Source of the DNA: Paracoccaceae bacterium
Lineage (GTDB): Bacteria; Pseudomonadota; Alphaproteobacteria; Rhodobacterales; Rhodobacteraceae
DNA: 64,000 nt
Direction of reading: 5' to 3'
NCBI GenBank assembly: GCA_902534325.1
Contig: CACAPQ010000009.1
Coordinates: 1-64,000 of the forward strand
Both the position numbers and the translations under genes were made by a program. Shown here piece after piece: positions 1-64,000 of this stretch (its first letter is position 1; each line of letters begins with the position of its first letter). The notes under the pieces were generated by a model. That model ran no database searches and was not told the origin of the DNA. It was given only the letters and a program-made list of their open reading frames with translations.

Positions 1-238
1 TGCAGACCGTAAGTACCTACGATTAATTGCGGAACAGTACTCGGGGGGACCTGTTGGAATTGAAACTATAAGTGCAGCAGTTTCTGAAAGTAGGGATGCT
101 CTGGAAGAAGTTATTGAGCCTTACCTTTTGCAAATGGGATTAATTCAGCGAACACCTCGCGGCCGCATGTTGGCGAATAATGGTTGGAGGCACCTCGGGA
201 TGCAACCACCGAAGTCGCAGGGAGATATGTTTGAATAA
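1..238 (+). CDS. ruvB: Holliday junction branch-migration helicase RuvB, C-terminal end (partial)
   Basis: RuvB is the hexameric AAA+ motor that, with RuvA, drives branch migration of Holliday junctions. Only the last 78 codons lie in the window, read in frame from base 2 to the TAA at 236-238. The translation carries the winged-helix C-terminal signature of RuvB: a GGPVGIETI stretch, then [17 protein letters not shown] and RTPRGR. The 5' part, including the Walker motifs, is outside the window, so completeness cannot be judged. It precedes a small gene and the tol-pal cluster, a neighbourhood common in alphaproteobacteria. Confidence 0.93.
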
Positions 239-255
239 ACTCACATAAACTATTT

Positions 256-903
256 TTGGTAAAAAATTTGAAAAAGATAGATTCAGTAGAGGCCTATTTC
301 ACTCGATCAGATGGACAGTATATTTTCGCTAGATGGGCAAGACCTATTGCTCCAGTTGTCTTTGGTATTCAGGATGAAACACTTGTCACGTTAAAAACGG
401 CCATCCAATCAATGGTTTTTTTGGCTAATCATGAATTAGCAGAAACTGATCCTGAGTTAGGATCAAATGCTATGTTTTTTTTCTTTTTGTCTTGGGATGA
501 GTTGCTCGAAGTAAAGGATTTAGGTCGAATTGTACCGGATCTTCATAATTTAGTCGAACGCTTGAAATCTATACAAGCAAATCAATATAGGTTTTTTAGG
601 TTCGATGCCGATGGAGGGATAAAAGCGGTTTTCTCTTTTATTTGTATGGACGAAAACTTAACCTCTGTATCTGCTGAAGTCTTATGTTTAAACCAAGTCG
701 TTCAAATGTTTTTACTCTGGTCTGATGATGCATTTAAAGATAACTCGCCGACTTTGATTACAAAAAAAGGCGGGGTTATTCTTAATCCAATAATTGCTGA
801 TATTGTCAGAGCAGTTTATGACCCGACGATGCCACTATTTTCAAATGATAAAAGCCATGCTTTGAGAGCGCAGGCTAGGATAGATTTGTTAAGGAAAAAT
901 TAA
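256..903 (+). CDS. Uncharacterised 215-aa protein between ruvB and ybgC
   Basis: I do not recognise this family. The 215-residue product has no signal peptide, membrane segment, Cys cluster or nucleotide-binding motif that I can see. It is rich in hydrophobic and aromatic residues, including a run of four Phe near residue 74, and looks like a compact cytosolic alpha/beta protein. The start is a TTG at 256; a second in-frame TTG lies at 268. It begins 17 bp after ruvB and ends 2 bp before ybgC, so it is almost certainly co-transcribed with them. That placement hints at a link to the envelope genes or to RuvB, but nothing in the sequence assigns a function. Confidence 0.75.
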   Translation: MVKNLKKIDSVEAYFTRSDGQYIFARWARPIAPVVFGIQDETLVTLKTAIQSMVFLANHELAETDPELGSNAMFFFFLSWDELLEVKDLGRIVPDLHNLVERLKSIQANQYRFFRFDADGGIKAVFSFICMDENLTSVSAEVLCLNQVVQMFLLWSDDAFKDNSPTLITKKGGVILNPIIADIVRAVYDPTMPLFSNDKSHALRAQARIDLLRKN

Positions 904-905
904 GT

Positions 906-1298
906 ATGAAACATCACTCAATGAATATTCGAGTCTATTATGAGGATACTGACTTAGGAGGAGTTGTATACTATGCCAATTATTTACGTTTTATAGAAAG
1001 AGCCCGAAGCGAATGGATTCGTTACCTTGGCATTGATCAAATCAAAATGAGAAATGAGGAAGAAGCCATCTTTGTAGTGACAAAACTAAAAGCAGATTAT
1101 CTCTCACCTGCCCATTTCGGTGATTTGCTTAAGGTCGATACAAAGATAAAAGTTGTTTCCCCGGTCAGAGCGTACTTCGACCAAAATATTTTTCGCGAAG
1201 GAGAAGTTATATTTAAGGCAGAAGTATGTGTGGCATGCACTTCGAATTCTGGTAAAGTTCAAAGGTTACCAGAAAAGATTAAAATATTAATGACATAA
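906..1298 (+). CDS. ybgC: Tol-Pal associated acyl-CoA thioesterase YbgC
   Basis: Hotdog-fold thioesterase of the 4-hydroxybenzoyl-CoA thioesterase type, which hydrolyses acyl-CoA or acyl-ACP and is almost always the first gene of tol-pal operons. The 130 residues match the usual length. The N-terminal motif EDTDLGGVVYYANYLRF holds the catalytic Asp (about D16) and the conserved GVVYxANY strand. An internal ATG at 921 could also serve as start, but 906 has an AAGGA about 10 nt upstream. It is packed 2 bp behind the unassigned gene and 66 bp before tolQ. The physiological substrate, perhaps a phospholipid-synthesis intermediate, is not shown by sequence. Confidence 0.92.
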   Translation: MKHHSMNIRVYYEDTDLGGVVYYANYLRFIERARSEWIRYLGIDQIKMRNEEEAIFVVTKLKADYLSPAHFGDLLKVDTKIKVVSPVRAYFDQNIFREGEVIFKAEVCVACTSNSGKVQRLPEKIKILMT

Positions 1299-1364
1299 AA
1301 CTATACTCGGTCCCTTTTCTCATGTTAACAGGATACCGGTTTTATAATCGCGAGACATTAACCT

Positions 1365-2075
1365 ATGATGGTAGAAGCATTAATATTGAAAGCTATAGCA
1401 GCGACGCCAGAAATTGATTTTTCTTTCTGGGCTCTTTTTGTTCGAGCAACAATTACAGTTAAAATCGTTATCTTATTGCTAATTGGAGCATCTTTTTGGG
1501 CATGGTCTATTATTATTCAAAGACATTTAGTTTTTAATTCAGCAAGAAGAGATGTGGCAAGATTTGACCGAGCTTTTTGGTCTGGTGAGCCCTTGGATGA
1601 ACTATATCAACAGCTTGGACAAAACCCGCGCGGACGCTCAGCTAAAATCTTTGTAGCAGGTATGAAGGAATGGGAGCAGTCACAGCGTGCAGATGGTGGT
1701 TTAATAGCCGGTATTCAATCCCGCGTTGATAGGTCAATGGATGTAGTTGTCTCTAGAGAAGCTGAAAAATTGCAGTCGGGATTAACTGTATTAGCGACTG
1801 TTGGTTCAACGGCTCCATTTGTAGGCTTATTTGGAACAGTCTGGGGCATAATGAATGCTTTTATTGAAATTGCTCAACAGCAAAATACAAATTTAGCCGT
1901 AGTTGCCCCTGGTATTGCTGAGGCTTTGCTTGCTACTGGACTTGGCCTGCTAGCAGCTATTCCAGCAGTAGTTTTTTACAATAAGCTTAATGCTGACTGT
2001 GATAGGCTCGTGGCTGGTTACGAAAGTTTTGCTGATGAGTTCTCAACGATATTGAGCCGTCAATTGGATAGTTAA
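1365..2075 (+). CDS. tolQ: TolQ, inner-membrane motor subunit of Tol-Pal
   Basis: TolQ pairs with TolR to form the proton-driven motor that energises TolA and supports outer-membrane constriction during division. It belongs to the MotA/TolQ/ExbB family. The 236-residue protein shows one N-terminal membrane helix (about residues 25-55), a cytoplasmic helical segment, then the paired conserved helices: one with GSTAPFVGLFGTVWGIM and one with IAEALLATGLGLLAAIPA. These two are the family signature. Start is the ATG at 1365, with a second in-frame ATG immediately after it. TolR follows 1 bp after the stop, so the two are translationally coupled. Confidence 0.96.
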   Translation: MMVEALILKAIAATPEIDFSFWALFVRATITVKIVILLLIGASFWAWSIIIQRHLVFNSARRDVARFDRAFWSGEPLDELYQQLGQNPRGRSAKIFVAGMKEWEQSQRADGGLIAGIQSRVDRSMDVVVSREAEKLQSGLTVLATVGSTAPFVGLFGTVWGIMNAFIEIAQQQNTNLAVVAPGIAEALLATGLGLLAAIPAVVFYNKLNADCDRLVAGYESFADEFSTILSRQLDS

Positions 2076-2076
2076 T

Positions 2077-2550
2077 ATGGGTGCTGCTGCCAATTTGAAA
2101 AACTTTAAAAAGTCTAGACGAAGACATAGTCGAAGATCAGTCCCTATGTCTGAGATAAACGTTACACCTTTTGTTGACGTAATGTTAGTGCTTCTAATTA
2201 TTTTTATGGTAGCAGCTCCTATGTTAACAGTTGGTGTCGATGTTGAATTGCCCAAAAGTGCAGCCAGTGCATTAGAATCAGAAAATGAAGAACCCCTAAC
2301 TATTACAATTACAAAGGAAGGGGAAATTGTTTTGCAAACGAGTACTATACCAAAAGAAGAATTGATTGCTCGTCTGAAAGGTGTTGCGGCTGAACGTTCA
2401 AGTAATCGAATTTTTCTGCGTGCTGATGGAGCGATTCCATATGAAATTGTTATGCAGATTATGGGTGCTCTAAATGCCGGCGGTTTTCAGGATATAGGGT
2501 TAGTCACAGACATTGGAGGCCCGGCCTTAAACGACGTTTCTGACGAGTGA
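2077..2550 (+). CDS. tolR: TolR, inner-membrane motor subunit of Tol-Pal
   Basis: ExbD/TolR family protein of 157 residues. It has a basic cytoplasmic N-terminus (KKSRRRHSRR), one membrane helix starting in INVTPFVDVMLVLLIIF, and a periplasmic domain. The single membrane Asp (D34) is the proton-conducting residue conserved in TolR and ExbD. The gene begins 1 bp after tolQ and ends 7 bp before tolA, a tight operon. Length and motif order are normal for an alphaproteobacterial TolR. Confidence 0.95.
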   Translation: MGAAANLKNFKKSRRRHSRRSVPMSEINVTPFVDVMLVLLIIFMVAAPMLTVGVDVELPKSAASALESENEEPLTITITKEGEIVLQTSTIPKEELIARLKGVAAERSSNRIFLRADGAIPYEIVMQIMGALNAGGFQDIGLVTDIGGPALNDVSDE

Positions 2551-2557
2551 AACAAGT

Positions 2558-3571
2558 ATGCATTTTGGCCATTATATATCTGGATTTGCGCATTTGGGAC
2601 TTTTAACAGGATTATTTATAGGCCCTGTATTCCAAAAAGAAGTAGAACCAATCGAATATTCAAGTGTTTCTTTAATTTCTGAACAGGATTTTATTGATCT
2701 TACTGCATCCAATATTTCACCTGTAGTATCTGAAGAAACAAGTACCCTTACTCCAGTGGATGAAAATGATGATAAAATAAATTTTATGGTCAATGAAGAA
2801 AGTAAAATTTTAAAATCAGAAGGTCCTGAAGTGGTTTTGGATGAACCTTTAGAACCAGTAATAAAAAAACCAGAGATAGAAATAGCTTTTACACAAAAAC
2901 CCTCTGAAGTATCTGAAGAATTGCAGCCTCTAGTTTCAGAGACAATAAATAAATTACCAGATGTTCAAAATGAAGCAGCTATATTCGACAAACCTAGCAA
3001 ATTTTTGATGCCAAACAAAGTCCCGCAACCTGAAATCAACCTGTCCCAGTCATTAGAAAGTGCTATCGTATCTATAGATGAGCCGGATATTGTGGAGGAC
3101 AAGAAAAGGGCCTCAGCTGATAATGTGGTTGCATCACTGAGGCCTAAAAGTCGTCCACGTTACATTCCAGAAACAAATTTTGAGAGCAAATCAGAGAGTA
3201 AGGTTATAGAGGCGGCCATTTCTGACGCAATTCAATCTTCGGCTCCACAAAATACTTTAAGTAACCCTTTGACAGAAACTGAAACGGATAATTTGCAAGC
3301 GGCAATACAGGCATGTTGGTTGAGAGATCCTGGCTCATTAGCTGAAGAAGTTAAATTAACGGTATTAATGTCCCTTGATAGAAATGGAAGAGTAAATCCA
3401 ACCTCCATTCAGGTTGCTGAAATTTCAGGAGGTGACGAAGATGCACAAAAGGTGGCCTTTAGAAGAGCAAAAATAGCAATTATAAGTTGTGGAAAAAACG
3501 GGTATAAGTTACCACCGAGTAAATACGAACGTTGGCGAGAAATAGAAGTGGTGTTTGATCCAACTAACTAA
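2558..3571 (+). CDS. tolA: TolA, periplasm-spanning protein of Tol-Pal
   Basis: TolA links the TolQR motor to TolB and Pal at the outer membrane. The 337-residue product has a short N-terminal cytoplasmic tail, one membrane helix (about residues 8-26) and a long, low-complexity acidic and proline-rich middle region. The compact C-terminal domain (about residues 245-335) carries CWLRDPG, a [15 protein letters not shown] strand and a second Cys in IISCGKNG. The middle region is acidic (Glu, Asp, Pro) rather than the Ala/Lys helix of enterobacterial TolA, which is common in alphaproteobacteria. Assignment rests on the C-terminal domain and on position between tolR and tolB. Confidence 0.9.
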
Positions 3572-3611
3572 TGCAAATTGGAATAATCAAGCTGAAAATG
3601 AGGAATTAGTA

Positions 3612-4916
3612 TTGAAACCATTCTTAGTAATTATTTTCATCAGTTTAACGACATTTGTTCAATCTGCGCCACTGCGCATTGTTATAACCGAAGGCGTAAT
3701 CGAACCGCTACCTTATGCTGCTCCTGAATTTATTGGTGAAACGGGTGCTTCTAATGAATTAGCCATTAAAATAACAGAACTGGTTAAAAGTGACATATTA
3801 GGCACTGGTTTGTTCCGAGAAGTGCCTAAGTCGTCTTATATATCTGGCATCAATAACTTTAGTTCTCCTATTCAGTATTCGGACTGGAAAGCTATAAATG
3901 TACAGGCTCTTTTGACTGGCTCAGTTCTAGTTACAGGAGAAAAGCTATCAGTAAAATTCAGGCTTTTTGATGTTTTTTCTAACAATGAACTTGGCAAAGG
4001 TCTTCAGTTTAATTCTACAAAACAGGGATGGCGGCGTATAGCGCACAAGGTTGCTGATGAGGTTTATTCTCGAATAACAGGGGAGCAAGGATATTTTGAC
4101 AGTCGTATTGTTTATGTTGCCGAAACTGGGAAAAAAGGTTCTCGTAAGAAACGTTTGGCTATAATGGACTTTGATGGTGCGAATTCGAAATATTTGACTG
4201 ATGGTTCATATATGGTATTGGCGCCTCGGTTCTCACCTACAGGAGAACGCGTTTTGTATACTAGCTATGAAACGGGAACGCCGCAGATATATGTAATAGA
4301 AGTTTCAACCGGCAAGAGAACGGTTTTGAAAAACCGCAAAGGAACTATGAGTTTTGCTCCCCGTTTTTCTCCAGATGGACAGTCTGTTGTTTATTCGTTA
4401 GAGCAGGGTGGTAATACAGATATTTATGTCATCAACCTGAGAAACAACTCAAGGGCTAGGTTAACATCAGCGCCATCTATTGAGACAGCGCCCAGTTTTT
4501 CCCCAGACGGATCCAAAATTATATTTGAGAGTGATAGATCAGGCACTCAACAGCTATATGTGATGTCCTCCCTTGGAGGCAGTGCAAAAAGAATTAGTTC
4601 AGGAGGTGGCCGGTACGGAACTCCTGTTTGGTCGCCGCGTGGTGACCGAATAGCTTTTACTAAACAAAGTCGAGGGCGTTTTCATATTGGTGTTATGCGC
4701 GTTGATGGCTCTAAGGAAAGGTTGTTAACGGCATCTTTTCTAGATGAGGGGCCAACTTGGTCCCCGAACGGCAGAGTTATTATGTTTACCAGAGAAACGC
4801 AGGGAGAAAGTGGCGTTTCAGCACTTTATTCGGTTGATGTTTCAGGAAGAAATTTAAAGAAAGTTACAACAAGAGATGGTGGATCTGATCCCTCTTGGTC
4901 CCCACTTGGCAAATAA
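3612..4916 (+). CDS. tolB: TolB, periplasmic beta-propeller of Tol-Pal
   Basis: TolB is the soluble periplasmic partner of Pal and TolA. It has an N-terminal alpha/beta domain and a six-bladed propeller, visible here as repeated APRFSPDG / [10 protein letters not shown] / PTWSPNG blades from about residue 200 onward. A longer frame opens at a TTG at 3555 inside tolA. I chose the TTG at 3612 because it has a GAGGA-type ribosome-binding site and starts directly at a signal peptide ([19 protein letters not shown]), with cleavage before PLRIVITEG. This gives 434 residues, the normal length. It is followed by a 53-bp gap holding a stem-loop, then pal. Confidence 0.95.
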
Positions 4917-4947
4917 CATGATTTGCAGGGTTAATATTTCATGTTAT
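4913..4947 (+). other. Stem-loop between tolB and pal
   Basis: Nine-base perfect inverted repeat, ATAACATGA at 4913-4921 and TCATGTTAT at 4939-4947, separated by 17 nt. The left arm contains the tolB stop codon. There is no U-run after it, so it does not look like a terminator. An intercistronic hairpin that stabilises or separates the abundant pal message is possible but unproven. Confidence 0.4.
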
Positions 4948-4969
4948 CAATTATTGTGAGAGGCGAAAA

Positions 4970-5476
4970 ATGACAAAATTTGGTTTTTATTTTTGTACGA
5001 TTTCAGTCATATTTTTAAGTGGATGTTCTCAAAATGCCTCAATACCATTTTCAACAAATGTTATGCCCAATGGTTCTAGTGCTAAATTTGAAGGTGACGT
5101 AAGTGATCCAGGTTCAATAGCTTTTTTCAAAAATAATGTTGGTGATCGCGTGTTATTTTCTATCGATCAATCAGATATAGATCAATCGGGTAAAGATATC
5201 TTGTTGGCTCAAGTAGACTGGCTACAAGTGAACTCTGATTACAAAATAATTATAGAGGGGCATGCAGATGAACGGGGCACAAGAGAATACAATCTTGCGC
5301 TTGGAGCTCGAAGAGCCAACTCGGCTCGGGAATTTTTAGTATCAAGAGGGATAGAAAGCTCTCGTATTCAAACAGTGAGCTTTGGAAAAGAGCGCCCGGT
5401 AGAGCTTTGTAGCAAAGAAAATTGCTATAGTGAAAATAGGCGGGCCGTTTCAGTAGTGTCTAACCTAAATTTTTAG
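4970..5476 (+). CDS. pal: Pal, peptidoglycan-associated outer-membrane lipoprotein
   Basis: Pal anchors the outer membrane to peptidoglycan and is the final component of the Tol-Pal complex. The 168-residue product has a lipoprotein signal with lipobox LSGC (lipidated Cys at about residue 19). Its C-terminal OmpA-like domain carries the peptidoglycan-binding motif GHADERGTREYNLALGARRA. Length and domain order are standard. A GAGAGG ribosome-binding site lies just upstream of the ATG. Two Cys near the C-terminus (ELCSKENC) could form a disulfide in the periplasm. Confidence 0.96.
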   Translation: MTKFGFYFCTISVIFLSGCSQNASIPFSTNVMPNGSSAKFEGDVSDPGSIAFFKNNVGDRVLFSIDQSDIDQSGKDILLAQVDWLQVNSDYKIIIEGHADERGTREYNLALGARRANSAREFLVSRGIESSRIQTVSFGKERPVELCSKENCYSENRRAVSVVSNLNF

Positions 5477-5488
5477 TCGGAGTTTAAA

Positions 5489-6304
5489 TTGATAAGGTTG
5501 GTTGCCATAATTTTTGCATTACTGTTTGCACCGACTATCTTCTATGCTGAAGAAAATAAAAAAACGTTAGCTGATATAAGGCAAGATCTTAATATTCTTT
5601 ATGTTGAAGTTTTAAAATTAAGACGTGAGTTATCTACTACGCAGACCTCTTCAATAACATCTAATAATGAAGCCTCAGTTCTGGAAAGACTTGATGGAAT
5701 GGAACAGGAGTTAAGACGTTTAACTTCTGAGGCGGAAAATTTAGAGTTCAGAGTGAACAGTATTGTAAGTGATAGTACCAACAGGGTTCGTGATCTTGAA
5801 TATCGTTTGGTAGAATTAGAAGGGGGCGATGTAAGCAAAATTGATTTTGCCACAACGCTTGGAGGTGATTTAGAAATATCGATGGATAATAATGTTGAAG
5901 AAAATTCTGAGCCAGAATTAGCAATTGGAGAAAAAGCAGATTATGAAAATGCACAAAATGCTTTATTAGAAGAGCGTTTTGAAGACTCCCTAATTTTGTT
6001 TGATCGGTTTTTAGATAACTATCCGGACAGTCCGTTCAGCGCCTCTGTTATTATAGCAAGGGGAAATGCATACGAGGGACTTGGAGAGATCAAAAAAGCA
6101 GCAAGGGCATATTTAAATAGCTTTTCATTATATGAAGACTCGCCCGTTGCTCCAGAAGCGCTAACACTATTGGGAAATTCGCTTGTCAGTTTAGGGCAAA
6201 CTGATGCTGGATGCCAAACTTTAGCGCAAGTTCTTATGCGCTTTCCAGATTCTGATTTTAGTCTTGAGGCCGAGAAAATGATGTCGGAACTGCAGTGTCC
6301 TTAA
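5489..6304 (+). CDS. cpoB: CpoB/YbgF, Tol-Pal associated coiled-coil TPR protein
   Basis: Periplasmic protein that in E. coli coordinates Tol with PBP1B-LpoB peptidoglycan synthesis. The 271 residues begin with a signal peptide (cleavage near FYA-EE, residue 20). A coiled-coil segment rich in heptad Leu (about residues 25-110) follows, then a C-terminal TPR region from about residue 145 (YENAQNALLEERFEDSLILF, then FSASVIIARGNAYEGLG). The start is a TTG at 5489 with CGGAG upstream. It overlaps tilS by 10 nt, an unusual but plausible coupling of an envelope gene to a tRNA-modification gene. Confidence 0.92.
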   Translation: MIRLVAIIFALLFAPTIFYAEENKKTLADIRQDLNILYVEVLKLRRELSTTQTSSITSNNEASVLERLDGMEQELRRLTSEAENLEFRVNSIVSDSTNRVRDLEYRLVELEGGDVSKIDFATTLGGDLEISMDNNVEENSEPELAIGEKADYENAQNALLEERFEDSLILFDRFLDNYPDSPFSASVIIARGNAYEGLGEIKKAARAYLNSFSLYEDSPVAPEALTLLGNSLVSLGQTDAGCQTLAQVLMRFPDSDFSLEAEKMMSELQCP

Positions 6305-7554
6305 CTGTTAAAATTAAGACACCAATATTTTGCACGCTTTCAGATTTAAAAGAACATTATGGGTTCGATGAACTTGGTTTAGCTGTTTCTGGCGGCAGTG
6401 ACAGCTTAGCTATGCTCTACATATGTAATGATTGGGCACTAGAAAACAACGTTAAGCTGCATTGCGTAACGGTGGATCACAACCTTAGGTCTGAATCCTT
6501 TAAAGAGGCAGAATTAGTTGCTAACCATTGCAATGGTCTGGGTATAAATCATGAAGTAGTTGAATGGAAACATGAACAAAACCTCAGTGGTAATTTGTCG
6601 GATTTGGCACGCTCAGCTAGATATAGATTAATTGGTAAGTGGCGCAAAAAGTTAAATTTTGTTTTAGTGGGGCACACCCAAAATGATCAGATTGAAACCT
6701 TTTTTATGAATTTGAAAAGAGGATCTGGAATTGAAGGTTTGAAAGGTATGCCTGTAAGTTTCAAGAGGCCTGAAGGTTATTTTATACTCAGACCATTAAT
6801 CCATACTTCAAGAGAAAGCTTGCAACAGTATCTTCAGCAGAAAAATATAAATTGGGTAACTGATCCATCTAATTCCAATAAGGATTCTGAGAGAATTTCC
6901 CAGCGTGAAACGTGGAAATTACTGAAGTCGAAGGGTTTTTTTGAAAGCCGTATCGAATTGACCGTAGGTCATATCCGAAGAGCTCACGATGCTTTGAATC
7001 AGATGCTGCCAATTCATTTCAAAAAAATTGGCAAACAAGAGCTAACAGATTTATTGTGGGAATATAATGCGTTTATTTCGCTGCCTGAAGAGTTTAAACT
7101 TCGTCTGATTTCTGCTGCCGTAATGTGGAATGGTGATTTGCATTACCGTCCAAGGTTTAAAGCAGTTTTGGATGTTTTGAAAAATATTAAGGAAAAGAAA
7201 ACAGCGGTGCTGGGGGGGGCTATATTTTATCACCATGCTGATAAAATTAGGATCACAACTGAGTTTCAATCTATAAAAGATAACTTTGTAAACTGCACCG
7301 TTGGCTCGGTTTGGCGAAATATCTGGGAAGTGAAAAGAGAAATAAAAGATGGGTACATAACTCCTATTGGCATTAATGGTAATAATCAGCTATCGAAACG
7401 ACAAAGATCAATGATGCCCTATCGATCAAGAATTGTTCAGCCAGGTATTTTTTTAAAAGAAAAACTATTATTGGCACCAACGCTTGATATTGAAAGTTCA
7501 GAGTATTTGTCATTTTGTGGAATAAAGTTTAATGATTTTCTTGAGAGGCATTGA
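6295..7554 (+). CDS. tilS: tRNA(Ile)-lysidine synthase TilS
   Basis: TilS attaches lysine to C34 of tRNA-Ile(CAU), changing its reading from AUG to AUA, and is essential in most bacteria. The N-terminal domain is an N-type ATP pyrophosphatase with the PP-loop SGGSDS at residues 32-37, a conserved VDHNLRSES, and GHTQNDQIETFFMNLKRGSG further on. The 419-residue length fits alphaproteobacterial TilS. The start is a GTG at 6295 inside the last codons of cpoB. ftsH follows immediately, the very widespread tilS-ftsH order. Confidence 0.95.
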   Translation: MSLTVKIKTPIFCTLSDLKEHYGFDELGLAVSGGSDSLAMLYICNDWALENNVKLHCVTVDHNLRSESFKEAELVANHCNGLGINHEVVEWKHEQNLSGNLSDLARSARYRLIGKWRKKLNFVLVGHTQNDQIETFFMNLKRGSGIEGLKGMPVSFKRPEGYFILRPLIHTSRESLQQYLQQKNINWVTDPSNSNKDSERISQRETWKLLKSKGFFESRIELTVGHIRRAHDALNQMLPIHFKKIGKQELTDLLWEYNAFISLPEEFKLRLISAAVMWNGDLHYRPRFKAVLDVLKNIKEKKTAVLGGAIFYHHADKIRITTEFQSIKDNFVNCTVGSVWRNIWEVKREIKDGYITPIGINGNNQLSKRQRSMMPYRSRIVQPGIFLKEKLLLAPTLDIESSEYLSFCGIKFNDFLERH

Positions 7555-7620
7555 ACCTGGCGTTTGAATTTCTATATCTATTTAGAAGTAAGCCAAATTA
7601 GACAATTTTGGAGAAATTCC

Positions 7621-9528
7621 TTGGGAAATAATCGAAACGTAGCATTTTGGGTAGTTCTGTTCCTTTTAATTGTTGTATTGTTCAATGTTTTCAGCACGGG
7701 CAGTAGTAGTATGCAAAGCCGTGAAGTTCCTTTTTCAGAATTTGTTAAAAATGTAACTGGTGGGGAGATTAGAGCGGTAACTCTTGACGGAGAAAAAGTA
7801 AGGTTTACCGGGCCTGATAAGAGAGAGCAATTTACTATTCGCCCCAGTGATGCTGATGTTACCAACCTATTGATAGCAAATGACGTCGCAATTAGGGCTG
7901 AACAACAGGAAACATCTGGCATCCAATCTTTCTTAATGACTGTTTTTCCTTTCTTATTATTAATAGGCGTATGGATCTACTTTATGAACCGAATGCAAGG
8001 TGGAGGCAGAGGTGGAGCTATGGGTTTTGGGAAATCCAAAGCAAAACTGCTGACTGAAAAACAGGGCAGAGTGACCTTTGATGACGTTGCGGGCATAGAT
8101 GAAGCTAAAGAAGAGCTTGAGGAGATTGTAGAGTTTCTAAGAAATCCCCAAAAGTTTAGTAAACTTGGGGGTAAAATACCTACAGGTGCTTTACTAGTGG
8201 GCCCTCCAGGAACTGGTAAAACTCTTTTAGCTAGAGCGATAGCAGGAGAGGCAGGCGTTCCATTTTTTACAATTTCTGGTTCAGATTTTGTTGAAATGTT
8301 TGTGGGCGTAGGCGCTTCTCGCGTGCGAGATATGTTCGAGCAAGCCAAAAAGAATGCTCCCTGCATAGTATTCATTGATGAAATTGATGCTGTGGGACGC
8401 AACCGTGGCAGTGGTTACGGTGGTGGAAACGATGAGCGTGAACAAACTCTTAACCAGCTTCTTGTTGAGATGGACGGCTTTGAGGCTAATGAAGGTGTTA
8501 TTATTTTGGCGGCAACAAACCGCAGAGATGTTCTAGATCCAGCGTTACTTCGCCCAGGTCGATTTGATCGAACCGTGAATGTGCCAAACCCAGATATTAA
8601 AGGTCGCGAAAAAATTCTTAATGTGCATGCTAAAAAAACACCTTTGGGGCCGGATGTTGATCTTCGATTGATAGCCAGAGGGACGCCGGGGTTTTCGGGT
8701 GCTGATTTGGCAAACCTTGTGAATGAAGCGGCATTAATGGCAGCGCGGATAGGTCGGTCAGTAATAACTATGATCGATTTCGAAAATGCGAAAGATAAGG
8801 TAATGATGGGGTCAGAAAGGCGCTCGATGGTCCTGACCCAAGAACAAAAAGAAAAAACAGCATATCATGAGGCTGGACATGCAGTTGTAGGACTAGCTTT
8901 GCCTCAGTGTGATCCAGTTTACAAAGCGACAATTATTCCTCGTGGAGGTGCTTTAGGAATGGTTGTATCACTTCCCGAAATTGATAGACTAAATTGGCAC
9001 AAATCCGAATGTGAAGAAAAGTTGGCTATGACGATGGCTGGTAAAGCTGCTGAAATAATCAAATATGGTTCTGATAATGTTTCCAATGGACCAGCCGGAG
9101 ACATTCAGCAAGCGTCAGGTTTAGCTAGAGCCATGGTTTTACGTTGGGGCATGTCTGATAAAGTTGGAAATATAGATTATACTGAAGCTCATGAAGGTTA
9201 CCAAGGTAACACTGCCGGGTTTTCAGTTTCGGCAAATACCAAAGAGTTGATAGAGGAAGAGGTCAAGAATTTCATTCAAAAGGGTTATGATACAGCTTTT
9301 AAAATACTAACAAAAAAGAAAAAAGAATGGGAGCGTTTGGCTGCTGGCTTGCTGGAGTATGAAACTTTGACTGGTGAAGAAATAAAGAAGGTTATGAAAG
9401 GGGATCCTCCGTTTTCTGACGATGAAGATAAGGACGATGGTAGTGCGTCAGCACCTTCAGTAACCGCTATTCCGAAAACAAAGCCTAAAGCAAAACCAAG
9501 TGGTACCATGGAGCCAGAGCCCAGCTAG
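7621..9528 (+). CDS. ftsH: ATP-dependent membrane zinc metalloprotease FtsH
   Basis: FtsH degrades membrane and short-lived regulatory proteins. It has two N-terminal membrane helices flanking a periplasmic domain (helices at about residues 7-25 and 105-125). The AAA+ module carries Walker A GPPGTGKT at residues 194-201 and Walker [12 protein letters not shown], and the metalloprotease zinc motif HEAGH lies at 416-420. A longer frame opens at 7564, but I chose the TTG at 7621. It has a GGAG Shine-Dalgarno seven bases upstream and matches the usual FtsH start before [10 protein letters not shown], giving 635 residues. The C-terminal tail is charged and proline-rich, as in many alphaproteobacteria. 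Confidence 0.97.
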
Positions 9529-9565
9529 ATAAGCTTTCTCTATCTAAAAAAAATTAGTTTTAACT

Positions 9566-10954
9566 TCAAGCGTGGATTGCTCCACTTCCGCATGCCAAAG
9601 CAGCTTCTCGGATTGCTTCTGAGTAGGTTGGGTGAGCGTGACATGTTAGGGCTATATCCTGAGCTGATGCCCCAAATTCCATTGCTATGCAGAGCTCGTG
9701 AATCAGATCTCCAGCTGATGGCCCGACGATGTGTGCTCCTAAAATACGGTCACTGTCTTTATCAGCTATAATTTTTACAAAACCATCCATTGCGAAATTT
9801 GCCTTCGCTCTGCCATTCCCCATGAACATAAATTTCCCTACTTTAACGGAGCGGTCATTTTCTTTGGCTTGCTGTTCAGTTAAACCTACAGAAGCTACCT
9901 CCGGGGCAGTATAAATGACACTTGGAATTACTTTATAATTAACATGTCCGATTTTGCCTGCGATTTGCTCTGCGACTGCCATACCCTCATCTTCAGCTTT
10001 ATGCGCTAACATTGGCCCTTCGACAACATCCCCAATTGCGTATATGTTTGGTATATTTGTTTGCCATCTGCTATCAGTTTTGATTTGGCCACGCTCAGTT
10101 AATTCCATATTCAACTTATCTAGCCCAAGTCCATTAGTGTTCGGTTTTCTACCAGTTGCGACTAAGATAATATCCCCATCTAGTTCGTGCAGGCTATCGT
10201 CTTTTTTAAGCTTGTATTTGACCTTTCCTAAAGACCTTGATTTGCTAGCCGACTGCACAGCAGCACCCATAATAAAAGAAATACCCTGTTTTTTCAAAAT
10301 TCTTTGAAAAGTCTTTTGTACCTCTGTATCCATGCCGGGAGTTATATAATCTAGATATTCAATAATCGTAACTTTTGTCCCAAGACGCGCATAAACGGAG
10401 CCGAGCTCCAAGCCAATAACGCCTGCGCCAATAACTGTCATTGTTTTTGGTATTCTGGATAAAGATAGTGCTCCAGTTGATGATACAATTATCTTTTCGT
10501 CAATTTTGACACCAGGGATTGTGCTTGGTTCTGACCCTGAAGCGATAATTATATTCTTCGCCTCATAAGTTGTCTTGTTTATTTGAACTTTTCCTGGGGC
10601 GGGAATCGAGGCCCAACCTTTTAGATGATCTATTTTATTTTTTTTAAATAAAAATTCGATGCCTTTGGTATTCGCATCAATTGTTTCAGTTTTATAATTT
10701 TGCATTTTAGCCCAGTCTATAGACGGTGGCTTTGCTATTAATCCCATTTTTTCAAAATTGTGTTCAGCCTCGTGAAGTTGGTGGCTGGCGTGTAATAAAG
10801 CCTTGGATGGGATGCAACCCACGTTTAAACAAGTTCCACCGAGCGTGTCACGGCCTTCAACGCATGCAGTGTGAATGCCCATCTGAGCGCATCGAATAGA
10901 CGCGACATAACCACCTGGCCCGCCTCCTATGACTATAACATCATATTTAGACAT
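9566..10954 (-). CDS. lpd: Dihydrolipoyl dehydrogenase (E3)
   Basis: FAD-dependent disulfide oxidoreductase that re-oxidises the lipoyl arm of 2-oxo-acid dehydrogenases. The 462 residues show the FAD-binding [12 protein letters not shown], the redox pair GGTCLNVGC (C42 and C47), a central NAD-binding [12 protein letters not shown], and the C-terminal [10 protein letters not shown] with the active-site His. It lies 21 bp downstream of sucB and ends the suc operon, so it is presumably the E3 of the 2-oxoglutarate dehydrogenase complex, though it could also serve pyruvate dehydrogenase. It converges with ftsH. Confidence 0.96.
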
Positions 10955-10975
10955 CTCTTTCCTTTCTGCAAATCA

Positions 10976-12196
10976 TCAAAGATCCATAAGAAGCCGTCTC
11001 GGGTCCTCTAGAGCTTCTTTTACCCTTACTAAAAATGTTACCGCGCCTTTTCCATCTACAATCCTATGGTCGTAACTTAAGGCTAGATACATCATGGGCC
11101 GGATTACTACTTCGCCGTTTATTACCATAGGACGCTCTTGAATTTTATGCATGCCCAAAATACCTGACTGTGGTGGATTTAAAATTGGTGAAGACATAAG
11201 AGATCCGTAAACCCCCCCATTTGAAATAGTGAAGGTGCCACCTTGCATTTCATCCATACTAAGTTTGCCATCTCTTGCTCGCTTTCCTTTTTCAGCGATA
11301 GATTTTTCTATTTCTGCAAAAGACATGCTATCGGCATTTCGGATAACTGGAACGACTAATCCGGTAGGAGTCCCTGCAGCTATTCCCATATGAACATAAT
11401 TTTTATAAACAACATCAGTTGCGTCTATTTCTGCATTAACTTCGGGAACCTCTTTGAGAGCATGGCAGCAAGCTTTTGTAAAAAATGACATAAAACCTAG
11501 CTTAGTGCCGTGTTTTTTTTCAAATAATTCCTTAAATTCATTTCTAAGAGACATTACCTCTGTCATATCTACTTCATTGTAAGTAGTAAGCATTGCCGCT
11601 GTATTTTGACTATCTTTAAGGCGTTTCGCTATTGTCTGTCTTAATCGGGTCATTTTTACCCGTTCTTCTCGATCCGCATCTTCTACAGAACTAGGAGTAC
11701 GAGGAGGTGAACTCTTTTCTATTTCCTCAATCGCAGCAGACTGTACAGCTTTCAGCACATCGTTTTTCATTATTCGACCATCTTTACCCGTTCCAGCAAT
11801 TTTATCGGATGAAATTTTATTTTCAGCCATTAGCTTTTTTGCTGAAGGAGCGTTTTCGATATCGGTATTTTGATTTTCAGAACTTGTTTCTATACTAGTC
11901 TCAATGATATTTTTATCTTCTTTTGTAGTCTGGATTTTTTCATTTCCCTGTTTTTCAGGGCTGCCCTCACTGATTGTTGTGAGTAATGCATCCATACTCA
12001 CGACACTTCCCTCTTGGGCAACGATGCTTCCCATAACTCCAGCGGCAGGGCTTGGGACCTCCACCGTTACTTTGTCCGTTTCCAGTTCACAGAGCATTTC
12101 ATCCATATTTATGTTATCACCAGGCTGCTTAAACCAAGTAGCAACTGTTGCTTCTGTTACGCTTTCGCCAAGAGTAGGGACACGTACGTCGGTCAT
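10976..12196 (-). CDS. sucB: 2-oxoglutarate dehydrogenase E2, dihydrolipoyl succinyltransferase
   Basis: Core E2 subunit that transfers the succinyl group to CoA. The 406 residues contain one N-terminal lipoyl domain ([14 protein letters not shown], lipoyl Lys about K42) and an acidic linker. The peripheral-subunit-binding domain is at about residues 115-155 ([26 protein letters not shown]). The C-terminal catalytic domain ends in [17 protein letters not shown] with the active His and Asp. The start overlaps the sucA stop by four bases (ATGA), showing coupled translation. Use of a single lipoyl domain distinguishes it from many pyruvate dehydrogenase E2s. Confidence 0.96.
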
Positions 12197-15162
12197 TTTT
12201 TGGTTTCCTTTAAATTTAAAGCTTCATCAATAAGCAATTTTTGTTGCTCTTTGTGTTGACTTGCAAGTCCTGTAGCCGGTGAAGCACTTGCTGGCCTGCC
12301 AACAAAAATTGGTCTTGTGAATTTCGCGTTCATCCTACTTAGAACCCATTCTATATTTGGTTCCATGAATGACCATGCGCCCTGATTTTTCGGTTCTTCT
12401 TGGCACCAAATCATCTCTGCATTTTGGAACCTCTCAAGCTCTTTAACCGCTGACATTGCCGGAAAAGGATAAAACTGCTCAAATCGGAGCAAATAGATAT
12501 CATTTATCCCTCTTGTGTCTCTTTCTTCTAACAAATCGAAGTAGACTTTTCCTGAACACATAACTACCCGTTTGATTTCTTCATCTTTAACTAAATTGGT
12601 AGTTGAGTTTCCCTTTTCCGCATCATCCCATAAAACACGATGGAAAGATGAACCATTCGTAAAATCTTCAACTTTTGAGGTGCACAGTTTGTGCCTGAGA
12701 AGTGATTTAGGTGTCATTAGAACAAGAGGTTTTCGAAAATCCCGATGAACTTGTCGTCTCAAGATATGAAAGTAGTTAGCAGGCGTGGAGCAATTGGCTA
12801 CGATCCAATTATCCTGACCACACATTTGCAAAAACCGCTCTAATCTTGCTGAACTATGCTCTGGACCTTGCCCCTCAAATCCATGCGGTAGTAACATTGT
12901 CAATCCGGACATTCGGAGCCATTTACTTTCACCAGAACTAATAAACTGATCAAACATTATCTGAGCACCATTAGCGAAATCGCCAAATTGTGCTTCCCAT
13001 AAAACTAGTGCATTTGGTTCAGCCAGAGAATACCCGTATTCAAAACCCAAGACTGCATATTCAGATAACATAGAGTCTATCACTTCATATTTGGCTTGAC
13101 CCTGTCTTATATTATTGAGTGGATAATAACGCTCTTCAGTTGATTGATTGATTAACCCAGAATGCCTTTGGCTAAAAGTACCGCGTGTGCTATCCTGTCC
13201 TGATAACCGAACGGGAAATCCTTCTGTTAAAAGTGATCCAAATGCAAGAGATTCGGCGGTTGCCCAATCAAAACCTTTGCCGCTGTCGAACATTTTTACT
13301 TTAGTGTCCAAAAGCCTGGCAACAGTCTTGTGCAATTCATAATCTTTTGGTGGTTGAGATAAAGCTTTACCAATATCGAAAAAAGTTTTTTCGCTAATTG
13401 CTGTTTTTCCCCTTTGATAATCTTCTTTATTCCTATCCAAATGCGACCATCGCCCATCAAGCCAGTCAGCCTTATTTGGTTTATAATCTCGACCAGCTTC
13501 AAATTCCTCGTTCATTTTTGCCTGAAAAGACGCTTTCATATCTTCGATTTCACCTTCGGGGATTAGTCCATCGTTGACTAGTCTGTCGGTGTAAATTGAA
13601 AGTGAAGTTTTTTGTTTTTTGATGTGTTTATACATTAAAGGGTTTGTAAACATAGGTTCATCCCCTTCATTATGCCCAAATCGACGGTAACATATGATAT
13701 CTAAAACAACATCTTTTTGAAATTTTTGCCTATATTCTGTTGCTACTTTGGCTGCATGAACAACAGCCTCTGGATCATCTCCGTTTACATGAAATATAGG
13801 GGCCTCAACCATTAATGCTATGTCGGTTGGGTAAGGTGAAGATCTACTAAAGTGGGGTGCAGTCGTAAAACCAATCTGGTTATTAACCACGATATGCATT
13901 GTGCCGCCTGCTTTGTGTCCAATTAAACCTGATAAACCAAAACACTCAGCAACTACACCCTGGCCAGCAAAGGCAGCATCGCCATGCAATAGTACAGGCA
14001 TAACAGAGTTTCGCTTATTGTCTTTTAATTGTTCCTGTTTGGCTCTCGCCTTACCAATAACAACAGGGTTTACAGCCTCCAAATGGCTAGGGTTTGCAGT
14101 TAAGGAGAGATGGACATTATTTCCATCAAATTCGCGATCAGATGATGCTCCGAGATGGTATTTGACATCTCCTGATCCATCTACCGCGTCTGGTTTAAAT
14201 GACCCTCCTTGAAACTCATTAAATATCGCCCGGTAAGGTTTGTTCATAACATTAGCAAGCACTGATAATCGGCCTCTATGTGGCATCCCTACTACTATTT
14301 CTTTAACTCCAAGTGCTCCTCCACGCTTTATGATTTGTTCCATTGCAGGAATTAGACTTTCGCCGCCATCTAAACCAAAGCGTTTAGTCCCCATGTATTT
14401 AACATGCAGAAATTTTTCGAAGCCTTCCGCTTCAACTAATTTGTTCAATATTGCTTTTCGTCCCTCTCGAGTAAATTTTATTTCTTTCCCAAAACCTTCT
14501 ATTCTCTCCTTAAGCCATGCCGATTGCTCTGGATCAGAAATATGCATGTATTGCAAAGCAAAAGTACCACAATAAGTTCTTTTAACTATTTCAACAATTT
14601 GTCTCATTGTAGCGATTTGAAGACCAAGTACGTTGTCAATAAAAATTGGACGGTCCAAATCGGTTTCTAAAAACCCATAATTTTTTGGATCTAAAGAATC
14701 TTTTGCCTCTGATGTGTCTCTCATACCAAGAGGATCCAAATCGGCTGCAAGATGCCCACGTATTCTATAAGCCCGGATCAGCATCAAAGCTCGAACGCTG
14801 TCTAGAACTGCCCGTTGAATTGCATCACTGGATATTTCAATATTCTTCTCTTCGGCAACGTGGCTAATTTTTTCGACAATGTGGTGAGTTTGTTCGCTTT
14901 GAACCCATTGACCATCTAATGCAGCTGTTAGGTCATCGTTTAAAGAGGGTGGCCAGTCGCGCCTCCCCCAGCTGGGACCTGCTGCATCCTTTTTAATACT
15001 TACTTCATCATCGCCCATAGCCTTGAAAAATTCTTGCCAAGTTTCATCTAAGGCTTTTGGATCGTGTGCATATTGTGCGTAAAGTTGTTCTAAATATTCA
15101 GCGTTATGCCCTTGCATAAAAGAAGAGGCTTTAAATTCCGAGTTGGGGGATTGATCATTCAT
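12193..15162 (-). CDS. sucA: 2-oxoglutarate dehydrogenase E1 component
   Basis: Thiamine-diphosphate enzyme that decarboxylates 2-oxoglutarate and succinylates E2. The 989-residue length is typical. Signatures seen are the N-terminal E2-contact segment ([18 protein letters not shown]), [18 protein letters not shown], the cofactor-binding [14 protein letters not shown], and the C-terminal transketolase-like region with [20 protein letters not shown]. It sits between sucD (54 bp away) and sucB (4-bp overlap) in a single minus-strand TCA operon. Confidence 0.97.
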
Positions 15163-15216
15163 AGTTTCTGCCTAAGCCTTACATTTCTGGTTTAAATGAA
15201 ATTTTTTTAATCTTTT

Positions 15217-16098
15217 TTACCCAATTGCCTTCAACACTGCTTCACCTAAACTGCCTGGGCTTTCCGCGACAATTATACCGGCTGATTGCATAGCTTCGAT
15301 TTTATCTTCAGCCCCGCCTTTACCGCCCGCCACGATAGCTCCAGCGTGACCCATTCTCCTACCGGGTGGTGCCGTTCGGCCTGCGATAAAACCTGCTGTT
15401 GGTTTGCTTCGCCCTTTTTTCGCCTCATCTTTTAGAAATTGGGCGGCTTCTTCTTCAGCTGATCCACCTATTTCTCCTATCATGATGATGCTTTCTGTTT
15501 CATCATCTTTCAAAAACCATTCAAGGACATCTATATGCTCTGTTCCTTTTACGGGGTCTCCTCCAATTCCAATACATGACGATTGTCCTAAGCCAACATC
15601 AGAGGTTTGCTTTACGGCTTCATATGTTAAAGTGCCTGATCTTGATACAACTCCAACAGACCCACGCCTATGGATATGGCCGGGCATAATGCCTATTTTG
15701 CAAGCATCTGGGGTGATTACTCCAGGACAGTTTGGCCCAACAAGAATAGAACTTGAGTTTTCGAGTGCTCTCTTTACCTTTAGCATATCTTGAACAGGGA
15801 TACCTTCAGTAATACAAACAATTAGCTCCATTTGAGCGTCTATTGCTTCCAAAATAGAATCTGCCGCAAATGGTGGAGGTACATATATTACAGAAGCATC
15901 TGCACTGGTTATGTATTTTGCTTCATGCACAGAATTGAATACAGGTAAACCTAAATGATCGCCGCCACCTTTTCCTGGGGTTACGCCTCCTACCATTTTT
16001 GTTCCGTACGCTATGGCTTGCTCGGAATGAAATGTTCCTTGTGAACCTGTAAAACCTTGACAAATCACTTTGGTTTTTTCGTCGATTAATACAGCCAT
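15217..16098 (-). CDS. sucD: Succinyl-CoA synthetase alpha subunit
   Basis: Alpha subunit of the ADP/GDP-forming succinate-CoA ligase, binding CoA and carrying the phosphohistidine. The 293 residues include the CoA-binding [18 protein letters not shown], the VGPNCPGVI segment and the [17 protein letters not shown] motif containing the phosphorylated His. It follows sucC by only 3 bp, and the two subunits are made together. Product length and order are normal. Confidence 0.97.
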
Positions 16099-16101
16099 AG
16101 C

Positions 16102-17295
16102 TTAACCTTTCACTGCTTTTACGATTTTTTCTGCCCCATCTCTCAGGTCGTTCGCAGCGATGACATCAAGTCCAGAATTATTTATGATGTCTTTCCCTTT
16201 CTCTACGTTTGTACCTTCCAGACGAACGACTAAAGGAACTTGCAGACCAACCTCTTTCACCGCCGCGACTACTCCCTCAGCAATAACATCACATCGCATT
16301 ATTCCGCCGAAAATGTTGACCAATATTCCTTTTACTTTTGGGTCGGACGTGATTATTTTGAAGGCCTCTGTTACTTTTTCTTTTGTTGCGCCCCCTCCAA
16401 CATCCAAAAAATTAGCTGGCTCAGCGCCATATAGTTTAATGATATCCATCGTTGCCATAGCAAGCCCGGCACCATTAACCATGCATCCAATCTCGCCGTC
16501 TAAAGCAATATAATTTAAGTCGTATTTACTGGCTTCCAATTCTTTAGGATCTTCTTCTGTGGTATCCCTTAGATCAGCAATATCTTGGTGCCGGTAAATT
16601 GCATTGCTATCAAATCCTACCTTTGCGTCCAAAACACTAAGCGTACCGTTTTTAGTAACGATAAGGGGATTAATTTCCAGCATTTCCATATCTTTTTCTA
16701 TAAATGCTTGGAACAGTTGTCCCATGAGTTTTATACACTCTTTAACTTGCGAATTCTCAAGTCCTAGAGCAAAGGCAATCTTTCGACCATGGAAAGCCTG
16801 ATATCCAGTTGCTGGATCCACAGAAAAAGAAAGAATTTTTTCAGGATTGCTAGCCGCAACATCTTCTATATCCATTCCGCCCTCTGTGGAGCATACAAAA
16901 GATATTCTGGAAGTTACCCTATCAACTAAAAGAGCGAGGTATAATTCACTCTTAATTTCGGCACCTTGCTCTATATAAACTCGATTTACTTGTTTCCCAG
17001 CGGGACCTGTTTGATGCGTTACAAGTGTACGCCCGAGCATTTTTTTTGCTTCATCCGCTGCTTGCTCAACGGATTTAGCAATTCTTACCCCACCGCTCTC
17101 ACCTGCATCTTTTTCAACAAACGTGCCTTTGCCTCGCCCACCAGCGTGAATTTGAGCTTTGACAACCCAGACCGGGCCATCAAGTTCTCCAGCAGCGGTT
17201 TTTGCATCTTCAGATTTGACTACAATACGACCGTCTGCAACAGGTGCTCCATAATTTCGGAGCAAGCCTTTGGCTTGATATTCATGAATATTCAT
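16102..17295 (-). CDS. sucC: Succinyl-CoA synthetase beta subunit
   Basis: ATP-grasp beta subunit that binds the nucleotide and succinate. The 397 residues start with [16 protein letters not shown] and contain the ATP-grasp Lys segment [14 protein letters not shown], plus the C-terminal [14 protein letters not shown]. The ATG at 17295 is preceded by an AAGG. It is the first gene of the sucC-sucD-sucA-sucB-lpd operon. The 220 bp in front of it hold a pair of TGTGATCACA palindromes (17394-17436) that could regulate it. Confidence 0.97.
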
Positions 17296-17393
17296 TGTTC
17301 AACCTTGTGTTGGTGGTTTGTTGACTAATGACACGTAGGTTTTAATAAATAGAAGAAGTTTATAAAAAAATTACAAGAAATCTTTTAAATTAA

Positions 17394-17436
17394 TATTTTT
17401 GTGATCACATAGAAAAAATTAGTGATCACAAAAATA
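17394..17436. promoter_or_regulatory. Paired TGTGATCAC palindromes between mdh and sucC
   Basis: Two copies of the self-complementary octamer GTGATCAC lie at 17401-17408 and 17422-17429, exactly 21 bp (two helical turns) apart. They are embedded in a larger 15-bp inverted repeat: TATTTTTGTGATCAC at 17394-17408 and GTGATCACAAAAATA at 17422-17436, with a 13-nt spacer. The site is about 100-140 bp upstream of the sucC start. Spacing and symmetry suggest an operator bound by two dimers on one face of the helix. The same sequence could instead form an RNA hairpin between mdh and sucC messages. There is no U-run where a terminator would need it. Confidence 0.5.
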
Positions 17437-17515
17437 ATTTTGATGAATTTTGAGTAAATATTCTTATTTTGGCAAATAAATGAATCGTGCTGATATAACT
17501 GGCTATAGCGGGAGA

Positions 17516-18514
<999 letters not shown>

Positions 18515-18632
18515 CTAATCTTTTATTACAAATTCTGCAAGGCATCATCACAATCAACATATAAAAACTCTTTATTTTAGCTTTGGAATATTTACTTGGG
18601 AAATCAGTAGTTGTTCGTATAAATCTTAGAAC

Positions 18633-19385
18633 ATGTACCTTAACTTTGAATTTATATTGATTGCCGCTTTCGCGACTGTTTTTGCAGGAATCAGCAAGGG
18701 TGGCTTTGGATCTAACGCAGCCTTTGTGTCGGCTGCAATTCTCGCAACAATTATCGAACCTGGGAGTGCTATTGGTATAATGCTGCCACTTCTCATTTTA
18801 ATGGACCTTGGAAGTCTGAAGCCATTTTGGAAGAAATGGATATCGCGGGAATCAGGGATACTCGTTTTGGGGAGTATCCCTGGAGTAATCTTAGGTGCCA
18901 TACTTTATTCTAACGTAAGCGCTGATTTTTTTAGATTTTTGATAGGAGTTATTTGTTTGGCTTTTGTTTTATGGCAAACTTTGCAAAAGTGGAATGTTAT
19001 TCAAAAGTCTATTCGACCACTTTCAGATTTTTACGGCATTTTTCTTGGATGCTTTGCTGGTTTTACTAGTTTTATCAGTCATGCAGGAGGTCCAGCGGCA
19101 GCAATTTATCTTTTATCCAAAAAACCAACGAAAACTGAGTATCAGGCAACGACAGTTATTGTGTTCTGGGCGGTAAATTTGGCAAAGGCCGTGCCCTACA
19201 CGTTTCTAGGTTTATTTACACTTGAAACCCTTTTTCTGGATCTTATTTTGTCGCCTTTTGCTCTAATAGGCGTTTGGATCGGTGTAAAAGCACATTATAT
19301 GATATCAGAGCGTTTATTCTTTTCTTTTACATATATCCTTTTAACAATTACCGGTGCTAGGCTTATATGGATTGCACTTGCCTAG
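18633..19385 (+). CDS. TauE/SafE family membrane permease
   Basis: Integral membrane protein of 250 residues, almost entirely hydrophobic with about eight predicted helices. The two-repeat architecture of the TauE/SafE (sulfite exporter, formerly DUF81) family is visible: GISKGGFGSNAAFVSAA in the first half and FTSFISHAGGPAAAIYLL in the second. Family members export sulfite, sulfoacetate or other small organosulfur anions, but the substrate here cannot be read from the sequence. It is divergent from mdh and upstream of sdhC, with no obvious functional link to either. Confidence 0.88.
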   Translation: MYLNFEFILIAAFATVFAGISKGGFGSNAAFVSAAILATIIEPGSAIGIMLPLLILMDLGSLKPFWKKWISRESGILVLGSIPGVILGAILYSNVSADFFRFLIGVICLAFVLWQTLQKWNVIQKSIRPLSDFYGIFLGCFAGFTSFISHAGGPAAAIYLLSKKPTKTEYQATTVIVFWAVNLAKAVPYTFLGLFTLETLFLDLILSPFALIGVWIGVKAHYMISERLFFSFTYILLTITGARLIWIALA

Positions 19386-19565
19386 CTAATCCTGTGCCGA
19401 TTAGCTGCTCATGTTGAGACGTTGGAGGTAATATTTTTTGGCAATTTATGTATAGCTAAATGAATTTAATTTAATTTTTTAGGAATTGAAGTTAAAACGG
19501 ACTAGTAAAACAAAAATTTTGATCTATTACTAACTTTATCACGGCGAAGCTTAAGGGTATTTTCA

Positions 19566-19952
19566 ATGGCTAATGGAGATCGGGGCAACAGACCTCTCTC
19601 ACCGCATTTGACAATCTATAGACCTCAATTAACCTCTATCACTTCAATTTTGATACGCATTACGGGAAATGCAATTATTTTGAGTGTAATGCTTATTGTT
19701 TGGTGGCTTTTTGCTGCGGCGACTTCTCTTCAGTACTTTGAAGTGGCTGACGCGGTCATTAATAGTTGGTTTGGTAAATTAGTTTTAATATCCTCTCTTT
19801 GGGCTGTTTGGTATCACCTTTTGGGCGGTGTGCGGCATTTAATTTGGGACAGGGCAATTGGATTAGATTTGAAGACGGCAGAATACCTAGGCTGGTCAGT
19901 AATTATAGGTTCCTTTGTCTTCACAATTTTAACAATAGCCGTTTTGTGGTGA
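19566..19952 (+). CDS. sdhC: Succinate dehydrogenase cytochrome b556 subunit
   Basis: Membrane anchor of complex II that binds heme b and ubiquinone with SdhD. The 128 residues show the conserved N-terminal RPLSPHLTIYRPQLTS and three membrane helices. The heme-ligand region is WYHLLGGVRHLIWD. It opens the sdhCDAB operon and is separated from the upstream permease gene by 180 bp, which likely contains the sdh promoter, although I could not identify a clear -35/-10 pair there. Confidence 0.95.
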   Translation: MANGDRGNRPLSPHLTIYRPQLTSITSILIRITGNAIILSVMLIVWWLFAAATSLQYFEVADAVINSWFGKLVLISSLWAVWYHLLGGVRHLIWDRAIGLDLKTAEYLGWSVIIGSFVFTILTIAVLW

Positions 19953-19973
19953 GTTGCAGGAGTTGATTTAAGA

Positions 19974-20309
19974 ATGGGTTATTCAAAGTCATTAATTAGT
20001 CATCACTTCGAGATGAAAATTACTTCTATTGCGTTATTTTTTTTGATCCCTTTTTTCATTTTTACATTTGGCTCAGTGATTGGCGAAGACCACAACACGG
20101 TTGTTGAGTATTTATCTATGCCTTTTCCTGCGCTGATTGTCGCACTTACGTTAATAATTGGGTTACAGCATTTTCAATCGGGTGCTCAAACTCTAATTGA
20201 AGATTATATTCGTGGCCTCGGGTATAAAATTGCTTTGATCTTTGTAAAAGCTCTTAGCTACTTTCTAATGGCCGTTGGTCTGTATTCTATTGGAAAAATA
20301 GCACTGTAA
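19974..20309 (+). CDS. sdhD: Succinate dehydrogenase hydrophobic anchor subunit
   Basis: Second membrane anchor of complex II. The 111 residues have three hydrophobic helices. The motif [18 protein letters not shown] corresponds to the heme- and quinone-proximal helix seen in alphaproteobacterial SdhD (usual form HxxxGxQxxIEDY). It lies 21 bp after sdhC and 10 bp before sdhA. Sequence conservation in this subunit is low across bacteria, so the assignment rests on this motif plus operon position. Confidence 0.93.
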
Positions 20310-20319
20310 GGGTGAATTG

Positions 20320-22125
20320 ATGTTAGCTTATTCCTATGACACGCACGACTATGATGTAGTTGTTGTTGGCGCTGGTGGAGCCGGCTTGCGAGCGACTTTA
20401 GGAATGGCAGAACAAGGTCTAAAGACGGCTTGTGTCACAAAGGTATTTCCAACTAGGTCGCATACCGTAGCTGCTCAGGGAGGAATTGCGGCGTCATTGT
20501 CAAATATGGGCCCGGATCATTGGCAATGGCATATGTATGACACTGTGAAGGGCTCTGATTGGCTTGGTGACACGGATGCAATGGAATATCTCGCTCGAGA
20601 AGCCCCCAAAGCCGTTTATGAATTAGAGCATTATGGGGTGCCATTTAGTCGAACTGAGGAAGGCAAAATATACCAACGACCATTTGGCGGTCATACAACT
20701 GAATTTGGAGAAGGTCCGCCTGTTCAAAGAACTTGTGCTGCAGCAGATAGAACAGGCCACGCAATTTTGCACACACTTTACGGCCAGTCTCTCAAAAATG
20801 AGGCAGAGTTCTATATAGAGTATTTTGCATTAGATTTGATGTTTTCTGACGATGGTATTTGTACGGGAGTAGTTTGCTGGAAACTCGATGACGGTTCAAT
20901 ACATGTGTTTAATGCTAAAATGGTGGTTCTTGCGACAGGTGGTTATGGCAGGGCGTATTTTAGTGCGACGTCAGCACATACCTGTACTGGTGATGGTGGA
21001 GGTATGGTGGCTCGCGCTGGGCTTCCACTGCAAGATATGGAGTTTGTTCAATTTCATCCAACGGGCATTTATGGGTCAGGCTGTTTAATTACAGAGGGCG
21101 CTAGAGGCGAAGGCGGATATCTTACAAATTCAGAAGGAGAGCGTTTTATGGAACGCTATGCTCCTCACTACAAAGACCTAGCTCCAAGAGATTATGTCTC
21201 AAGATGCATGACTATGGAAATAAGAGAGGGCAGAGGCGTTGGCAGAGACGGCGATCATATTCATCTAAATTTAAGCCACCTGCCTCCCGAAGCACTTTCG
21301 GAACGACTTCCTGGTATTTCGGAAAGCGCGAAAATTTTTGCGGGTGTAGATGTAACCAAGGAGCCAATTCCAGTGCTGCCTACAGTACACTACAATATGG
21401 GCGGTATTCCCACCAATTATTGGGGCGAAGTTATAAATCCAACTGCAAATGATCAAAATGCTATTGTGCCCGGTTTAATGGCTGTCGGTGAATCTGGTTG
21501 TGCGTCGGTTCATGGCGCTAATAGGTTAGGGTCTAATTCACTTATTGATTTGGTTGTATTCGGTAGAGCAGCTGGGCTTAGGGCTGGAGAAATTGTTGAT
21601 CCAAATAGTCATATTCCACCAACTAATGTTTTTGCGGTTGAAGCTGCATTAGATCGTTTTGATAATTTGAGACACGCAAAAGGTTCCGTGTCTACATCTG
21701 AGTTAAGACTTGAAATGCAGAAAACAATGCAAAGAGATGCTGCAGTATTCCGGGCCTCAGAAACTATGTCGCAAGGTTTAAATGAGATGGTAAACTTGGC
21801 AGGCAAGATATCTGATCTAAGCGTTACTGACCGATCCTTGGTCTGGAATAGTGACTTGATGGAGACACTGGAATTAACAAACCTTATGCCTAATGCTTTG
21901 GCCACAATAGCTGGCGCTGAAGCTCGTAAAGAGAGCCGAGGGGCACATGCGCACGAGGATTTCACTGTTCGAGATGATGAAAAATGGAGGGTTCACTCTT
22001 TAGCTAAAGTAGATGGCCCTGAGATAAAATTATCATATAGAGATGTGATACGCGATCCATTGTCAGACGAGTCAGAGGGTGGTATCGAACTGAAAAAGAT
22101 TGCACCTAAAGAAAGAACTTTTTAA
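20320..22125 (+). CDS. sdhA: Succinate dehydrogenase flavoprotein subunit
   Basis: Catalytic subunit of complex II, oxidising succinate to fumarate with covalently bound FAD. The 601 residues show the dinucleotide-binding [12 protein letters not shown], the covalent-FAD His in [11 protein letters not shown], GAAxRTGH-like segments and the C-terminal [14 protein letters not shown] chose the ATG at 20320 over the adjacent TTG at 20317, because an AAGGG lies nine bases before it. Length matches other alphaproteobacterial SdhA proteins. Confidence 0.97.
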
Positions 22126-22203
22126 ATTTGCAAATGAAAGCTTCTATAAACTGATGTACAAAGAAACAATAAATCTGAATTTCTACCAAAATGGAGTTGG
22201 GCT

Positions 22204-22983
22204 ATGGTCCAGTTGAGGTTGCCAAGAAACTCTAGGGTTTTGACGGGTAAAACTTGGCCAAAACCAGAAGGCGCATCTAATATCCGTAAGTTTAAAATTT
22301 ATCGTTGGTCACCTGAAGATAACGATAACCCGCGTGTTGATACATATTTCGTCGATTTAGATACATGCGGCCCAATGATACTTGATGCGCTCATAAAAAT
22401 AAAAAGCGAGATCGATCCTACTTTGACATTTAGACGTTCCTGTCGTGAGGGAATTTGTGGGTCTTGTGCCATGAATATTGATGGTATCAATACTTTGGCA
22501 TGTATCTATGGACTTGATGAAGTTAAGGGTGACGTAAACATTTATCCATTACCTCATATGCCAGTAATTAAAGATTTAATTCCTGATTTAACAAATTTTT
22601 ATGCTCAGCATGCTTCTATTATGCCTTGGCTGGAAACAAAAACAAATACGCCGGCTCAGGAGTGGAAGCAGTCTATAGAAGATAGAAAAAAGTTGGATGG
22701 ACTTTACGAGTGCGTGATGTGTGCTTCATGCTCAACTTCGTGCCCCTCATACTGGTGGAATAGTGATAGATATCTAGGCCCAGCGGCACTTTTACATGCT
22801 TATCGCTGGATTATCGATAGTAGAGATCAAGCAACTGGAGAGAGACTTGACGACTTAGACGATCCTTTTAAGTTATATCGCTGCCATACTATCATGAATT
22901 GTGCCAAAACTTGCCCAAAAGGCCTCAACCCGGCGTTGGCAATAGCTGAAGTCAAAAAGCTAATGGTAGAGAAAACGAATTAA
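22204..22983 (+). CDS. sdhB: Succinate dehydrogenase iron-sulfur subunit
   Basis: Electron-transfer subunit of complex II. The 259 residues carry the N-terminal 2Fe-2S ferredoxin domain ([11 protein letters not shown] ... LAC) and the C-terminal cluster pair [12 protein letters not shown] and [14 protein letters not shown] that bind the 4Fe-4S and 3Fe-4S centres. A 78-bp gap separates it from sdhA. It converges on deoD with only 15 bp between the stop codons. Confidence 0.97.
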
Positions 22984-22998
22984 GTTCTTATTTTCCAT

Positions 22999-23709
22999 CT
23001 ATCCCAAGGCAGTTGCCGCCTCGAGTGCTATCTCCACCATATCTCCAAATGAGTTCTGCCTATCTTCCGGAGAAAGTGCCTCGCCTGTCTGCAAGTGATC
23101 CGATACTGTCAAAACGGCTAAGGCTTTACATCCGTGTCTGGCTGCTAAATTATAAAGTTCAGCAGCTTCCATTTCCACACCCAAGATTCCATGCCGAACC
23201 ATTTGCTCATTAAGATCTGGTCTCTCATCATAAAAAACATCAGAGGAATAAATCCCGCCTATGTGTATTTTGCTTTTTTTCTTTTTTGATGCTTCGGCTG
23301 CAGCCGAAAGTAAATCAAAATCAGCGCATGGTGCAAAGTTTAATTCACGAAAAATTGCGGAGGAAGGAGTTTGTGTAGATGATGCCGTCTGAGCTAAAAT
23401 AATGTCACGAATTTTTACATGCTTTTGCATTCCGCCGCAGGAACCTATTCTTATCAGTGTTTTAGCATCATATTCTCGTATAAGTTCGTTTACGTAAATA
23501 GACAAAGAGGGCATCCCCATTCCTGAACCGTGAACAGTAATTTCCGTATCTTTATATAGCCCTGTAAAGCCAAGCATTCCCCTTACTTGGTTAATCAATC
23601 TAGGCTTGGTTAAAAAATTTTCTGCAGCCCATTTGGCGCGATATGGATCACCTGGCATCAACACTATTTCTGCTATGTCTCCTTTGGCAGCATTTATATG
23701 AGGTGTCAT
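22999..23709 (-). CDS. deoD: Purine-nucleoside phosphorylase DeoD-type
   Basis: Hexameric trimeric-fold PNP/UDP phosphorylase family enzyme that phosphorolyses purine nucleosides to base and ribose 1-phosphate in salvage. The 236 residues show the phosphate-binding [22 protein letters not shown], and the nucleoside-binding [10 protein letters not shown]. Length matches E. coli DeoD. It overlaps the upstream GNAT gene by four bases, so the two form a small operon, but no functional relation is evident. Confidence 0.94.
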
Positions 23710-24152
23710 AATTTGTTCCTTCGTTCATAATGTATAAATGGAGTTAAATCGGCCATTCGATCGTAAAGTTTTCGTGCTGGTACATTAAATTCCTGCGTGA
23801 GCCAATAGACAGATGGAGCCCCATATTTATCAGCTCTTTCATATACGCCCTCTATCAGTAGTTGGCCTATTTTTTTTCCTCGATTTTGAGGGGTGACAAA
23901 TAAATCTTGTAAATAGCAAACTTCCTGAATTTCCCAAGTGTCAAGATGAAAGATATAATGTACTAAACCAACTAATTCATCTGTACTTTCAGCCACTAAT
24001 GCATTTTGTCTAGTTTGATCATTATCAATAAATCGGCTGAAGGTTTCGTCAATAACGTCTTCTTTTAAAGAAGTTTCATAGAACTCTAAATAAGAAACCC
24101 ACAGTGCTCGCCACTCTTCATAATCGGCTTTAGCTAACGGTCTTATTTTCAT
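23706..24152 (-). CDS. GNAT family N-acetyltransferase
   Basis: Small 148-residue acetyltransferase with the GNAT acetyl-CoA binding motif in [20 protein letters not shown] (Q/R-x-x-G-x-G/A type) and a preceding beta-strand region. The C-terminal half ends with [15 protein letters not shown], resembling the diamine/spermine acetyltransferase-like branch, though the substrate cannot be assigned. Its stop overlaps the deoD start, so it leads a two-gene unit. An ATG with no strong Shine-Dalgarno is used at 24152. Confidence 0.85.
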
Positions 24153-24250
24153 TTTGAACAGCTTAAATTTATTTTATCTGAAGTAATTTATTTCATTTTA
24201 GCAGATATTTTTCAATCAGCCTTTAAAACAATTAGTTTGTATAAATATTT

Positions 24251-26215
24251 TTACTCGGCAGCAATTTCTCTTGGTTCAGCTAAATTTACTATATCCATCA
24301 TTATGGTGTTCATTTCAAAGTCTTTAGGAGTATAAACTTTAGAAATACCCATCTTTAGTAATTTTGCTTTATCTTCCTCTGGAATGATACCGCCAACGAC
24401 AATCGGAATTTTTGTTAATCCTTCCTTTGTCAATAGGGTGATCATATCCTGGACTAGCGGTATATGGCTTCCGGATAAGATGGACAGGCCAACTACATGA
24501 GCTTTTGTCGATTTGACAGTTTCCACAATTTCTTGGGGAGTCAACCGGATCCCCTCATATTCAATTTTCATTCCACAGTCACGAGCTCTAGAAGCTATTT
24601 GTTCAGCCCCATTTGAGTGCCCATCCAGACCTGGTTTACCAATTAGAAATTTTAATCTCTCACCTAATTTATCGCTAACGGCATCAACGGCACTACGAAG
24701 CTCGTCTAGGCCATCCGTTTTATTAGATATACCCATTGCTACGCCGGTTGGCCCACGATACTCGCCATAGATATTTCTCATTTCTTGCGCCCATTCACCT
24801 GTGGTAGCACCTGCTTTGGCCGCTTCGATACTTGTAGGCATAATATTTTGGCCGTCTATTGCCGCTTTTCTTAAGTTAAATAATGCCTTGTTGACTAATT
24901 TTTCGTCTCGTTTTTTTCGCCATAGGTTTAACCGATCAATTTGATCCTTCTCAACTGACGGATCGACAACCATTATACCACTATCACCTGAAACCAGTGG
25001 CGACTTTTCGGTGTTCGTAAACTTGTTAACACCAACTACTGTCGTATGATTGCTTTCAATGTTTTGCAACCGATTGGTGTTGCTTTCTACTAGCCGTGAT
25101 TTCATGTATTCTATCGCGTTTAAAGCGCCGCCCTGCGTTTCTATCGTTTCAAGTTCGTAACGTGCGCTCGCTTTCAAAGATTCCACTTTTGCATCCACGA
25201 CTTGGTTTCCATCAAATAGGTCTTCGTATTCTAACAGGTCTGTTTCAAATGCCATGATCTGTTGCATCCTCATAGACCACTGTTGGTCCCAAGGTCTTGG
25301 AAGACCCAAGGCTTCATTCCAAGCCGGAAGCTGAATTGCTCGTGCTCTTGCCTTTTTTGATAACGTAACTGCCAGCATTTCGATTAAAATGCGGTAAACA
25401 TTATTTTCTGGTTGTTGTTCAGTTAAACCCAAGCTGTTTACTTGTACACCATATCGGAAACGCCTAAACTTTGGATCTTCAACGCCATATCTTTTTAGTA
25501 AAATTTCATCCCATAGATCAACGAATGCTCTCATTTTGCAGATCTCTGTGACAAATCTGATGCCCGCGTTTACAAAAAATGACAACCTTCCGCATAATTC
25601 TGGAAATTCACGCTTCGGTACTCGGGTTTTTAGCTCATCCAAAACTGATATTGCTGTTGCGAGAGCGTAAGCTAACTCTTGTTCCGGCGTTGCTCCAGCT
25701 TCTTGCAAATGGTAAGAGCATATATTCATTGGATTCCATTTAGGAATTTTATTGAAGCAATATTCTGCCACGTCGCCGATCAATTTGATTGATGGTTTGG
25801 GAGGGCAAATATAGGTTCCTCGGCTCAAATATTCTTTCACAAGGTCGTTTTGAACAGTACCTTTTAGTTTAGATATATCTGCTCCTTGTTCCTCGGCTAC
25901 GGCCACGTAAAGTGCTAACAACCATGGGGCGGTTGCATTAATTGTCATAGAGGTATTCATGTCCTCTAATGGTATCTGATCGAATAGAGTCCTCATATCG
26001 CCAAGGTGACTAATAGGCACTCCAACTTTTCCAACTTCACCTCTAGCCAATATGTGGTCGCTGTCATAACCAGTTTGCGTCGGAAGATCAAATGCAACGG
26101 AAAGACCGGTTTGCCCTTTGTCTAGGTTTGAACGATACAGTTCGTTTGAAGCTTTTGCTGTGGAGTGCCCAGCATATGTTCTTATTAACCAAGGCTTGTC
26201 TTTTTTTCTATTCAC
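24251..26215 (-). CDS. ecm: Ethylmalonyl-CoA mutase (MeaA-type)
   Basis: Coenzyme-B12 mutase converting (2R)-ethylmalonyl-CoA to methylsuccinyl-CoA in the ethylmalonyl-CoA pathway for acetate assimilation. The 654 residues are one chain: an N-terminal TIM-barrel substrate domain (KPWLIRTYAGHSTAKASN, then VAFDLPTQTGYDSDH) and a C-terminal cobalamin domain with the base-off motif D531-x-H533-x-x-G536. MeaA-type N-terminal wording and divergence from ccr favour Ecm over methylmalonyl-CoA mutase, which is usually longer (about 710 residues) with other flanking motifs. The start is a GTG at 26215 with AGGA ten bases upstream. Confidence 0.92.
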   Translation of the reverse strand: MNRKKDKPWLIRTYAGHSTAKASNELYRSNLDKGQTGLSVAFDLPTQTGYDSDHILARGEVGKVGVPISHLGDMRTLFDQIPLEDMNTSMTINATAPWLLALYVAVAEEQGADISKLKGTVQNDLVKEYLSRGTYICPPKPSIKLIGDVAEYCFNKIPKWNPMNICSYHLQEAGATPEQELAYALATAISVLDELKTRVPKREFPELCGRLSFFVNAGIRFVTEICKMRAFVDLWDEILLKRYGVEDPKFRRFRYGVQVNSLGLTEQQPENNVYRILIEMLAVTLSKKARARAIQLPAWNEALGLPRPWDQQWSMRMQQIMAFETDLLEYEDLFDGNQVVDAKVESLKASARYELETIETQGGALNAIEYMKSRLVESNTNRLQNIESNHTTVVGVNKFTNTEKSPLVSGDSGIMVVDPSVEKDQIDRLNLWRKKRDEKLVNKALFNLRKAAIDGQNIMPTSIEAAKAGATTGEWAQEMRNIYGEYRGPTGVAMGISNKTDGLDELRSAVDAVSDKLGERLKFLIGKPGLDGHSNGAEQIASRARDCGMKIEYEGIRLTPQEIVETVKSTKAHVVGLSILSGSHIPLVQDMITLLTKEGLTKIPIVVGGIIPEEDKAKLLKMGISKVYTPKDFEMNTIMMDIVNLAEPREIAAE

Positions 26216-26257
26216 AACTGAATTTTCCTGGATAATAATATTTCGTTTATCTTTATC

Positions 26258-26286
26258 TTTATTTAGAAAATTTAAAAAAAAGTCAA
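26258..26286 (-). promoter_or_regulatory. Candidate promoter for ecm
   Basis: On the minus strand a TTGACT -35 (26286-26281) is followed after 17 bases by AATAAA (26263-26258) as a -10. The -35 matches the consensus at five of six positions and the -10 at four of six. Transcription would begin about 50 bases upstream of the GTG start of ecm. The surrounding AT richness makes chance matches likely. Confidence 0.4.
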
Positions 26287-26440
26287 TTTTTTGCGCTTGT
26301 GAGCAGTAAAATAACTGATTCTAGATGTTTTTCATAGCTCGCAGACTTTATTTTTTTTAAGAAAAATTAATAAAAAACAATTATTTATATGAAAACCATT
26401 TTACCTTTGAAATAAAATTACTAAATAGAGATAAAATAGG

Positions 26441-26467
26441 TTGTAAAATTACTTATAAAATTATAGT
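26441..26467 (+). promoter_or_regulatory. Weak candidate promoter for ccr
   Basis: TTGTAA at 26441-26446 and TATAGT at 26462-26467 with a short 15-base spacer. If used, the transcript would start near 26474, directly in front of the 17-bp palindrome, which would suit repression. The short spacer and AT-rich background keep confidence low. Confidence 0.25.
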
Positions 26468-26476
26468 GCTCTTGCG

Positions 26477-26493
26477 GCGAAACAATATTTCGC
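26477..26493. promoter_or_regulatory. 17-bp palindrome in front of ccr (operator candidate)
   Basis: GCGAAA (26477-26482) and TTTCGC (26488-26493) form a perfect inverted repeat around a CAATA spacer, ending 26 bases before the chosen ccr ATG. It is GC-richer than its surroundings, which makes it stand out. Size and symmetry suit a dimeric repressor site. It differs from the TTTGCAAA motif described for the propionyl-CoA regulator PccR. Confidence 0.4.
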
Positions 26494-26519
26494 GATGATT
26501 CAAATTGATGGAGGAAAAA

Positions 26520-27800
26520 ATGGCTTTAGATGCAAACGATTCTTTACTTCGCTATGATGCACCTGAAAAAGATCTGTATGAAATAGGAGAGATCCCTCCG
26601 ATAGGCTTTGTCCCTCCAAAAATGTTAGCTTGGACTATACGCCGTGAGAGACATGGGGAACCCGACCAATCATTTAAAATTGAAATCGTTGATACGCCCA
26701 CGCTCGACAGTCACGACGTTTTAGTTTTGGTTATGGCTGCTGGCGTAAATTATAATGGTGTTTGGGCTGGTCTTGGTGTTCCTATTAGCCCGTTTGACGT
26801 ACACAAAGCCGAATATCACATCGCAGGTTCAGACGCTTCTGGCGTCGTTTGGGCCGTAGGTGATAAAGTGACCCGCTGGAAAGTGGGCGATGAAGTAGTG
26901 ATACATTGCAATCAAGATAATGGTGATGACGAAGAGTGTAACGGTGGTGACCCAATGTATTCAAACAGCCAGAGAATTTGGGGTTATGAAACTCCGGATG
27001 GCTCTTTTGCTCAATTTACAGCGGTTCAAAGTCAACAGCTTATGCCCCGTCCAAAGCACTTGAGTTGGGAAGAGAGTGCTTGTTACACCTTGACGTTGGC
27101 AACGGCCTACCGAATGCTGTTTGGTCACCAACCTCATGACTTGAAACCTGGCCAAAATGTTTTGGTTTGGGGTGCATCTGGAGGATTGGGTTCTTACGCA
27201 ATTCAATTGATTAAAACTGCTGGCGCTAATGCCATAGCCGTTATATCGGACGAAGATAAACGAGAATTTGTTACTAACCTAGGTGCTAAAGGGGTTATTA
27301 ACCGGAAAGACTTTAATTGTTGGGGACAATTGCCCACAGTAAACAGTCCTGAATTTAAAGATTGGTTTGCAGAAGCCAGAAAGTTTGGCAAAGCAATTTG
27401 GGAGATCACTGGAAAGGGTGTGAATGTTGATATGGTATTTGAACACCCTGGGGAGACAACTTTTCCTGTTTCAACTTTTGTATGTAAGACAGGTGGAATG
27501 GTAGTGATTTGCGCGGGAACAACTGGGTATAATCTTACTATGGATGCTCGTTACGTATGGATGAACCAAAAAAGGATCCAGGGTAGCCACTTTGCGCATC
27601 TAAAACAGGCTTCTGCAGCTAACCATCTTATGATTGAACAAAGACTAGATCCATGCATGTCGGAAGTTTTCTTTTGGGATGAGGTACCTGAGGCCCACAT
27701 GAAAATGCGCAGAAACGAACACAAGCCAGGAAATATGGCAGTTTTGGTTCAATCTCCACGAAAAGGGCTGAGTACCTTATCAGAAGCTTTAATCGATTAA
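26520..27800 (+). CDS. ccr: Crotonyl-CoA carboxylase/reductase
   Basis: NADPH-dependent medium-chain reductase family enzyme that reductively carboxylates crotonyl-CoA to (2S)-ethylmalonyl-CoA, the signature step of the ethylmalonyl-CoA pathway. The 426 residues contain the family's N-terminal GVNYNGVWAGLGVPISPFDVH, the NADPH-binding VWGASGGLGSYAIQ, and the C-terminal SHFAHLKQASAANHLM region. I chose the ATG at 26520, preceded by a GGAGG, rather than upstream in-frame TTG and ATG codons. Divergence from ecm is the arrangement known from Rhodobacter. Confidence 0.95.
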   Translation: MALDANDSLLRYDAPEKDLYEIGEIPPIGFVPPKMLAWTIRRERHGEPDQSFKIEIVDTPTLDSHDVLVLVMAAGVNYNGVWAGLGVPISPFDVHKAEYHIAGSDASGVVWAVGDKVTRWKVGDEVVIHCNQDNGDDEECNGGDPMYSNSQRIWGYETPDGSFAQFTAVQSQQLMPRPKHLSWEESACYTLTLATAYRMLFGHQPHDLKPGQNVLVWGASGGLGSYAIQLIKTAGANAIAVISDEDKREFVTNLGAKGVINRKDFNCWGQLPTVNSPEFKDWFAEARKFGKAIWEITGKGVNVDMVFEHPGETTFPVSTFVCKTGGMVVICAGTTGYNLTMDARYVWMNQKRIQGSHFAHLKQASAANHLMIEQRLDPCMSEVFFWDEVPEAHMKMRRNEHKPGNMAVLVQSPRKGLSTLSEALID

Positions 27801-27967
27801 TAAATTTAAATTACAAATCATTTTAATAACGACGTTAAGGTTAGGTTTTTTTGCTACAAAGGGTCTCATATTAATGTTATGAACCTTTAATGTTGTAGAC
27901 CGATATTCTGCCCAGCAAATAAGAATATGAGTGGCCTAATTCAGGGCAAAAGTATAAACAATTGTTT

Positions 27968-29455
27968 ATGGCAAGCGACGTAGTTTATTTTTCTGACGAC
28001 CAAACCAAAGCCTATAATGAAGTCGTATCAACTCTAAGACTCTCCGGCATAGATTTAGATCAAGAAAAGTTATCAGCAAAATTTGATCGCCAATCTTCTC
28101 TTCTGAGTATCATTGGAAGAGCTGGAACAGGAAAAACATTGTTAATTTCAAAACTTTTTGAGGCTTTGAAGTTATCGGGTATTAATATTATTACGGGCGA
28201 TTATGAAAGTAAAAAACTTAGAACCGAGCGTTCCTTATCTATTTTAGCACCCACAAATAAAGCGGCTAGCGTTTTGAGAAGCAAGGGTGTTCCTGCGACT
28301 ACTCTTCATCGTATCTTATACACTCCAATATACGATCCTGAATACGAAAAAATTGCTGAGTGGTTGATTGGAAATTCTGCTCGACCCGACAATGAGAATT
28401 TTGAAAAATCGACCTTGGATCGCATTTTCGAATTTTATAAAATAAACAAATCTATTCCAGGAGCATTAGCTTCTGCTGGTTTAAAGGGATCAGACTTTAT
28501 TCAAGGTTGGAAACGCAGAGAAGAGCCGTTGGATGTTGGTTTCGTTGATGAGGCATCAATGCTTGATAATCAACAGTTTGAAGATTTAAAGGAAATATTT
28601 TCAAATTTAATTCTTTTTGGTGATCCAGCCCAACTAGCTCCCATTAATCAATCAGGGAGTATGGTTTTTGATAAAATCCCTGACAAAAGAAAATATTTTC
28701 TGCGGCAAATTCATCGCCAACAAAACGATAATCCAATTCTAGAATTAGCTAATAAATTACAAGACCCTGCTATTGATTTTCCAGCTTTCGATCAGTTAGT
28801 TAGGGAAGCCTCTTTTTCTGACGAAAGAGTTATTTATAGTCAGAGAGTAAATATTGATTTGATGGCACTCAGTCCGGTTTTAGTCTGGCGTAACTCGACC
28901 AGAATTCGCCTAATAAATGCTTTTAGAGAGGCTCATTCAATAACTGAAACTGAGTTAGTGCCAGGGGAGCCATTAATTTGTGACGGTATTGAACTACCAC
29001 TTAAACATCGAAAAAAAAGAATAGACTTAGAGGCGCGGGGCCTCGTTAAAGGAGCTCATGTCATTTATTTGGGACCCGGAAGGAAACCAGGCTTTTCCAA
29101 ACTTTACATTATAGGCTCAGACGATCCACAGGTTTCAGCGGCGTCAATCGTTAAAATTGAAACGCCTGATGTCGAAGAACCATTTATACCATTTGCAGCT
29201 CGCATGGGTGCTACTTTTTTACATGGTTCAGCTGTTACGATCCATAAATCCCAGGGATCTCAATGGGATCAAGTGCAAGTTATTTCGAGCGATTTAGCCA
29301 TAGCGGCACGAACTGGGAGAGTAGAGTCGGGACAACCACTTTGGAAGCGGTTAACTTATGTTGCAATTACAAGAGCGCAGCATCAACTCAATTGGGTAAC
29401 TAGGAACCGTCTTTCAAAGCCAAAAATTCCGCTGGACACTACGAAATTAATATAA
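27968..29455 (+). CDS. RecD-like superfamily 1 DNA helicase
   Basis: About 495 residues with ordered SF1B helicase motifs: Walker A GRAGTGKT near residue 50, LAPTNKAA (motif Ia) near 95, FVDEASMLD (Walker B) near 190, LFGDPAQLAPI (motif III) near 213, and IRLINAF. The C-terminal part has VTIHKSQGSQWDQVQV and YVAITRAQHQLNWV (motifs V and VI, UvrD_C_2). The RecD2 N-terminal HhH and barrel domains are absent, so this is a compact stand-alone helicase with an insertion of about 55 residues between motifs Ia and II. A TTG two codons earlier could also start it. No recB or recC neighbours are present, and its role in repair or replication restart is unassigned. Confidence 0.85.
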   Translation: MASDVVYFSDDQTKAYNEVVSTLRLSGIDLDQEKLSAKFDRQSSLLSIIGRAGTGKTLLISKLFEALKLSGINIITGDYESKKLRTERSLSILAPTNKAASVLRSKGVPATTLHRILYTPIYDPEYEKIAEWLIGNSARPDNENFEKSTLDRIFEFYKINKSIPGALASAGLKGSDFIQGWKRREEPLDVGFVDEASMLDNQQFEDLKEIFSNLILFGDPAQLAPINQSGSMVFDKIPDKRKYFLRQIHRQQNDNPILELANKLQDPAIDFPAFDQLVREASFSDERVIYSQRVNIDLMALSPVLVWRNSTRIRLINAFREAHSITETELVPGEPLICDGIELPLKHRKKRIDLEARGLVKGAHVIYLGPGRKPGFSKLYIIGSDDPQVSAASIVKIETPDVEEPFIPFAARMGATFLHGSAVTIHKSQGSQWDQVQVISSDLAIAARTGRVESGQPLWKRLTYVAITRAQHQLNWVTRNRLSKPKIPLDTTKLI

Positions 29456-29531
29456 CATAAAATTTTTATTTTGTGGTCTTACTCAAGTAATTTTTCAATA
29501 AAACAGTACGCAACCTTTGGAGGAAATTATA

Positions 29532-31157
29532 ATGCTTGGCCAGATGATGCAGCGCGATCTTTCAATAATAGAGATCTTGAAATTTGCCGCGGAAAATCAT
29601 TCTGTCAGTGAGGTTGTATCATTAAGAACCGAAGGTGACATACATCGTTACAATTACAGAGAATGTCTAGTCAGAGTTTGCAAATTAGCTAATGCTCTTT
29701 TGGATTTAGGTGTAAAAAAAGGTGATAGGGTCGCGACTTTGGCATGGAATGGCTATCGTCATTTAGAATTATACTATGCTATTAGTGGCGTTGGTGCTGT
29801 ATGCCATACAATTAACCCCCGATTAAGCGCTGAACAAATGCTTTATATAATAAAGCATGCTGGTGATAGCGTATTATTCGTTGATACCACTTTTGTTTCA
29901 ATTATCGAGCAGCTCGCTCCTAAGCTACCTAAAAATTTAGTGGTTGTTGTTATGGCAGACGCTGAGAGTATGTCTAACTTTTCCAATCAATACTTGTGCT
30001 ATGAAACTTTAATATCAAAGAGTTCTCAAAATATCATATGGCCAGATTTGCCGGAAAACTCGGCAGCGGGTTTGTGTTATACCTCAGGAACTACGGGATA
30101 CCCAAAGGGAGCGCTTTACTCACATCGGTCTACTGTACTTCACGCACTTACGCTTTCATTAAATATGGGCCAATATCTTGGTAATGGTATGAAAGTTTTG
30201 CCAGTGGTCCCATTGTTTCATGTTAACGCTTGGGGCCTTCCTTATGGTGCGCCTTTGACAGGAACGTCATTGGTTTTCCCAGGTTCAAACCTTGATGGTG
30301 CCTCATTATTTAAGTTAATCGATAATGAACATGTTAATTCTGCGTGGGGGGTGCCTACGGTATGGCTTGGACTTCTTGAGGAAATTCGCAAGCAGGAAAG
30401 AGCTCCTTCCCAATTCCAGAATGTTGTCATTGGTGGTTCGGCAGCTCCTAAATCAATGATTGAAGAATTCGAGGAGCTAGGAATTACGGTTTGTCATGCA
30501 TGGGGCATGACTGAAATGAGCCCAATTGGAACACAAGGTTTTCTGCCTCAACCTATGAATAAACTGCTTTCTCCAGGTGAACAAATATCAAAAAAATGTT
30601 TTCAAGGCCGACGAGTATTTGGAGTTGATTTAAAAATTATAGACGAAAAAGGTAATTCTTTGCCTCATGATGGTATAGCTTCAGGCGAATTACATGTTCG
30701 GGGAAATGCAATTATTTCTGGCTATTATAACAATGAACAGGCGACGGAAGAAGCTTTCGATAAAGAGGATTGGTTTGGAACAGGTGATATCGCCTCGATA
30801 ACATCAGATGGTTTTCTCAATATTCAGGATAGAGCTAAAGACTTGATAAAGTCAGGTGGTGAATGGATTAGCTCGATTGATATCGAAAATATAGTTATGG
30901 GTCATCCGAAAGTTGCAAATTGTGCTGTCATTGCTGTTTCTCATCCAAAATGGGAGGAAAGACCACTTCTTGTCATAGTGTCAAACGGAAACAATCGTGT
31001 TACGAAGAAAGAAATTGATAATTTACTTCTCGAGCATATTGCACAATGGCAATTGCCAGATGCAATAGAGTTTTTAGATGCCTTACCATTAACGGCTACT
31101 GGTAAAGTTTCAAAGCTTACGCTCAGAGAAAAGTTTGCAAACTATAAATTAACTTAG
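29532..31157 (+). CDS. Acyl-CoA synthetase, DmdB-like (medium/long-chain fatty acid-CoA ligase)
   Basis: ANL-superfamily adenylating enzyme that activates a carboxylic acid with ATP and CoA. The 541 residues show the AMP-binding P-loop YTSGTTGYPKGALYSHRS, the HAWGMTEMSP adenine-binding segment, YNNEQATEEAF, and the C-terminal GTGDIASITSDGFLNIQDRAKDLIKSGGE with the catalytic Lys in ATGKVSK. The N-terminus MLGQMM resembles methylmercaptopropionate-CoA ligase (DmdB). The start is the ATG at 29532 after a GGAGG. An acyl-CoA dehydrogenase follows 13 bp later. The true substrate (short, medium or methylthio acid) cannot be fixed by sequence alone. Confidence 0.88.
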   Translation: MLGQMMQRDLSIIEILKFAAENHSVSEVVSLRTEGDIHRYNYRECLVRVCKLANALLDLGVKKGDRVATLAWNGYRHLELYYAISGVGAVCHTINPRLSAEQMLYIIKHAGDSVLFVDTTFVSIIEQLAPKLPKNLVVVVMADAESMSNFSNQYLCYETLISKSSQNIIWPDLPENSAAGLCYTSGTTGYPKGALYSHRSTVLHALTLSLNMGQYLGNGMKVLPVVPLFHVNAWGLPYGAPLTGTSLVFPGSNLDGASLFKLIDNEHVNSAWGVPTVWLGLLEEIRKQERAPSQFQNVVIGGSAAPKSMIEEFEELGITVCHAWGMTEMSPIGTQGFLPQPMNKLLSPGEQISKKCFQGRRVFGVDLKIIDEKGNSLPHDGIASGELHVRGNAIISGYYNNEQATEEAFDKEDWFGTGDIASITSDGFLNIQDRAKDLIKSGGEWISSIDIENIVMGHPKVANCAVIAVSHPKWEERPLLVIVSNGNNRVTKKEIDNLLLEHIAQWQLPDAIEFLDALPLTATGKVSKLTLREKFANYKLT

Positions 31158-31170
31158 CTGAGGCAAAAAA

Positions 31171-32406
31171 ATGGATTTAGGTATCACAAAAAAAGTAGCT
31201 CCCTTGATCGATGCCGTTCGAGAAATGGTAAATAACGAAATAGAGCCTCTGGATCTCGAATTTCACTCTGAGGTAGGTAAACATCCTAGTGGGAATAGAT
31301 TTCGCCATACCGATCGACAGCTTAAAATATTGGATGAACTGAAAATAAAAGCTCGTGAACGTGGATTATGGAATTTTTGGTTAACTGACAGTGAGAAAGG
31401 ATATGGTTTAACAACTGTAGAATATGCCTATTTAGCCGAAGAAATGGGAAAGGTGAGCATCGCAGCTGAAGTTTTTAATTGCAATGCTCCTGATACTGGG
31501 AACATGGAAGTTCTCGAGCGTTATGGGACTAGTGAACATAAAAATAGATGGCTTTATGACTTATTGGAGGGGAAAATTCGCTCAGCTTATGTCATGACGG
31601 AGCCAAATACTGCTTCATCTGATGCTGCTCAGCTAGCATTTAGTGCTGTAAAAGATAATGAAAGTTGGGTGCTTAACGGTGAAAAATGGTGGATTTCTGG
31701 AGCTGGAGATCCACGATGTGAATTATATATACTATTGGCATGCACTGATCCAAGTGCATCCAAACACAACCGCCATACCATGTTTGTTCTTGATCCAAAA
31801 ACACCCGGTATTGAAGTTTTGAGACCAATGCAAGTTTTTGGCAACGATGATGCTCCTCATGGACATATGCATTTAAAATTTACAGATGTTCGCATTCCAT
31901 CTTCTAGTATTGTACTCGGTGAAGGTAGGGGGTTTGAGGTTGCCCAGGGTAGACTTGGACCTGGCCGAATACATCACTGTATGCGAGCAATTGGGCAAGC
32001 TGAAAAAGCGTTGGAAATGATGTGTCGTCGTGGTTTGTCTCGTGAAGCTTTTGGGAAAAGGCTTACAGATTTAGGAGGAAATTACGATATTATTGCAAAC
32101 GCTCGTATGGAAATAGAAATGTCTAGATTGTTGTGCCTTAAAGCTGCTTACATGATGGATACAGCGGGTGTTCGTGCCGCTCAGCCATGGATCTCAAAAA
32201 TCAAAGTTATTGCTCCATTAATGGCTGGAAAAGTGGTAGATGAAGCTATGCAATTGCATGGTGCCGCGGGAATAAGCCAGGACTTTGATTTAGCAAATAT
32301 GTGGACACATATCAGAACCCTTAGATTTGCAGACGGTCCGGATGCTGTGCATCGCCGGCAGGTTGCTCGAGCTGAATTAAAAAAATATACAAATTCTTTA
32401 ACCTAA
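31171..32406 (+). CDS. Acyl-CoA dehydrogenase, ACAD10/11-like
   Basis: FAD flavoenzyme that introduces the alpha-beta double bond into an acyl-CoA. The 411 residues carry AYVMTEPNTASSDAAQL (flavin contact), WWISGAGDPRC, the GPGRIHHCMRAIGQAE helix and the C-terminal LHGAAGISQDFDLANMWTHIRTLRFADGPDAVHRRQVAR. The last motif is the form seen in ACAD10/ACAD11-type enzymes rather than classical short- or medium-chain ones. It is adjacent to and presumably co-expressed with the acyl-CoA ligase, giving an activation-plus-first-oxidation pair. It is much shorter than DmdC (about 590 residues), so this is not a complete DMSP demethylation cluster. Confidence 0.88.
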   Translation: MDLGITKKVAPLIDAVREMVNNEIEPLDLEFHSEVGKHPSGNRFRHTDRQLKILDELKIKARERGLWNFWLTDSEKGYGLTTVEYAYLAEEMGKVSIAAEVFNCNAPDTGNMEVLERYGTSEHKNRWLYDLLEGKIRSAYVMTEPNTASSDAAQLAFSAVKDNESWVLNGEKWWISGAGDPRCELYILLACTDPSASKHNRHTMFVLDPKTPGIEVLRPMQVFGNDDAPHGHMHLKFTDVRIPSSSIVLGEGRGFEVAQGRLGPGRIHHCMRAIGQAEKALEMMCRRGLSREAFGKRLTDLGGNYDIIANARMEIEMSRLLCLKAAYMMDTAGVRAAQPWISKIKVIAPLMAGKVVDEAMQLHGAAGISQDFDLANMWTHIRTLRFADGPDAVHRRQVARAELKKYTNSLT

Positions 32407-32449
32407 ATTCTAATTAATTATTTGCTGGCTTAGGTGAGAGCGCTTATTT

Positions 32450-32896
32450 CTAAAATTGATCTGTATCTAGGCATATAGTTACTGGCCCATCATTAATTAG
32501 TTTCACGGCCATCTCGCTTCCGAATTCTCCAGTTTGAGTAGAAATTCCATATTGCTTAAGACAAGATGCGAAGTGATTATAAAGATGTTTGGCTTTTTCT
32601 GGTTCCGCTGCCTCTGAAAACCCAGGACGATTACCTCGCTTTAAATCAGCAGCCAAAGTGAATTGGCTAATTACCAAAGCTGCCCCATTTATATCCATTA
32701 AAGAACGATTCATTTTGTGGTCTTCATCTTGATATATTCTGATTTTGGTAATTTTTTTTGCAAGTTTTTCTGCTTGGCTGATGGTATCATTCTTCATCGC
32801 ACAAACGAGTATAAGTGCGCCGATTTCACATTCGCCCACAATTTGATCTGAGATCGAAACACTTGCACTTTTAACCCTCTGAATGACAGCTCGCAT
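32450..32896 (-). CDS. dtd: D-aminoacyl-tRNA deacylase
   Basis: DTD removes D-amino acids (and glycine) mischarged onto tRNA. The 148 residues show the N-terminal MRAVIQRVKSASVSI, the SQFTLAADLKRGNRPGFSEAA active-site loop and the conserved C-terminal GPVTICLDT (Gly-cisPro motif). Length matches the family. It lies 76 bp downstream of the pseudouridine synthase gene on the same strand. Confidence 0.96.
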   Translation of the reverse strand: MRAVIQRVKSASVSISDQIVGECEIGALILVCAMKNDTISQAEKLAKKITKIRIYQDEDHKMNRSLMDINGAALVISQFTLAADLKRGNRPGFSEAAEPEKAKHLYNHFASCLKQYGISTQTGEFGSEMAVKLINDGPVTICLDTDQF

Positions 32897-32972
32897 TTTA
32901 TAATTTCCTTTAAGATTAAGGATAAAGTCTCTTTAAAAAACTCGTTTCTTTCATTTGCTTTCGCAATAATTT

Positions 32973-33779
32973 TCAATTTACTTTTCTAGAAACTTTTGAG
33001 AATTTGTTATGGTTTCTTTTTTTATTACTTGCCTTTGTGAAATCGATATTCACGGTCTTTAGCGACCGTCTAATTGATTTACTATTTATTTCAATTACTT
33101 CGCCCCGTTTTAAACTTCCTAGTTTAAATGGGCCATACTCAATCCTTATCAGTCGATTGACCAGCAAGCTAAGTTCACTCATTGCGCGCCGTATTTCGCG
33201 ATTTTTGCCTTCCTTCAATTCGATTGTTAGCCATGCATTAGCACCCTGCTGGCGGTCCACTGAAACTTTCATAGGTCTAAAGAAATCTTTTTCAATAATG
33301 ATACCAGATCTCAGTGAATCTAAACTGGCTTCTTTTGGGTGCCCTTTGACGCGAACCCTATATATCCGACTAAGTTCAGAGCTTGGCAGTTCAAGTTTTC
33401 TCTTTAACTCACCACTATTTGTCAAAAGCAATAAGCCTTCAGAATTAAGATCTAAACGGCCGACTGGCATTACGCGCGGCAAGTTCGAGGGGAAATATTC
33501 ATAAATCGTTTTGCGGTTTTTATCATCTTTAGCTGTTGTTATAGCGCCTACTGGTTTATGAAAGCACCATAATCGCTCTTCATCAGGTTTAGCGATTGGA
33601 TCATCATCAATAAGGATAATGTCGCTATCAACAACATTAAAAGCTGGGGAAATAAGTATTTCGCCATTAACTTTGACGCGACCTGCCAATATTATTTTTT
33701 CAGCTTCTCGACGGCTTGCTATACCTGCTCTGGATAAGACTTTAGCAATACGACTGCCTTTAGATGATTGATTATTCAT
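32973..33779 (-). CDS. rluB: Pseudouridine synthase RluB family
   Basis: Modifies 23S rRNA (E. coli RluB makes pseudouridine 2605). The 268-residue protein has an N-terminal S4 RNA-binding domain (RIAKVLSRAGIASRREAEKI ... GRVKVNGEI) and a catalytic domain with the active Asp in MPVGRLDLNSEGLLLLTNSG. KEGKNREIRRAM is the RsuA/RluB/E/F subfamily signature. The C-terminus is a short basic tail. RluB is the most likely member, but RluE/RluF-type specificity is not excluded. It is divergent from tadA. Confidence 0.9.
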   Translation of the reverse strand: MNNQSSKGSRIAKVLSRAGIASRREAEKIILAGRVKVNGEILISPAFNVVDSDIILIDDDPIAKPDEERLWCFHKPVGAITTAKDDKNRKTIYEYFPSNLPRVMPVGRLDLNSEGLLLLTNSGELKRKLELPSSELSRIYRVRVKGHPKEASLDSLRSGIIIEKDFFRPMKVSVDRQQGANAWLTIELKEGKNREIRRAMSELSLLVNRLIRIEYGPFKLGSLKRGEVIEINSKSIRRSLKTVNIDFTKASNKKRNHNKFSKVSRKVN

Positions 33780-33841
33780 ATCTGTGACTTATGATAAAAA
33801 GTCAGATCGGAAAACCCCTGATGAAGATATGAAGAAATATT

Positions 33842-34297
33842 ATGTTTAGAACTTATATGGATGATGCCCTTGAAGAAGCAGCCAAAGCTCTAAAAAGAGG
33901 AGAAGTGCCAGTTGGGGCTGTTATTGTAGAAGCTTCTGGTAAAATCATTGCTCGTGCGGGAAACGAAACACGGGAAAGGTTAGATCCCTCTGCGCATGCA
34001 GAAGTTTTAGCCATAAGGAAAGCCTGCCATACCTTAAAAACAGAGCGGCTCGTAAATTGCGATATATATGTAACTTTAGAGCCTTGTGCGATGTGTGCTG
34101 GTTTAATTGCAAATGCTAGAATAAGACGTATTTATTTTGCTGCCTCTGACCCAAAATCAGGTGGAATTCAGCAAGGTGCAAGAGTTTTCGATCATAAACA
34201 AACGCACCATGTTCCAGAAGTATATTCGGGCATAGGTGATGAAAAAGCAGCAAAACTTTTAAGAAATTTTTTTGCTACAAAGCGTTTGAAGGCATAA
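33842..34297 (+). CDS. tadA: tRNA-specific adenosine deaminase TadA
   Basis: Zinc deaminase that converts A34 to inosine in tRNA-Arg(ACG). The 151 residues carry HAEVLAIRKA (zinc His and catalytic Glu) and PCAMCAGLI (two zinc Cys), plus the N-terminal RGEVPVGAVIVE. Size and motif spacing are typical. It is divergent from rluB, as in many alphaproteobacteria, and converges on ileS. Confidence 0.95.
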   Translation: MFRTYMDDALEEAAKALKRGEVPVGAVIVEASGKIIARAGNETRERLDPSAHAEVLAIRKACHTLKTERLVNCDIYVTLEPCAMCAGLIANARIRRIYFAASDPKSGGIQQGARVFDHKQTHHVPEVYSGIGDEKAAKLLRNFFATKRLKA

Positions 34298-34328
34298 ACT
34301 TTTATGTGCTACACTTTCACAGGTTATC

Positions 34329-37235
34329 TCAACCTTTCAAAGCTTCATTACATCTACCACAAATTGGATTTGCATCGGTCACTTCTGGAAGTATCTTCCA
34401 ACAGCGTTGACACTTTACTCCTGAAGCAACTTGAAAATCGACCTTAATTCCTTTGACCTCTTCACTTGAAAAAGCTGTTTTGGGAGCTTTTTCTAGGGAC
34501 AGTTTTACTGAAGAAGTTATACATATGTCAGTAAATGGAATGCTGTCCAATATATCAAACGTTTCTTGGTCTTCTAAGTAAACAACCGGTGAAGCTTCGA
34601 GACTAGAGCCTATGACTTTGTCAGTTCGCTGTAATTCCAATGCTGCGGTGACAGCTCTTCTTGCTTGCCGAATAACGGCCCATTTTCCTGCTAATTCCTT
34701 ATTTAGCCATGTTTTTGGCGTGCTGGGCATATCGGTCAGATGAATAGAACTTTCCTCACCGGGAAATTTTTCCAGCCAAGCTTCCTCCATGGTAAATACT
34801 AATACAGGAGCAAGCCAAGCTGTTAATCTAAGGAATATATGATCGAGAACGCACCGGGCAGAACGCCGTTCCAGAGTATCTCCATCGCAGTAAAGAACAT
34901 CTTTTCGTATATCGAAATAAAACGAGGAGAGTTCAACTGTCGCGAAGGTGAACACAGATTGAAATACACCCTGAAAGTCGTATTCACTATAGCCTTTACG
35001 TACGCGTTCGTTGAGTTCAGATAACCGATGTAAAACCCACTGTTCGAGCTCTGGCATATCTTTGGGCTCAATTTTTTCACTTTCGGTTAGTTCTGAAAGT
35101 GAACCCAAAATAAATCTCATTGTATTACGGAGCCGTCGATAACTATCCGAAACCCCTTTTAAAATTTCTGGGCCAATACGAAGATCTGCTGTGTAGTCAG
35201 ACTGCGCAACCCACAGTCGCAAAATATCTGCCCCATATTGTTTCACAACTTGTTCTGGAGCTATTGTGTTTCCAAGAGATTTGGACATTTTCATGCCCTT
35301 TTCATCTAATGTGAAGCCGTGGGTTAGGACCCCTCGGTATGGTGCTCTTCCATTCGTTCCGCAGGACTGTAGCATTGACGAGTGAAACCAACCTCGGTGT
35401 TGGTCTGTTCCCTCTAAATACAAATCAGCCAGTCCATCATCGGATCCATCTTCACGTTCCTTCAAAACGAATGCGTGTGTTGAGCCGCTATCGAACCAAA
35501 CATCTAATATATCGTATACCTGCTCGTAGTCTGCTGGGTCTACGATCCCTTCTAAAAAACGCTCTTTCGAATTTTCAAGATACCAAGCATCAGCTCCTTC
35601 GTTTTCAAAAGCTTTGGCAATCCGTTCGTTCACCTCAGCATTTTTTAAAAGAAAATCACTGTCGGTTGGCAAAGCTCCTTTTTTTGTAAAGCAAGTGAGG
35701 GGAACACCCCATGCTCGCTGTCTCGACAAAACCCAATCTGGACGTGTCTCAATCATTGAATACAATCGGTTTCTTCCTGTCTGGGGGGTCCATGAGACCA
35801 ATTTATCTATAGAATTTAGTGCTCGCTCCCTTATCGTTCTACCAAATTCATCTTTACTATCACCGACTGCGCGGTCTATCGATGCGAACCATTGAGGTGT
35901 ATTTCTGTATATTATCGGAGCTTTGGAGCGCCATGAATGCGGGTAGCTATGTTTGATTTTCCCACGAGCCAATAATCCATTAACTTCTATTAGCTTATCG
36001 ATGACTGCTTTGTTCGCATCGCCCTCACCGCCTTTTCGGCTAAGGATATACTTTCCCCCAAAGAATGGAAGATCATCTCTGAAGCTTCCGTCGTCTTTTA
36101 CGTTGTATGTTATGACCCGATCCAACATACCCAATTCGCGATAGAGTTCATACTCCTCCATTCCGTGCGATGGCGCGCAGTGGACAAATCCGGTGCCTTC
36201 AGTGTCAGTTACAAAATCTGCAGCTCTGAAGTCTCTAGTATCATCCCACTCACCATTTGCGTCTTTTGCTGAATATAATGGGTGTTTTAGGCTTATTTTT
36301 GATAATTTCTCTGATGTAATATCGCTGATCCGGCGATACATGGTATCGTCTAGTCTTGCTTTTTCCATAACTCCATCAGCTAAATTATCGGCTAATATGT
36401 ACCGATCACCAATATTTGCCCAACATTCATCTGGTCGCGAAATTACTTCGTACAAGCCGTACTTTATATCAGGGCCAAAAACGACTGCTTTGTTTGATGG
36501 AATGGTCCAGGGCGTAGTTGTCCATATTACAACTTGAGAGCCGTTCAGTTCTGTATCTTCTTTATCAATTACTTCGAATTTCACCCAGATAGTAAAACTT
36601 TCTTTATCGTGATACTCAACTTCAGCCTCGGCCAAAGCTGTCTTTTCAACAGGTGACCACATAACTGGTTTAGACCCTTGATAAAGGGTGCCGTTCATTA
36701 AAAATTTCATAAACTCTTGTGCGATAGTTCGCTCGGCTTTGAAATCCATCGTAAGATACGGGTTTTCCCAGTTGCCAGTAATACCTAACCGTTTAAATTC
36801 TTCTCTCTGAATATCTATCCAGCCATCCGCAAATTTTCGGCATTCTTGACGAAAATCTACTACCGGAACGTCATCTTTATTTTTTCCTTTCTTTCGATAT
36901 TTTTCTTCAATTTTCCATTCAATTGGTAATCCATGGCAATCCCAACCTGGAATATATCTAGCGTCACTACCCATCATTTGTTGGCTTCTTACCACCATAT
37001 CCTTCAAAATTTTATTTAGAGCGTGACCAATATGAAGGTTGCCGTTTGCGTAGGGTGGACCATCGTGCAAAATAAATGGCTTACGAGAGGTTTTTTGTCT
37101 CAATTTTTTGTAGATGCCAATTTTCTCCCATCTTTCCAACCAACTAGGTTCCCGATTAGGTAAACCTGCTCTCATTGGAAAATCAGTTTTAGGTAAATTT
37201 AGTGTATTTTTGTAGTCGATTGGTTCAGCAGTCAT
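34329..37235 (-). CDS. ileS: Isoleucyl-tRNA synthetase
   Basis: Class Ia aminoacyl-tRNA synthetase. The 968 residues show the HIGH motif in NGNLHIGHALNKILKD (about residue 65), the editing domain, the KMSKS loop in DEKGMKMSKSLGNTI, and a C-terminal zinc knuckle CQRCWKILPE ... CGRCNEAL. Start is the ATG at 37235 after AAGGAATAG. The 200-bp upstream region contains a GC-rich inverted repeat. Normal length for the bacterial form with the C-terminal zinc domain. Confidence 0.97.
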   Translation of the reverse strand: MTAEPIDYKNTLNLPKTDFPMRAGLPNREPSWLERWEKIGIYKKLRQKTSRKPFILHDGPPYANGNLHIGHALNKILKDMVVRSQQMMGSDARYIPGWDCHGLPIEWKIEEKYRKKGKNKDDVPVVDFRQECRKFADGWIDIQREEFKRLGITGNWENPYLTMDFKAERTIAQEFMKFLMNGTLYQGSKPVMWSPVEKTALAEAEVEYHDKESFTIWVKFEVIDKEDTELNGSQVVIWTTTPWTIPSNKAVVFGPDIKYGLYEVISRPDECWANIGDRYILADNLADGVMEKARLDDTMYRRISDITSEKLSKISLKHPLYSAKDANGEWDDTRDFRAADFVTDTEGTGFVHCAPSHGMEEYELYRELGMLDRVITYNVKDDGSFRDDLPFFGGKYILSRKGGEGDANKAVIDKLIEVNGLLARGKIKHSYPHSWRSKAPIIYRNTPQWFASIDRAVGDSKDEFGRTIRERALNSIDKLVSWTPQTGRNRLYSMIETRPDWVLSRQRAWGVPLTCFTKKGALPTDSDFLLKNAEVNERIAKAFENEGADAWYLENSKERFLEGIVDPADYEQVYDILDVWFDSGSTHAFVLKEREDGSDDGLADLYLEGTDQHRGWFHSSMLQSCGTNGRAPYRGVLTHGFTLDEKGMKMSKSLGNTIAPEQVVKQYGADILRLWVAQSDYTADLRIGPEILKGVSDSYRRLRNTMRFILGSLSELTESEKIEPKDMPELEQWVLHRLSELNERVRKGYSEYDFQGVFQSVFTFATVELSSFYFDIRKDVLYCDGDTLERRSARCVLDHIFLRLTAWLAPVLVFTMEEAWLEKFPGEESSIHLTDMPSTPKTWLNKELAGKWAVIRQARRAVTAALELQRTDKVIGSSLEASPVVYLEDQETFDILDSIPFTDICITSSVKLSLEKAPKTAFSSEEVKGIKVDFQVASGVKCQRCWKILPEVTDANPICGRCNEALKG

Positions 37236-37302
37236 TGCCGCTATTCCTTAAATATTTTTGAATTTTAGAACTTAAGACGGTGCGCAATTTCGATCACCTT
37301 GA

Positions 37303-37329
37303 CCCGGCTCCTCGTGTCAGAGTGCCGGG
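37303..37329. other. GC-rich inverted repeat upstream of ileS
   Basis: CCCGGC at 37303-37308 and GCCGGG at 37324-37329 with 15 bases between, in a locally GC-rich patch (roughly 37278-37330) inside an otherwise AT-rich 200-bp gap between ptsP and ileS. The minus-strand transcript from ptsP would form this hairpin about 110 nt after its stop, without a following U-run. It does not read as a tRNA or a riboswitch class I recognise. Confidence 0.3.
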
Positions 37330-37435
37330 AAAATAATTCGTATCATAAAATCTATATCTAAATTCATAATGCTCTTATAGGGTAGTGGTATACCATGGTC
37401 CAGTAGTAGAATTGAATTTTATTTTTGAACCTTGT

Positions 37436-39682
37436 TTAGCTTTTAGCTATGTACTCAGTAATCTTTTTTCGCAAAGTGGTTTCACCCTCAACTTTCGCTT
37501 TGTCTATTATTTTTCGAACTTCACCTAAGTCACTTTTGAGTAAAATATTTTTCACTGGCCCTATTGATGCTGGTCTCATAGACAATGTTTTTATCCCTAT
37601 TGCTGCGAGACAAAGCGCCTCAACTGGTCTGCCCGCGTCCTCTCCACAAAAAGATAACTTGGTGTTATTTTTTTTACATTTGTCCACAATCGTTTGTAAG
37701 AAATCTATAAAGGATAGATTGAGGGTGTCGTAGCGCTTCCGAACCAACTCATTTTCTCGATCAGCTGCGAAAAAAAATTGTTTTAAATCATTGCCACCAA
37801 TAGATAAGAAATCAACTTCCTGGAAGAATTTATCGGATTCAAAAGCTAGTGAAGGGGTTTCTAGCATTGCACCAATGTTTATCTTTTTTGGCACTTTATG
37901 ACCTAACTTTAACTCCCTTTCTTTTACTTTTGCCATCTCGAGTTTTGCGAAATCAAACTCGCTAGTTTGAGCTATAAATGGAAACATAATTGATAACGGT
38001 CGGCCCTCTGCGGCGCGTAAAAGCGCCTGGAGTTGCATACGCAAGACGCCGGGTTTATCAAAACCTACCCTGATTGCTCGCCAACCTAACGCAGGGTTTG
38101 GTTCTTCAACATTTGGCATGTAGGATAAAACTTTATCCGATCCAATGTCCAAGGACCTGAAAACTACTGTTTTTCCTCCAGCTGCATCAATGACCCGTTT
38201 ATAGATGGCGCTTAGTTCGGACCTTTTTGGCATTTGGTTTAGAATAAGAAATTGCAATTCTGTTCGAAAAAGCCCAACGCCCTCGGCGCCCGAACTATCT
38301 AAGCTGGGTAAGTCTGCCATTAATCCTGCATTCATAAGCAGATTAACTTTACTTCCATCTATGGTATTTGCCGGCAAGTGTCTTATGGCCGAGTATCTCT
38401 CTTGTGCCTTTGCTTCCATGGCAATTTTGTCTTTGAAAGCTGAACTCACGCTTTCATCTGGTCGAAGATGCACAAGACCTTGTTCTCCATCAACTAAAAC
38501 TTCATCTCCATTCAAAGCTTCAGCAGTAATATTTTGGGCATGGATAACAAGTGGAATAGCTAGAGCTCTTGCAACTATGGTTGCGTGACTGCCCACGGAA
38601 CCTTCTTCGAGTACGATACCTTTTAAAGATCGCCCATAATCCAGTAATTCTGCGGGTCCTATATTGCTTGCAACCAATATTGGGTTTTGCGGCATTGATG
38701 CGCCAGTCTGCTTGCCTTGCCCTGTTAAGATACGAAGGAGACGATTAGATAAATCATCCAAGTCATGAAGCCTATCTCTCATATAGGGATCGGTTGCCTG
38801 TCCTAGCCTTGCCCTGGCAGAGGATTGCTCTTTGTCGACTGCTGCTTCTGCACTCAAGCCAGAATTTATGTCAGTTGCCATCCGTTTCATCCAACCTCGA
38901 GAATTTGCAAACATTTTGTAAGCTTCAAGAATTTCTGCTTGCTCCTTGTCCATCTGTCTATTTTTCTCAAGCATTCCGTCGACATGGTTTCTTAGCTGTT
39001 GCACGGCTTCTTCCAGGCGATCGATTTCTGCTTCTGGGTCATCTGATACAAGATTAGTTACAACAACCCGAGGTTCATGCAGCCAAACATTGCCTTTTGT
39101 GGCTCCTTCCTGGGCTACTGATCCTCGAATAAGTATGGATTGTTGATGTAAAGCCTTTAATCCGCTTTCTTCACTAACAAATGCTCCCAGTTCCGCCATT
39201 TCTGCCAAAACCATTGCGACGACTTCTAGGGCGTAAATTTCATCAATATTAAATTCTCGAGCTGTTTTTGATTGGACAACCAAAACGCCTAAAAGTTCGC
39301 CTAGTCTTTGGATTGGAAGACCTAAAAAAGAGGAAAACCTTTCCTCGCCTGTTTCTGGCATGTAGCGGAAGCCAGGATATGATGGAGCATCGGCAGTGTT
39401 TATTGCTTTATTTCTTTTTGCAACTTTTCCAACTAAACCTTCACCAATTCTCATTCTGGTTTGGTGAACCGCGTCAATTTTGAGGCCTTCAGTTGCGCAC
39501 AATTCTAAAGTTTCTGAATCGCGAAGCAAGTAAATAGAGCAAACTTCGGTTCCTATGGTTAATGCAATAAGCTTAGTAATTTTGTCTAGGCGATCTTGTC
39601 CTTTTGCTTCTTCTGCCATTGTATCTCGCAGGCGCCCCAGAAGCTTTCGGCTATCACTTTCAATTTTATTTGGCATCGTCAT
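37436..39682 (-). CDS. ptsP: PEP-protein phosphotransferase PtsP (enzyme I-Ntr)
   Basis: First enzyme of the nitrogen phosphotransferase system, moving phosphate from PEP to NPr and on to EIIA-Ntr for regulatory purposes. The 748 residues have an N-terminal GAF domain (about residues 20-160), then the EI swivelling domain with the phospho-His in GSVGSHATIVARAL, and the PEP-binding barrel (FRTELQFL, RSLDIGSDK, GGNDLKQFFFAADR, CGEDAG). The GAF plus EI layout separates it from sugar-PTS enzyme I. It follows lysC by 42 bp, the conserved alphaproteobacterial lysC-ptsP pair. Confidence 0.95.
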   Translation of the reverse strand: MTMPNKIESDSRKLLGRLRDTMAEEAKGQDRLDKITKLIALTIGTEVCSIYLLRDSETLELCATEGLKIDAVHQTRMRIGEGLVGKVAKRNKAINTADAPSYPGFRYMPETGEERFSSFLGLPIQRLGELLGVLVVQSKTAREFNIDEIYALEVVAMVLAEMAELGAFVSEESGLKALHQQSILIRGSVAQEGATKGNVWLHEPRVVVTNLVSDDPEAEIDRLEEAVQQLRNHVDGMLEKNRQMDKEQAEILEAYKMFANSRGWMKRMATDINSGLSAEAAVDKEQSSARARLGQATDPYMRDRLHDLDDLSNRLLRILTGQGKQTGASMPQNPILVASNIGPAELLDYGRSLKGIVLEEGSVGSHATIVARALAIPLVIHAQNITAEALNGDEVLVDGEQGLVHLRPDESVSSAFKDKIAMEAKAQERYSAIRHLPANTIDGSKVNLLMNAGLMADLPSLDSSGAEGVGLFRTELQFLILNQMPKRSELSAIYKRVIDAAGGKTVVFRSLDIGSDKVLSYMPNVEEPNPALGWRAIRVGFDKPGVLRMQLQALLRAAEGRPLSIMFPFIAQTSEFDFAKLEMAKVKERELKLGHKVPKKINIGAMLETPSLAFESDKFFQEVDFLSIGGNDLKQFFFAADRENELVRKRYDTLNLSFIDFLQTIVDKCKKNNTKLSFCGEDAGRPVEALCLAAIGIKTLSMRPASIGPVKNILLKSDLGEVRKIIDKAKVEGETTLRKKITEYIAKS

Positions 39683-39724
39683 TAGGTCGCAGTATAGACG
39701 TCTTAATTGTTGTAGTGAAACTAA

Positions 39725-40963
39725 TTAAGTAATTTTTTCCAAGTCAAATGCGTCATGTAACGACTGAACAGCCAATTCCATATACTTTCTATCGATCAAA
39801 ACAGAAATTTTTATTTCAGATGTTGCAATGACTTTTATATTGATTCCTTCATCAGATAACGTACGGAACATTTTTGCAGCTACACCCGATTGACTTCGCA
39901 TACCAATGCCAACTGCAGAGATTTTAGCCACATTGGTGTCGGCAACAAGTTGCGAAAAATTAATATCACCTTCATTTTTTGCGCTATTGAGCGCTTTCTC
40001 TGCTCTCAACACTTGGTCGGTGGGACATGAAAACGTCATATCAGTCCGTCCTTCTTCGGCAATATTTTGAATAATCATGTCAACGTTAACGCCTGCTTCT
40101 GAGAGGGGACCAAATATTGCGGCCGCAATTCCAGGCCGATCTGCTACTGAAATTAAAGTCATTTTTGCTTCATCTTTGGAATGTGCAATACCTGATACAA
40201 TATTTGATTCCATAATTTCCTCCTCACTGCATACGAGTGTTCCTGCATTAATTACTGGCTTATCAAAACTCGAAAGGACTCTAAGTTTTACGTTAAATCG
40301 CATTGCCAATTCAACGGATCGTGTTTGCAAAACTTTTGCTCCTAGAGAAGCCAGTTCGAGCATCTCTTCAAATGAAATTTTATTTAATTTTCTGGCTTTT
40401 TCAGTTATGCGGGGATCTGTTGTGTAAATTCCATCTACATCCGTGTAGATATCACATCGAACGGCCTCAAAAGCAGCTGCAAAGGCAACAGCCGTCGTGT
40501 CCGACCCCCCGCGTCCAAGAGTTGTGACCCTATTGGTTTCACTCATGCCTTGAAACCCGGCTACTACTGCAACGCGCATTCCCTCGTTGAATTCATTCAT
40601 TATATTTTCAGTAGGTATTTCTTCAATCCTTGCTGAAGAGTGTGCCGAAGATGTTCTAACCGGCACTTGCCACCCTTGCCAACTTCGGGCAGGAATATCC
40701 ATCTCCTGCAAAGTAAGGGCCATAAGTCCAGCGGTTACATTTTCTCCAGAGGAAACAATCGCGTCATATTCGCGGGCATCATAAAGAGGAGATGTTTCAT
40801 TAACCCAATCAACAAGTTCATTTGTCCTTCCAGCCATAGCTGAAACAATTACAATAACTGAATGGCCTGCAGATACCTCTAAAGCAACACTTTTTGCAGC
40901 GCTCTTTATTTTATCGAGAGACGCGACAGAGGTGCCTCCAAATTTCATTACCAACACGGGCAT
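39725..40963 (-). CDS. lysC: Aspartate kinase
   Basis: Catalyses the first step of the lysine, threonine and methionine pathway. The 412 residues begin with VLVMKFGGTSVASLDKI, the amino-acid kinase signature. They include LGRGGSDTTAVAFAAA and end with two ACT regulatory domains (about residues 265-335 and 345-410), as in lysine/threonine-sensitive enzymes. Upstream of ptsP and on the same strand. Length is normal for the single-function kinase. Confidence 0.96.
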   Translation of the reverse strand: MPVLVMKFGGTSVASLDKIKSAAKSVALEVSAGHSVIVIVSAMAGRTNELVDWVNETSPLYDAREYDAIVSSGENVTAGLMALTLQEMDIPARSWQGWQVPVRTSSAHSSARIEEIPTENIMNEFNEGMRVAVVAGFQGMSETNRVTTLGRGGSDTTAVAFAAAFEAVRCDIYTDVDGIYTTDPRITEKARKLNKISFEEMLELASLGAKVLQTRSVELAMRFNVKLRVLSSFDKPVINAGTLVCSEEEIMESNIVSGIAHSKDEAKMTLISVADRPGIAAAIFGPLSEAGVNVDMIIQNIAEEGRTDMTFSCPTDQVLRAEKALNSAKNEGDINFSQLVADTNVAKISAVGIGMRSQSGVAAKMFRTLSDEGINIKVIATSEIKISVLIDRKYMELAVQSLHDAFDLEKIT

Positions 40964-41096
40964 AACAATTCCCTAAAAGTGGAATACGAACATGGTGTAT
41001 TTCACCAAGAAAGATAGCACAAGTCTCAATGGCAAAGAGAAAAGAAAGGCTCTTCCTGAAAAAAAATGTAAATTAAATAAAAGTTTCTAACTGAGG

Positions 41097-41507
41097 CTAA
41101 TTGGTTTTTCTATTTGGAGTGAATGGTAAAGGGGTTACGGGAATACCGTCATCGATGAGTGATTTGGCTTCTTCTGTTTTCGCTTCACCATATATGGGCC
41201 GCTCTGGCAAGTCTCCTAAATGCATAGCTCTCGCTTCTTTCACAAAATCTTTGCCAACATAATGGGAGTTTTCTTCAACATGTTTTTTAATTTCTGCAAT
41301 TGCTTGTTCTGCAGGATGCTTCTTCTTGACACTGATTTTCGCGTTTTTATTTACGCGTGGCGCCATTATGGCTTTTTCGATCTTCGAACTTCCACAAATT
41401 GAACAAGCGATCATTTTACTAGCTCTCAGTTTTTCAAAAGCAGAGCTTGATTGAAACCAACTATCGAAGGTATGCTCTTTATCACATTTTAATGTGTATT
41501 GGATCAT
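41097..41507 (-). CDS. DUF1178 family protein
   Basis: Small 136-residue protein of unknown function. It starts with MIQYTLKCDKEHTFDSWFQS, the conserved N-terminus of DUF1178, followed by CSICGSSKIEKAIMAPRV, which looks like a zinc-ribbon CxxC half. A longer frame runs to 41555, but the ATG at 41507 with AGGAA upstream matches the family start. The C-terminal segment ends with PVTPLPFTPNRKTN, also typical. Role unknown; perhaps a metal-binding regulatory or assembly factor. Confidence 0.85.
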   Translation of the reverse strand: MIQYTLKCDKEHTFDSWFQSSSAFEKLRASKMIACSICGSSKIEKAIMAPRVNKNAKISVKKKHPAEQAIAEIKKHVEENSHYVGKDFVKEARAMHLGDLPERPIYGEAKTEEAKSLIDDGIPVTPLPFTPNRKTN

Positions 41508-41696
41508 TTTTTTTAAATTCCTACGCTTACTTGTAAGTTGTTTATGACCGCCCACGATTTAGTACGTGTTCTCATTAAAGTCTGTGACCGAATATACTAA
41601 AAAAATAAATAAGTAATTTATTAAGAAATTCAATTAGTACCAGAGACATAAAACTACTTTTTCCTCAAAATAAACGCATTTTTATTACTTTTTCGC

Positions 41697-41724
41697 TTGC
41701 CGCTGTCGTTTTTTAGTCTAAATA
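41697..41724 (+). promoter_or_regulatory. Candidate promoter of the TRAP operon
   Basis: TTGCCG at 41697-41702 and TAAATA at 41719-41724, separated by 16 bases. The -10 element overlaps the left arm of the palindrome at 41721-41739, so a protein bound there would block the promoter. The leader to the dctP ATG would be about 50 bases. Confidence 0.35.
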
Positions 41725-41739
41725 CAGCGCACCTGTATT
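41721..41739. promoter_or_regulatory. 19-bp palindrome upstream of the TRAP operon (operator candidate)
   Basis: AATACAG at 41721-41727 and CTGTATT at 41733-41739 form a perfect 7-bp inverted repeat around CGCAC. It lies 43 bases before the dctP ATG and overlaps a possible -10. A related sequence, CTGTATACAGCGC, occurs just after the last gene of the operon at 46228. Confidence 0.45.
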
Positions 41740-41782
41740 CAATAAGAATCGATTAAATTTTTCAACGACTGGGAGACATTTT

Positions 41783-42865
41783 ATGGAACGTCGTAATTTT
41801 CTAAGAGGTGCTGCGTTAGCGGGAACCGGCGCTGCCCTCGCAACACCAGCTGTGTCAGGTGGACACGGCACTGTATTAACAATGGTTCAATCATGGCCTC
41901 GAGGCTTTGCTGTTCTTGATGATGCAGCACGATACTTTGCTGACATGGTTGCACAAATGTCAGATGGAACTTTAACTATTGATAGAAAAGCACCAGGCGA
42001 ATTGGTTGGTGCTTTGGAAGTGTTTGATGCTGTTACTTCTGGTCAGGCAGATATGTATCACTCAGCGGACTATTATTTTATTGGTCAGCATCCTGCTTTG
42101 GCTTATTACACAGCGGTACCGTTCGGTGGTACAGCACAAGAAGTTACCAACTGGTATTATCACGGTGGTGGAGAGCAAATCCATGATGAAATTGGTCAAA
42201 TTTTCAATTTTAAGGGTTTACTCGCTGGTAACTCAGGTGGTCAATCTGGTGGTTGGTTTCGTAAGGAGATGACTTCTCCAGACGACTTCAACGGACTGAA
42301 ATATCGTATGCCTGGCCTTGGCGGTAAAGTGCTAGGTAAACTTGGTGCATCTGTCCAAAACATTCCAGGTGGTGAACTATATCAAGCCCTTTCATCGGGT
42401 GCTCTTGATGGACTTGAATGGGTTGGTCCGGCAGCTGACGAACGAGCTGGTTTTTGGGAAGTTGCAAAAGTATACTACACAGCCGGTTTTCATGAGCCAG
42501 GATCAGCTCTCTCCGCAAATATGAATTTGGACAAGTGGAATACGCTGTCCGAACCTCATCAAGCTATTTTGCGATATGCTTCTATGGCTACTACTTTGTA
42601 TCAGCTGTCTGAAACATTTTCTGCAAACGGCGCTGCACTTCAAAGAATGCAGTCACAAGGTGTGAAGGCTTTACAATTTTCTGACGAAATCTGGGATGCG
42701 TTTGGAGCTGCATCTAAAGAAATAATGGATGAAAATATGGACGATGAGTTGTTCAGAACAACTCGTGCTAGCTTCGAAGCTTCATTGGCAGACTCTGCCG
42801 CATGGATCAGTAAGTCAGACGGTTATTACGTACAACAGCGTGTTCGCGTTCTAGGCGGATCATAA
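41783..42865 (+). CDS. TRAP transporter substrate-binding protein (DctP/TakP-like)
   Basis: Periplasmic receptor that hands an organic acid to the TRAP membrane subunits. The 360 residues begin with a twin-arginine signal (RRNFLRGAALAG), cleaved near residues 24-26. The mature part shows landmarks of the 2-oxoacid receptor TakP and the FcbT1 branch: APGELVGALEVFDAV, YYHGGGEQI, QSGGWFRKEM and GLEWVGPAADE. A 2-oxo acid or other monocarboxylate is therefore likely, but aromatic or other acids are possible in the FcbT group. It starts the operon after a GGGAG ribosome-binding site. Confidence 0.92.
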   Translation: MERRNFLRGAALAGTGAALATPAVSGGHGTVLTMVQSWPRGFAVLDDAARYFADMVAQMSDGTLTIDRKAPGELVGALEVFDAVTSGQADMYHSADYYFIGQHPALAYYTAVPFGGTAQEVTNWYYHGGGEQIHDEIGQIFNFKGLLAGNSGGQSGGWFRKEMTSPDDFNGLKYRMPGLGGKVLGKLGASVQNIPGGELYQALSSGALDGLEWVGPAADERAGFWEVAKVYYTAGFHEPGSALSANMNLDKWNTLSEPHQAILRYASMATTLYQLSETFSANGAALQRMQSQGVKALQFSDEIWDAFGAASKEIMDENMDDELFRTTRASFEASLADSAAWISKSDGYYVQQRVRVLGGS

Positions 42866-42877
42866 AAAAGTATTTTT

Positions 42878-42898
42878 CTGGGGTCGTTTAGACCCCAG
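42878..42898 (+). terminator. Intra-operon hairpin between the TRAP receptor and permease genes
   Basis: CTGGGGTC (42878-42885) and GACCCCAG (42891-42898) form a perfect 8-bp stem with a GTTTA loop, followed by GATTTTC. The short T tract suggests a leaky terminator or a 3' stabiliser, a common device giving many more receptor than permease molecules in solute-binding-protein operons. Confidence 0.6.
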
Positions 42899-42921
42899 GA
42901 TTTTCAACCCAGAGTTTTTCT

Positions 42922-43857
42922 ATGGAAAATCAGCAAACAGTAAGTTTGGCTAGTACTGCCTCAGCTTTATATGATGGTGCCGTTTGGTTTTTTCAAAACC
43001 TGATATTTGCCGCTTATAACATTGGCTATGCAGTTTCAAATCCTGGATTGTGGCTCGATTGGAGCGAAAAGAAGTCAATTATGAGATTTGTCTATTACGG
43101 CGGGTCTGTTGAGTTTTTTTTCGCAGTTCTATTAATAGTAATAGTTTTATTTTTTATTGGTGTTTTAAGGCCATCTCTAATGTGGGGACAAATTAGGGTT
43201 CTTGAGGGTTTTGCAAACACTGTTGGTCGGTTTTTTGCCTGGGCCGGACTTTTAATGGTATTGCAGCAAGTATTAATAGTTGTAATGCAGCGGATTTTTA
43301 CAAGACCCGATATTGTGCTGAGTTTTGGAGTCCCTTTGAGTTATGATATAAGTTGGTACGCTGAAGAATTGAAGCTATACAACGCGCTTGTTGTTAGTCT
43401 CTGTGCCACTTACACATTTGTCCAAGGTGGGCACGTACGCGTGGATTTGTTTTATGCAGGCGCTAAGTTTCGAACAAAAAAAATCGTCGATATGTTTGGT
43501 TCGATAGTGTTTATGTTGCCAATGGCAGTTATTATTTGGATGTATGGTTGGTACTTTCTATGGCGGCATCTAATTGTGCCAAAACCGTCTGCGTCAGACG
43601 CTTTGGATCGCCTGCTTGCTAAGTCTAGGGTTTTGAAGTGGAATGTTGAGACGATTGGGTTTTCTCCTAACGGTTTCACAGGATACTTTATCTTCAAGAT
43701 CTTGTTAGTCGCATTTGCGGGAATGATCTTTATTCATGCGGTGGCATTTTTCATGCGGTCGTTTCAGGAACTTCGTGAAGGGCAATCGAGCGAGAACAAG
43801 TACAAAGACCTCGATCAGCTTCCAGATTTAACTGAAGCTGCGAAAACTGAGAATTAG
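42922..43857 (+). CDS. TRAP transporter small membrane subunit (DctQ, enlarged)
   Basis: Small integral membrane subunit of the TRAP permease. The 311 residues are longer than the usual 160-230. The DctQ core is recognisable from about residue 80 onward: FANTVGRFFAWAGLLMVLQQV, then TYTFVQGGHVRVDLFY, the conserved GxHVRVD motif, and VDMFGSIVFMLPMAVIIWMYGWYF. The first 75 residues form an extra segment with a hydrophobic stretch. It sits 56 bp after the receptor gene and 11 bp before the large subunit gene. Its length fits the FcbT2 subgroup (COG4665). Confidence 0.88.
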   Translation: MENQQTVSLASTASALYDGAVWFFQNLIFAAYNIGYAVSNPGLWLDWSEKKSIMRFVYYGGSVEFFFAVLLIVIVLFFIGVLRPSLMWGQIRVLEGFANTVGRFFAWAGLLMVLQQVLIVVMQRIFTRPDIVLSFGVPLSYDISWYAEELKLYNALVVSLCATYTFVQGGHVRVDLFYAGAKFRTKKIVDMFGSIVFMLPMAVIIWMYGWYFLWRHLIVPKPSASDALDRLLAKSRVLKWNVETIGFSPNGFTGYFIFKILLVAFAGMIFIHAVAFFMRSFQELREGQSSENKYKDLDQLPDLTEAAKTEN

Positions 43858-43868
43858 GAACGAGAATT

Positions 43869-46226
43869 ATGTTGTTTGGTCTTGATGGCGTAGAAATTGG
43901 TTTAATAATCGTATTCGTTTGCCTTTTTGGGGGCATCCTGTCAGGATTTCCGGTTGCGTTTGCCATTGGTGGCGCTGGCGTCGTATCTTTTGGCATAATC
44001 GCAATGTTGGATGGTGCTGGTATACTCGTCCATCAAGCCATTGATACGACATCCCAAATGTACAGGGAATTGTTGGCGTCAGGGGTGAAAGCTGACCAAA
44101 TTTCAACTTTTCGTTATCCCGATTTGCCTAGAATTGTTGAACCACTCTTTAAAGGTGGGTGGGAAACTGCTCTGGAAAGGAACATTTCGTTCATCGTAAA
44201 CCGTATTAATGAACGTGTCCTAGCTGGTCAGTCTATTGAAGTTCTGCTTGCAGTTTTGATGTTCGTTTTAATGGGTATTACTTTAGAGAGATCTAAGATA
44301 GCGAATGATTTACTGACTACGATGGCGCGAGTTTTTGGACCTTTGCCTGGTGGCCTGGCTGTTTCTGTTGTCGTTGTTGGGGCTTTCTTAGCGGCATCGA
44401 CGGGTATAGTCGGAGCTACTGTAGTTACCATGGGTTTACTGTCATTGCCCACAATGCTTAGAAACGGATATTCGCCTGAGCTGTCCACCGGAGTAATTGC
44501 TGCTTCTGGCACCTTGGGACAAATTATACCTCCTTCTATAGTAATCGTTTTATTGGGGACTTTGACTGGCGATTTATATTCCGCTGCTCAGGAAGCGAGG
44601 GCGCAGAGCATGGGTTGCACTGATGCACTTACGTATCTCGGTAAGCCAGCTGTTGTTTCTGTTGGTTCATTGTTCCAGGCCGCGCTCCTTCCAGGAATTA
44701 TGCTTGCCCTTTTATACGCCATATATGCTTTTGGTTATGCTTTATTAAACCCTTCAAAAGCTCCTGCCGTTGCTGGCGAGGTTATGGACACTAAAACGGG
44801 CACAGCTCAACAGTCATTGACATGGTTTGTGTATGTTCCCGTGGGAGTTATTGGTGCAGCGATCTTATTGAATATGGGCGGTGTGTCAGGGAGCCAATCG
44901 ATTTATGTTGAATCGTATTCAGATATTGGCCAGGAGGCAAGCTTACGGACAAACGTTTCTGAGGAGTGCCAGCAATCCATGATAGAGCTTCATGGACAGG
45001 AGGCCTGGGATAAAGCGATTGCGCAGCAAGTGTCAATTGATGCGTCAGGCGGTGTTGCAGAAAGTGAGAAACGTTCTGACGAGGAGATAGCGGCCTTAGT
45101 TGCTGAGAAAATCGCCTCTGCTCCCCCTATAGGCACCGGCATACTGATACTGTTCGTGCTATCTGGAATTTTCTTTTCTTTTGCTAAAGGCGTGGCACCT
45201 AATTTGGACCAGAAACTTTTACTTATTGGCGGTTTAGGAACAGCACTTTTATTAGTATCTGACATTCTTTTAATTAAACCTGATGCCTCTGCGTCGATGA
45301 CTTGGGCGCTTCTAGCCGTACCGGTAATATTAATCCTCTACTCTTCCAAAACTGCAGTTTTACGTCTAGCAGACAATGAGTTATTAAGAGTTGTTTTTCC
45401 TCCACTTGTTCTGATCGTTGCTGTTTTAGGGTCTATACTTGGCGGTATTACTAACCCCACCCCAGCGGCTGCTCTTGGTGCAGCTGGAGCAATCATGTTG
45501 GCAGCGTATCGTAAGTTAAAAGAAACCGACCGCTCTGGAAAGTTTGTTATTACCGCAACATTCGCTTTAATTATAATGCTTCTTGTTGGTATTAACTTCG
45601 ACTTGCGTATCAATACAGAACAAGTTTCTGTTGAAAGCTGGGTTGCATTTTTTGTAGCCTATGGAGCTTATCTGACAGCAATAGTCGGATTGGTTTACGC
45701 TTGTTGGGTTTTGTATGCCGCTGGCGTAATGACGTCAGTCGTTCAAGAAACAAGTAAAGTAACGACAATGGTATTTGCCATCCTAATCGGATCGCAACTT
45801 TTGAATTTAGTTGTGATCTCATTTGGTGGTGAACATTATATTCAACAATTTCTTCGATCTTTTGATAGTGAAGTAACCGTATTTTTGATCGTTATGCTTG
45901 TCCTATTTATTTTAGGGTTTGTGCTGGATTTTCTTGAGATTATTTACATTGTGATCCCGATTGTTGGTCCAGTGATTTATGGTGGAACATTTGACCCCCT
46001 TTGGGTAACAATTATGGTTGCGATTAATCTTCAAACCTCTTTTCTCACTCCTCCCTTTGGCTTTGCTTTGTTTTACTTGAGAGGCGTTTCTCCAAAATCG
46101 GTTACCACGGGCCATATCTACCGGGGCGTGGTTCCATTTGTGCTGATACAAATCATTGGATTAACGATGCTCTATTTTGCACCATCCATTGTAACGATCG
46201 TTCCTCAACTTCTTGGCGGAAATTAA
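43869..46226 (+). CDS. TRAP transporter large permease subunit (DctM/FcbT3-like, 785 aa)
   Basis: Main transport subunit, an ion-transporter superfamily protein. DctM core pieces are seen at residues 1-50 (GFPVAFAIGGAG), 115-297 (LAASTGIVGATVVTMGLLSL; SGTLGQIIPPSIVIVLLG), 505-550 (LGSILGGITNPTPAAALGA) and 612-785 (KVTTMVFAILIGSQ; LQTSFLTPPFGFALFYLRG). Between them are extra blocks: a 65-residue soluble part (50-115), about 205 residues (297-505) with additional helices and a polar stretch at 342-418, and about 60 residues (550-610). The result is nearly double the usual 430 residues. It is not a frameshift, as all parts lie in one open frame. Confidence 0.9.
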   Translation: MLFGLDGVEIGLIIVFVCLFGGILSGFPVAFAIGGAGVVSFGIIAMLDGAGILVHQAIDTTSQMYRELLASGVKADQISTFRYPDLPRIVEPLFKGGWETALERNISFIVNRINERVLAGQSIEVLLAVLMFVLMGITLERSKIANDLLTTMARVFGPLPGGLAVSVVVVGAFLAASTGIVGATVVTMGLLSLPTMLRNGYSPELSTGVIAASGTLGQIIPPSIVIVLLGTLTGDLYSAAQEARAQSMGCTDALTYLGKPAVVSVGSLFQAALLPGIMLALLYAIYAFGYALLNPSKAPAVAGEVMDTKTGTAQQSLTWFVYVPVGVIGAAILLNMGGVSGSQSIYVESYSDIGQEASLRTNVSEECQQSMIELHGQEAWDKAIAQQVSIDASGGVAESEKRSDEEIAALVAEKIASAPPIGTGILILFVLSGIFFSFAKGVAPNLDQKLLLIGGLGTALLLVSDILLIKPDASASMTWALLAVPVILILYSSKTAVLRLADNELLRVVFPPLVLIVAVLGSILGGITNPTPAAALGAAGAIMLAAYRKLKETDRSGKFVITATFALIIMLLVGINFDLRINTEQVSVESWVAFFVAYGAYLTAIVGLVYACWVLYAAGVMTSVVQETSKVTTMVFAILIGSQLLNLVVISFGGEHYIQQFLRSFDSEVTVFLIVMLVLFILGFVLDFLEIIYIVIPIVGPVIYGGTFDPLWVTIMVAINLQTSFLTPPFGFALFYLRGVSPKSVTTGHIYRGVVPFVLIQIIGLTMLYFAPSIVTIVPQLLGGN

Positions 46227-46227
46227 A

Positions 46228-46237
46228 CTGTATACAG
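46228..46237. promoter_or_regulatory. CTGTATACAG palindrome after the TRAP operon
   Basis: Perfect 10-bp palindrome two bases after the large-subunit stop codon, followed by CGC. It shares TACAGCGC with the operator candidate at 41721-41739 in front of the same operon. It could be a second site for the same regulator, controlling the gene at 46341 or acting by looping. Confidence 0.3.
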
Positions 46238-46340
46238 CGCTGATTATTGGTTTATCTGTAGTATAATCACAACTCTGTAGATTTGTATCTAAAGTCGTAA
46301 TAGGACTAGGATAATCTAATTTGTAGAGTGGAAGAGTATA

Positions 46341-47411
46341 TTGCTTCTAGGAACTAAAATTATTGAGTTTGAAGGTTTAGGACCAGCCCCTTTTGCCGGA
46401 CGTATGTTAGCAGAGCTTGGTGCAGATGTACTAGTTATAAAAAATTTAAATCAAAGGGAAAAATCACTAAAGAATAGTGTATTAAATGCGGGAAAAAAAG
46501 CCGTCTTTCTCGATTTAAAAGATGCAGGTGACCATTCGATAGCTTTAGAATTAATCAGAGAAAGTGATGCTCTTATTGAAGGCTTTCGTCCTGGTGTAAT
46601 GGAGCGCTTAAATCTTGGTCCCAAAGATCTTAAAAAGGCAAATAAAAGACTGATCTATGGACGAATGACAGGCTGGGGTCAGACAGGCCCACGGTCTAAA
46701 CAAGCTGGCCACGATCTCAACTATATTGGGCTAAATGGTGCTCTGCATTACGCTTCTCAAGCTGGAGATATACCACAAACGATCCCAACCTTGGTGGGGG
46801 ATATTGGAGGTGGATCACTTTATCTCATTATTGGAATATTATCTGGACTACTAAACGCTCAAAATACGGGAGAAGGCACTATAGTAGATGCAGCCATTGT
46901 TGATGGTTCAGCCCATATGATGAACCTTTTGATGTCAATGCAAGATACAGGCTCAATTGAAATGAAACGAGGGCTCAGCCTTTTAGATGGGTCACATTTA
47001 TCCCGGTGTTACAGATGTTCTGACGGGAAATATATTTCGGTACAATGCTTGGAACCCAAATTTTATAATCAATTTTTAGAAGTTTTGTCGGTTGATAAAA
47101 ATCCTCTCATGCAAACACAGTACGATAGTAGTCAGTGGAAGGCTCAAACTGAATTTTTAAGTGATATATTCCAAGAAAATCCACAATCTTATTGGATAGA
47201 ATTATTTTCTGATTTAGATGCCTGCGTTGCACCAATTTTAAATCCTGAAGAAGCTGAATCTGATCCTCATATTAAATCAAGAGAAATATGGGTTCGAGAA
47301 AATGGCTATTTGATGGCTTCTGCTGCACCGCGGTTTGATGATAAAAGGCCAAAGAACCTTAAATCTGAAATAATAGTTGATAAAAAAGATATTATTTCTG
47401 ACTGGACTTGA
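46341..47411 (+). CDS. CaiB/BaiF family protein, alpha-methylacyl-CoA racemase-like
   Basis: Family III CoA-transferase fold protein of 356 residues. It has IIEFEGLGPAPFAGRMLAEL at the N-terminus and QAGHDLNYIGLNGALH with His 124. Asp 154 in VGDIGGGS lies 30 residues later, the same spacing as the catalytic His126/Asp156 pair of mycobacterial alpha-methylacyl-CoA racemase. This favours a 2-methylacyl-CoA racemase over a CoA transferase. The start is a TTG at 46341 with a weak purine-rich site. A nitroreductase gene follows 12 bp later. Confidence 0.87.
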   Translation: MLLGTKIIEFEGLGPAPFAGRMLAELGADVLVIKNLNQREKSLKNSVLNAGKKAVFLDLKDAGDHSIALELIRESDALIEGFRPGVMERLNLGPKDLKKANKRLIYGRMTGWGQTGPRSKQAGHDLNYIGLNGALHYASQAGDIPQTIPTLVGDIGGGSLYLIIGILSGLLNAQNTGEGTIVDAAIVDGSAHMMNLLMSMQDTGSIEMKRGLSLLDGSHLSRCYRCSDGKYISVQCLEPKFYNQFLEVLSVDKNPLMQTQYDSSQWKAQTEFLSDIFQENPQSYWIELFSDLDACVAPILNPEEAESDPHIKSREIWVRENGYLMASAAPRFDDKRPKNLKSEIIVDKKDIISDWT

Positions 47412-47423
47412 GAGAAAATAATT

Positions 47424-48095
47424 ATGTCACCAGAGCTTAAAGATCTTGATAAACTGATGAACTGTCGCTTTTCCTGCCGTGGATTTTTGACTAAAGCAGT
47501 TGAGCAAAAATTTATAGACCAAATAATTGAGACTGCTCAAAAAGTCCCATCTTGGTGCAACTCGCAACCTTGGCAGGTTATTTTGCTCCGGCAAGAGACA
47601 CGAGAGTTACTTTCTGAAAAGTTAGTTTATTCAGCAGATCAAGCTTTTGAAACGCCAGATATAGATTTTCCCAAGCGTTATGCTGGTGTTTATAAAACCC
47701 GTCGATCTACTTGTGGATGGCAGTTGTATAATGCGGTTGGCGTTCAAAAGGGTGATAGAGAAGGTGCAAGTCAGCAAATGGCGAAAAATTATGAATTTTT
47801 TGGTGCGCCTCACGTTGCTATAATAACAACTCCAAAAGACCTTGGAGCTTATGGAGTTTTAGACTGTGGAGCTTTTATTACTGCTTTTACTTTAGCAGCT
47901 GCGGCAATTGGAGTTTCATCAATACCACAAGCTGCAATTGCTGGGCGTGCACCGATTGTCCGTGAAGTTTTAAATATTGAAGAAGATCGTGATGTATTAT
48001 GTGCCATCTCATTCGGTTTTGCGGATAAAGATAACCCAGCAAATAGTTTTAGAACCCAAAGAGCCGACTTAGATGAATTCGTAGAATGGGTGTGA
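47424..48095 (+). CDS. Nitroreductase family flavoprotein
   Basis: FMN-dependent NAD(P)H oxidoreductase of 223 residues. Seen are the N-terminal RFSCRGFLTKAVEQKFI, the FMN-binding VPSWCNSQPWQVI, the ITAFTLAAAAIGVSSIPQAAI helix and the C-terminal ISFGFADKDNPANSFRT motif. The family reduces nitroaromatics, quinones or enoates, and the natural substrate is unclear. It is likely co-transcribed with the CaiB/BaiF gene 12 bp upstream. Confidence 0.9.
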   Translation: MSPELKDLDKLMNCRFSCRGFLTKAVEQKFIDQIIETAQKVPSWCNSQPWQVILLRQETRELLSEKLVYSADQAFETPDIDFPKRYAGVYKTRRSTCGWQLYNAVGVQKGDREGASQQMAKNYEFFGAPHVAIITTPKDLGAYGVLDCGAFITAFTLAAAAIGVSSIPQAAIAGRAPIVREVLNIEEDRDVLCAISFGFADKDNPANSFRTQRADLDEFVEWV

Positions 48096-48132
48096 ACTTG
48101 TTAATTTTTCAATAGTAAATTTTTTAGTGTAG

Positions 48133-48789
48133 ATGGATCTATCCAAACCAATTGATATTTACTGTGAGCGGCTGGACATTGGTATATGGGCCGAACCAAT
48201 AAATGCGGTTACTAATATTGCTTTCATTTTGGCTGCTATTATTATGTGGTTAAGATGTAAGAATTTGGTTGAGGGCAAGATATTATCCTTTCTTCTGTTC
48301 TCAATTGGATGCGGTTCTTTTCTGTTTCATACTTATGCACAAACTTGGGCAGCTCTTTTAGATGTCACGGCAATCCTTATTTTCATATTGACCTATATCT
48401 TTGTGGCAAATCGTAGGTTCTTGGTTTGGTCAAAAATGGTTAGTTTAATTGGTGTCATATTGTTTTTTCCATATCAATTACTTTTGGTGAGTATTTTATC
48501 AAATATTCAGTTTTTTGGTTCATCTGTGCAATATATTCCGGTTGCGATTTTGATATTTATCTACTCAGGTTTATTGCGTAAATCTGAACCAAATTTATCT
48601 CGTGGATTATTTATTGGTGCGGCTATTCTATGTTTATCTATTATTTCAAGGACTGTTGATGAACCACTTTGTTCAATATTGTCAGTAGGAACTCATTTTG
48701 TTTGGCATATTTTGAATGCTATAATGCTATCGTGGATGATAGAAATTTTAAGAAGACATATGCTTGCAGGTTACTCTCTAGGGCGTTAA
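48133..48789 (+). CDS. Alkaline-ceramidase-like integral membrane hydrolase
   Basis: 218-residue protein with about seven hydrophobic helices, of the ceramidase/CREST superfamily (PF05875 type). The active-site set of human ACER3 is present with correct spacing: S62-x-x-x-H66, D77 eleven residues later, and H188-x-x-x-H192 in GTHFVWH, giving a zinc site. E21 and N24 in WAEPINAVTN match the N-terminal motif. CREST enzymes cleave amide or ester bonds in lipids. Whether this bacterium makes ceramides is unknown, so ornithine or other aminolipids are alternative substrates. It stands between a nitroreductase and gatC, 27 bp from the latter. Confidence 0.85.
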   Translation: MDLSKPIDIYCERLDIGIWAEPINAVTNIAFILAAIIMWLRCKNLVEGKILSFLLFSIGCGSFLFHTYAQTWAALLDVTAILIFILTYIFVANRRFLVWSKMVSLIGVILFFPYQLLLVSILSNIQFFGSSVQYIPVAILIFIYSGLLRKSEPNLSRGLFIGAAILCLSIISRTVDEPLCSILSVGTHFVWHILNAIMLSWMIEILRRHMLAGYSLGR

Positions 48790-48816
48790 ACGGGATAACA
48801 AAAATGGAGTTTCAGT

Positions 48817-49104
48817 ATGTCGATTGATGAGAATACAGCAGCTAAGGTTGCGAAACTCGCCCGCATCGAAGTTGAAAGCCAAGATCTAACAGCTCTGGCT
48901 AAAGAATTTAATGATATCTTAGGATTCATTGAGCAGCTGAATGAAGTTGACGTTGAAGGCATTGAACCCATGACATCAGTTACTCCACAGAAGTTAATAC
49001 GTCGTAGCGATAATATTACTGATGGCGATAAACAAAGTTCTGTACTAAAAAATGCGCCTCTCTCCAGAGAGGGTTTTTACGCTGTGCCAAAGGTTGTGGA
49101 GTGA
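48817..49104 (+). CDS. gatC: Asp-tRNA(Asn)/Glu-tRNA(Gln) amidotransferase subunit C
   Basis: Small stabilising subunit of the GatCAB amidotransferase that makes Gln-tRNA and Asn-tRNA from mischarged precursors. The 95 residues start [19 protein letters not shown] and contain [23 protein letters not shown] and the C-terminal [12 protein letters not shown], all family hallmarks. Its stop overlaps the gatA start by one base (TGATG). gatB is not in this window. Confidence 0.96.
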
Positions 49105-50585
49105 TGGCAAACTTAAACAGTCTTACGATTTCTGAAGCACGAGATAAGTTGAAATCGAGGGAAATATCTTCTCTTGAATTAACAAATAGTTGTCTATCTG
49201 CAATAGACGCAGCGGATGCTTTAGGTGCTTTTGTCCATAAAACCCCAGAACTCGCCATAGAGCAGGCAAAGCTTGCTGATGAGCGGCTCAAAAAAGAAAA
49301 CGCTCCTGACCTCTGCGGTATCCCTTTGGGGATAAAAGATCTTTTTTGTACAAAGGGTATTGAAAGCCAGGCAGCCAGCCGCATATTAGAAAATTTCAAA
49401 CCTGAATATGAAAGTACTGTTAGCCAGAACCTTCTTGATAATGGGACAGTTATGTTGGGCAAACTTAACATGGATGAGTTTGCAATGGGTAGCTCTAATG
49501 AAACCTCCATATATGGAAATGCAATCAATCCTTGGAAAATTGATGAACGTGGATTAACCCCAGGCGGGTCATCGGGAGGATCAGCTACAGCTGTTGCTGC
49601 TGATTTATGTTTGGCTGCTACCGGTACCGATACCGGAGGATCAATTAGGCAGCCGGCGGCATTTACTGGCATAGTTGGAGTAAAACCGACATATGGACGT
49701 TGCTCACGCTGGGGGGTAATCGCATTTGCTAGTTCATTAGATCAGGCAGGTCCGATGACTAAAACAGTTCGTGATGGTGCAATTATGCTAGAGGCTATGG
49801 CAGGAAATGATCCAAAAGATAGCACTTCAGCGAATATAGAAGTCCCAAACTTTGAAGCCATGTTGACTGGTGACATTAAAGGTAAAAGAATAGGTATTCC
49901 TAAAGAGTATCGATTAGATGGGATGCCTAGTGAAATAGAAAAACTATGGTCAGATGGCACTGAAATGTTGCGCCAGGCAGGTGCTAAGATTGAGAATATA
50001 TCATTACCCCATACAAAATACGCTTTGCCTGCATATTACGTAATTGCTCCAGCGGAGGCTTCTTCAAATTTAGCCCGATACGACGGGGTTCGATATGGCC
50101 GAAGAGCAGCCTTATCATCAGGAGATGGCATAAACGAAATGTACGAAAAGACGCGTGCGGAAGGCTTTGGCCCTGAGGTAAAAAGGCGGGTGATGATTGG
50201 AACTTACGTTTTGTCTGCTGGTTTCTATGATGCGTACTACAATAGAGCCCGTAGAGTTAGAGCATTAATTAAAAGGGATTTTGACGAAATATTTGCAGAT
50301 GGTGTCGATGCTATTTTGACGCCAACTACGCCATCTGCTGCTTTTGGCTTAGGAGAAATGTCAGATGCAGATCCTGTGCAAATGTACTTAAATGATGTAT
50401 TTACAGTGACAGTAAATTTAGCCGGTCTTCCTGGTGTTTCGATTCCTGCGGGAGTTGATAAATCTGGATTACCATTGGGTCTACAGATAATAGGTAGGCC
50501 TTGGGAGGAGGGTGATATGCTTAATATTGCTTACTCTTTGGAACAGGCTGCGGGTTTCTCCTCTAAACCATCAAAATGGTGGTAG
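49104..50585 (+). CDS. gatA: Asp-tRNA(Asn)/Glu-tRNA(Gln) amidotransferase subunit A
   Basis: Glutaminase subunit of GatCAB with the amidase-signature fold. The 493 residues carry the catalytic Lys in [12 protein letters not shown], the [15 protein letters not shown] serine loop and [13 protein letters not shown] with the Ser-cisSer-Lys triad. The ATG at 49104 (one-base overlap with gatC) is chosen over the GTG at 49101 because of the coupled TGATG junction. It is followed 4 bp later by an unrelated lipoprotein gene. Confidence 0.97.
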
Positions 50586-50589
50586 TTTG

Positions 50590-51441
50590 ATGTTGAAAGT
50601 GAATTTTTTTTACCCCTTTTTGGTAACCTTAATGATTTTTGGTGGCTGTGAACCGACAATAAATACGCAGCAAATCACTCAAGGTGCTCAAAATTTGAGG
50701 GAAAATGTTCGAAATATCGATACACAGAGAATTACCCAAGGCGCTACAAATTTGAGGGAAAATGTTCGAAATATCGATACACAGAGAATCACTCAAGGTG
50801 CTCAAAATTTGAGGGAAAATGTTCGAAATATCGATACTCAGAGAATTGCCCAAGGTGCTACAAATTTGAGAGACAATCTACAAAATTTTAGAAAATCATC
50901 ATCTGCACAAAATCAAAAAACAGTGTCTGATCAAAATAGTTTAGAGAATACAGACCCTGTATTAGCTGAGATTTTGGGCAATGTTCTTGATGAGGAAATA
51001 GTAACAACAGTTGAGAAAAAACAGGAAATTGTAGAATTAGATACGACAAGATTGTCTGATGAAAACGATTTTGAAGCTGTTTCTGAGCGTCAATCGATAG
51101 AGAGTGATGCTGAACGTATAGAAAATAACCGTGCACTGTATGTTTTGATTGAGCCCACATCTCTTCCCAGGCGACCAGGATCAAGAGCTCCTAGCATTGT
51201 AGAATATGCAATAAAAACTACAAATCCTATGGGAGTACAATTATATTCGCGACCATTTGCTAGTGAAACACGTTTTGATTGGAATTGCGCAAAATACGCC
51301 TCCCAAAGTGCTGCTCAGGAAGCCTTTCTAGTAAAAGGCGGGCCGAAATTTGATCCAAATGGTTTGGATCCGGATGGAGATGGTTTTGCCTGTTATTGGG
51401 ACCCAGGGCCTTTCAGAAGTGTGTTAAAAGATAATAATTAA
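50590..51441 (+). CDS. Repeat-containing lipoprotein with C-terminal Excalibur domain
   Basis: I know no named homologue. The 283-residue product begins with a probable lipoprotein signal (MLKVNFFYPFLVTLMIFGGC, lipidated C20; the lipobox is atypical with Phe at -3). Four perfectly phased 19-residue repeats follow (residues 26-101, pattern TQRITQGAxNLRENVRNID), then an acidic linker. The C-terminal Excalibur-like motif is at 260-268 (DPDGDGFAC) with a partner Cys at 233 (WNCAKY). Excalibur modules are thought to bind calcium. The ATG at 50590 is chosen over an upstream frame inside gatA because it starts at the signal. It precedes a peptidoglycan amidase gene by 7 bp, suggesting a cell-envelope role. 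Confidence 0.8.
   Translation: MLKVNFFYPFLVTLMIFGGCEPTINTQQITQGAQNLRENVRNIDTQRITQGATNLRENVRNIDTQRITQGAQNLRENVRNIDTQRIAQGATNLRDNLQNFRKSSSAQNQKTVSDQNSLENTDPVLAEILGNVLDEEIVTTVEKKQEIVELDTTRLSDENDFEAVSERQSIESDAERIENNRALYVLIEPTSLPRRPGSRAPSIVEYAIKTTNPMGVQLYSRPFASETRFDWNCAKYASQSAAQEAFLVKGGPKFDPNGLDPDGDGFACYWDPGPFRSVLKDNN
50665..50892 (+). repeat. Four tandem 57-bp in-frame repeats
   Basis: Units at 50665-50721, 50722-50778, 50779-50835 and 50836-50892. The second and third units differ at only a few bases, and units alternate GCTCAA and GCTACA at one position (1 and 3 against 2 and 4). This alternation suggests duplication of a two-unit (114-bp) block. The last unit has diverged most. The repeat encodes an amphipathic, probably helical 19-residue motif and is prone to copy-number change by slippage or recombination. 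Confidence 0.95.
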
Positions 51442-51448
51442 TATTTTC

Positions 51449-52135
51449 ATGGAACTAATAAAGCATCCTTCTCCAAACTATGGTTTGCGCAGGAAAAATA
51501 CTGAGATTGAATTCATTATCTTGCATTATACCGCAATGAGTACAGAAAAATCCCTGAAAAGACTGTGCGATCCAGTTCACGAGGTTTCTTGTCATTATGT
51601 TATAGACCCGAGCGGTATTTGCTATCAGCTTGTAGATGACCGCAAACGTGCTTGGCATGCAGGAAAATCATATTGGCGAGGTTACCACGATCTGAACTCC
51701 AGGTCACTTGGAGTAGAACTGGTGAACTCTGGTAATGAGAAATATCCTGAGGCTCAGATGAAAAGTTTAATAAGGCTTTTAAAGCATCTTATTGAATCAT
51801 ATAAACTTTGTCCCAAGAATATTTTAGGTCATTCCGACATTGCGCCTTCTCGAAAGCTTGACCCTGGCAAATGGTTTGACTGGAAAAAACTTTCGATCGG
51901 TGGAGTAGCGTTATTTCCGGAAGTGAGTGCACCAATGGAGTGCGACAAACAAATATTTTTAACTCAAGCTAAGCGTGCTGGGTTTAACCCCAATACTAAA
52001 TTTGAGCATATTTTAAAAACTTTTAGGAATCGTTGCCGGCCAAGTTTCACAGGAGAATTTGATGGATATGATTGTGCGTTAATGAAAAAATTTGCAGATG
52101 CCTTTGATATTGACGATTCATCAAATTCACAATAA
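51449..52135 (+). CDS. N-acetylmuramoyl-L-alanine amidase (AmiD/AmpD-like)
   Basis: Zinc amidase_2 family enzyme that cleaves the amide between MurNAc and L-Ala in peptidoglycan or its fragments. The 228 residues hold the first zinc His in EFIILHYTAMS and a VSCHYVIDPSG strand. WHAGKSYWRG and the second metal site GHSDIAPSRKLDPGKWFDW follow. No signal peptide is evident, so it could act in the cytoplasm on recycled muropeptides like AmpD. A C-terminal domain of about 60 residues resembles a peptidoglycan-binding fold. It directly precedes rnpB. Confidence 0.92.
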   Translation: MELIKHPSPNYGLRRKNTEIEFIILHYTAMSTEKSLKRLCDPVHEVSCHYVIDPSGICYQLVDDRKRAWHAGKSYWRGYHDLNSRSLGVELVNSGNEKYPEAQMKSLIRLLKHLIESYKLCPKNILGHSDIAPSRKLDPGKWFDWKKLSIGGVALFPEVSAPMECDKQIFLTQAKRAGFNPNTKFEHILKTFRNRCRPSFTGEFDGYDCALMKKFADAFDIDDSSNSQ

Positions 52136-52138
52136 TCC
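52110..52138 (+). promoter_or_regulatory. Candidate promoter of rnpB
   Basis: TTGACG at 52110-52115 and TAATCC at 52133-52138 with a 17-base spacer. It lies inside the end of the amidase gene. Transcription would start near 52146, exactly where the RNase P P1 helix begins. The -10 is poor, but position and -35 are convincing. Confidence 0.5.
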
Positions 52139-52145
52139 CATATCC

Positions 52146-52518
52146 TGCGGATGGCTGGATGGTCGCGAGTATACTCGAGGAAAGTCCGGACTCCTCAAAG
52201 CAGCGGTGCCGGGTAATGCCCGGGCGGGGTAACCCGACGGAAAGCGCAACAGAAAGTAAACCGCCCGTTTTTTCGGGTAAGGGTGAAAGGGTGGAGTAAG
52301 AGCCCACCGAGGTTTTGGTAACAAGACCTGCATGGCAAGCCCCACCGGGAGCAATGCCGAATAGGAACCTGTAAGAAAGCTTGAAAAGGCCTTCTACTTT
52401 GCTTTGGAGTTAGGTTCGGGTAGGCAGCTATAGGGTTTGTAGTAATACAGACTTTAGATGAATGATCATCCATAAGGTTTTTACCTTTGGACAGAATCCG
52501 GCTTATAGGCCATCCGCA
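52146..52518 (+). ncRNA. rnpB: RNase P RNA (class A)
   Basis: Catalytic RNA of ribonuclease P, which matures tRNA 5' ends. The terminal P1 helix pairs TGCGGATGG (52146-52154) with CCATCCGCA (52510-52518). Inside are the universally conserved GAGGAAAGTCCGGAC (P4 5' region), ACAGAAA, GGGTGAAAGGGTG, GGTAACAAGACC and the 3' ACAGAATCCGGCTTA. The 373-nt length fits alphaproteobacterial type A RNAs. Several short open frames on the opposite strand here are spurious. Confidence 0.96.
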
Positions 52519-52567
52519 CTTTATTTTTATTTTGTTGATTAAAGTATAAATTTTCAATGTCTAAGTG

Positions 52568-52595
52568 TTGACTTGGCACGTGGCTTGTTTAAAAG
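52568..52595 (+). promoter_or_regulatory. Candidate promoter of rpmG
   Basis: TTGACT at 52568-52573 and TAAAAG at 52590-52595 with a 16-base spacer, in the gap between rnpB and rpmG. The -35 is strong and the -10 moderate. The resulting leader would be about 50 bases with an AGGAG site before the ATG. Confidence 0.45.
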
Positions 52596-52651
52596 GCAAC
52601 TCTTATACAAGTTATTTGGTCGATTAAATGACCTTATGCAGGAGTGAAATT

Positions 52652-52819
52652 ATGGCTAAGCCTACAACCATTAAGATCCGCCTTAATTCAAGCGCTGGAA
52701 CCGGCCACTTTTATGTGACGAAAAAAAATGCTCGCACGATGACTGATAAGATGGTTGTTCGTAAATATGACCCTGTTGCTCGTAAACATGTTGAGTATAA
52801 AGAGGGAAAGATTAAGTAA
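52652..52819 (+). CDS. rpmG: Ribosomal protein bL33
   Basis: 55-residue large-subunit ribosomal protein. [20 protein letters not shown] and [18 protein letters not shown] are the bL33 signature. The ATG at 52652 has AGGAG seven bases upstream; an earlier in-frame codon at 52628 would add eight non-family residues. No CxxC pairs are present, so this is the zinc-free (C-minus) type, which does not depend on zinc supply. Two hairpins follow. Confidence 0.97.
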
Positions 52820-52835
52820 TCAACTAAATAAAAAA

Positions 52836-52853
52836 GGCCGCTTGTAAGCGGCC
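52836..52853 (-). terminator. Terminator of the BI-1 family gene
   Basis: GGCCGCTT and AAGCGGCC (52836-52843 and 52846-52853) form a perfect 8-bp GC-rich stem with a 2-base loop as drawn (larger in practice). Read on the minus strand, the stem is followed by TTTTTTATTTAG, a good rho-independent terminator for the gene ending at 52901. On the plus strand it is preceded, not followed, by the T-complement tract. Confidence 0.75.
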
Positions 52854-52870
52854 CCCGATGTTCAGATTTA

Positions 52871-52893
52871 CGCCATTAAATTTCTTAATGGCG
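52871..52893 (+). terminator. Terminator of rpmG
   Basis: CGCCATTAA (52871-52879) and TTAATGGCG (52885-52893) make a perfect 9-bp stem with a 5-base loop, followed on the plus strand by TTTTTATTTA. It ends the rpmG transcript, lying beyond the oppositely oriented hairpin at 52836-52853. Confidence 0.8.
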
Positions 52894-52900
52894 TTTTTAT

Positions 52901-53677
52901 TTACTCTGAGTTACCCATGAACATCAGTAAAAATTGGAACATGTTTAAAAAGTCTAGATATAAACTTAGTGCGCCGTGAATTGCTGACTTATCCAACCAA
53001 TCGGTATCTCCATGGTGAGCGTGAGCCACGTACATATTTTTGATATTTTGCGTATCATATGCTGTCAGGCCAGCAAATATAAGCACTCCTAGCATTGAAA
53101 TGATCATCATCATCATGCCAGAGCCAATGAATATATTTATAATCATTGCTACGATAAGCCCGATAACTCCCATAATGAGAAAGGAACCCCAACCGGAAAT
53201 ATCTTTCTTTGTTGTATAACCCCAGAGTGATAACCCTGCAAAAGCGATTGCTGTGACCAAGAACGTCTGAGTGATTGAAATTGTGGTATAAAAAATAAAA
53301 ATTGAGCTCAATGATACGCCGATCAGAGTAGCAAACACGTAGAAAAATAGTTGTGCTGCTTGCGCTGTTGATCTCCTCATAACTGCGCCAAAACCGAAAA
53401 TCATTAGAAGAGGTGCAAACATAATCACCCAACGTAAAGGCGAAGTATAAATTGTAGCTCCCAACCCTGTCAGCATTGTTCCGTTTTGCATCTGACCTAC
53501 TGCAAGAGCTGGATCCGATGTTGTTGCTAAGCCTGAAATAGCCCAAGCAGCTAAAGCCGTAATAATCATTCCTACGGACATAGTACCGTAGACTTTATTC
53601 ATATGAGCCCTTAGGCCCTCGTCAATTTGACTGGCTCGAGCGCCTGACACCGAGCGAATTGTTTCAAAATCTGCCAT
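52901..53677 (-). CDS. Bax inhibitor-1 (BI-1)/YccA family membrane protein
   Basis: Integral membrane protein of 258 residues with seven predicted helices, of the BI-1/TMBIM family, whose bacterial members include calcium-leak channels (BsYetJ) and the FtsH-interacting YccA. Landmarks are the N-terminal GLRAHMNKVYGTM, and the C-terminal GLTAYDTQNIKNMYV with the paired acidic residues of the pH-sensitive site, then ALSLYLDFLNMFQFLL. The ATG at 53677 with GGAGG is preferred to one six codons upstream. It is followed by its own terminator. Confidence 0.92.
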   Translation of the reverse strand: MADFETIRSVSGARASQIDEGLRAHMNKVYGTMSVGMIITALAAWAISGLATTSDPALAVGQMQNGTMLTGLGATIYTSPLRWVIMFAPLLMIFGFGAVMRRSTAQAAQLFFYVFATLIGVSLSSIFIFYTTISITQTFLVTAIAFAGLSLWGYTTKKDISGWGSFLIMGVIGLIVAMIINIFIGSGMMMMIISMLGVLIFAGLTAYDTQNIKNMYVAHAHHGDTDWLDKSAIHGALSLYLDFLNMFQFLLMFMGNSE

Positions 53678-53783
53678 TAATACCTCCAGAAACAAGGATT
53701 ACTTCTATTACTTACAATATTGGTAAACTCTTTCAAATTTTCAACCCATTATTGGATGAAAATTAATAAAATCGATTAAATTT

Positions 53784-54752
53784 TTAACTTTCGTTAATTT
53801 TAACTACAACTTTTCCTGTCGATTTTCGATTTTTCAACAAATCAAGTGCATCTTGAGCCTGATCTAAAGTAAATTTATGGCTAATGTGCGGTTTTATCTG
53901 ACCTGATTCATACCATTCGAAAAGTTGCTTTAAACTTTCTGTGACAACATCTGGCTTAAATTGTAAAAAGCCTCCCCAATAAAAACCATGAATAGAAACA
54001 TTTTTAACCAATAGATGATTAGCTTTTAGCTGTGGTAAATTACCACTAGCAAAACCAATTAAAATTATTCGGGCTTCTGGATTACACGATTTGAAAGCTG
54101 ATTTGAATTGATCTCCTCCGACTGCATCGTAAACAATATCGATACCACCAAGATCTTTTAAACGGGAAACTAAATCAGGATCGTCTGAATCTAAAACGAA
54201 ATCGGCTCCCTCTTTCTTAATAATTCCCATTTTTTCGGCACCACGCGCCACACCTATAACGCGCGCTCCCATTAACTTTCCTAGTTGAACTGCCGTTAGT
54301 CCAACTCCCCCTGAGGCTCCGAGAACAAGTAATGTATCACCGGGCTTGGTCTGTGCCTTGTATCCAAGTGCTAAATGACTTGTCCCATAGGCTATTTGAA
54401 AAGCAGCAGCATCATCAAAATTCATTTTTTGAGGAAGTTGAACACATCTTGATAAATCGAAGCAGCCATATTCAGCCAAGCCGCCTTGCCCGCCGAAAAC
54501 AGCAACTCTATCACCAATTGAAAAATTAGTAACATTTGAACCTAAAGCGTCTACTACTCCAGATACTTCCATACCAAGAACAAAAGGAAGCTGAGGAGTC
54601 TCTTGATATGTTCCATTTTTCAAAAGTATGTCCGCAAAGTTTAATCCACATGACATTATTTTTAATCTAATCTGGTCTGGTTGTGGATTTGGTGTTTGAA
54701 TATGTTCAATAGTGGGATCTTTTTCAAAATCGGTAACTTGAAATGCTTTCAA
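53784..54752 (-). CDS. NADPH:quinone oxidoreductase-like MDR protein
   Basis: Zinc-free medium-chain dehydrogenase/reductase of the quinone oxidoreductase type, 322 residues. The N-terminal GroES-like domain has LKIMSCGLNFADILLKNGTY and LPFVLGMEVSGVV. The NADPH fold is GASGGVGLTAVQLGKLMGARV with GVARGAEK after it, and the C-terminus ends QAQDALDLLKNRKSTGKVVV. The start is a TTG at 54752 with GAGGAT upstream; no in-frame ATG is available nearby. It probably reduces quinones or enones, but the substrate is open. Confidence 0.9.
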   Translation of the reverse strand: MKAFQVTDFEKDPTIEHIQTPNPQPDQIRLKIMSCGLNFADILLKNGTYQETPQLPFVLGMEVSGVVDALGSNVTNFSIGDRVAVFGGQGGLAEYGCFDLSRCVQLPQKMNFDDAAAFQIAYGTSHLALGYKAQTKPGDTLLVLGASGGVGLTAVQLGKLMGARVIGVARGAEKMGIIKKEGADFVLDSDDPDLVSRLKDLGGIDIVYDAVGGDQFKSAFKSCNPEARIILIGFASGNLPQLKANHLLVKNVSIHGFYWGGFLQFKPDVVTESLKQLFEWYESGQIKPHISHKFTLDQAQDALDLLKNRKSTGKVVVKINES

Positions 54753-54934
54753 TATTTCATCCTCAAATCTTGCATTGAAAATTTATCTTGCATGGATGAT
54801 ATAGCTTTTTAGTTCTGAAAAAAAAAGCTTATTGATTTTAATAATTTTTATAAAAAATTTTATAAAGATAAATAAACTAATATTTGTTATAGCATTCGTT
54901 TCTTGCTAACTAGCACACAATAAAAAGGTGCTCT

Positions 54935-55747
54935 ATGTCTGATAGTCAGAGTTTTACTGCCGCAGAGATTAAAAGTATAATAGATACTGCTAATGCTATG
55001 GCAGATGCTGCAAGAGAAGTTATACTTCCTAGCTTTAGATCAAACTCATTAGTCGCTGAGAACAAGAGTTTGCATAGTTTTGATCCCGTTACTGATGCAG
55101 ATAAAGATGCCGAAAAAGTGATGATTAGTGAATTAAAGAAGAGACGTCCAACTGATGGCGTTTTTGGTGAAGAGTTTGGTGAATTAAACGGTAAAAGTTT
55201 GTATCGATGGGTACTGGACCCGATAGATGGAACTCGAGCATTTATTGCAGGTGCTCCTACTTGGGGCGTGCTTATTTCTTTGGAGAAGATAGGAGCAGGC
55301 CCAATATTTGGAATTATTGATCAACCTTATATTGGTGAAAGGTTTTTTGGAGGGCTTGGTCTGGCTGAATATAAAAAGTGTGATGAAAGTATAAAATTGA
55401 AAACTAGTAATGTAGAGGAAATTGAGAATGCAATTCTACTTTCGACTTTCCCTGAAATTGGAACTGAAAAAGATAGGAAAGCTTTCGAAAGGGTTTCTGA
55501 AAACGCCAAACTCACTAGGTATGGTCTTGATTGCTATGGGTATGCCCTTTTGGCAATGGGAACAGCTGACCTGGTAATTGAAGCGGGTTTGAGTATCTAT
55601 GATATTCAAGCGCCAGCTTGCGTTATAGAGGCAGCTGGCGGCCTTGTTACCAACTGGGATGGGAAGCCAGCCAGTAACGGAGGTCGTATTATTGCTGCAT
55701 CGAACGAAAAGTTACACAAGAAAGCCCTAGAGCAGTTAAATTCATGA
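54935..55747 (+). CDS. hisN: Histidinol-phosphatase, inositol monophosphatase family
   Basis: Mg-dependent phosphatase of the IMPase superfamily, 270 residues. Motifs are DPVTDADKDAEKVM, GEEFGE (metal-binding Glu), WVLDPIDGTRAFIAGAPTWG and the C-terminal YDIQAPACVIEAAGG. The TRAFIAGAPTWG wording is the HisN (alphaproteobacterial histidinol-phosphatase) subgroup, which replaces the HAD-type enzyme. No other his genes are nearby, so the specificity is inferred from this motif only. Confidence 0.85.
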   Translation: MSDSQSFTAAEIKSIIDTANAMADAAREVILPSFRSNSLVAENKSLHSFDPVTDADKDAEKVMISELKKRRPTDGVFGEEFGELNGKSLYRWVLDPIDGTRAFIAGAPTWGVLISLEKIGAGPIFGIIDQPYIGERFFGGLGLAEYKKCDESIKLKTSNVEEIENAILLSTFPEIGTEKDRKAFERVSENAKLTRYGLDCYGYALLAMGTADLVIEAGLSIYDIQAPACVIEAAGGLVTNWDGKPASNGGRIIAASNEKLHKKALEQLNS

Positions 55748-55776
55748 TTGTTTTTATTCTAGCTTAAGATATCAAA

Positions 55777-55798
55777 TAACTAGCCACTTGGCTGGTTA
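55777..55798 (+). other. Hairpin between hisN and the 5-formyl-THF cyclo-ligase gene
   Basis: TAACTAGCC (55777-55785) pairs with GGCTGGTTA (55790-55798) through nine positions including one G-U pair, with an ACTT loop. No T-run follows, so it is not a clear terminator. In many bacteria 6S RNA lies before this downstream gene, but the 92-bp gap here is too short for one. Confidence 0.3.
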
Positions 55799-55839
55799 AT
55801 AGAGGCATTTGTTATTCTGACTTTTTAGGCTCTTGCCCA

Positions 55840-56418
55840 ATGGATTTTAATTTAATGATACAAGAATTGAAAAAGAAAGTTCGTAAAGAAGCCTTTATTA
55901 ATAGGCAGAAGGCATTTTCCGCTGACATTGGAAACTCAGCATCTTTGCTTTCTTCTTTCTTGGCTGGTTATCGAGGTGTTCCAATTGCAGGTTACTTGCC
56001 TATCAAAACGGAAATCGATCCTTTGTCCGCGATGGAAGAGGCATCCGCACATAGCTTAGTCGGAGTACCGGTTGTCCAGGGAAATTCAAAGCCACTTAAG
56101 TTTGCAAGATGGGAACCGGGTTGTGATCTTAAAAAAGGTCTCTTTGATGTCCAAATACCAGTGAATTCATGTTACTTTGTTCCTGAAGTTTTAATAATTC
56201 CAATGGTTGGTTTTGATCGAAATGGTGAGAGATTGGGATATGGAGGAGGTTTTTATGATAGGACCTTGGAGGATTTGCGATCAAAACACGCCACTTTAGC
56301 AATTGGATTTGCTTACTCGGAACAGGAGTTTGAAAATTTGCCATTGGATCACACAGATCAAAAGTTGGATATTATCATAACTGAAAGAGAGATTATCGAA
56401 TTTAATCATTCTAAATAA
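55840..56418 (+). CDS. 5-formyltetrahydrofolate cyclo-ligase
   Basis: Converts 5-formyl-THF to 5,10-methenyl-THF with ATP (YgfA/FAU1 family). The 192 residues show KKKVRKEAFINRQKAF, YLPIKTEIDPL (substrate loop), EVLIIPMVGFDRNGERLGYGGGFYDR (the conserved PxxxxDxxGxRLGxGGGxYDR motif) and ATLAIGFAYSEQ. The ATG at 55840 lacks a strong ribosome site; an internal ATG at 55855 is an alternative. It is followed closely by ymdB. Confidence 0.93.
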   Translation: MDFNLMIQELKKKVRKEAFINRQKAFSADIGNSASLLSSFLAGYRGVPIAGYLPIKTEIDPLSAMEEASAHSLVGVPVVQGNSKPLKFARWEPGCDLKKGLFDVQIPVNSCYFVPEVLIIPMVGFDRNGERLGYGGGFYDRTLEDLRSKHATLAIGFAYSEQEFENLPLDHTDQKLDIIITEREIIEFNHSK

Positions 56419-56456
56419 ACTCTTGAACTTTTTTATTTCTTCTATAGGTGAAAGCG

Positions 56457-57263
56457 ATGAGAATATTGTTTCTTGGAGACATAGTCGGTCGTTCGGGCCG
56501 GTCCGCTGTTATTAACAACCTTCCTACGATTATTAAAACAAATAAGATAGATTTTTCAGTTGTTAATGCTGAAAATGCGACAAGTGGCATGGGTTTAAGC
56601 GTGAAACATGCCAAAGAAATTTTAGAGATTGGAGCAGATTGCATTACGCTAGGCGATCATGCTTTTGATCAAAAAGACATGCTACAATTTATCGAGACAG
56701 AGCATAGAATTTTAAGGCCTTTAAATTTCTCAAAATCAGCGCCTGGCAAGGGTTCAAACATATATGCCGACAAAAGAGGTAGAAAAATATTGGTTTCACA
56801 AATTTTAGGCCAAGTTTTTATGAAGCGACCGTTCGATGATCCATTTTCTGAAATAGATGGAATTTTAAGCAAAAATATATTGGGAGGTAGGGTACAAGCA
56901 TCTTTGATAGATATTCATTGTGAGGCGACTTCTGAAAAAATGGCGTTTGGTCATTTTTGCGATGGTCGGGTTTCCGCGGTTATTGGAACACACACTCATG
57001 TTCCAACATCTGATGCCATGATCTTACCGAATGGGACTGCTTATCAATCGGATGCTGGAATGTGCGGAAGTTTTAATAGTGTCATAGGCATGGACAAGTC
57101 GGAACCCCTAAGGCGTTTTGTAACAGGCATGTCAAAAGAGCGTTTTACGCCAGCTGATGGTGAGGGAACTGTCTGTGGCGCAATAATAGAAACAGACGAT
57201 AAATCGGGGCTAGCTAACTCCATCGAAATGCTGCGTTTGGGCGGCTGTCTTCGTTCAACTTAG
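56457..57263 (+). CDS. ymdB: YmdB family metallophosphoesterase
   Basis: TIGR00282-type calcineurin-like phosphodiesterase; the Bacillus member hydrolyses 2',3'- and 3',5'-cAMP. The 268 residues carry metal motifs FLGDIVGRSGR, NAENATSGMG, LGDHAFDQKDM (usually G-N-H; here G-D-H, common in alphaproteobacteria) and GTHTHVPTSDAMILPNGTAYQSDAGMCG. The ATG at 56457 is preferred to a GTG three codons earlier, given its AGGTG-type site. It lies 38 bp after the folate gene. Confidence 0.9.
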   Translation: MRILFLGDIVGRSGRSAVINNLPTIIKTNKIDFSVVNAENATSGMGLSVKHAKEILEIGADCITLGDHAFDQKDMLQFIETEHRILRPLNFSKSAPGKGSNIYADKRGRKILVSQILGQVFMKRPFDDPFSEIDGILSKNILGGRVQASLIDIHCEATSEKMAFGHFCDGRVSAVIGTHTHVPTSDAMILPNGTAYQSDAGMCGSFNSVIGMDKSEPLRRFVTGMSKERFTPADGEGTVCGAIIETDDKSGLANSIEMLRLGGCLRST

Positions 57264-57268
57264 TTTGA

Positions 57269-58147
57269 ATGACTTCAATCTGGCCCTACATGGTGTTGAT
57301 CCTACTAGGCTGTGGCTGGGGTTTAACTATCCCTTTGACTGTAATTGCTGTAAAAACTGGTTTGGGTCATTTGGGAATAATCTTTTGGCAGTTTTTCATT
57401 GTCATGGTTTTATTTGGTGTAAGACAAATTTTCTTAAAAAATAAGCTGTCTCTTGCAAGAAGTTCCCTGCAAATATTCTGTGTGATCGCCTTTATTGGAA
57501 CAATATTTCCTAATTCAGCCTCCTTAATTGCGGCATCTTATCTACCGGGAGGAGTCCTTTCAATTTTAATTGCTACAGTACCGATGTTTGCGTTCCCTAT
57601 TGCTCTGTTTTTGGGAATAGATAAGTTTGAATTTTCACGCGTACTAGGAATTGTTTTTGGTTTTCTGGGAGTTAATTTATTGATAGCTCCTGAAGCAGCA
57701 CTGCCAGACCCTAGTGTTATTTGGGTCATTCCGATAGCGCTTATAGCGCCAATTTTTTATGGTCTGGAAGGTAATTTCCTTGCTAAGTTTGGTACTGGCA
57801 ATAACTCTCCTATTGAGATTTTGTTAGGGGCTTCAATAATAGGGTGTTTTGTTACATTTTCACTAGCAATCTTGTCCAACCAATTTGTAAATCCCTTTGT
57901 TCCATGGACTTCAGCTCACTACGCAGTAGTTTTTTTATCCATAATTCACGGCATCGTGTACGCAACTTACGTTTGGTTGGTAACCAAAGTAGGCGTGGTA
58001 TTTTCGGCTCAAGTCAGCTATTTTGTAACACTGGCAGGTGTATTATGGTCTATGGTCATATTAGATGAAGTTCACTCAAAGTTCATCTGGATGTCTTTAA
58101 TATGCATGATTTTAGGCATGGCCTTAGTCAAACCCAGATCTCATTAG
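57269..58147 (+). CDS. DMT/EamA family transporter
   Basis: Ten-helix drug/metabolite transporter superfamily protein, 292 residues, with two EamA repeats: WPYMVLILLGCGWGLTIPLT at the start and a second half beginning near residue 150 (VIWVIPIALIAPIFYGLEG). SYLPGGVLSILIATVPMFAF is the repeat signature. Likely an exporter of amino acids or metabolites, but the substrate is unknown. Starts 5 bp after ymdB. Confidence 0.87.
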   Translation: MTSIWPYMVLILLGCGWGLTIPLTVIAVKTGLGHLGIIFWQFFIVMVLFGVRQIFLKNKLSLARSSLQIFCVIAFIGTIFPNSASLIAASYLPGGVLSILIATVPMFAFPIALFLGIDKFEFSRVLGIVFGFLGVNLLIAPEAALPDPSVIWVIPIALIAPIFYGLEGNFLAKFGTGNNSPIEILLGASIIGCFVTFSLAILSNQFVNPFVPWTSAHYAVVFLSIIHGIVYATYVWLVTKVGVVFSAQVSYFVTLAGVLWSMVILDEVHSKFIWMSLICMILGMALVKPRSH

Positions 58148-58250
58148 CATGGATTTTAGAGAGGCAGTTATTGATTATTTTGAGTTTATCTGTCTTGCTC
58201 ACAAGCGAATGAAATATTAATAAAGACAAGTTATTCGTTTGGGAGGTTCC

Positions 58251-58997
58251 ATGGCAGGTCATTCAAAATGGGCAAATATCCAGCATAGAAAAGGCAGGCA
58301 AGATGCTGCTCGCTCCAAGCTTTTTTCAAAATTGTCAAAAGAGATTACAGTTGCTGCTAAAATGGGTGATCCTGATCCAGAAAAAAACCCCCGTCTGAGG
58401 CTAGCTGTCAAAGAGGCTAAACAAAATTCAGTTCCAAAAGATGTAATTGAAAGAGCTATTAAAAAATCAACTGCTGGAGACGGCGACGATTACGAGGAAA
58501 TAAGATACGAAGGTTATGGACCAAATGGTATAGCTGTTATAGTCGAAGCAATGACAGATAATAAAAATCGCACAGCATCTAATGTACGGTCAATTTTTTC
58601 AAAGAATGGAGGCAACCTTGGAGAGACAGGATCTGTCGGTTTTATGTTTGAGCGTAAAGGTGAAATAATATTTCCTGCGGAGATTGGAGACGAAGATACT
58701 GTGATGATGGCTGCCATCGAGTCTGGAGCCGAGGATGTTGAAAGCTCAGAAGATGGGCATATCATCTGGTGTATTGATACAAATTTAAGTGATGTTGCAG
58801 CGGTTTTAGAAAGTGAATTAGGAGAGAGCCAATCGACAAAATTAGTCTGGAAGCCTAATACCACAACAGAGCTAGACTTAGAGGGTATGCAAAAACTCAT
58901 GAAGTTGGTTGACGCTCTTGAAGATGATGACGACGTTCAATGCGTTACAACGAATTTTGAAATCAACGATGAGGTAATGTCTCAGATATCGCAATGA
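58251..58997 (+). CDS. yebC: YebC/TACO1 family protein
   Basis: Conserved 248-residue protein, long called a transcriptional regulator (PmpR) and more recently linked to translation of difficult (proline-rich) sequences. [33 protein letters not shown] and [20 protein letters not shown] are hallmarks. The ATG at 58251 follows GGGAGG; an in-frame codon four residues earlier is unnecessary. Its stop overlaps the next gene (ATGA). Usually next to ruvC, which is not nearby here. Confidence 0.95.
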
Positions 58998-59590
58998 ATA
59001 CTTTTCTAGCGGGGTTTGGTTTAGGACTTTCTTTAATTGTAGCGATCGGTGCCCAAAATGCTTTTATTCTAAGGGCTGGTTTGTTGCGGCAGCACGTTTT
59101 TATTTTATGTTCTGTCTGTGCTCTTTCGGATGCTTTATTGATAGCCGCGGGTGTTTCCGGTCTAGGAATACTTGTTAGCAAAGCCCCAGTTTTTTTGGCT
59201 TTTATGAAATATGGTGGTGCAGCATTTCTTTTTATCTATGGGTTTCGATCTCTGTTACATTCTTTTAGAGGCGGGCGATTTCTATTGGCTAAAGGTGAAG
59301 TGGGGTCTTTTAGAGAGGCAGTTATAATATGTTTGCTATTAACTTGGCTAAATCCTCATGTTTACCTAGATACTGTTATACTTTTGGGTATTGCTTCCAC
59401 ACAGTATAGTCAAAATACTTATTTTGCAGCCGGCGCAATTACCGCGAGTTTCATATTTTTTTATTCGCTTGGCTTTGGAGCCAGATTATTGTCAAACTTT
59501 TTTGAGCACCCATTTTCATGGAAAATACTAGATGGAATTATTGGAATAGTTATGTGGAGTATTGCTTATTCTCTTGTTTATAGCAGTTAA
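58994..59590 (+). CDS. LysE/ArgO family amino-acid exporter
   Basis: Membrane protein of 198 residues with about six helices. [29 protein letters not shown] is the LysE/ArgO N-terminal signature (first 20 residues quoted around it), with later [17 protein letters not shown] and [17 protein letters not shown]. It probably exports arginine or lysine. The start overlaps the yebC stop by four bases (ATGA), so translation is coupled. Confidence 0.88.
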
Positions 59591-59595
59591 ATTTT

Positions 59596-60510
59596 ATGAA
59601 CGAAAAACTAACAAAACAAAAATCTCAAAACCTTACTGGTGTATTCTGGATGATCTTAACGGGGATATGCTTTCTTGGAGTAACCGCTCTAGTAAAATTT
59701 ATGGGAACGCGAATTCCGGCTGCTGAGGCCGCTTTCTTACGATATGCTCTTGGTCTAGTATTGCTTTTACCAATGCTAAAAGACTTTTCCCAGAACTTAC
59801 CAAACCGAAAATTGTCTATTTTATTTGCTGCTAGGGGTGTTGTTCATACCGTTGGGGTGGTGCTTTGGTTTTTTGCTATGTCAAGAATTCCATTAGCAGA
59901 TGTAACCGCTATGAATTATATGTCGCCAATTTATGTGACGCTTGGTGCTGCAATTTTCTTAGGTGAACCTTTAGCTCTGCGGAGAATTTTAGCTATTCTA
60001 CTCGCTATTGTTGGTGCATTTCTAATATTGAGGCCTGGCTTTCGAGAAGTAAGCATTGGCCATCTAGCAATGATTTTTACGGCAATATTTTTTGCTTTTT
60101 CATACTTGATAGCCAAACATACTAGCGGCAAAACGACTGCATCAGTCGTTGTGGTTATGCTTTCAATTTATGTAACGATCGGACTAGCACCTTTGGCATT
60201 TTTAAATTGGGTGACACCGACTTGGATAGAATTAATTTTACTTTTCGCCGTGGCTTTTTTCGCGACAGCTGGCCATTATACAATGACACTGGCATTCGCC
60301 GCAGCACCGATTTCGGTAACACAACCTGCCACTTTTCTCCAACTAGTTTGGGCTGTTCTTGTTGGATCCATTATTTTTGGTGAGGAAATTGACCTTTATG
60401 TGACTGGAGGAGGAGGTTTAATTCTTTGCTCAATTACATTTATGTCTTGGAGAGAAGCAGTTATAAAAAGAAAAGCAATGACACCTACAGTGCCGCAAAC
60501 AAAGGTTTAA
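59596..60510 (+). CDS. DMT/EamA family transporter
   Basis: 304-residue ten-helix transporter, unlike the one at 57269 in detail. First repeat FLGVTALVKFMGTRIPAAEAAFLRYALGL, with SRIPLADVTAMNYMSPIYVTLGAAIFLGEP (only parts quoted) and a second repeat from about residue 150. The wording resembles RhaT/YdcZ-like and S-adenosylmethionine-type exporters, but the substrate cannot be assigned. Its 3' end overlaps the VOC frame downstream by up to 85 bases, depending on the start chosen there. Confidence 0.88.
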   Translation: MNEKLTKQKSQNLTGVFWMILTGICFLGVTALVKFMGTRIPAAEAAFLRYALGLVLLLPMLKDFSQNLPNRKLSILFAARGVVHTVGVVLWFFAMSRIPLADVTAMNYMSPIYVTLGAAIFLGEPLALRRILAILLAIVGAFLILRPGFREVSIGHLAMIFTAIFFAFSYLIAKHTSGKTTASVVVVMLSIYVTIGLAPLAFLNWVTPTWIELILLFAVAFFATAGHYTMTLAFAAAPISVTQPATFLQLVWAVLVGSIIFGEEIDLYVTGGGGLILCSITFMSWREAVIKRKAMTPTVPQTKV

Positions 60511-61139
60511 AGAAAATACAAACAGAAATTAAATTTGATCATTTTGCGATAGCAACAGGGGATTTAGATCACACGGTTCAAAATCTGGAAAAGATTCTAG
60601 AATATCCATTATCGACGGGTGGTGAGCATAAGATGTTTGGTACGCACAATCGGTTATTTCGATTAAGTGATGTTTACTTAGAAGTGATTGCTATCAATCC
60701 CCGTGCCACATCTTTTCAGCAGCCAAGGTGGTTTGATCTTGATAACTTTTCTGGCAAGCCGCGCATCATTACCTGGATAGCTAAAACCGATGACATTTTG
60801 GCTCTGTTACCGAACATTTGGGATAATCCTGGTGAAATTAAAAAACTCTCTAGGGATGAACTAGCATGGGATTTCACAGTACCAAACAAGGGTAAAATGC
60901 CTATGGATGGAGCTGCTCCCGCTTTAATAAACTGGGGCCCTACCCAGCATCCTATTTTAAGTATGGATGATCATAGTTGTCGATTGGAGCGTTTTGCAAT
61001 TAATACGCCTTTTGCTGGGGACTTGGCCCATATACTGAAAAAAATACTTTCTGATCATAGAGTAGAAGTAAATTTTTCACAGCGTTTATCATTTGAAGCT
61101 CATATATCGACACCTAAAGGAATAGTGGTTCTGGAATGA
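60426..61139 (+). CDS. VOC/glyoxalase-like domain protein
   Basis: Protein of up to 237 residues with a glyoxalase_3-like fold, beginning at FDHFAIATGDLDHTVQNLEK (residue 37) with a metal-type His. RLSDVYLEVIAINPRATSF follows and it ends LSFEAHISTPKGIVVLE. The start is unresolved: TTG at 60426 and 60447 lie inside the upstream gene, and no ATG or GTG precedes the domain, leaving ATA 60516 or ATT 60528 as rare options. The family includes uncharacterised enzymes related to ring-cleavage and glyoxalase proteins. Its stop overlaps the next gene by four bases. Confidence 0.75.
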   Translation: MLNYIYVLERSSYKKKSNDTYSAANKGLKKIQTEIKFDHFAIATGDLDHTVQNLEKILEYPLSTGGEHKMFGTHNRLFRLSDVYLEVIAINPRATSFQQPRWFDLDNFSGKPRIITWIAKTDDILALLPNIWDNPGEIKKLSRDELAWDFTVPNKGKMPMDGAAPALINWGPTQHPILSMDDHSCRLERFAINTPFAGDLAHILKKILSDHRVEVNFSQRLSFEAHISTPKGIVVLE

Positions 61140-61624
61140 AGGTTAGACCTGCAAAATTTTCAGATAGTACTGAAATCATAGAAATCTGGAATCCTTATAT
61201 AAAAAAAACGTTTGTCACATTTAATGCCTCTGAAAAGACTCAAGAAGAAGTTTGCGACCTAATCAAAGATCGACGCGATAATGGACACGAATTTTGGGTA
61301 GCAAGTCAAGATGATAAAATAATAGGATTTGCGAGTTATGATCAATTGAGAAGGGGAGTGGGGTATAGATATTCCATGGAGCATACAATTATTGTATCGG
61401 AAAAATATAAATCTATGGGGGTTGGAAAAAACTTAATGGGCATCTTATGTGGTCACGCTAAGAAACGAGATATAAATTCAATGTGGGCAGGAGTGAGTGC
61501 TTTAAATGTTCCTGCGATCAAGTTTCATGAAGGCTTGGACTTTAAAATTGTCGCCCGGTTACCGAAAGTAGGTTATAAATTTGGTACTTTCGTAGATTTA
61601 GTTTTAATGCGTAAAATTTTGTAA
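61136..61624 (+). CDS. GNAT family acetyltransferase (phosphinothricin-acetyltransferase-like)
   Basis: 162-residue N-acetyltransferase. VRPAKFSDSTEIIEIWNPY and the KYKSMGVGKNLMGILCGHAKK acetyl-CoA site (Q/K-x-x-G-x-G) match the Pat/MnaT group, which acetylates phosphinothricin, methionine sulfone or similar amino acids. NVPAIKFHEGLDFKIVARL is the characteristic C-terminal strand. It is translationally coupled to the VOC gene (ATGA). Confidence 0.87.
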   Translation: MKVRPAKFSDSTEIIEIWNPYIKKTFVTFNASEKTQEEVCDLIKDRRDNGHEFWVASQDDKIIGFASYDQLRRGVGYRYSMEHTIIVSEKYKSMGVGKNLMGILCGHAKKRDINSMWAGVSALNVPAIKFHEGLDFKIVARLPKVGYKFGTFVDLVLMRKIL

Positions 61625-61652
61625 TTAGTGTATTAAATTTAAGAATATAAGT

Positions 61653-62333
61653 ATGTCGATTTGGACCCGTATAATTAAAGCGATTGAGGCCTTAGCAAAA
61701 GGTGAAAGCTTATCAGATGTGTTTGATAAGCTTAAAGCTCCGCCAGAACGTTCAATAGCATTTACAATAGCTGTAATCGCATTGGGGGCAAAAATGGCAA
61801 AGGCTGACGGTTATGTGACACCGGGAGAAGTGAAGGCATTTAGACAAGTATTTAGGATTCCTGCCGGAGAGGAAAGCAATGCTGCGCGGGTTTTTAACTT
61901 GGCCAGGCAGGATGTTACTGGCTATGAGCTTTATGCAAAGAGAATTTCATCAATGTTTGGTCAAGGGCATCAAACATTAATTGATCTATTAGAGGGTCTA
62001 TTTCACATTGCTACCGCCGATAATGATTATCATCCAAATGAAGATAAATTTCTATCAACAGTCGGTTCTATTTTTGGCCTCAAGGATGCTCAGTTCGAAG
62101 CTATTCGAGCCCGATGTGTGCCGAACGTGGAACCGGATCCTTACACAGTCTTAGGCGTGAAATTAAATGATGATTTCGAGACAATAAGAGGTGCTTGGAG
62201 GGATCTGGTGCGTACGTATCACCCTGATCGAATGATAGCACGAGGATTGCCGGAAGAAGCTATAAACCTTGCTGAAAAAAGGATTATTCAGATCAACAAA
62301 GCTTATGAAACTATTAAAAAAGACTTTGTTTAA
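61653..62333 (+). CDS. TerB-like plus J-domain co-chaperone (DjlA-type, soluble)
   Basis: 226 residues: an N-terminal TerB/DjlA-like helical domain (about 30-145, with AKMAKADGYVTPGEVKAFR) and a C-terminal J-domain (about 165-225) with the catalytic HPD motif in VRTYHPDRMIARG. Such proteins stimulate DnaK ATPase. Unlike E. coli DjlA there is no N-terminal membrane anchor, so it should be cytosolic. It follows the GNAT gene by 28 bp and converges on the exopolyphosphatase gene. Confidence 0.88.
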   Translation: MSIWTRIIKAIEALAKGESLSDVFDKLKAPPERSIAFTIAVIALGAKMAKADGYVTPGEVKAFRQVFRIPAGEESNAARVFNLARQDVTGYELYAKRISSMFGQGHQTLIDLLEGLFHIATADNDYHPNEDKFLSTVGSIFGLKDAQFEAIRARCVPNVEPDPYTVLGVKLNDDFETIRGAWRDLVRTYHPDRMIARGLPEEAINLAEKRIIQINKAYETIKKDFV

Positions 62334-62367
62334 GTAAATTCTTTGGCTTCGATTGAATTTTATTTTT

Positions 62368-63912
62368 CTATTCAGTTTTTATTTTGAAATCTTTTGCTTC
62401 AAGAGCGTTTGCTAAAGAAAGGTAACGCGCTTCCGCAACTTCCCCAAATAAATTCTCCCCAATTGAATTAAGTTTTAGAGTTAATTTTTTGGATATTGGT
62501 CTCCAATCCAAATGGGCTGGCTGTTTGCTACCATTTACCCATAGCATCGCTCCTAATCGCATAGCTTTTCCAAGAACTTCGGCTTGTTGAATAAAATTTG
62601 GTTTCAAGAGCCAGATAAGATTTTCAAATTGAGATCCAGTAGGTCTGCTTCGATAGCGGTACATGAGAGCTATACCAAGAAAAATTCTTTCTGAGTGCTT
62701 TAGGCCTCCTAAATTTGACCTGGTTGCATTATCAAAACATACCTCGGCTCTATAATCAGGATTTGCTCTCCAACTCACGTCATGTAAAAGACAAGCGGCG
62801 TGGATTAGGCGCTTTAATTCTTTGCTTGGTCTTGAAAATAATGGTAGTACGAATTTGTAAAGATGGTTTCCAGAACCTGGCACACGGGCGTCTTTTGCCT
62901 CTGAGAAATAACAAGCTTCAATTAGAGGATCTCTGTCTCGCAACTCTTGTGGCATATTTTCGTATAATAAACCTTCGCGGATGCCATAGCTGGAAATAGC
63001 TATATCCTTCGGCTTAAAAGAGCCAACGAGACGTGAGAGGATTTCGCAGGCCATTGGTACTAGTGCAATTCTTGCCTCCGTAATTCTGCATTTTTTACGA
63101 ATTTCTTCAAGTTCACTAGTTTCAATAAACTTGATTGTTTTTTTAACTGAACTGAGGGAAATTCGGTATTCATGCATAACATGCAGAGGATAATTCCTGC
63201 GCAACATATCTATTTTAGCAAAGGCTCTCCAAGAACCGCCAACTAAAAAAAGCCTATTATGCTGTGGCCCCATTTCTGCTGCAAGTTTAGCCATAGTTTC
63301 TTTAATGTGTTGTTTGCGATTTTTTCTGCCGCCCTTAAGTTCTTTTAGAATTAACGGCCCTAATTCTGAAGTTAAGCATTTTCCTACAATGCCTTCATTG
63401 ATCTCTGCTAATTCCATAGATGACCCGCCTAGATCGCAAACTAGTCCGTAAGCCCCGGGCCAACCTAGCATCACTCCTTGTGCCGAGAGGCGTGCCTCCT
63501 CAATGCCATCAATAATATTTATCTCTTTTCCTGTTTTTCTTTTAATTTCATCACAGAATAATAAGCCATCCGAGGCTGATCTTACTGCTGCTGTTGCAAT
63601 TAAGGTTAATTGGGGGACTTCCATGGCGTGGGCCATATTTACAAACCGTTCAATTGCAGAAATTGCCCTTAATCTGCCTTCTGAGTGAAGTCTTCCGGAG
63701 TGAGCTAACCCTGAACCCAAGCCGCATAAAATCTTTTCATTAAAAAAATAAGCTGGTGATCTGGCCGCTCCATCAAATATTACCATTCGCACTGAATTAG
63801 ACCCAATGTCTATAACGCCTAGTTTTCTAAGGTAGTGAAAGGCCCCAGTTTCAGGAATATTTGTTTTACTATAACCAAAAAAAGGTTCAAAATCTTGCAA
63901 GATTTCTACCAT
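62368..63912 (-). CDS. ppx: Ppx/GppA family phosphatase (exopolyphosphatase)
   Basis: 514-residue actin-fold phosphatase that degrades polyphosphate or pppGpp. The N-terminal sugar-kinase-like domain has LGVIDIGSNSVRMVIFDG, ATAAVRSASDG, EEARLSAQGVMLG and VCDLGGSSMELAEI (phosphate-binding loops). The C-terminal half (about 310-510) contains an HD-type helical domain with LIHAACLLHDVSWRANPDYR. Exopolyphosphatase and GppA activities cannot be separated by these motifs. The remaining 88 bp to the window end show no gene. Confidence 0.9.
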   Translation of the reverse strand: MVEILQDFEPFFGYSKTNIPETGAFHYLRKLGVIDIGSNSVRMVIFDGAARSPAYFFNEKILCGLGSGLAHSGRLHSEGRLRAISAIERFVNMAHAMEVPQLTLIATAAVRSASDGLLFCDEIKRKTGKEINIIDGIEEARLSAQGVMLGWPGAYGLVCDLGGSSMELAEINEGIVGKCLTSELGPLILKELKGGRKNRKQHIKETMAKLAAEMGPQHNRLFLVGGSWRAFAKIDMLRRNYPLHVMHEYRISLSSVKKTIKFIETSELEEIRKKCRITEARIALVPMACEILSRLVGSFKPKDIAISSYGIREGLLYENMPQELRDRDPLIEACYFSEAKDARVPGSGNHLYKFVLPLFSRPSKELKRLIHAACLLHDVSWRANPDYRAEVCFDNATRSNLGGLKHSERIFLGIALMYRYRSRPTGSQFENLIWLLKPNFIQQAEVLGKAMRLGAMLWVNGSKQPAHLDWRPISKKLTLKLNSIGENLFGEVAEARYLSLANALEAKDFKIKTE

Positions 63913-64000
63913 AAAGCTCGTCCTGAAAATCTATACATATGAGAGTCTTACTAAAAGGCATATTTATGCGTAATTGAAAGGATTTATTTTCAACTTTTGA

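Follow-up and report, generated by a model that had tools for sequence, protein, structure and literature searches.

A lipoprotein gene between gatA and an amidase gene

The window analyzed here is a 64,000-nucleotide stretch of DNA from a Rhodobacteraceae genus, whose host assembly comprises 2.09 Mb in 74 contigs and is 78% complete. As an example of its nearest named relatives we take AG-390-A18, from an environmental genome series that we assume to be marine. The lipoprotein gene studied here follows the gatA stop codon by 4 bases and ends 7 bases before the gene of an N-acetylmuramoyl-L-alanine amidase (Table 1). Its ATG start is backed by relative L045, in which the open frame opens at the same methionine. 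Ahead of gatC, at 48133-48789, lies the gene of a membrane protein of the ceramidase family (PF05875, E 2.1e-10), and a match to this protein is present somewhere in 32 of the 63 named loci.

Table 1 Features of the lipoprotein gene and its neighborhood in the window.
Feature	Position	Strand	Basis
gatC, upstream neighbor	48817..49104	+	Pfam GatC 7.3e-18
gatA	49101..50585	+	TIGR00132 557 bits
Lipoprotein gene, 283 aa	50590..51441	+	ORF call
Signal peptide and lipobox ending at Cys20 (LMIFGGC)	50590..50649	+	Sequence
Four tandem 57-base units, residues 24-99	50659..50886	+	Tandem Repeats Finder and unit comparison
Units 1 to 4	50659-50715, 50716-50772, 50773-50829, 50830-50886	+
Predicted continuous helix, residues 26-104	50665..50901	+	AlphaFold
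Low-confidence linker, residues 105-149	50902..51036	+	pLDDT <50 at 107-122, 133-152
Family core, residues 150-283	51037..51438	+	Alignment of 68 rows
Excalibur-like module, Cys233 to Asp271	51286..51402	+	Pfam E 0.004, hhalign
Predicted calcium loop DPDGDGFACYWD, residues 260-271	51367..51402	+	Asp at EF-hand positions 1, 3, 5, 12
AmpDh2/AmiD-like N-acetylmuramoyl-L-alanine amidase	51449..52135	+	Amidase_2 1.9e-34
RNase P RNA (rnpB)	52147..52521	+	RF00010, 306.9 bits
rpmG, after rnpB	52628-52819		Ribosomal_L33 1.4e-14

The N-terminus carries a lipobox-type signal peptide with Cys20, in line with the lipid anchor proposed in a preliminary description of this DNA, and the predicted anchor is common to relatives. 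A five-residue lipobox pattern (the PROSITE form, applied as a regular expression) fits the window protein, which has Phe at position -3, and 67 of the 68 aligned rows; the repeat-bearing relative L043 fails it. Because the start sites of the aligned rows were picked with a looser lipobox form, the shared cysteine arises partly by construction. Residue +2 after Cys20 is Glu. Lipoproteins of E. coli without Asp at +2 go to the outer membrane, and by this rule we infer that the window protein is sorted there as well.

A lipoprotein family found across the Rhodobacteraceae

The lipoprotein feature is real and mostly not new. That no named family could be matched, as first described, gives way to membership in an unnamed lipoprotein family spread across the Rhodobacteraceae, with which the protein shares a lipobox, a SDExxF...DPDGDGxACxWDP core, and a gene position that follows gatA in the same orientation. 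Homologues extend well outside close strains: within the family sample, 186 of 198 genomes and 165 of the 173 good genomes have a match, counts whose weakest matches may be other Excalibur proteins. Thirteen of 16 genomes of the genus match, the three misses being 53-59% complete. An order-level draw gave 96 matches in 101 genomes, all listed as Rhodobacteraceae. At the class level, where scoring was limited to 15 candidates for each genome, 3 of 190 genomes matched, all three of them Rhodobacteraceae, and no match was obtained in the remaining 187, of which 167 are not listed by family. GatA is encoded upstream on the same strand in 62 of the 63 named loci; the contig of the 63rd begins inside the gene.

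Twelve matches lie on plasmids. Two of these span 94% of the core and resemble members of the family; of the other ten, two were scanned, and both are ordinary Excalibur proteins above the cut-off. One of the two probable members is on a 176 kb plasmid of Falsirhodobacter algicola, which carries gatC, gatA, the lipoprotein gene, and the amidase gene together (L112, 1867-5019). A mobile origin of the family was rejected, with one phage record matching in the Excalibur part only. That record (MT839542.1) is an unannotated 4.2 kb phage sequence from human faecal samples, which at 1003-1167 encodes a stretch sharing 46% identity with the Excalibur-like part (E 1e-5).

A search by title among Excalibur and Rhodobacter/Rhodobacteraceae papers of the open-licence literature returned none on a gatA-linked lipoprotein, and the available part of PMC9275681 holds nothing on one. 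Rhodobacterales signature lipoproteins are given by tag in the accessible text of PMC2241609, and hypothetical lipoproteins of Dinoroseobacter vesicles in that of PMC7901474.

An Excalibur-like head with a predicted calcium loop

The core has a mean column identity of 57% in the 68-row alignment. Cys233, Cys268, Asp260, Asp262, Asp264, and Asp271 are invariant in 68/68 rows, as are Gly250, Gly251, Gly263, and Gly265. All 68 aligned members contain DxDxDGxxC, throughout as a DPDGDGxAC loop that reads DPDGDGFAC in the window protein. Residue 269, the slot of the Excalibur glutamate, is Tyr in 62 rows, Arg in 6, and Glu in none of the 68. Two residues past this slot, Asp271 sits at EF-hand position 12 of loop 260-271, the place of the final ligand in EF-hands.

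The Excalibur calcium motif named in the preliminary description is thus partly borne out: DPDGDGFAC stands at the C-terminus, but the final Glu is replaced by Tyr and the protein scores below the Pfam Excalibur cut-off (17.9 versus 22 bits, E 0.004), with a match that ends one position before the Glu. Nine of the 68 members reach E 0.01 with the Pfam model, the best at 1.9e-4. Profile-profile alignment of the core with 17 Excalibur rows by hhalign gave 94.3% (E 1e-7). Two Rhodobacteraceae rows were removed because the query itself had found them, after which the match stood at 73.9% (E 2.9e-5, score 31.05), and across the two comparisons the match spans 35-40 columns; the best score from 30 column shuffles was 15.29, at most half of the real one. 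A PDB search with the Excalibur rows recovers 5J8T. By these profile comparisons the head is homologous to Excalibur, and since it lacks the strict motif, we call it Excalibur-like.

The Excalibur domain of pneumococcal CbpL (5J8T) offers a reference, as described in the available portion of PMC5137146. Three Asp and the Glu of DxDxDGxxCE bind calcium by their side chains, two absolutely conserved cysteines form one disulfide, four highly conserved glycines lie in turns, and the domain is unfolded without calcium. The lipoprotein family shares with Excalibur (PF05901) two invariant cysteines around a DxDxDG loop. It differs in having a larger conserved core and an invariant Asp two residues beyond the Glu slot. 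Moreover, Glu directly follows the second Cys in 17/17 Excalibur pieces read (drawn from 18 loci, one of which gave no match, and 15 of them found with a Pfam model that ends at the Glu position), whereas Tyr or Arg does so in 68/68 lipoprotein members. Judged by this conservation, the final calcium ligand of the family seems to have shifted, from position 10 to EF-hand position 12.

A model of the core alone is of modest quality (mean pLDDT 79, pTM 0.63), though block values reach 89-95 in the Excalibur-like part. Foldseek searches with this model gave three matches at E 4.2 to 8.4, amounting to no similar solved fold, VIA-align placed 0 of 20 chains at Z 2, and profile searches for solved relatives of the core returned 0 matches. 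An Excalibur scan of the host genome gave no match at E 1 besides the window lipoprotein. Excalibur proteins that keep the motif Glu are encoded on Rhodobacteraceae plasmids (L114, 1884-2255; L113, 2704-3345). They are close to the family head in sequence and are possible relatives of its origin.

A 19-residue repeat that comes in whole units

Between the lipid anchor and the core, the window protein contains the sole array that Tandem Repeats Finder lists in the 64 kb at a score threshold of 50 (50673-50877, period 57, score 319). The four tandem units reported in the preliminary description are present but are not exact: any two of them differ at 1-7 of their 19 residues and at 5-15 of their 57 bases. 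In the register that opens with ITQ, units 1 and 3 have the same protein sequence. The two-unit alternation also described there comes down to a single codon, for Gln in the odd units (1 and 3) and for Thr in the even ones (2 and 4). Unit 3 is as similar in DNA to unit 2 as to unit 1 (91% each), and L042, the nearest relative, has no alternation.

In a sample of one genome per species, the repeats were found confined to one clade of seven species in a single genus, and 0 of the 55 aligned rows outside the genus contain the motif. Copy number, for which the preliminary description expected strain variation, varies here between species: the seven carry 4, 4, 4, 4, 3, 2, and 2 copies, and their Cys-to-core linkers measure 136 residues in four species, 117 in one, and 98 in two. 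Linker length accordingly moves in exact 19-residue steps, and length change inside the clade consists entirely of whole units. Unit positions Ile6, Gln8, Ala10, and Asn19 are invariant in 23/23 units from the seven species. A gatA tree groups the repeat-bearing species in one clade (100/99) and the short-form species in a second (100/100), with a weak sister relation between the two (82/65). The linker of the six short-form species (L008-L013) is 36 residues long, the shortest of the 68 aligned rows, and the longest, 136 residues, occurs in the same genus.

In the species pair L043/L047, the first units match each other at 96% and the last at 91%, and units 2 and 3 of L043 are 98% alike, as expected if the inner units turn over. 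In the window protein, unit 1 is as close to its neighbor in the array, unit 3 (91%), as it is to unit 1 of L044 (91%).

Purifying selection on the repeats

We estimated omega by the simple Nei-Gojobori method in two species pairs of equal copy number, with units paired by position. The repeats gave 0.126 and 0.082, against 0.071 and 0.068 for the core, 0.719 and 0.485 for the signal peptide, and 0.67 and 0.083 for the rest of the linker. Purifying selection acts on the repeats in both pairs, and the closeness of repeat and core values indicates that the repeats are constrained nearly as strongly as the core.

These values bear on whether the array is linker padding driven by slippage, for which any sequence or length would be tolerated and length would carry no information. 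A linker that ranges from 36 to 136 residues over the 68 rows speaks for padding, as do the lack of the motif in rows outside the genus and the differences in copy number between close species. Against it stand the low omega in both pairs, the four positions identical in every unit, and a length that changes within the clade by whole units, although gene conversion among units could also keep them alike. On balance, we consider padding rather unlikely.

Predicted structure of the stalk

The whole-protein AlphaFold model (68-row alignment, pTM 0.37) renders the repeats as a single helix, residues 26-104, in agreement with the helical repeats first proposed; AlphaFold often draws repeats as one continuous helix. 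Block pLDDT is 73-88 at residues 21-100 and 56 at residues 101-110. If straight, the helix would be about 11.9 nm long (0.15 nm per residue).

A coiled-coil rod was rejected, as the repeats show neither a heptad nor a hendecad period (power 0.3 at 3.5 and 0.9 at 3.67). Their hydrophobicity has its strongest period at 3.18, power is low (0.18-0.9) at periods of 3.5 to 3.67, and power at a period of 19/5 is matched by 1604 of 5000 permuted units and is not significant. In the five units tested, the hydrophobic residues of each unit gather on one face; for a 15-residue amphipathic stretch that was chosen after the sequence was seen, permutations were as strong in 45-136 of 20000 cases on a binary scale and 104-555 of 20000 on the Eisenberg scale. 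This face rotates by about 100 degrees per unit, and along a single rod it does not keep to a straight line. Face rotation and periodicity together do not support a simple coiled coil, and a bundle or helices lying on a surface are possible.

The units may accordingly be separate amphipathic helices of ~15 residues, with turns at N-I-D-T, that pack into a compact bundle or lie on the membrane or a partner. The one-face clustering within each unit, the turn of the face between units, and the low power at coiled-coil periods all speak for such an arrangement. It is harder to reconcile with the unbroken AlphaFold helix and its block pLDDT, and the proposed turns contain no Gly or Pro. We regard separate helices as doubtful.

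The neighboring amidase

The preliminary description placed the lipoprotein gene next to a peptidoglycan amidase gene, and this place is conserved: in 58 of the 63 named loci, the amidase gene follows the match by no more than 89 bases. In one of the five named loci without it, the contig ends about 340 bases past the gene. The best PDB matches of the amidase are AmpDh2 (3.9e-32) and AmiD (1.9e-25), with which it shares the Amidase_2 domain. AmpDh2 and AmiD are envelope enzymes. The amidase of the repeat-bearing species differs from both in leaving no room for a signal peptide: in six repeat-bearing relatives, the frame has 3-8 open codons before the start, and in the window the open frame spans 235 codons versus a 228-residue match. 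Elsewhere in the family, a hydrophobic stretch precedes 2 of 58 amidases. With no room for a signal peptide, the amidase should be cytoplasmic in the repeat-bearing species. There, as far as the reading frames tell, amidase and lipoprotein are probably in different compartments, and direct contact between them is unlikely.

Within the genus, the amidase is present in 7/7 repeat-bearing species and was found in neither the 6 short-form species (one genome 95% complete, five 58-86%) nor the 3 genus genomes that lack a lipoprotein match. It was found in two of three other genera searched. Because the repeat-bearing and short-form species make up one clade each, the genus pattern is one contrast and not many.

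That the lipoprotein might be a dedicated partner or regulator of this amidase is suggested by the conserved adjacency, by the block kept together on the Falsirhodobacter plasmid, and by the genus pattern, in which the amidase accompanies the repeats. The last of these reduces to the single contrast between two clades, however, and the six short-form species have a lipoprotein and no amidase found, five of their genomes being incomplete as noted above. The expected cytoplasmic location of the enzyme in the repeat-bearing species also speaks against a partnership, and for the other neighbors, gatA, rnpB, and rpmG, no link in function is apparent. We hold a dedicated partnership to be very improbable.

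Comparison with Lpp and DalA

Braun lipoprotein (Lpp) resembles the window protein in how it might work, as a helical rod in the periplasm that is held by a lipid anchor and for which length may be important. The window protein differs in lacking a C-terminal Lys, in carrying a conserved C-terminal head, and in having 19-residue units with no heptad period. As to homology with Lpp, it has no Pfam match, and phmmer against the PDB gave two chance matches (E 0.98 and 2.1). In the 78% complete host genome, a search for Lpp itself gave nothing above the cut-off (best 15.8 versus 29.1 bits); five OmpA-domain matches there are other possible wall anchors. According to the accessible text of PMC10470753, no homologue of Lpp is known in alphaproteobacteria. 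In E. coli, a lengthened Lpp is accommodated by tilt and a lower amount, not simply by a wider periplasm (PMC8824477, in the part available), and the tilt of the longer Lpp counsels caution against reading a helical lipoprotein as a simple ruler.

Rhodobacterales have peptidoglycan-binding outer-membrane lipoproteins of their own, as DalA shows. The available portion of PMC10470522 describes DalA (RSP_1200) of Rhodobacter sphaeroides as an outer-membrane peptidoglycan-binding lipoprotein of about 18 kDa with homologues in 93% of Rhodobacterales genomes and a locus tag that adjoins a predicted L,D-transpeptidase, RSP_1199; Excalibur, calcium, and gatA are mentioned nowhere in that portion. DalA and the window protein are both Rhodobacterales envelope lipoproteins. 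They are set apart by gene neighborhood and description, so that identity is unlikely and the two are probably different proteins. A 174-residue lipoprotein with a CAP domain (PF00188, E 1.8e-15) is encoded between two YkuD genes on host contig C1 (L138, 963-1487). It fits the description of DalA and is a better DalA candidate than the window protein.

A proposed mechanism and its meaning

We lean, with a little better than even confidence, toward an outer-membrane lipoprotein that holds a calcium-type head on a helical stalk of stepwise length. Cys20 would be lipidated and, with a lipobox and no Asp at +2, the protein would be sorted to the outer membrane. In the head, a Cys233-Cys268 disulfide would join a short helix to the 12-residue calcium loop at residues 260-271, and Asp271, to judge from its conservation, would close the loop at EF-hand position 12 in place of the Excalibur Glu. 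Calcium and the disulfide would together fold the head, as in the CbpL Excalibur domain. The variable linker of the repeat-bearing clade would have gained two to four copies of the 19-residue helical unit, and each added unit would make the stalk about 2.9 nm longer and fix the distance between head and membrane. The head could then probably reach peptidoglycan or an enzyme that acts on it, a partner that we guess from location and gene order.

Taken further, in the repeat-bearing clade, with no Lpp above the cut-off in the 78% complete host genome, the protein might act as a calcium-dependent spacer from outer membrane to cell wall, with its reach set digitally at about 2.9 nm per 19-residue unit and species differing by whole steps. 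We offer this extension as a long shot.

What is real at this locus is a lineage-specific, constrained helical repeat in a lipoprotein that is very common among Rhodobacteraceae, is uncharacterised, and bears a variant Excalibur head. Nearly all good genomes sampled from the family have a match to this protein, which carries no name or function in the literature found. The family presents a variant of Excalibur in which the last calcium ligand is apparently relocated. If stalk length matters, the 2-, 3-, and 4-unit stalks of the seven species would form a natural length series. Such a series would bear on periplasmic spacing without Lpp, a subject approached in E. coli through lengthened forms of Lpp (PMC8824477, available part).
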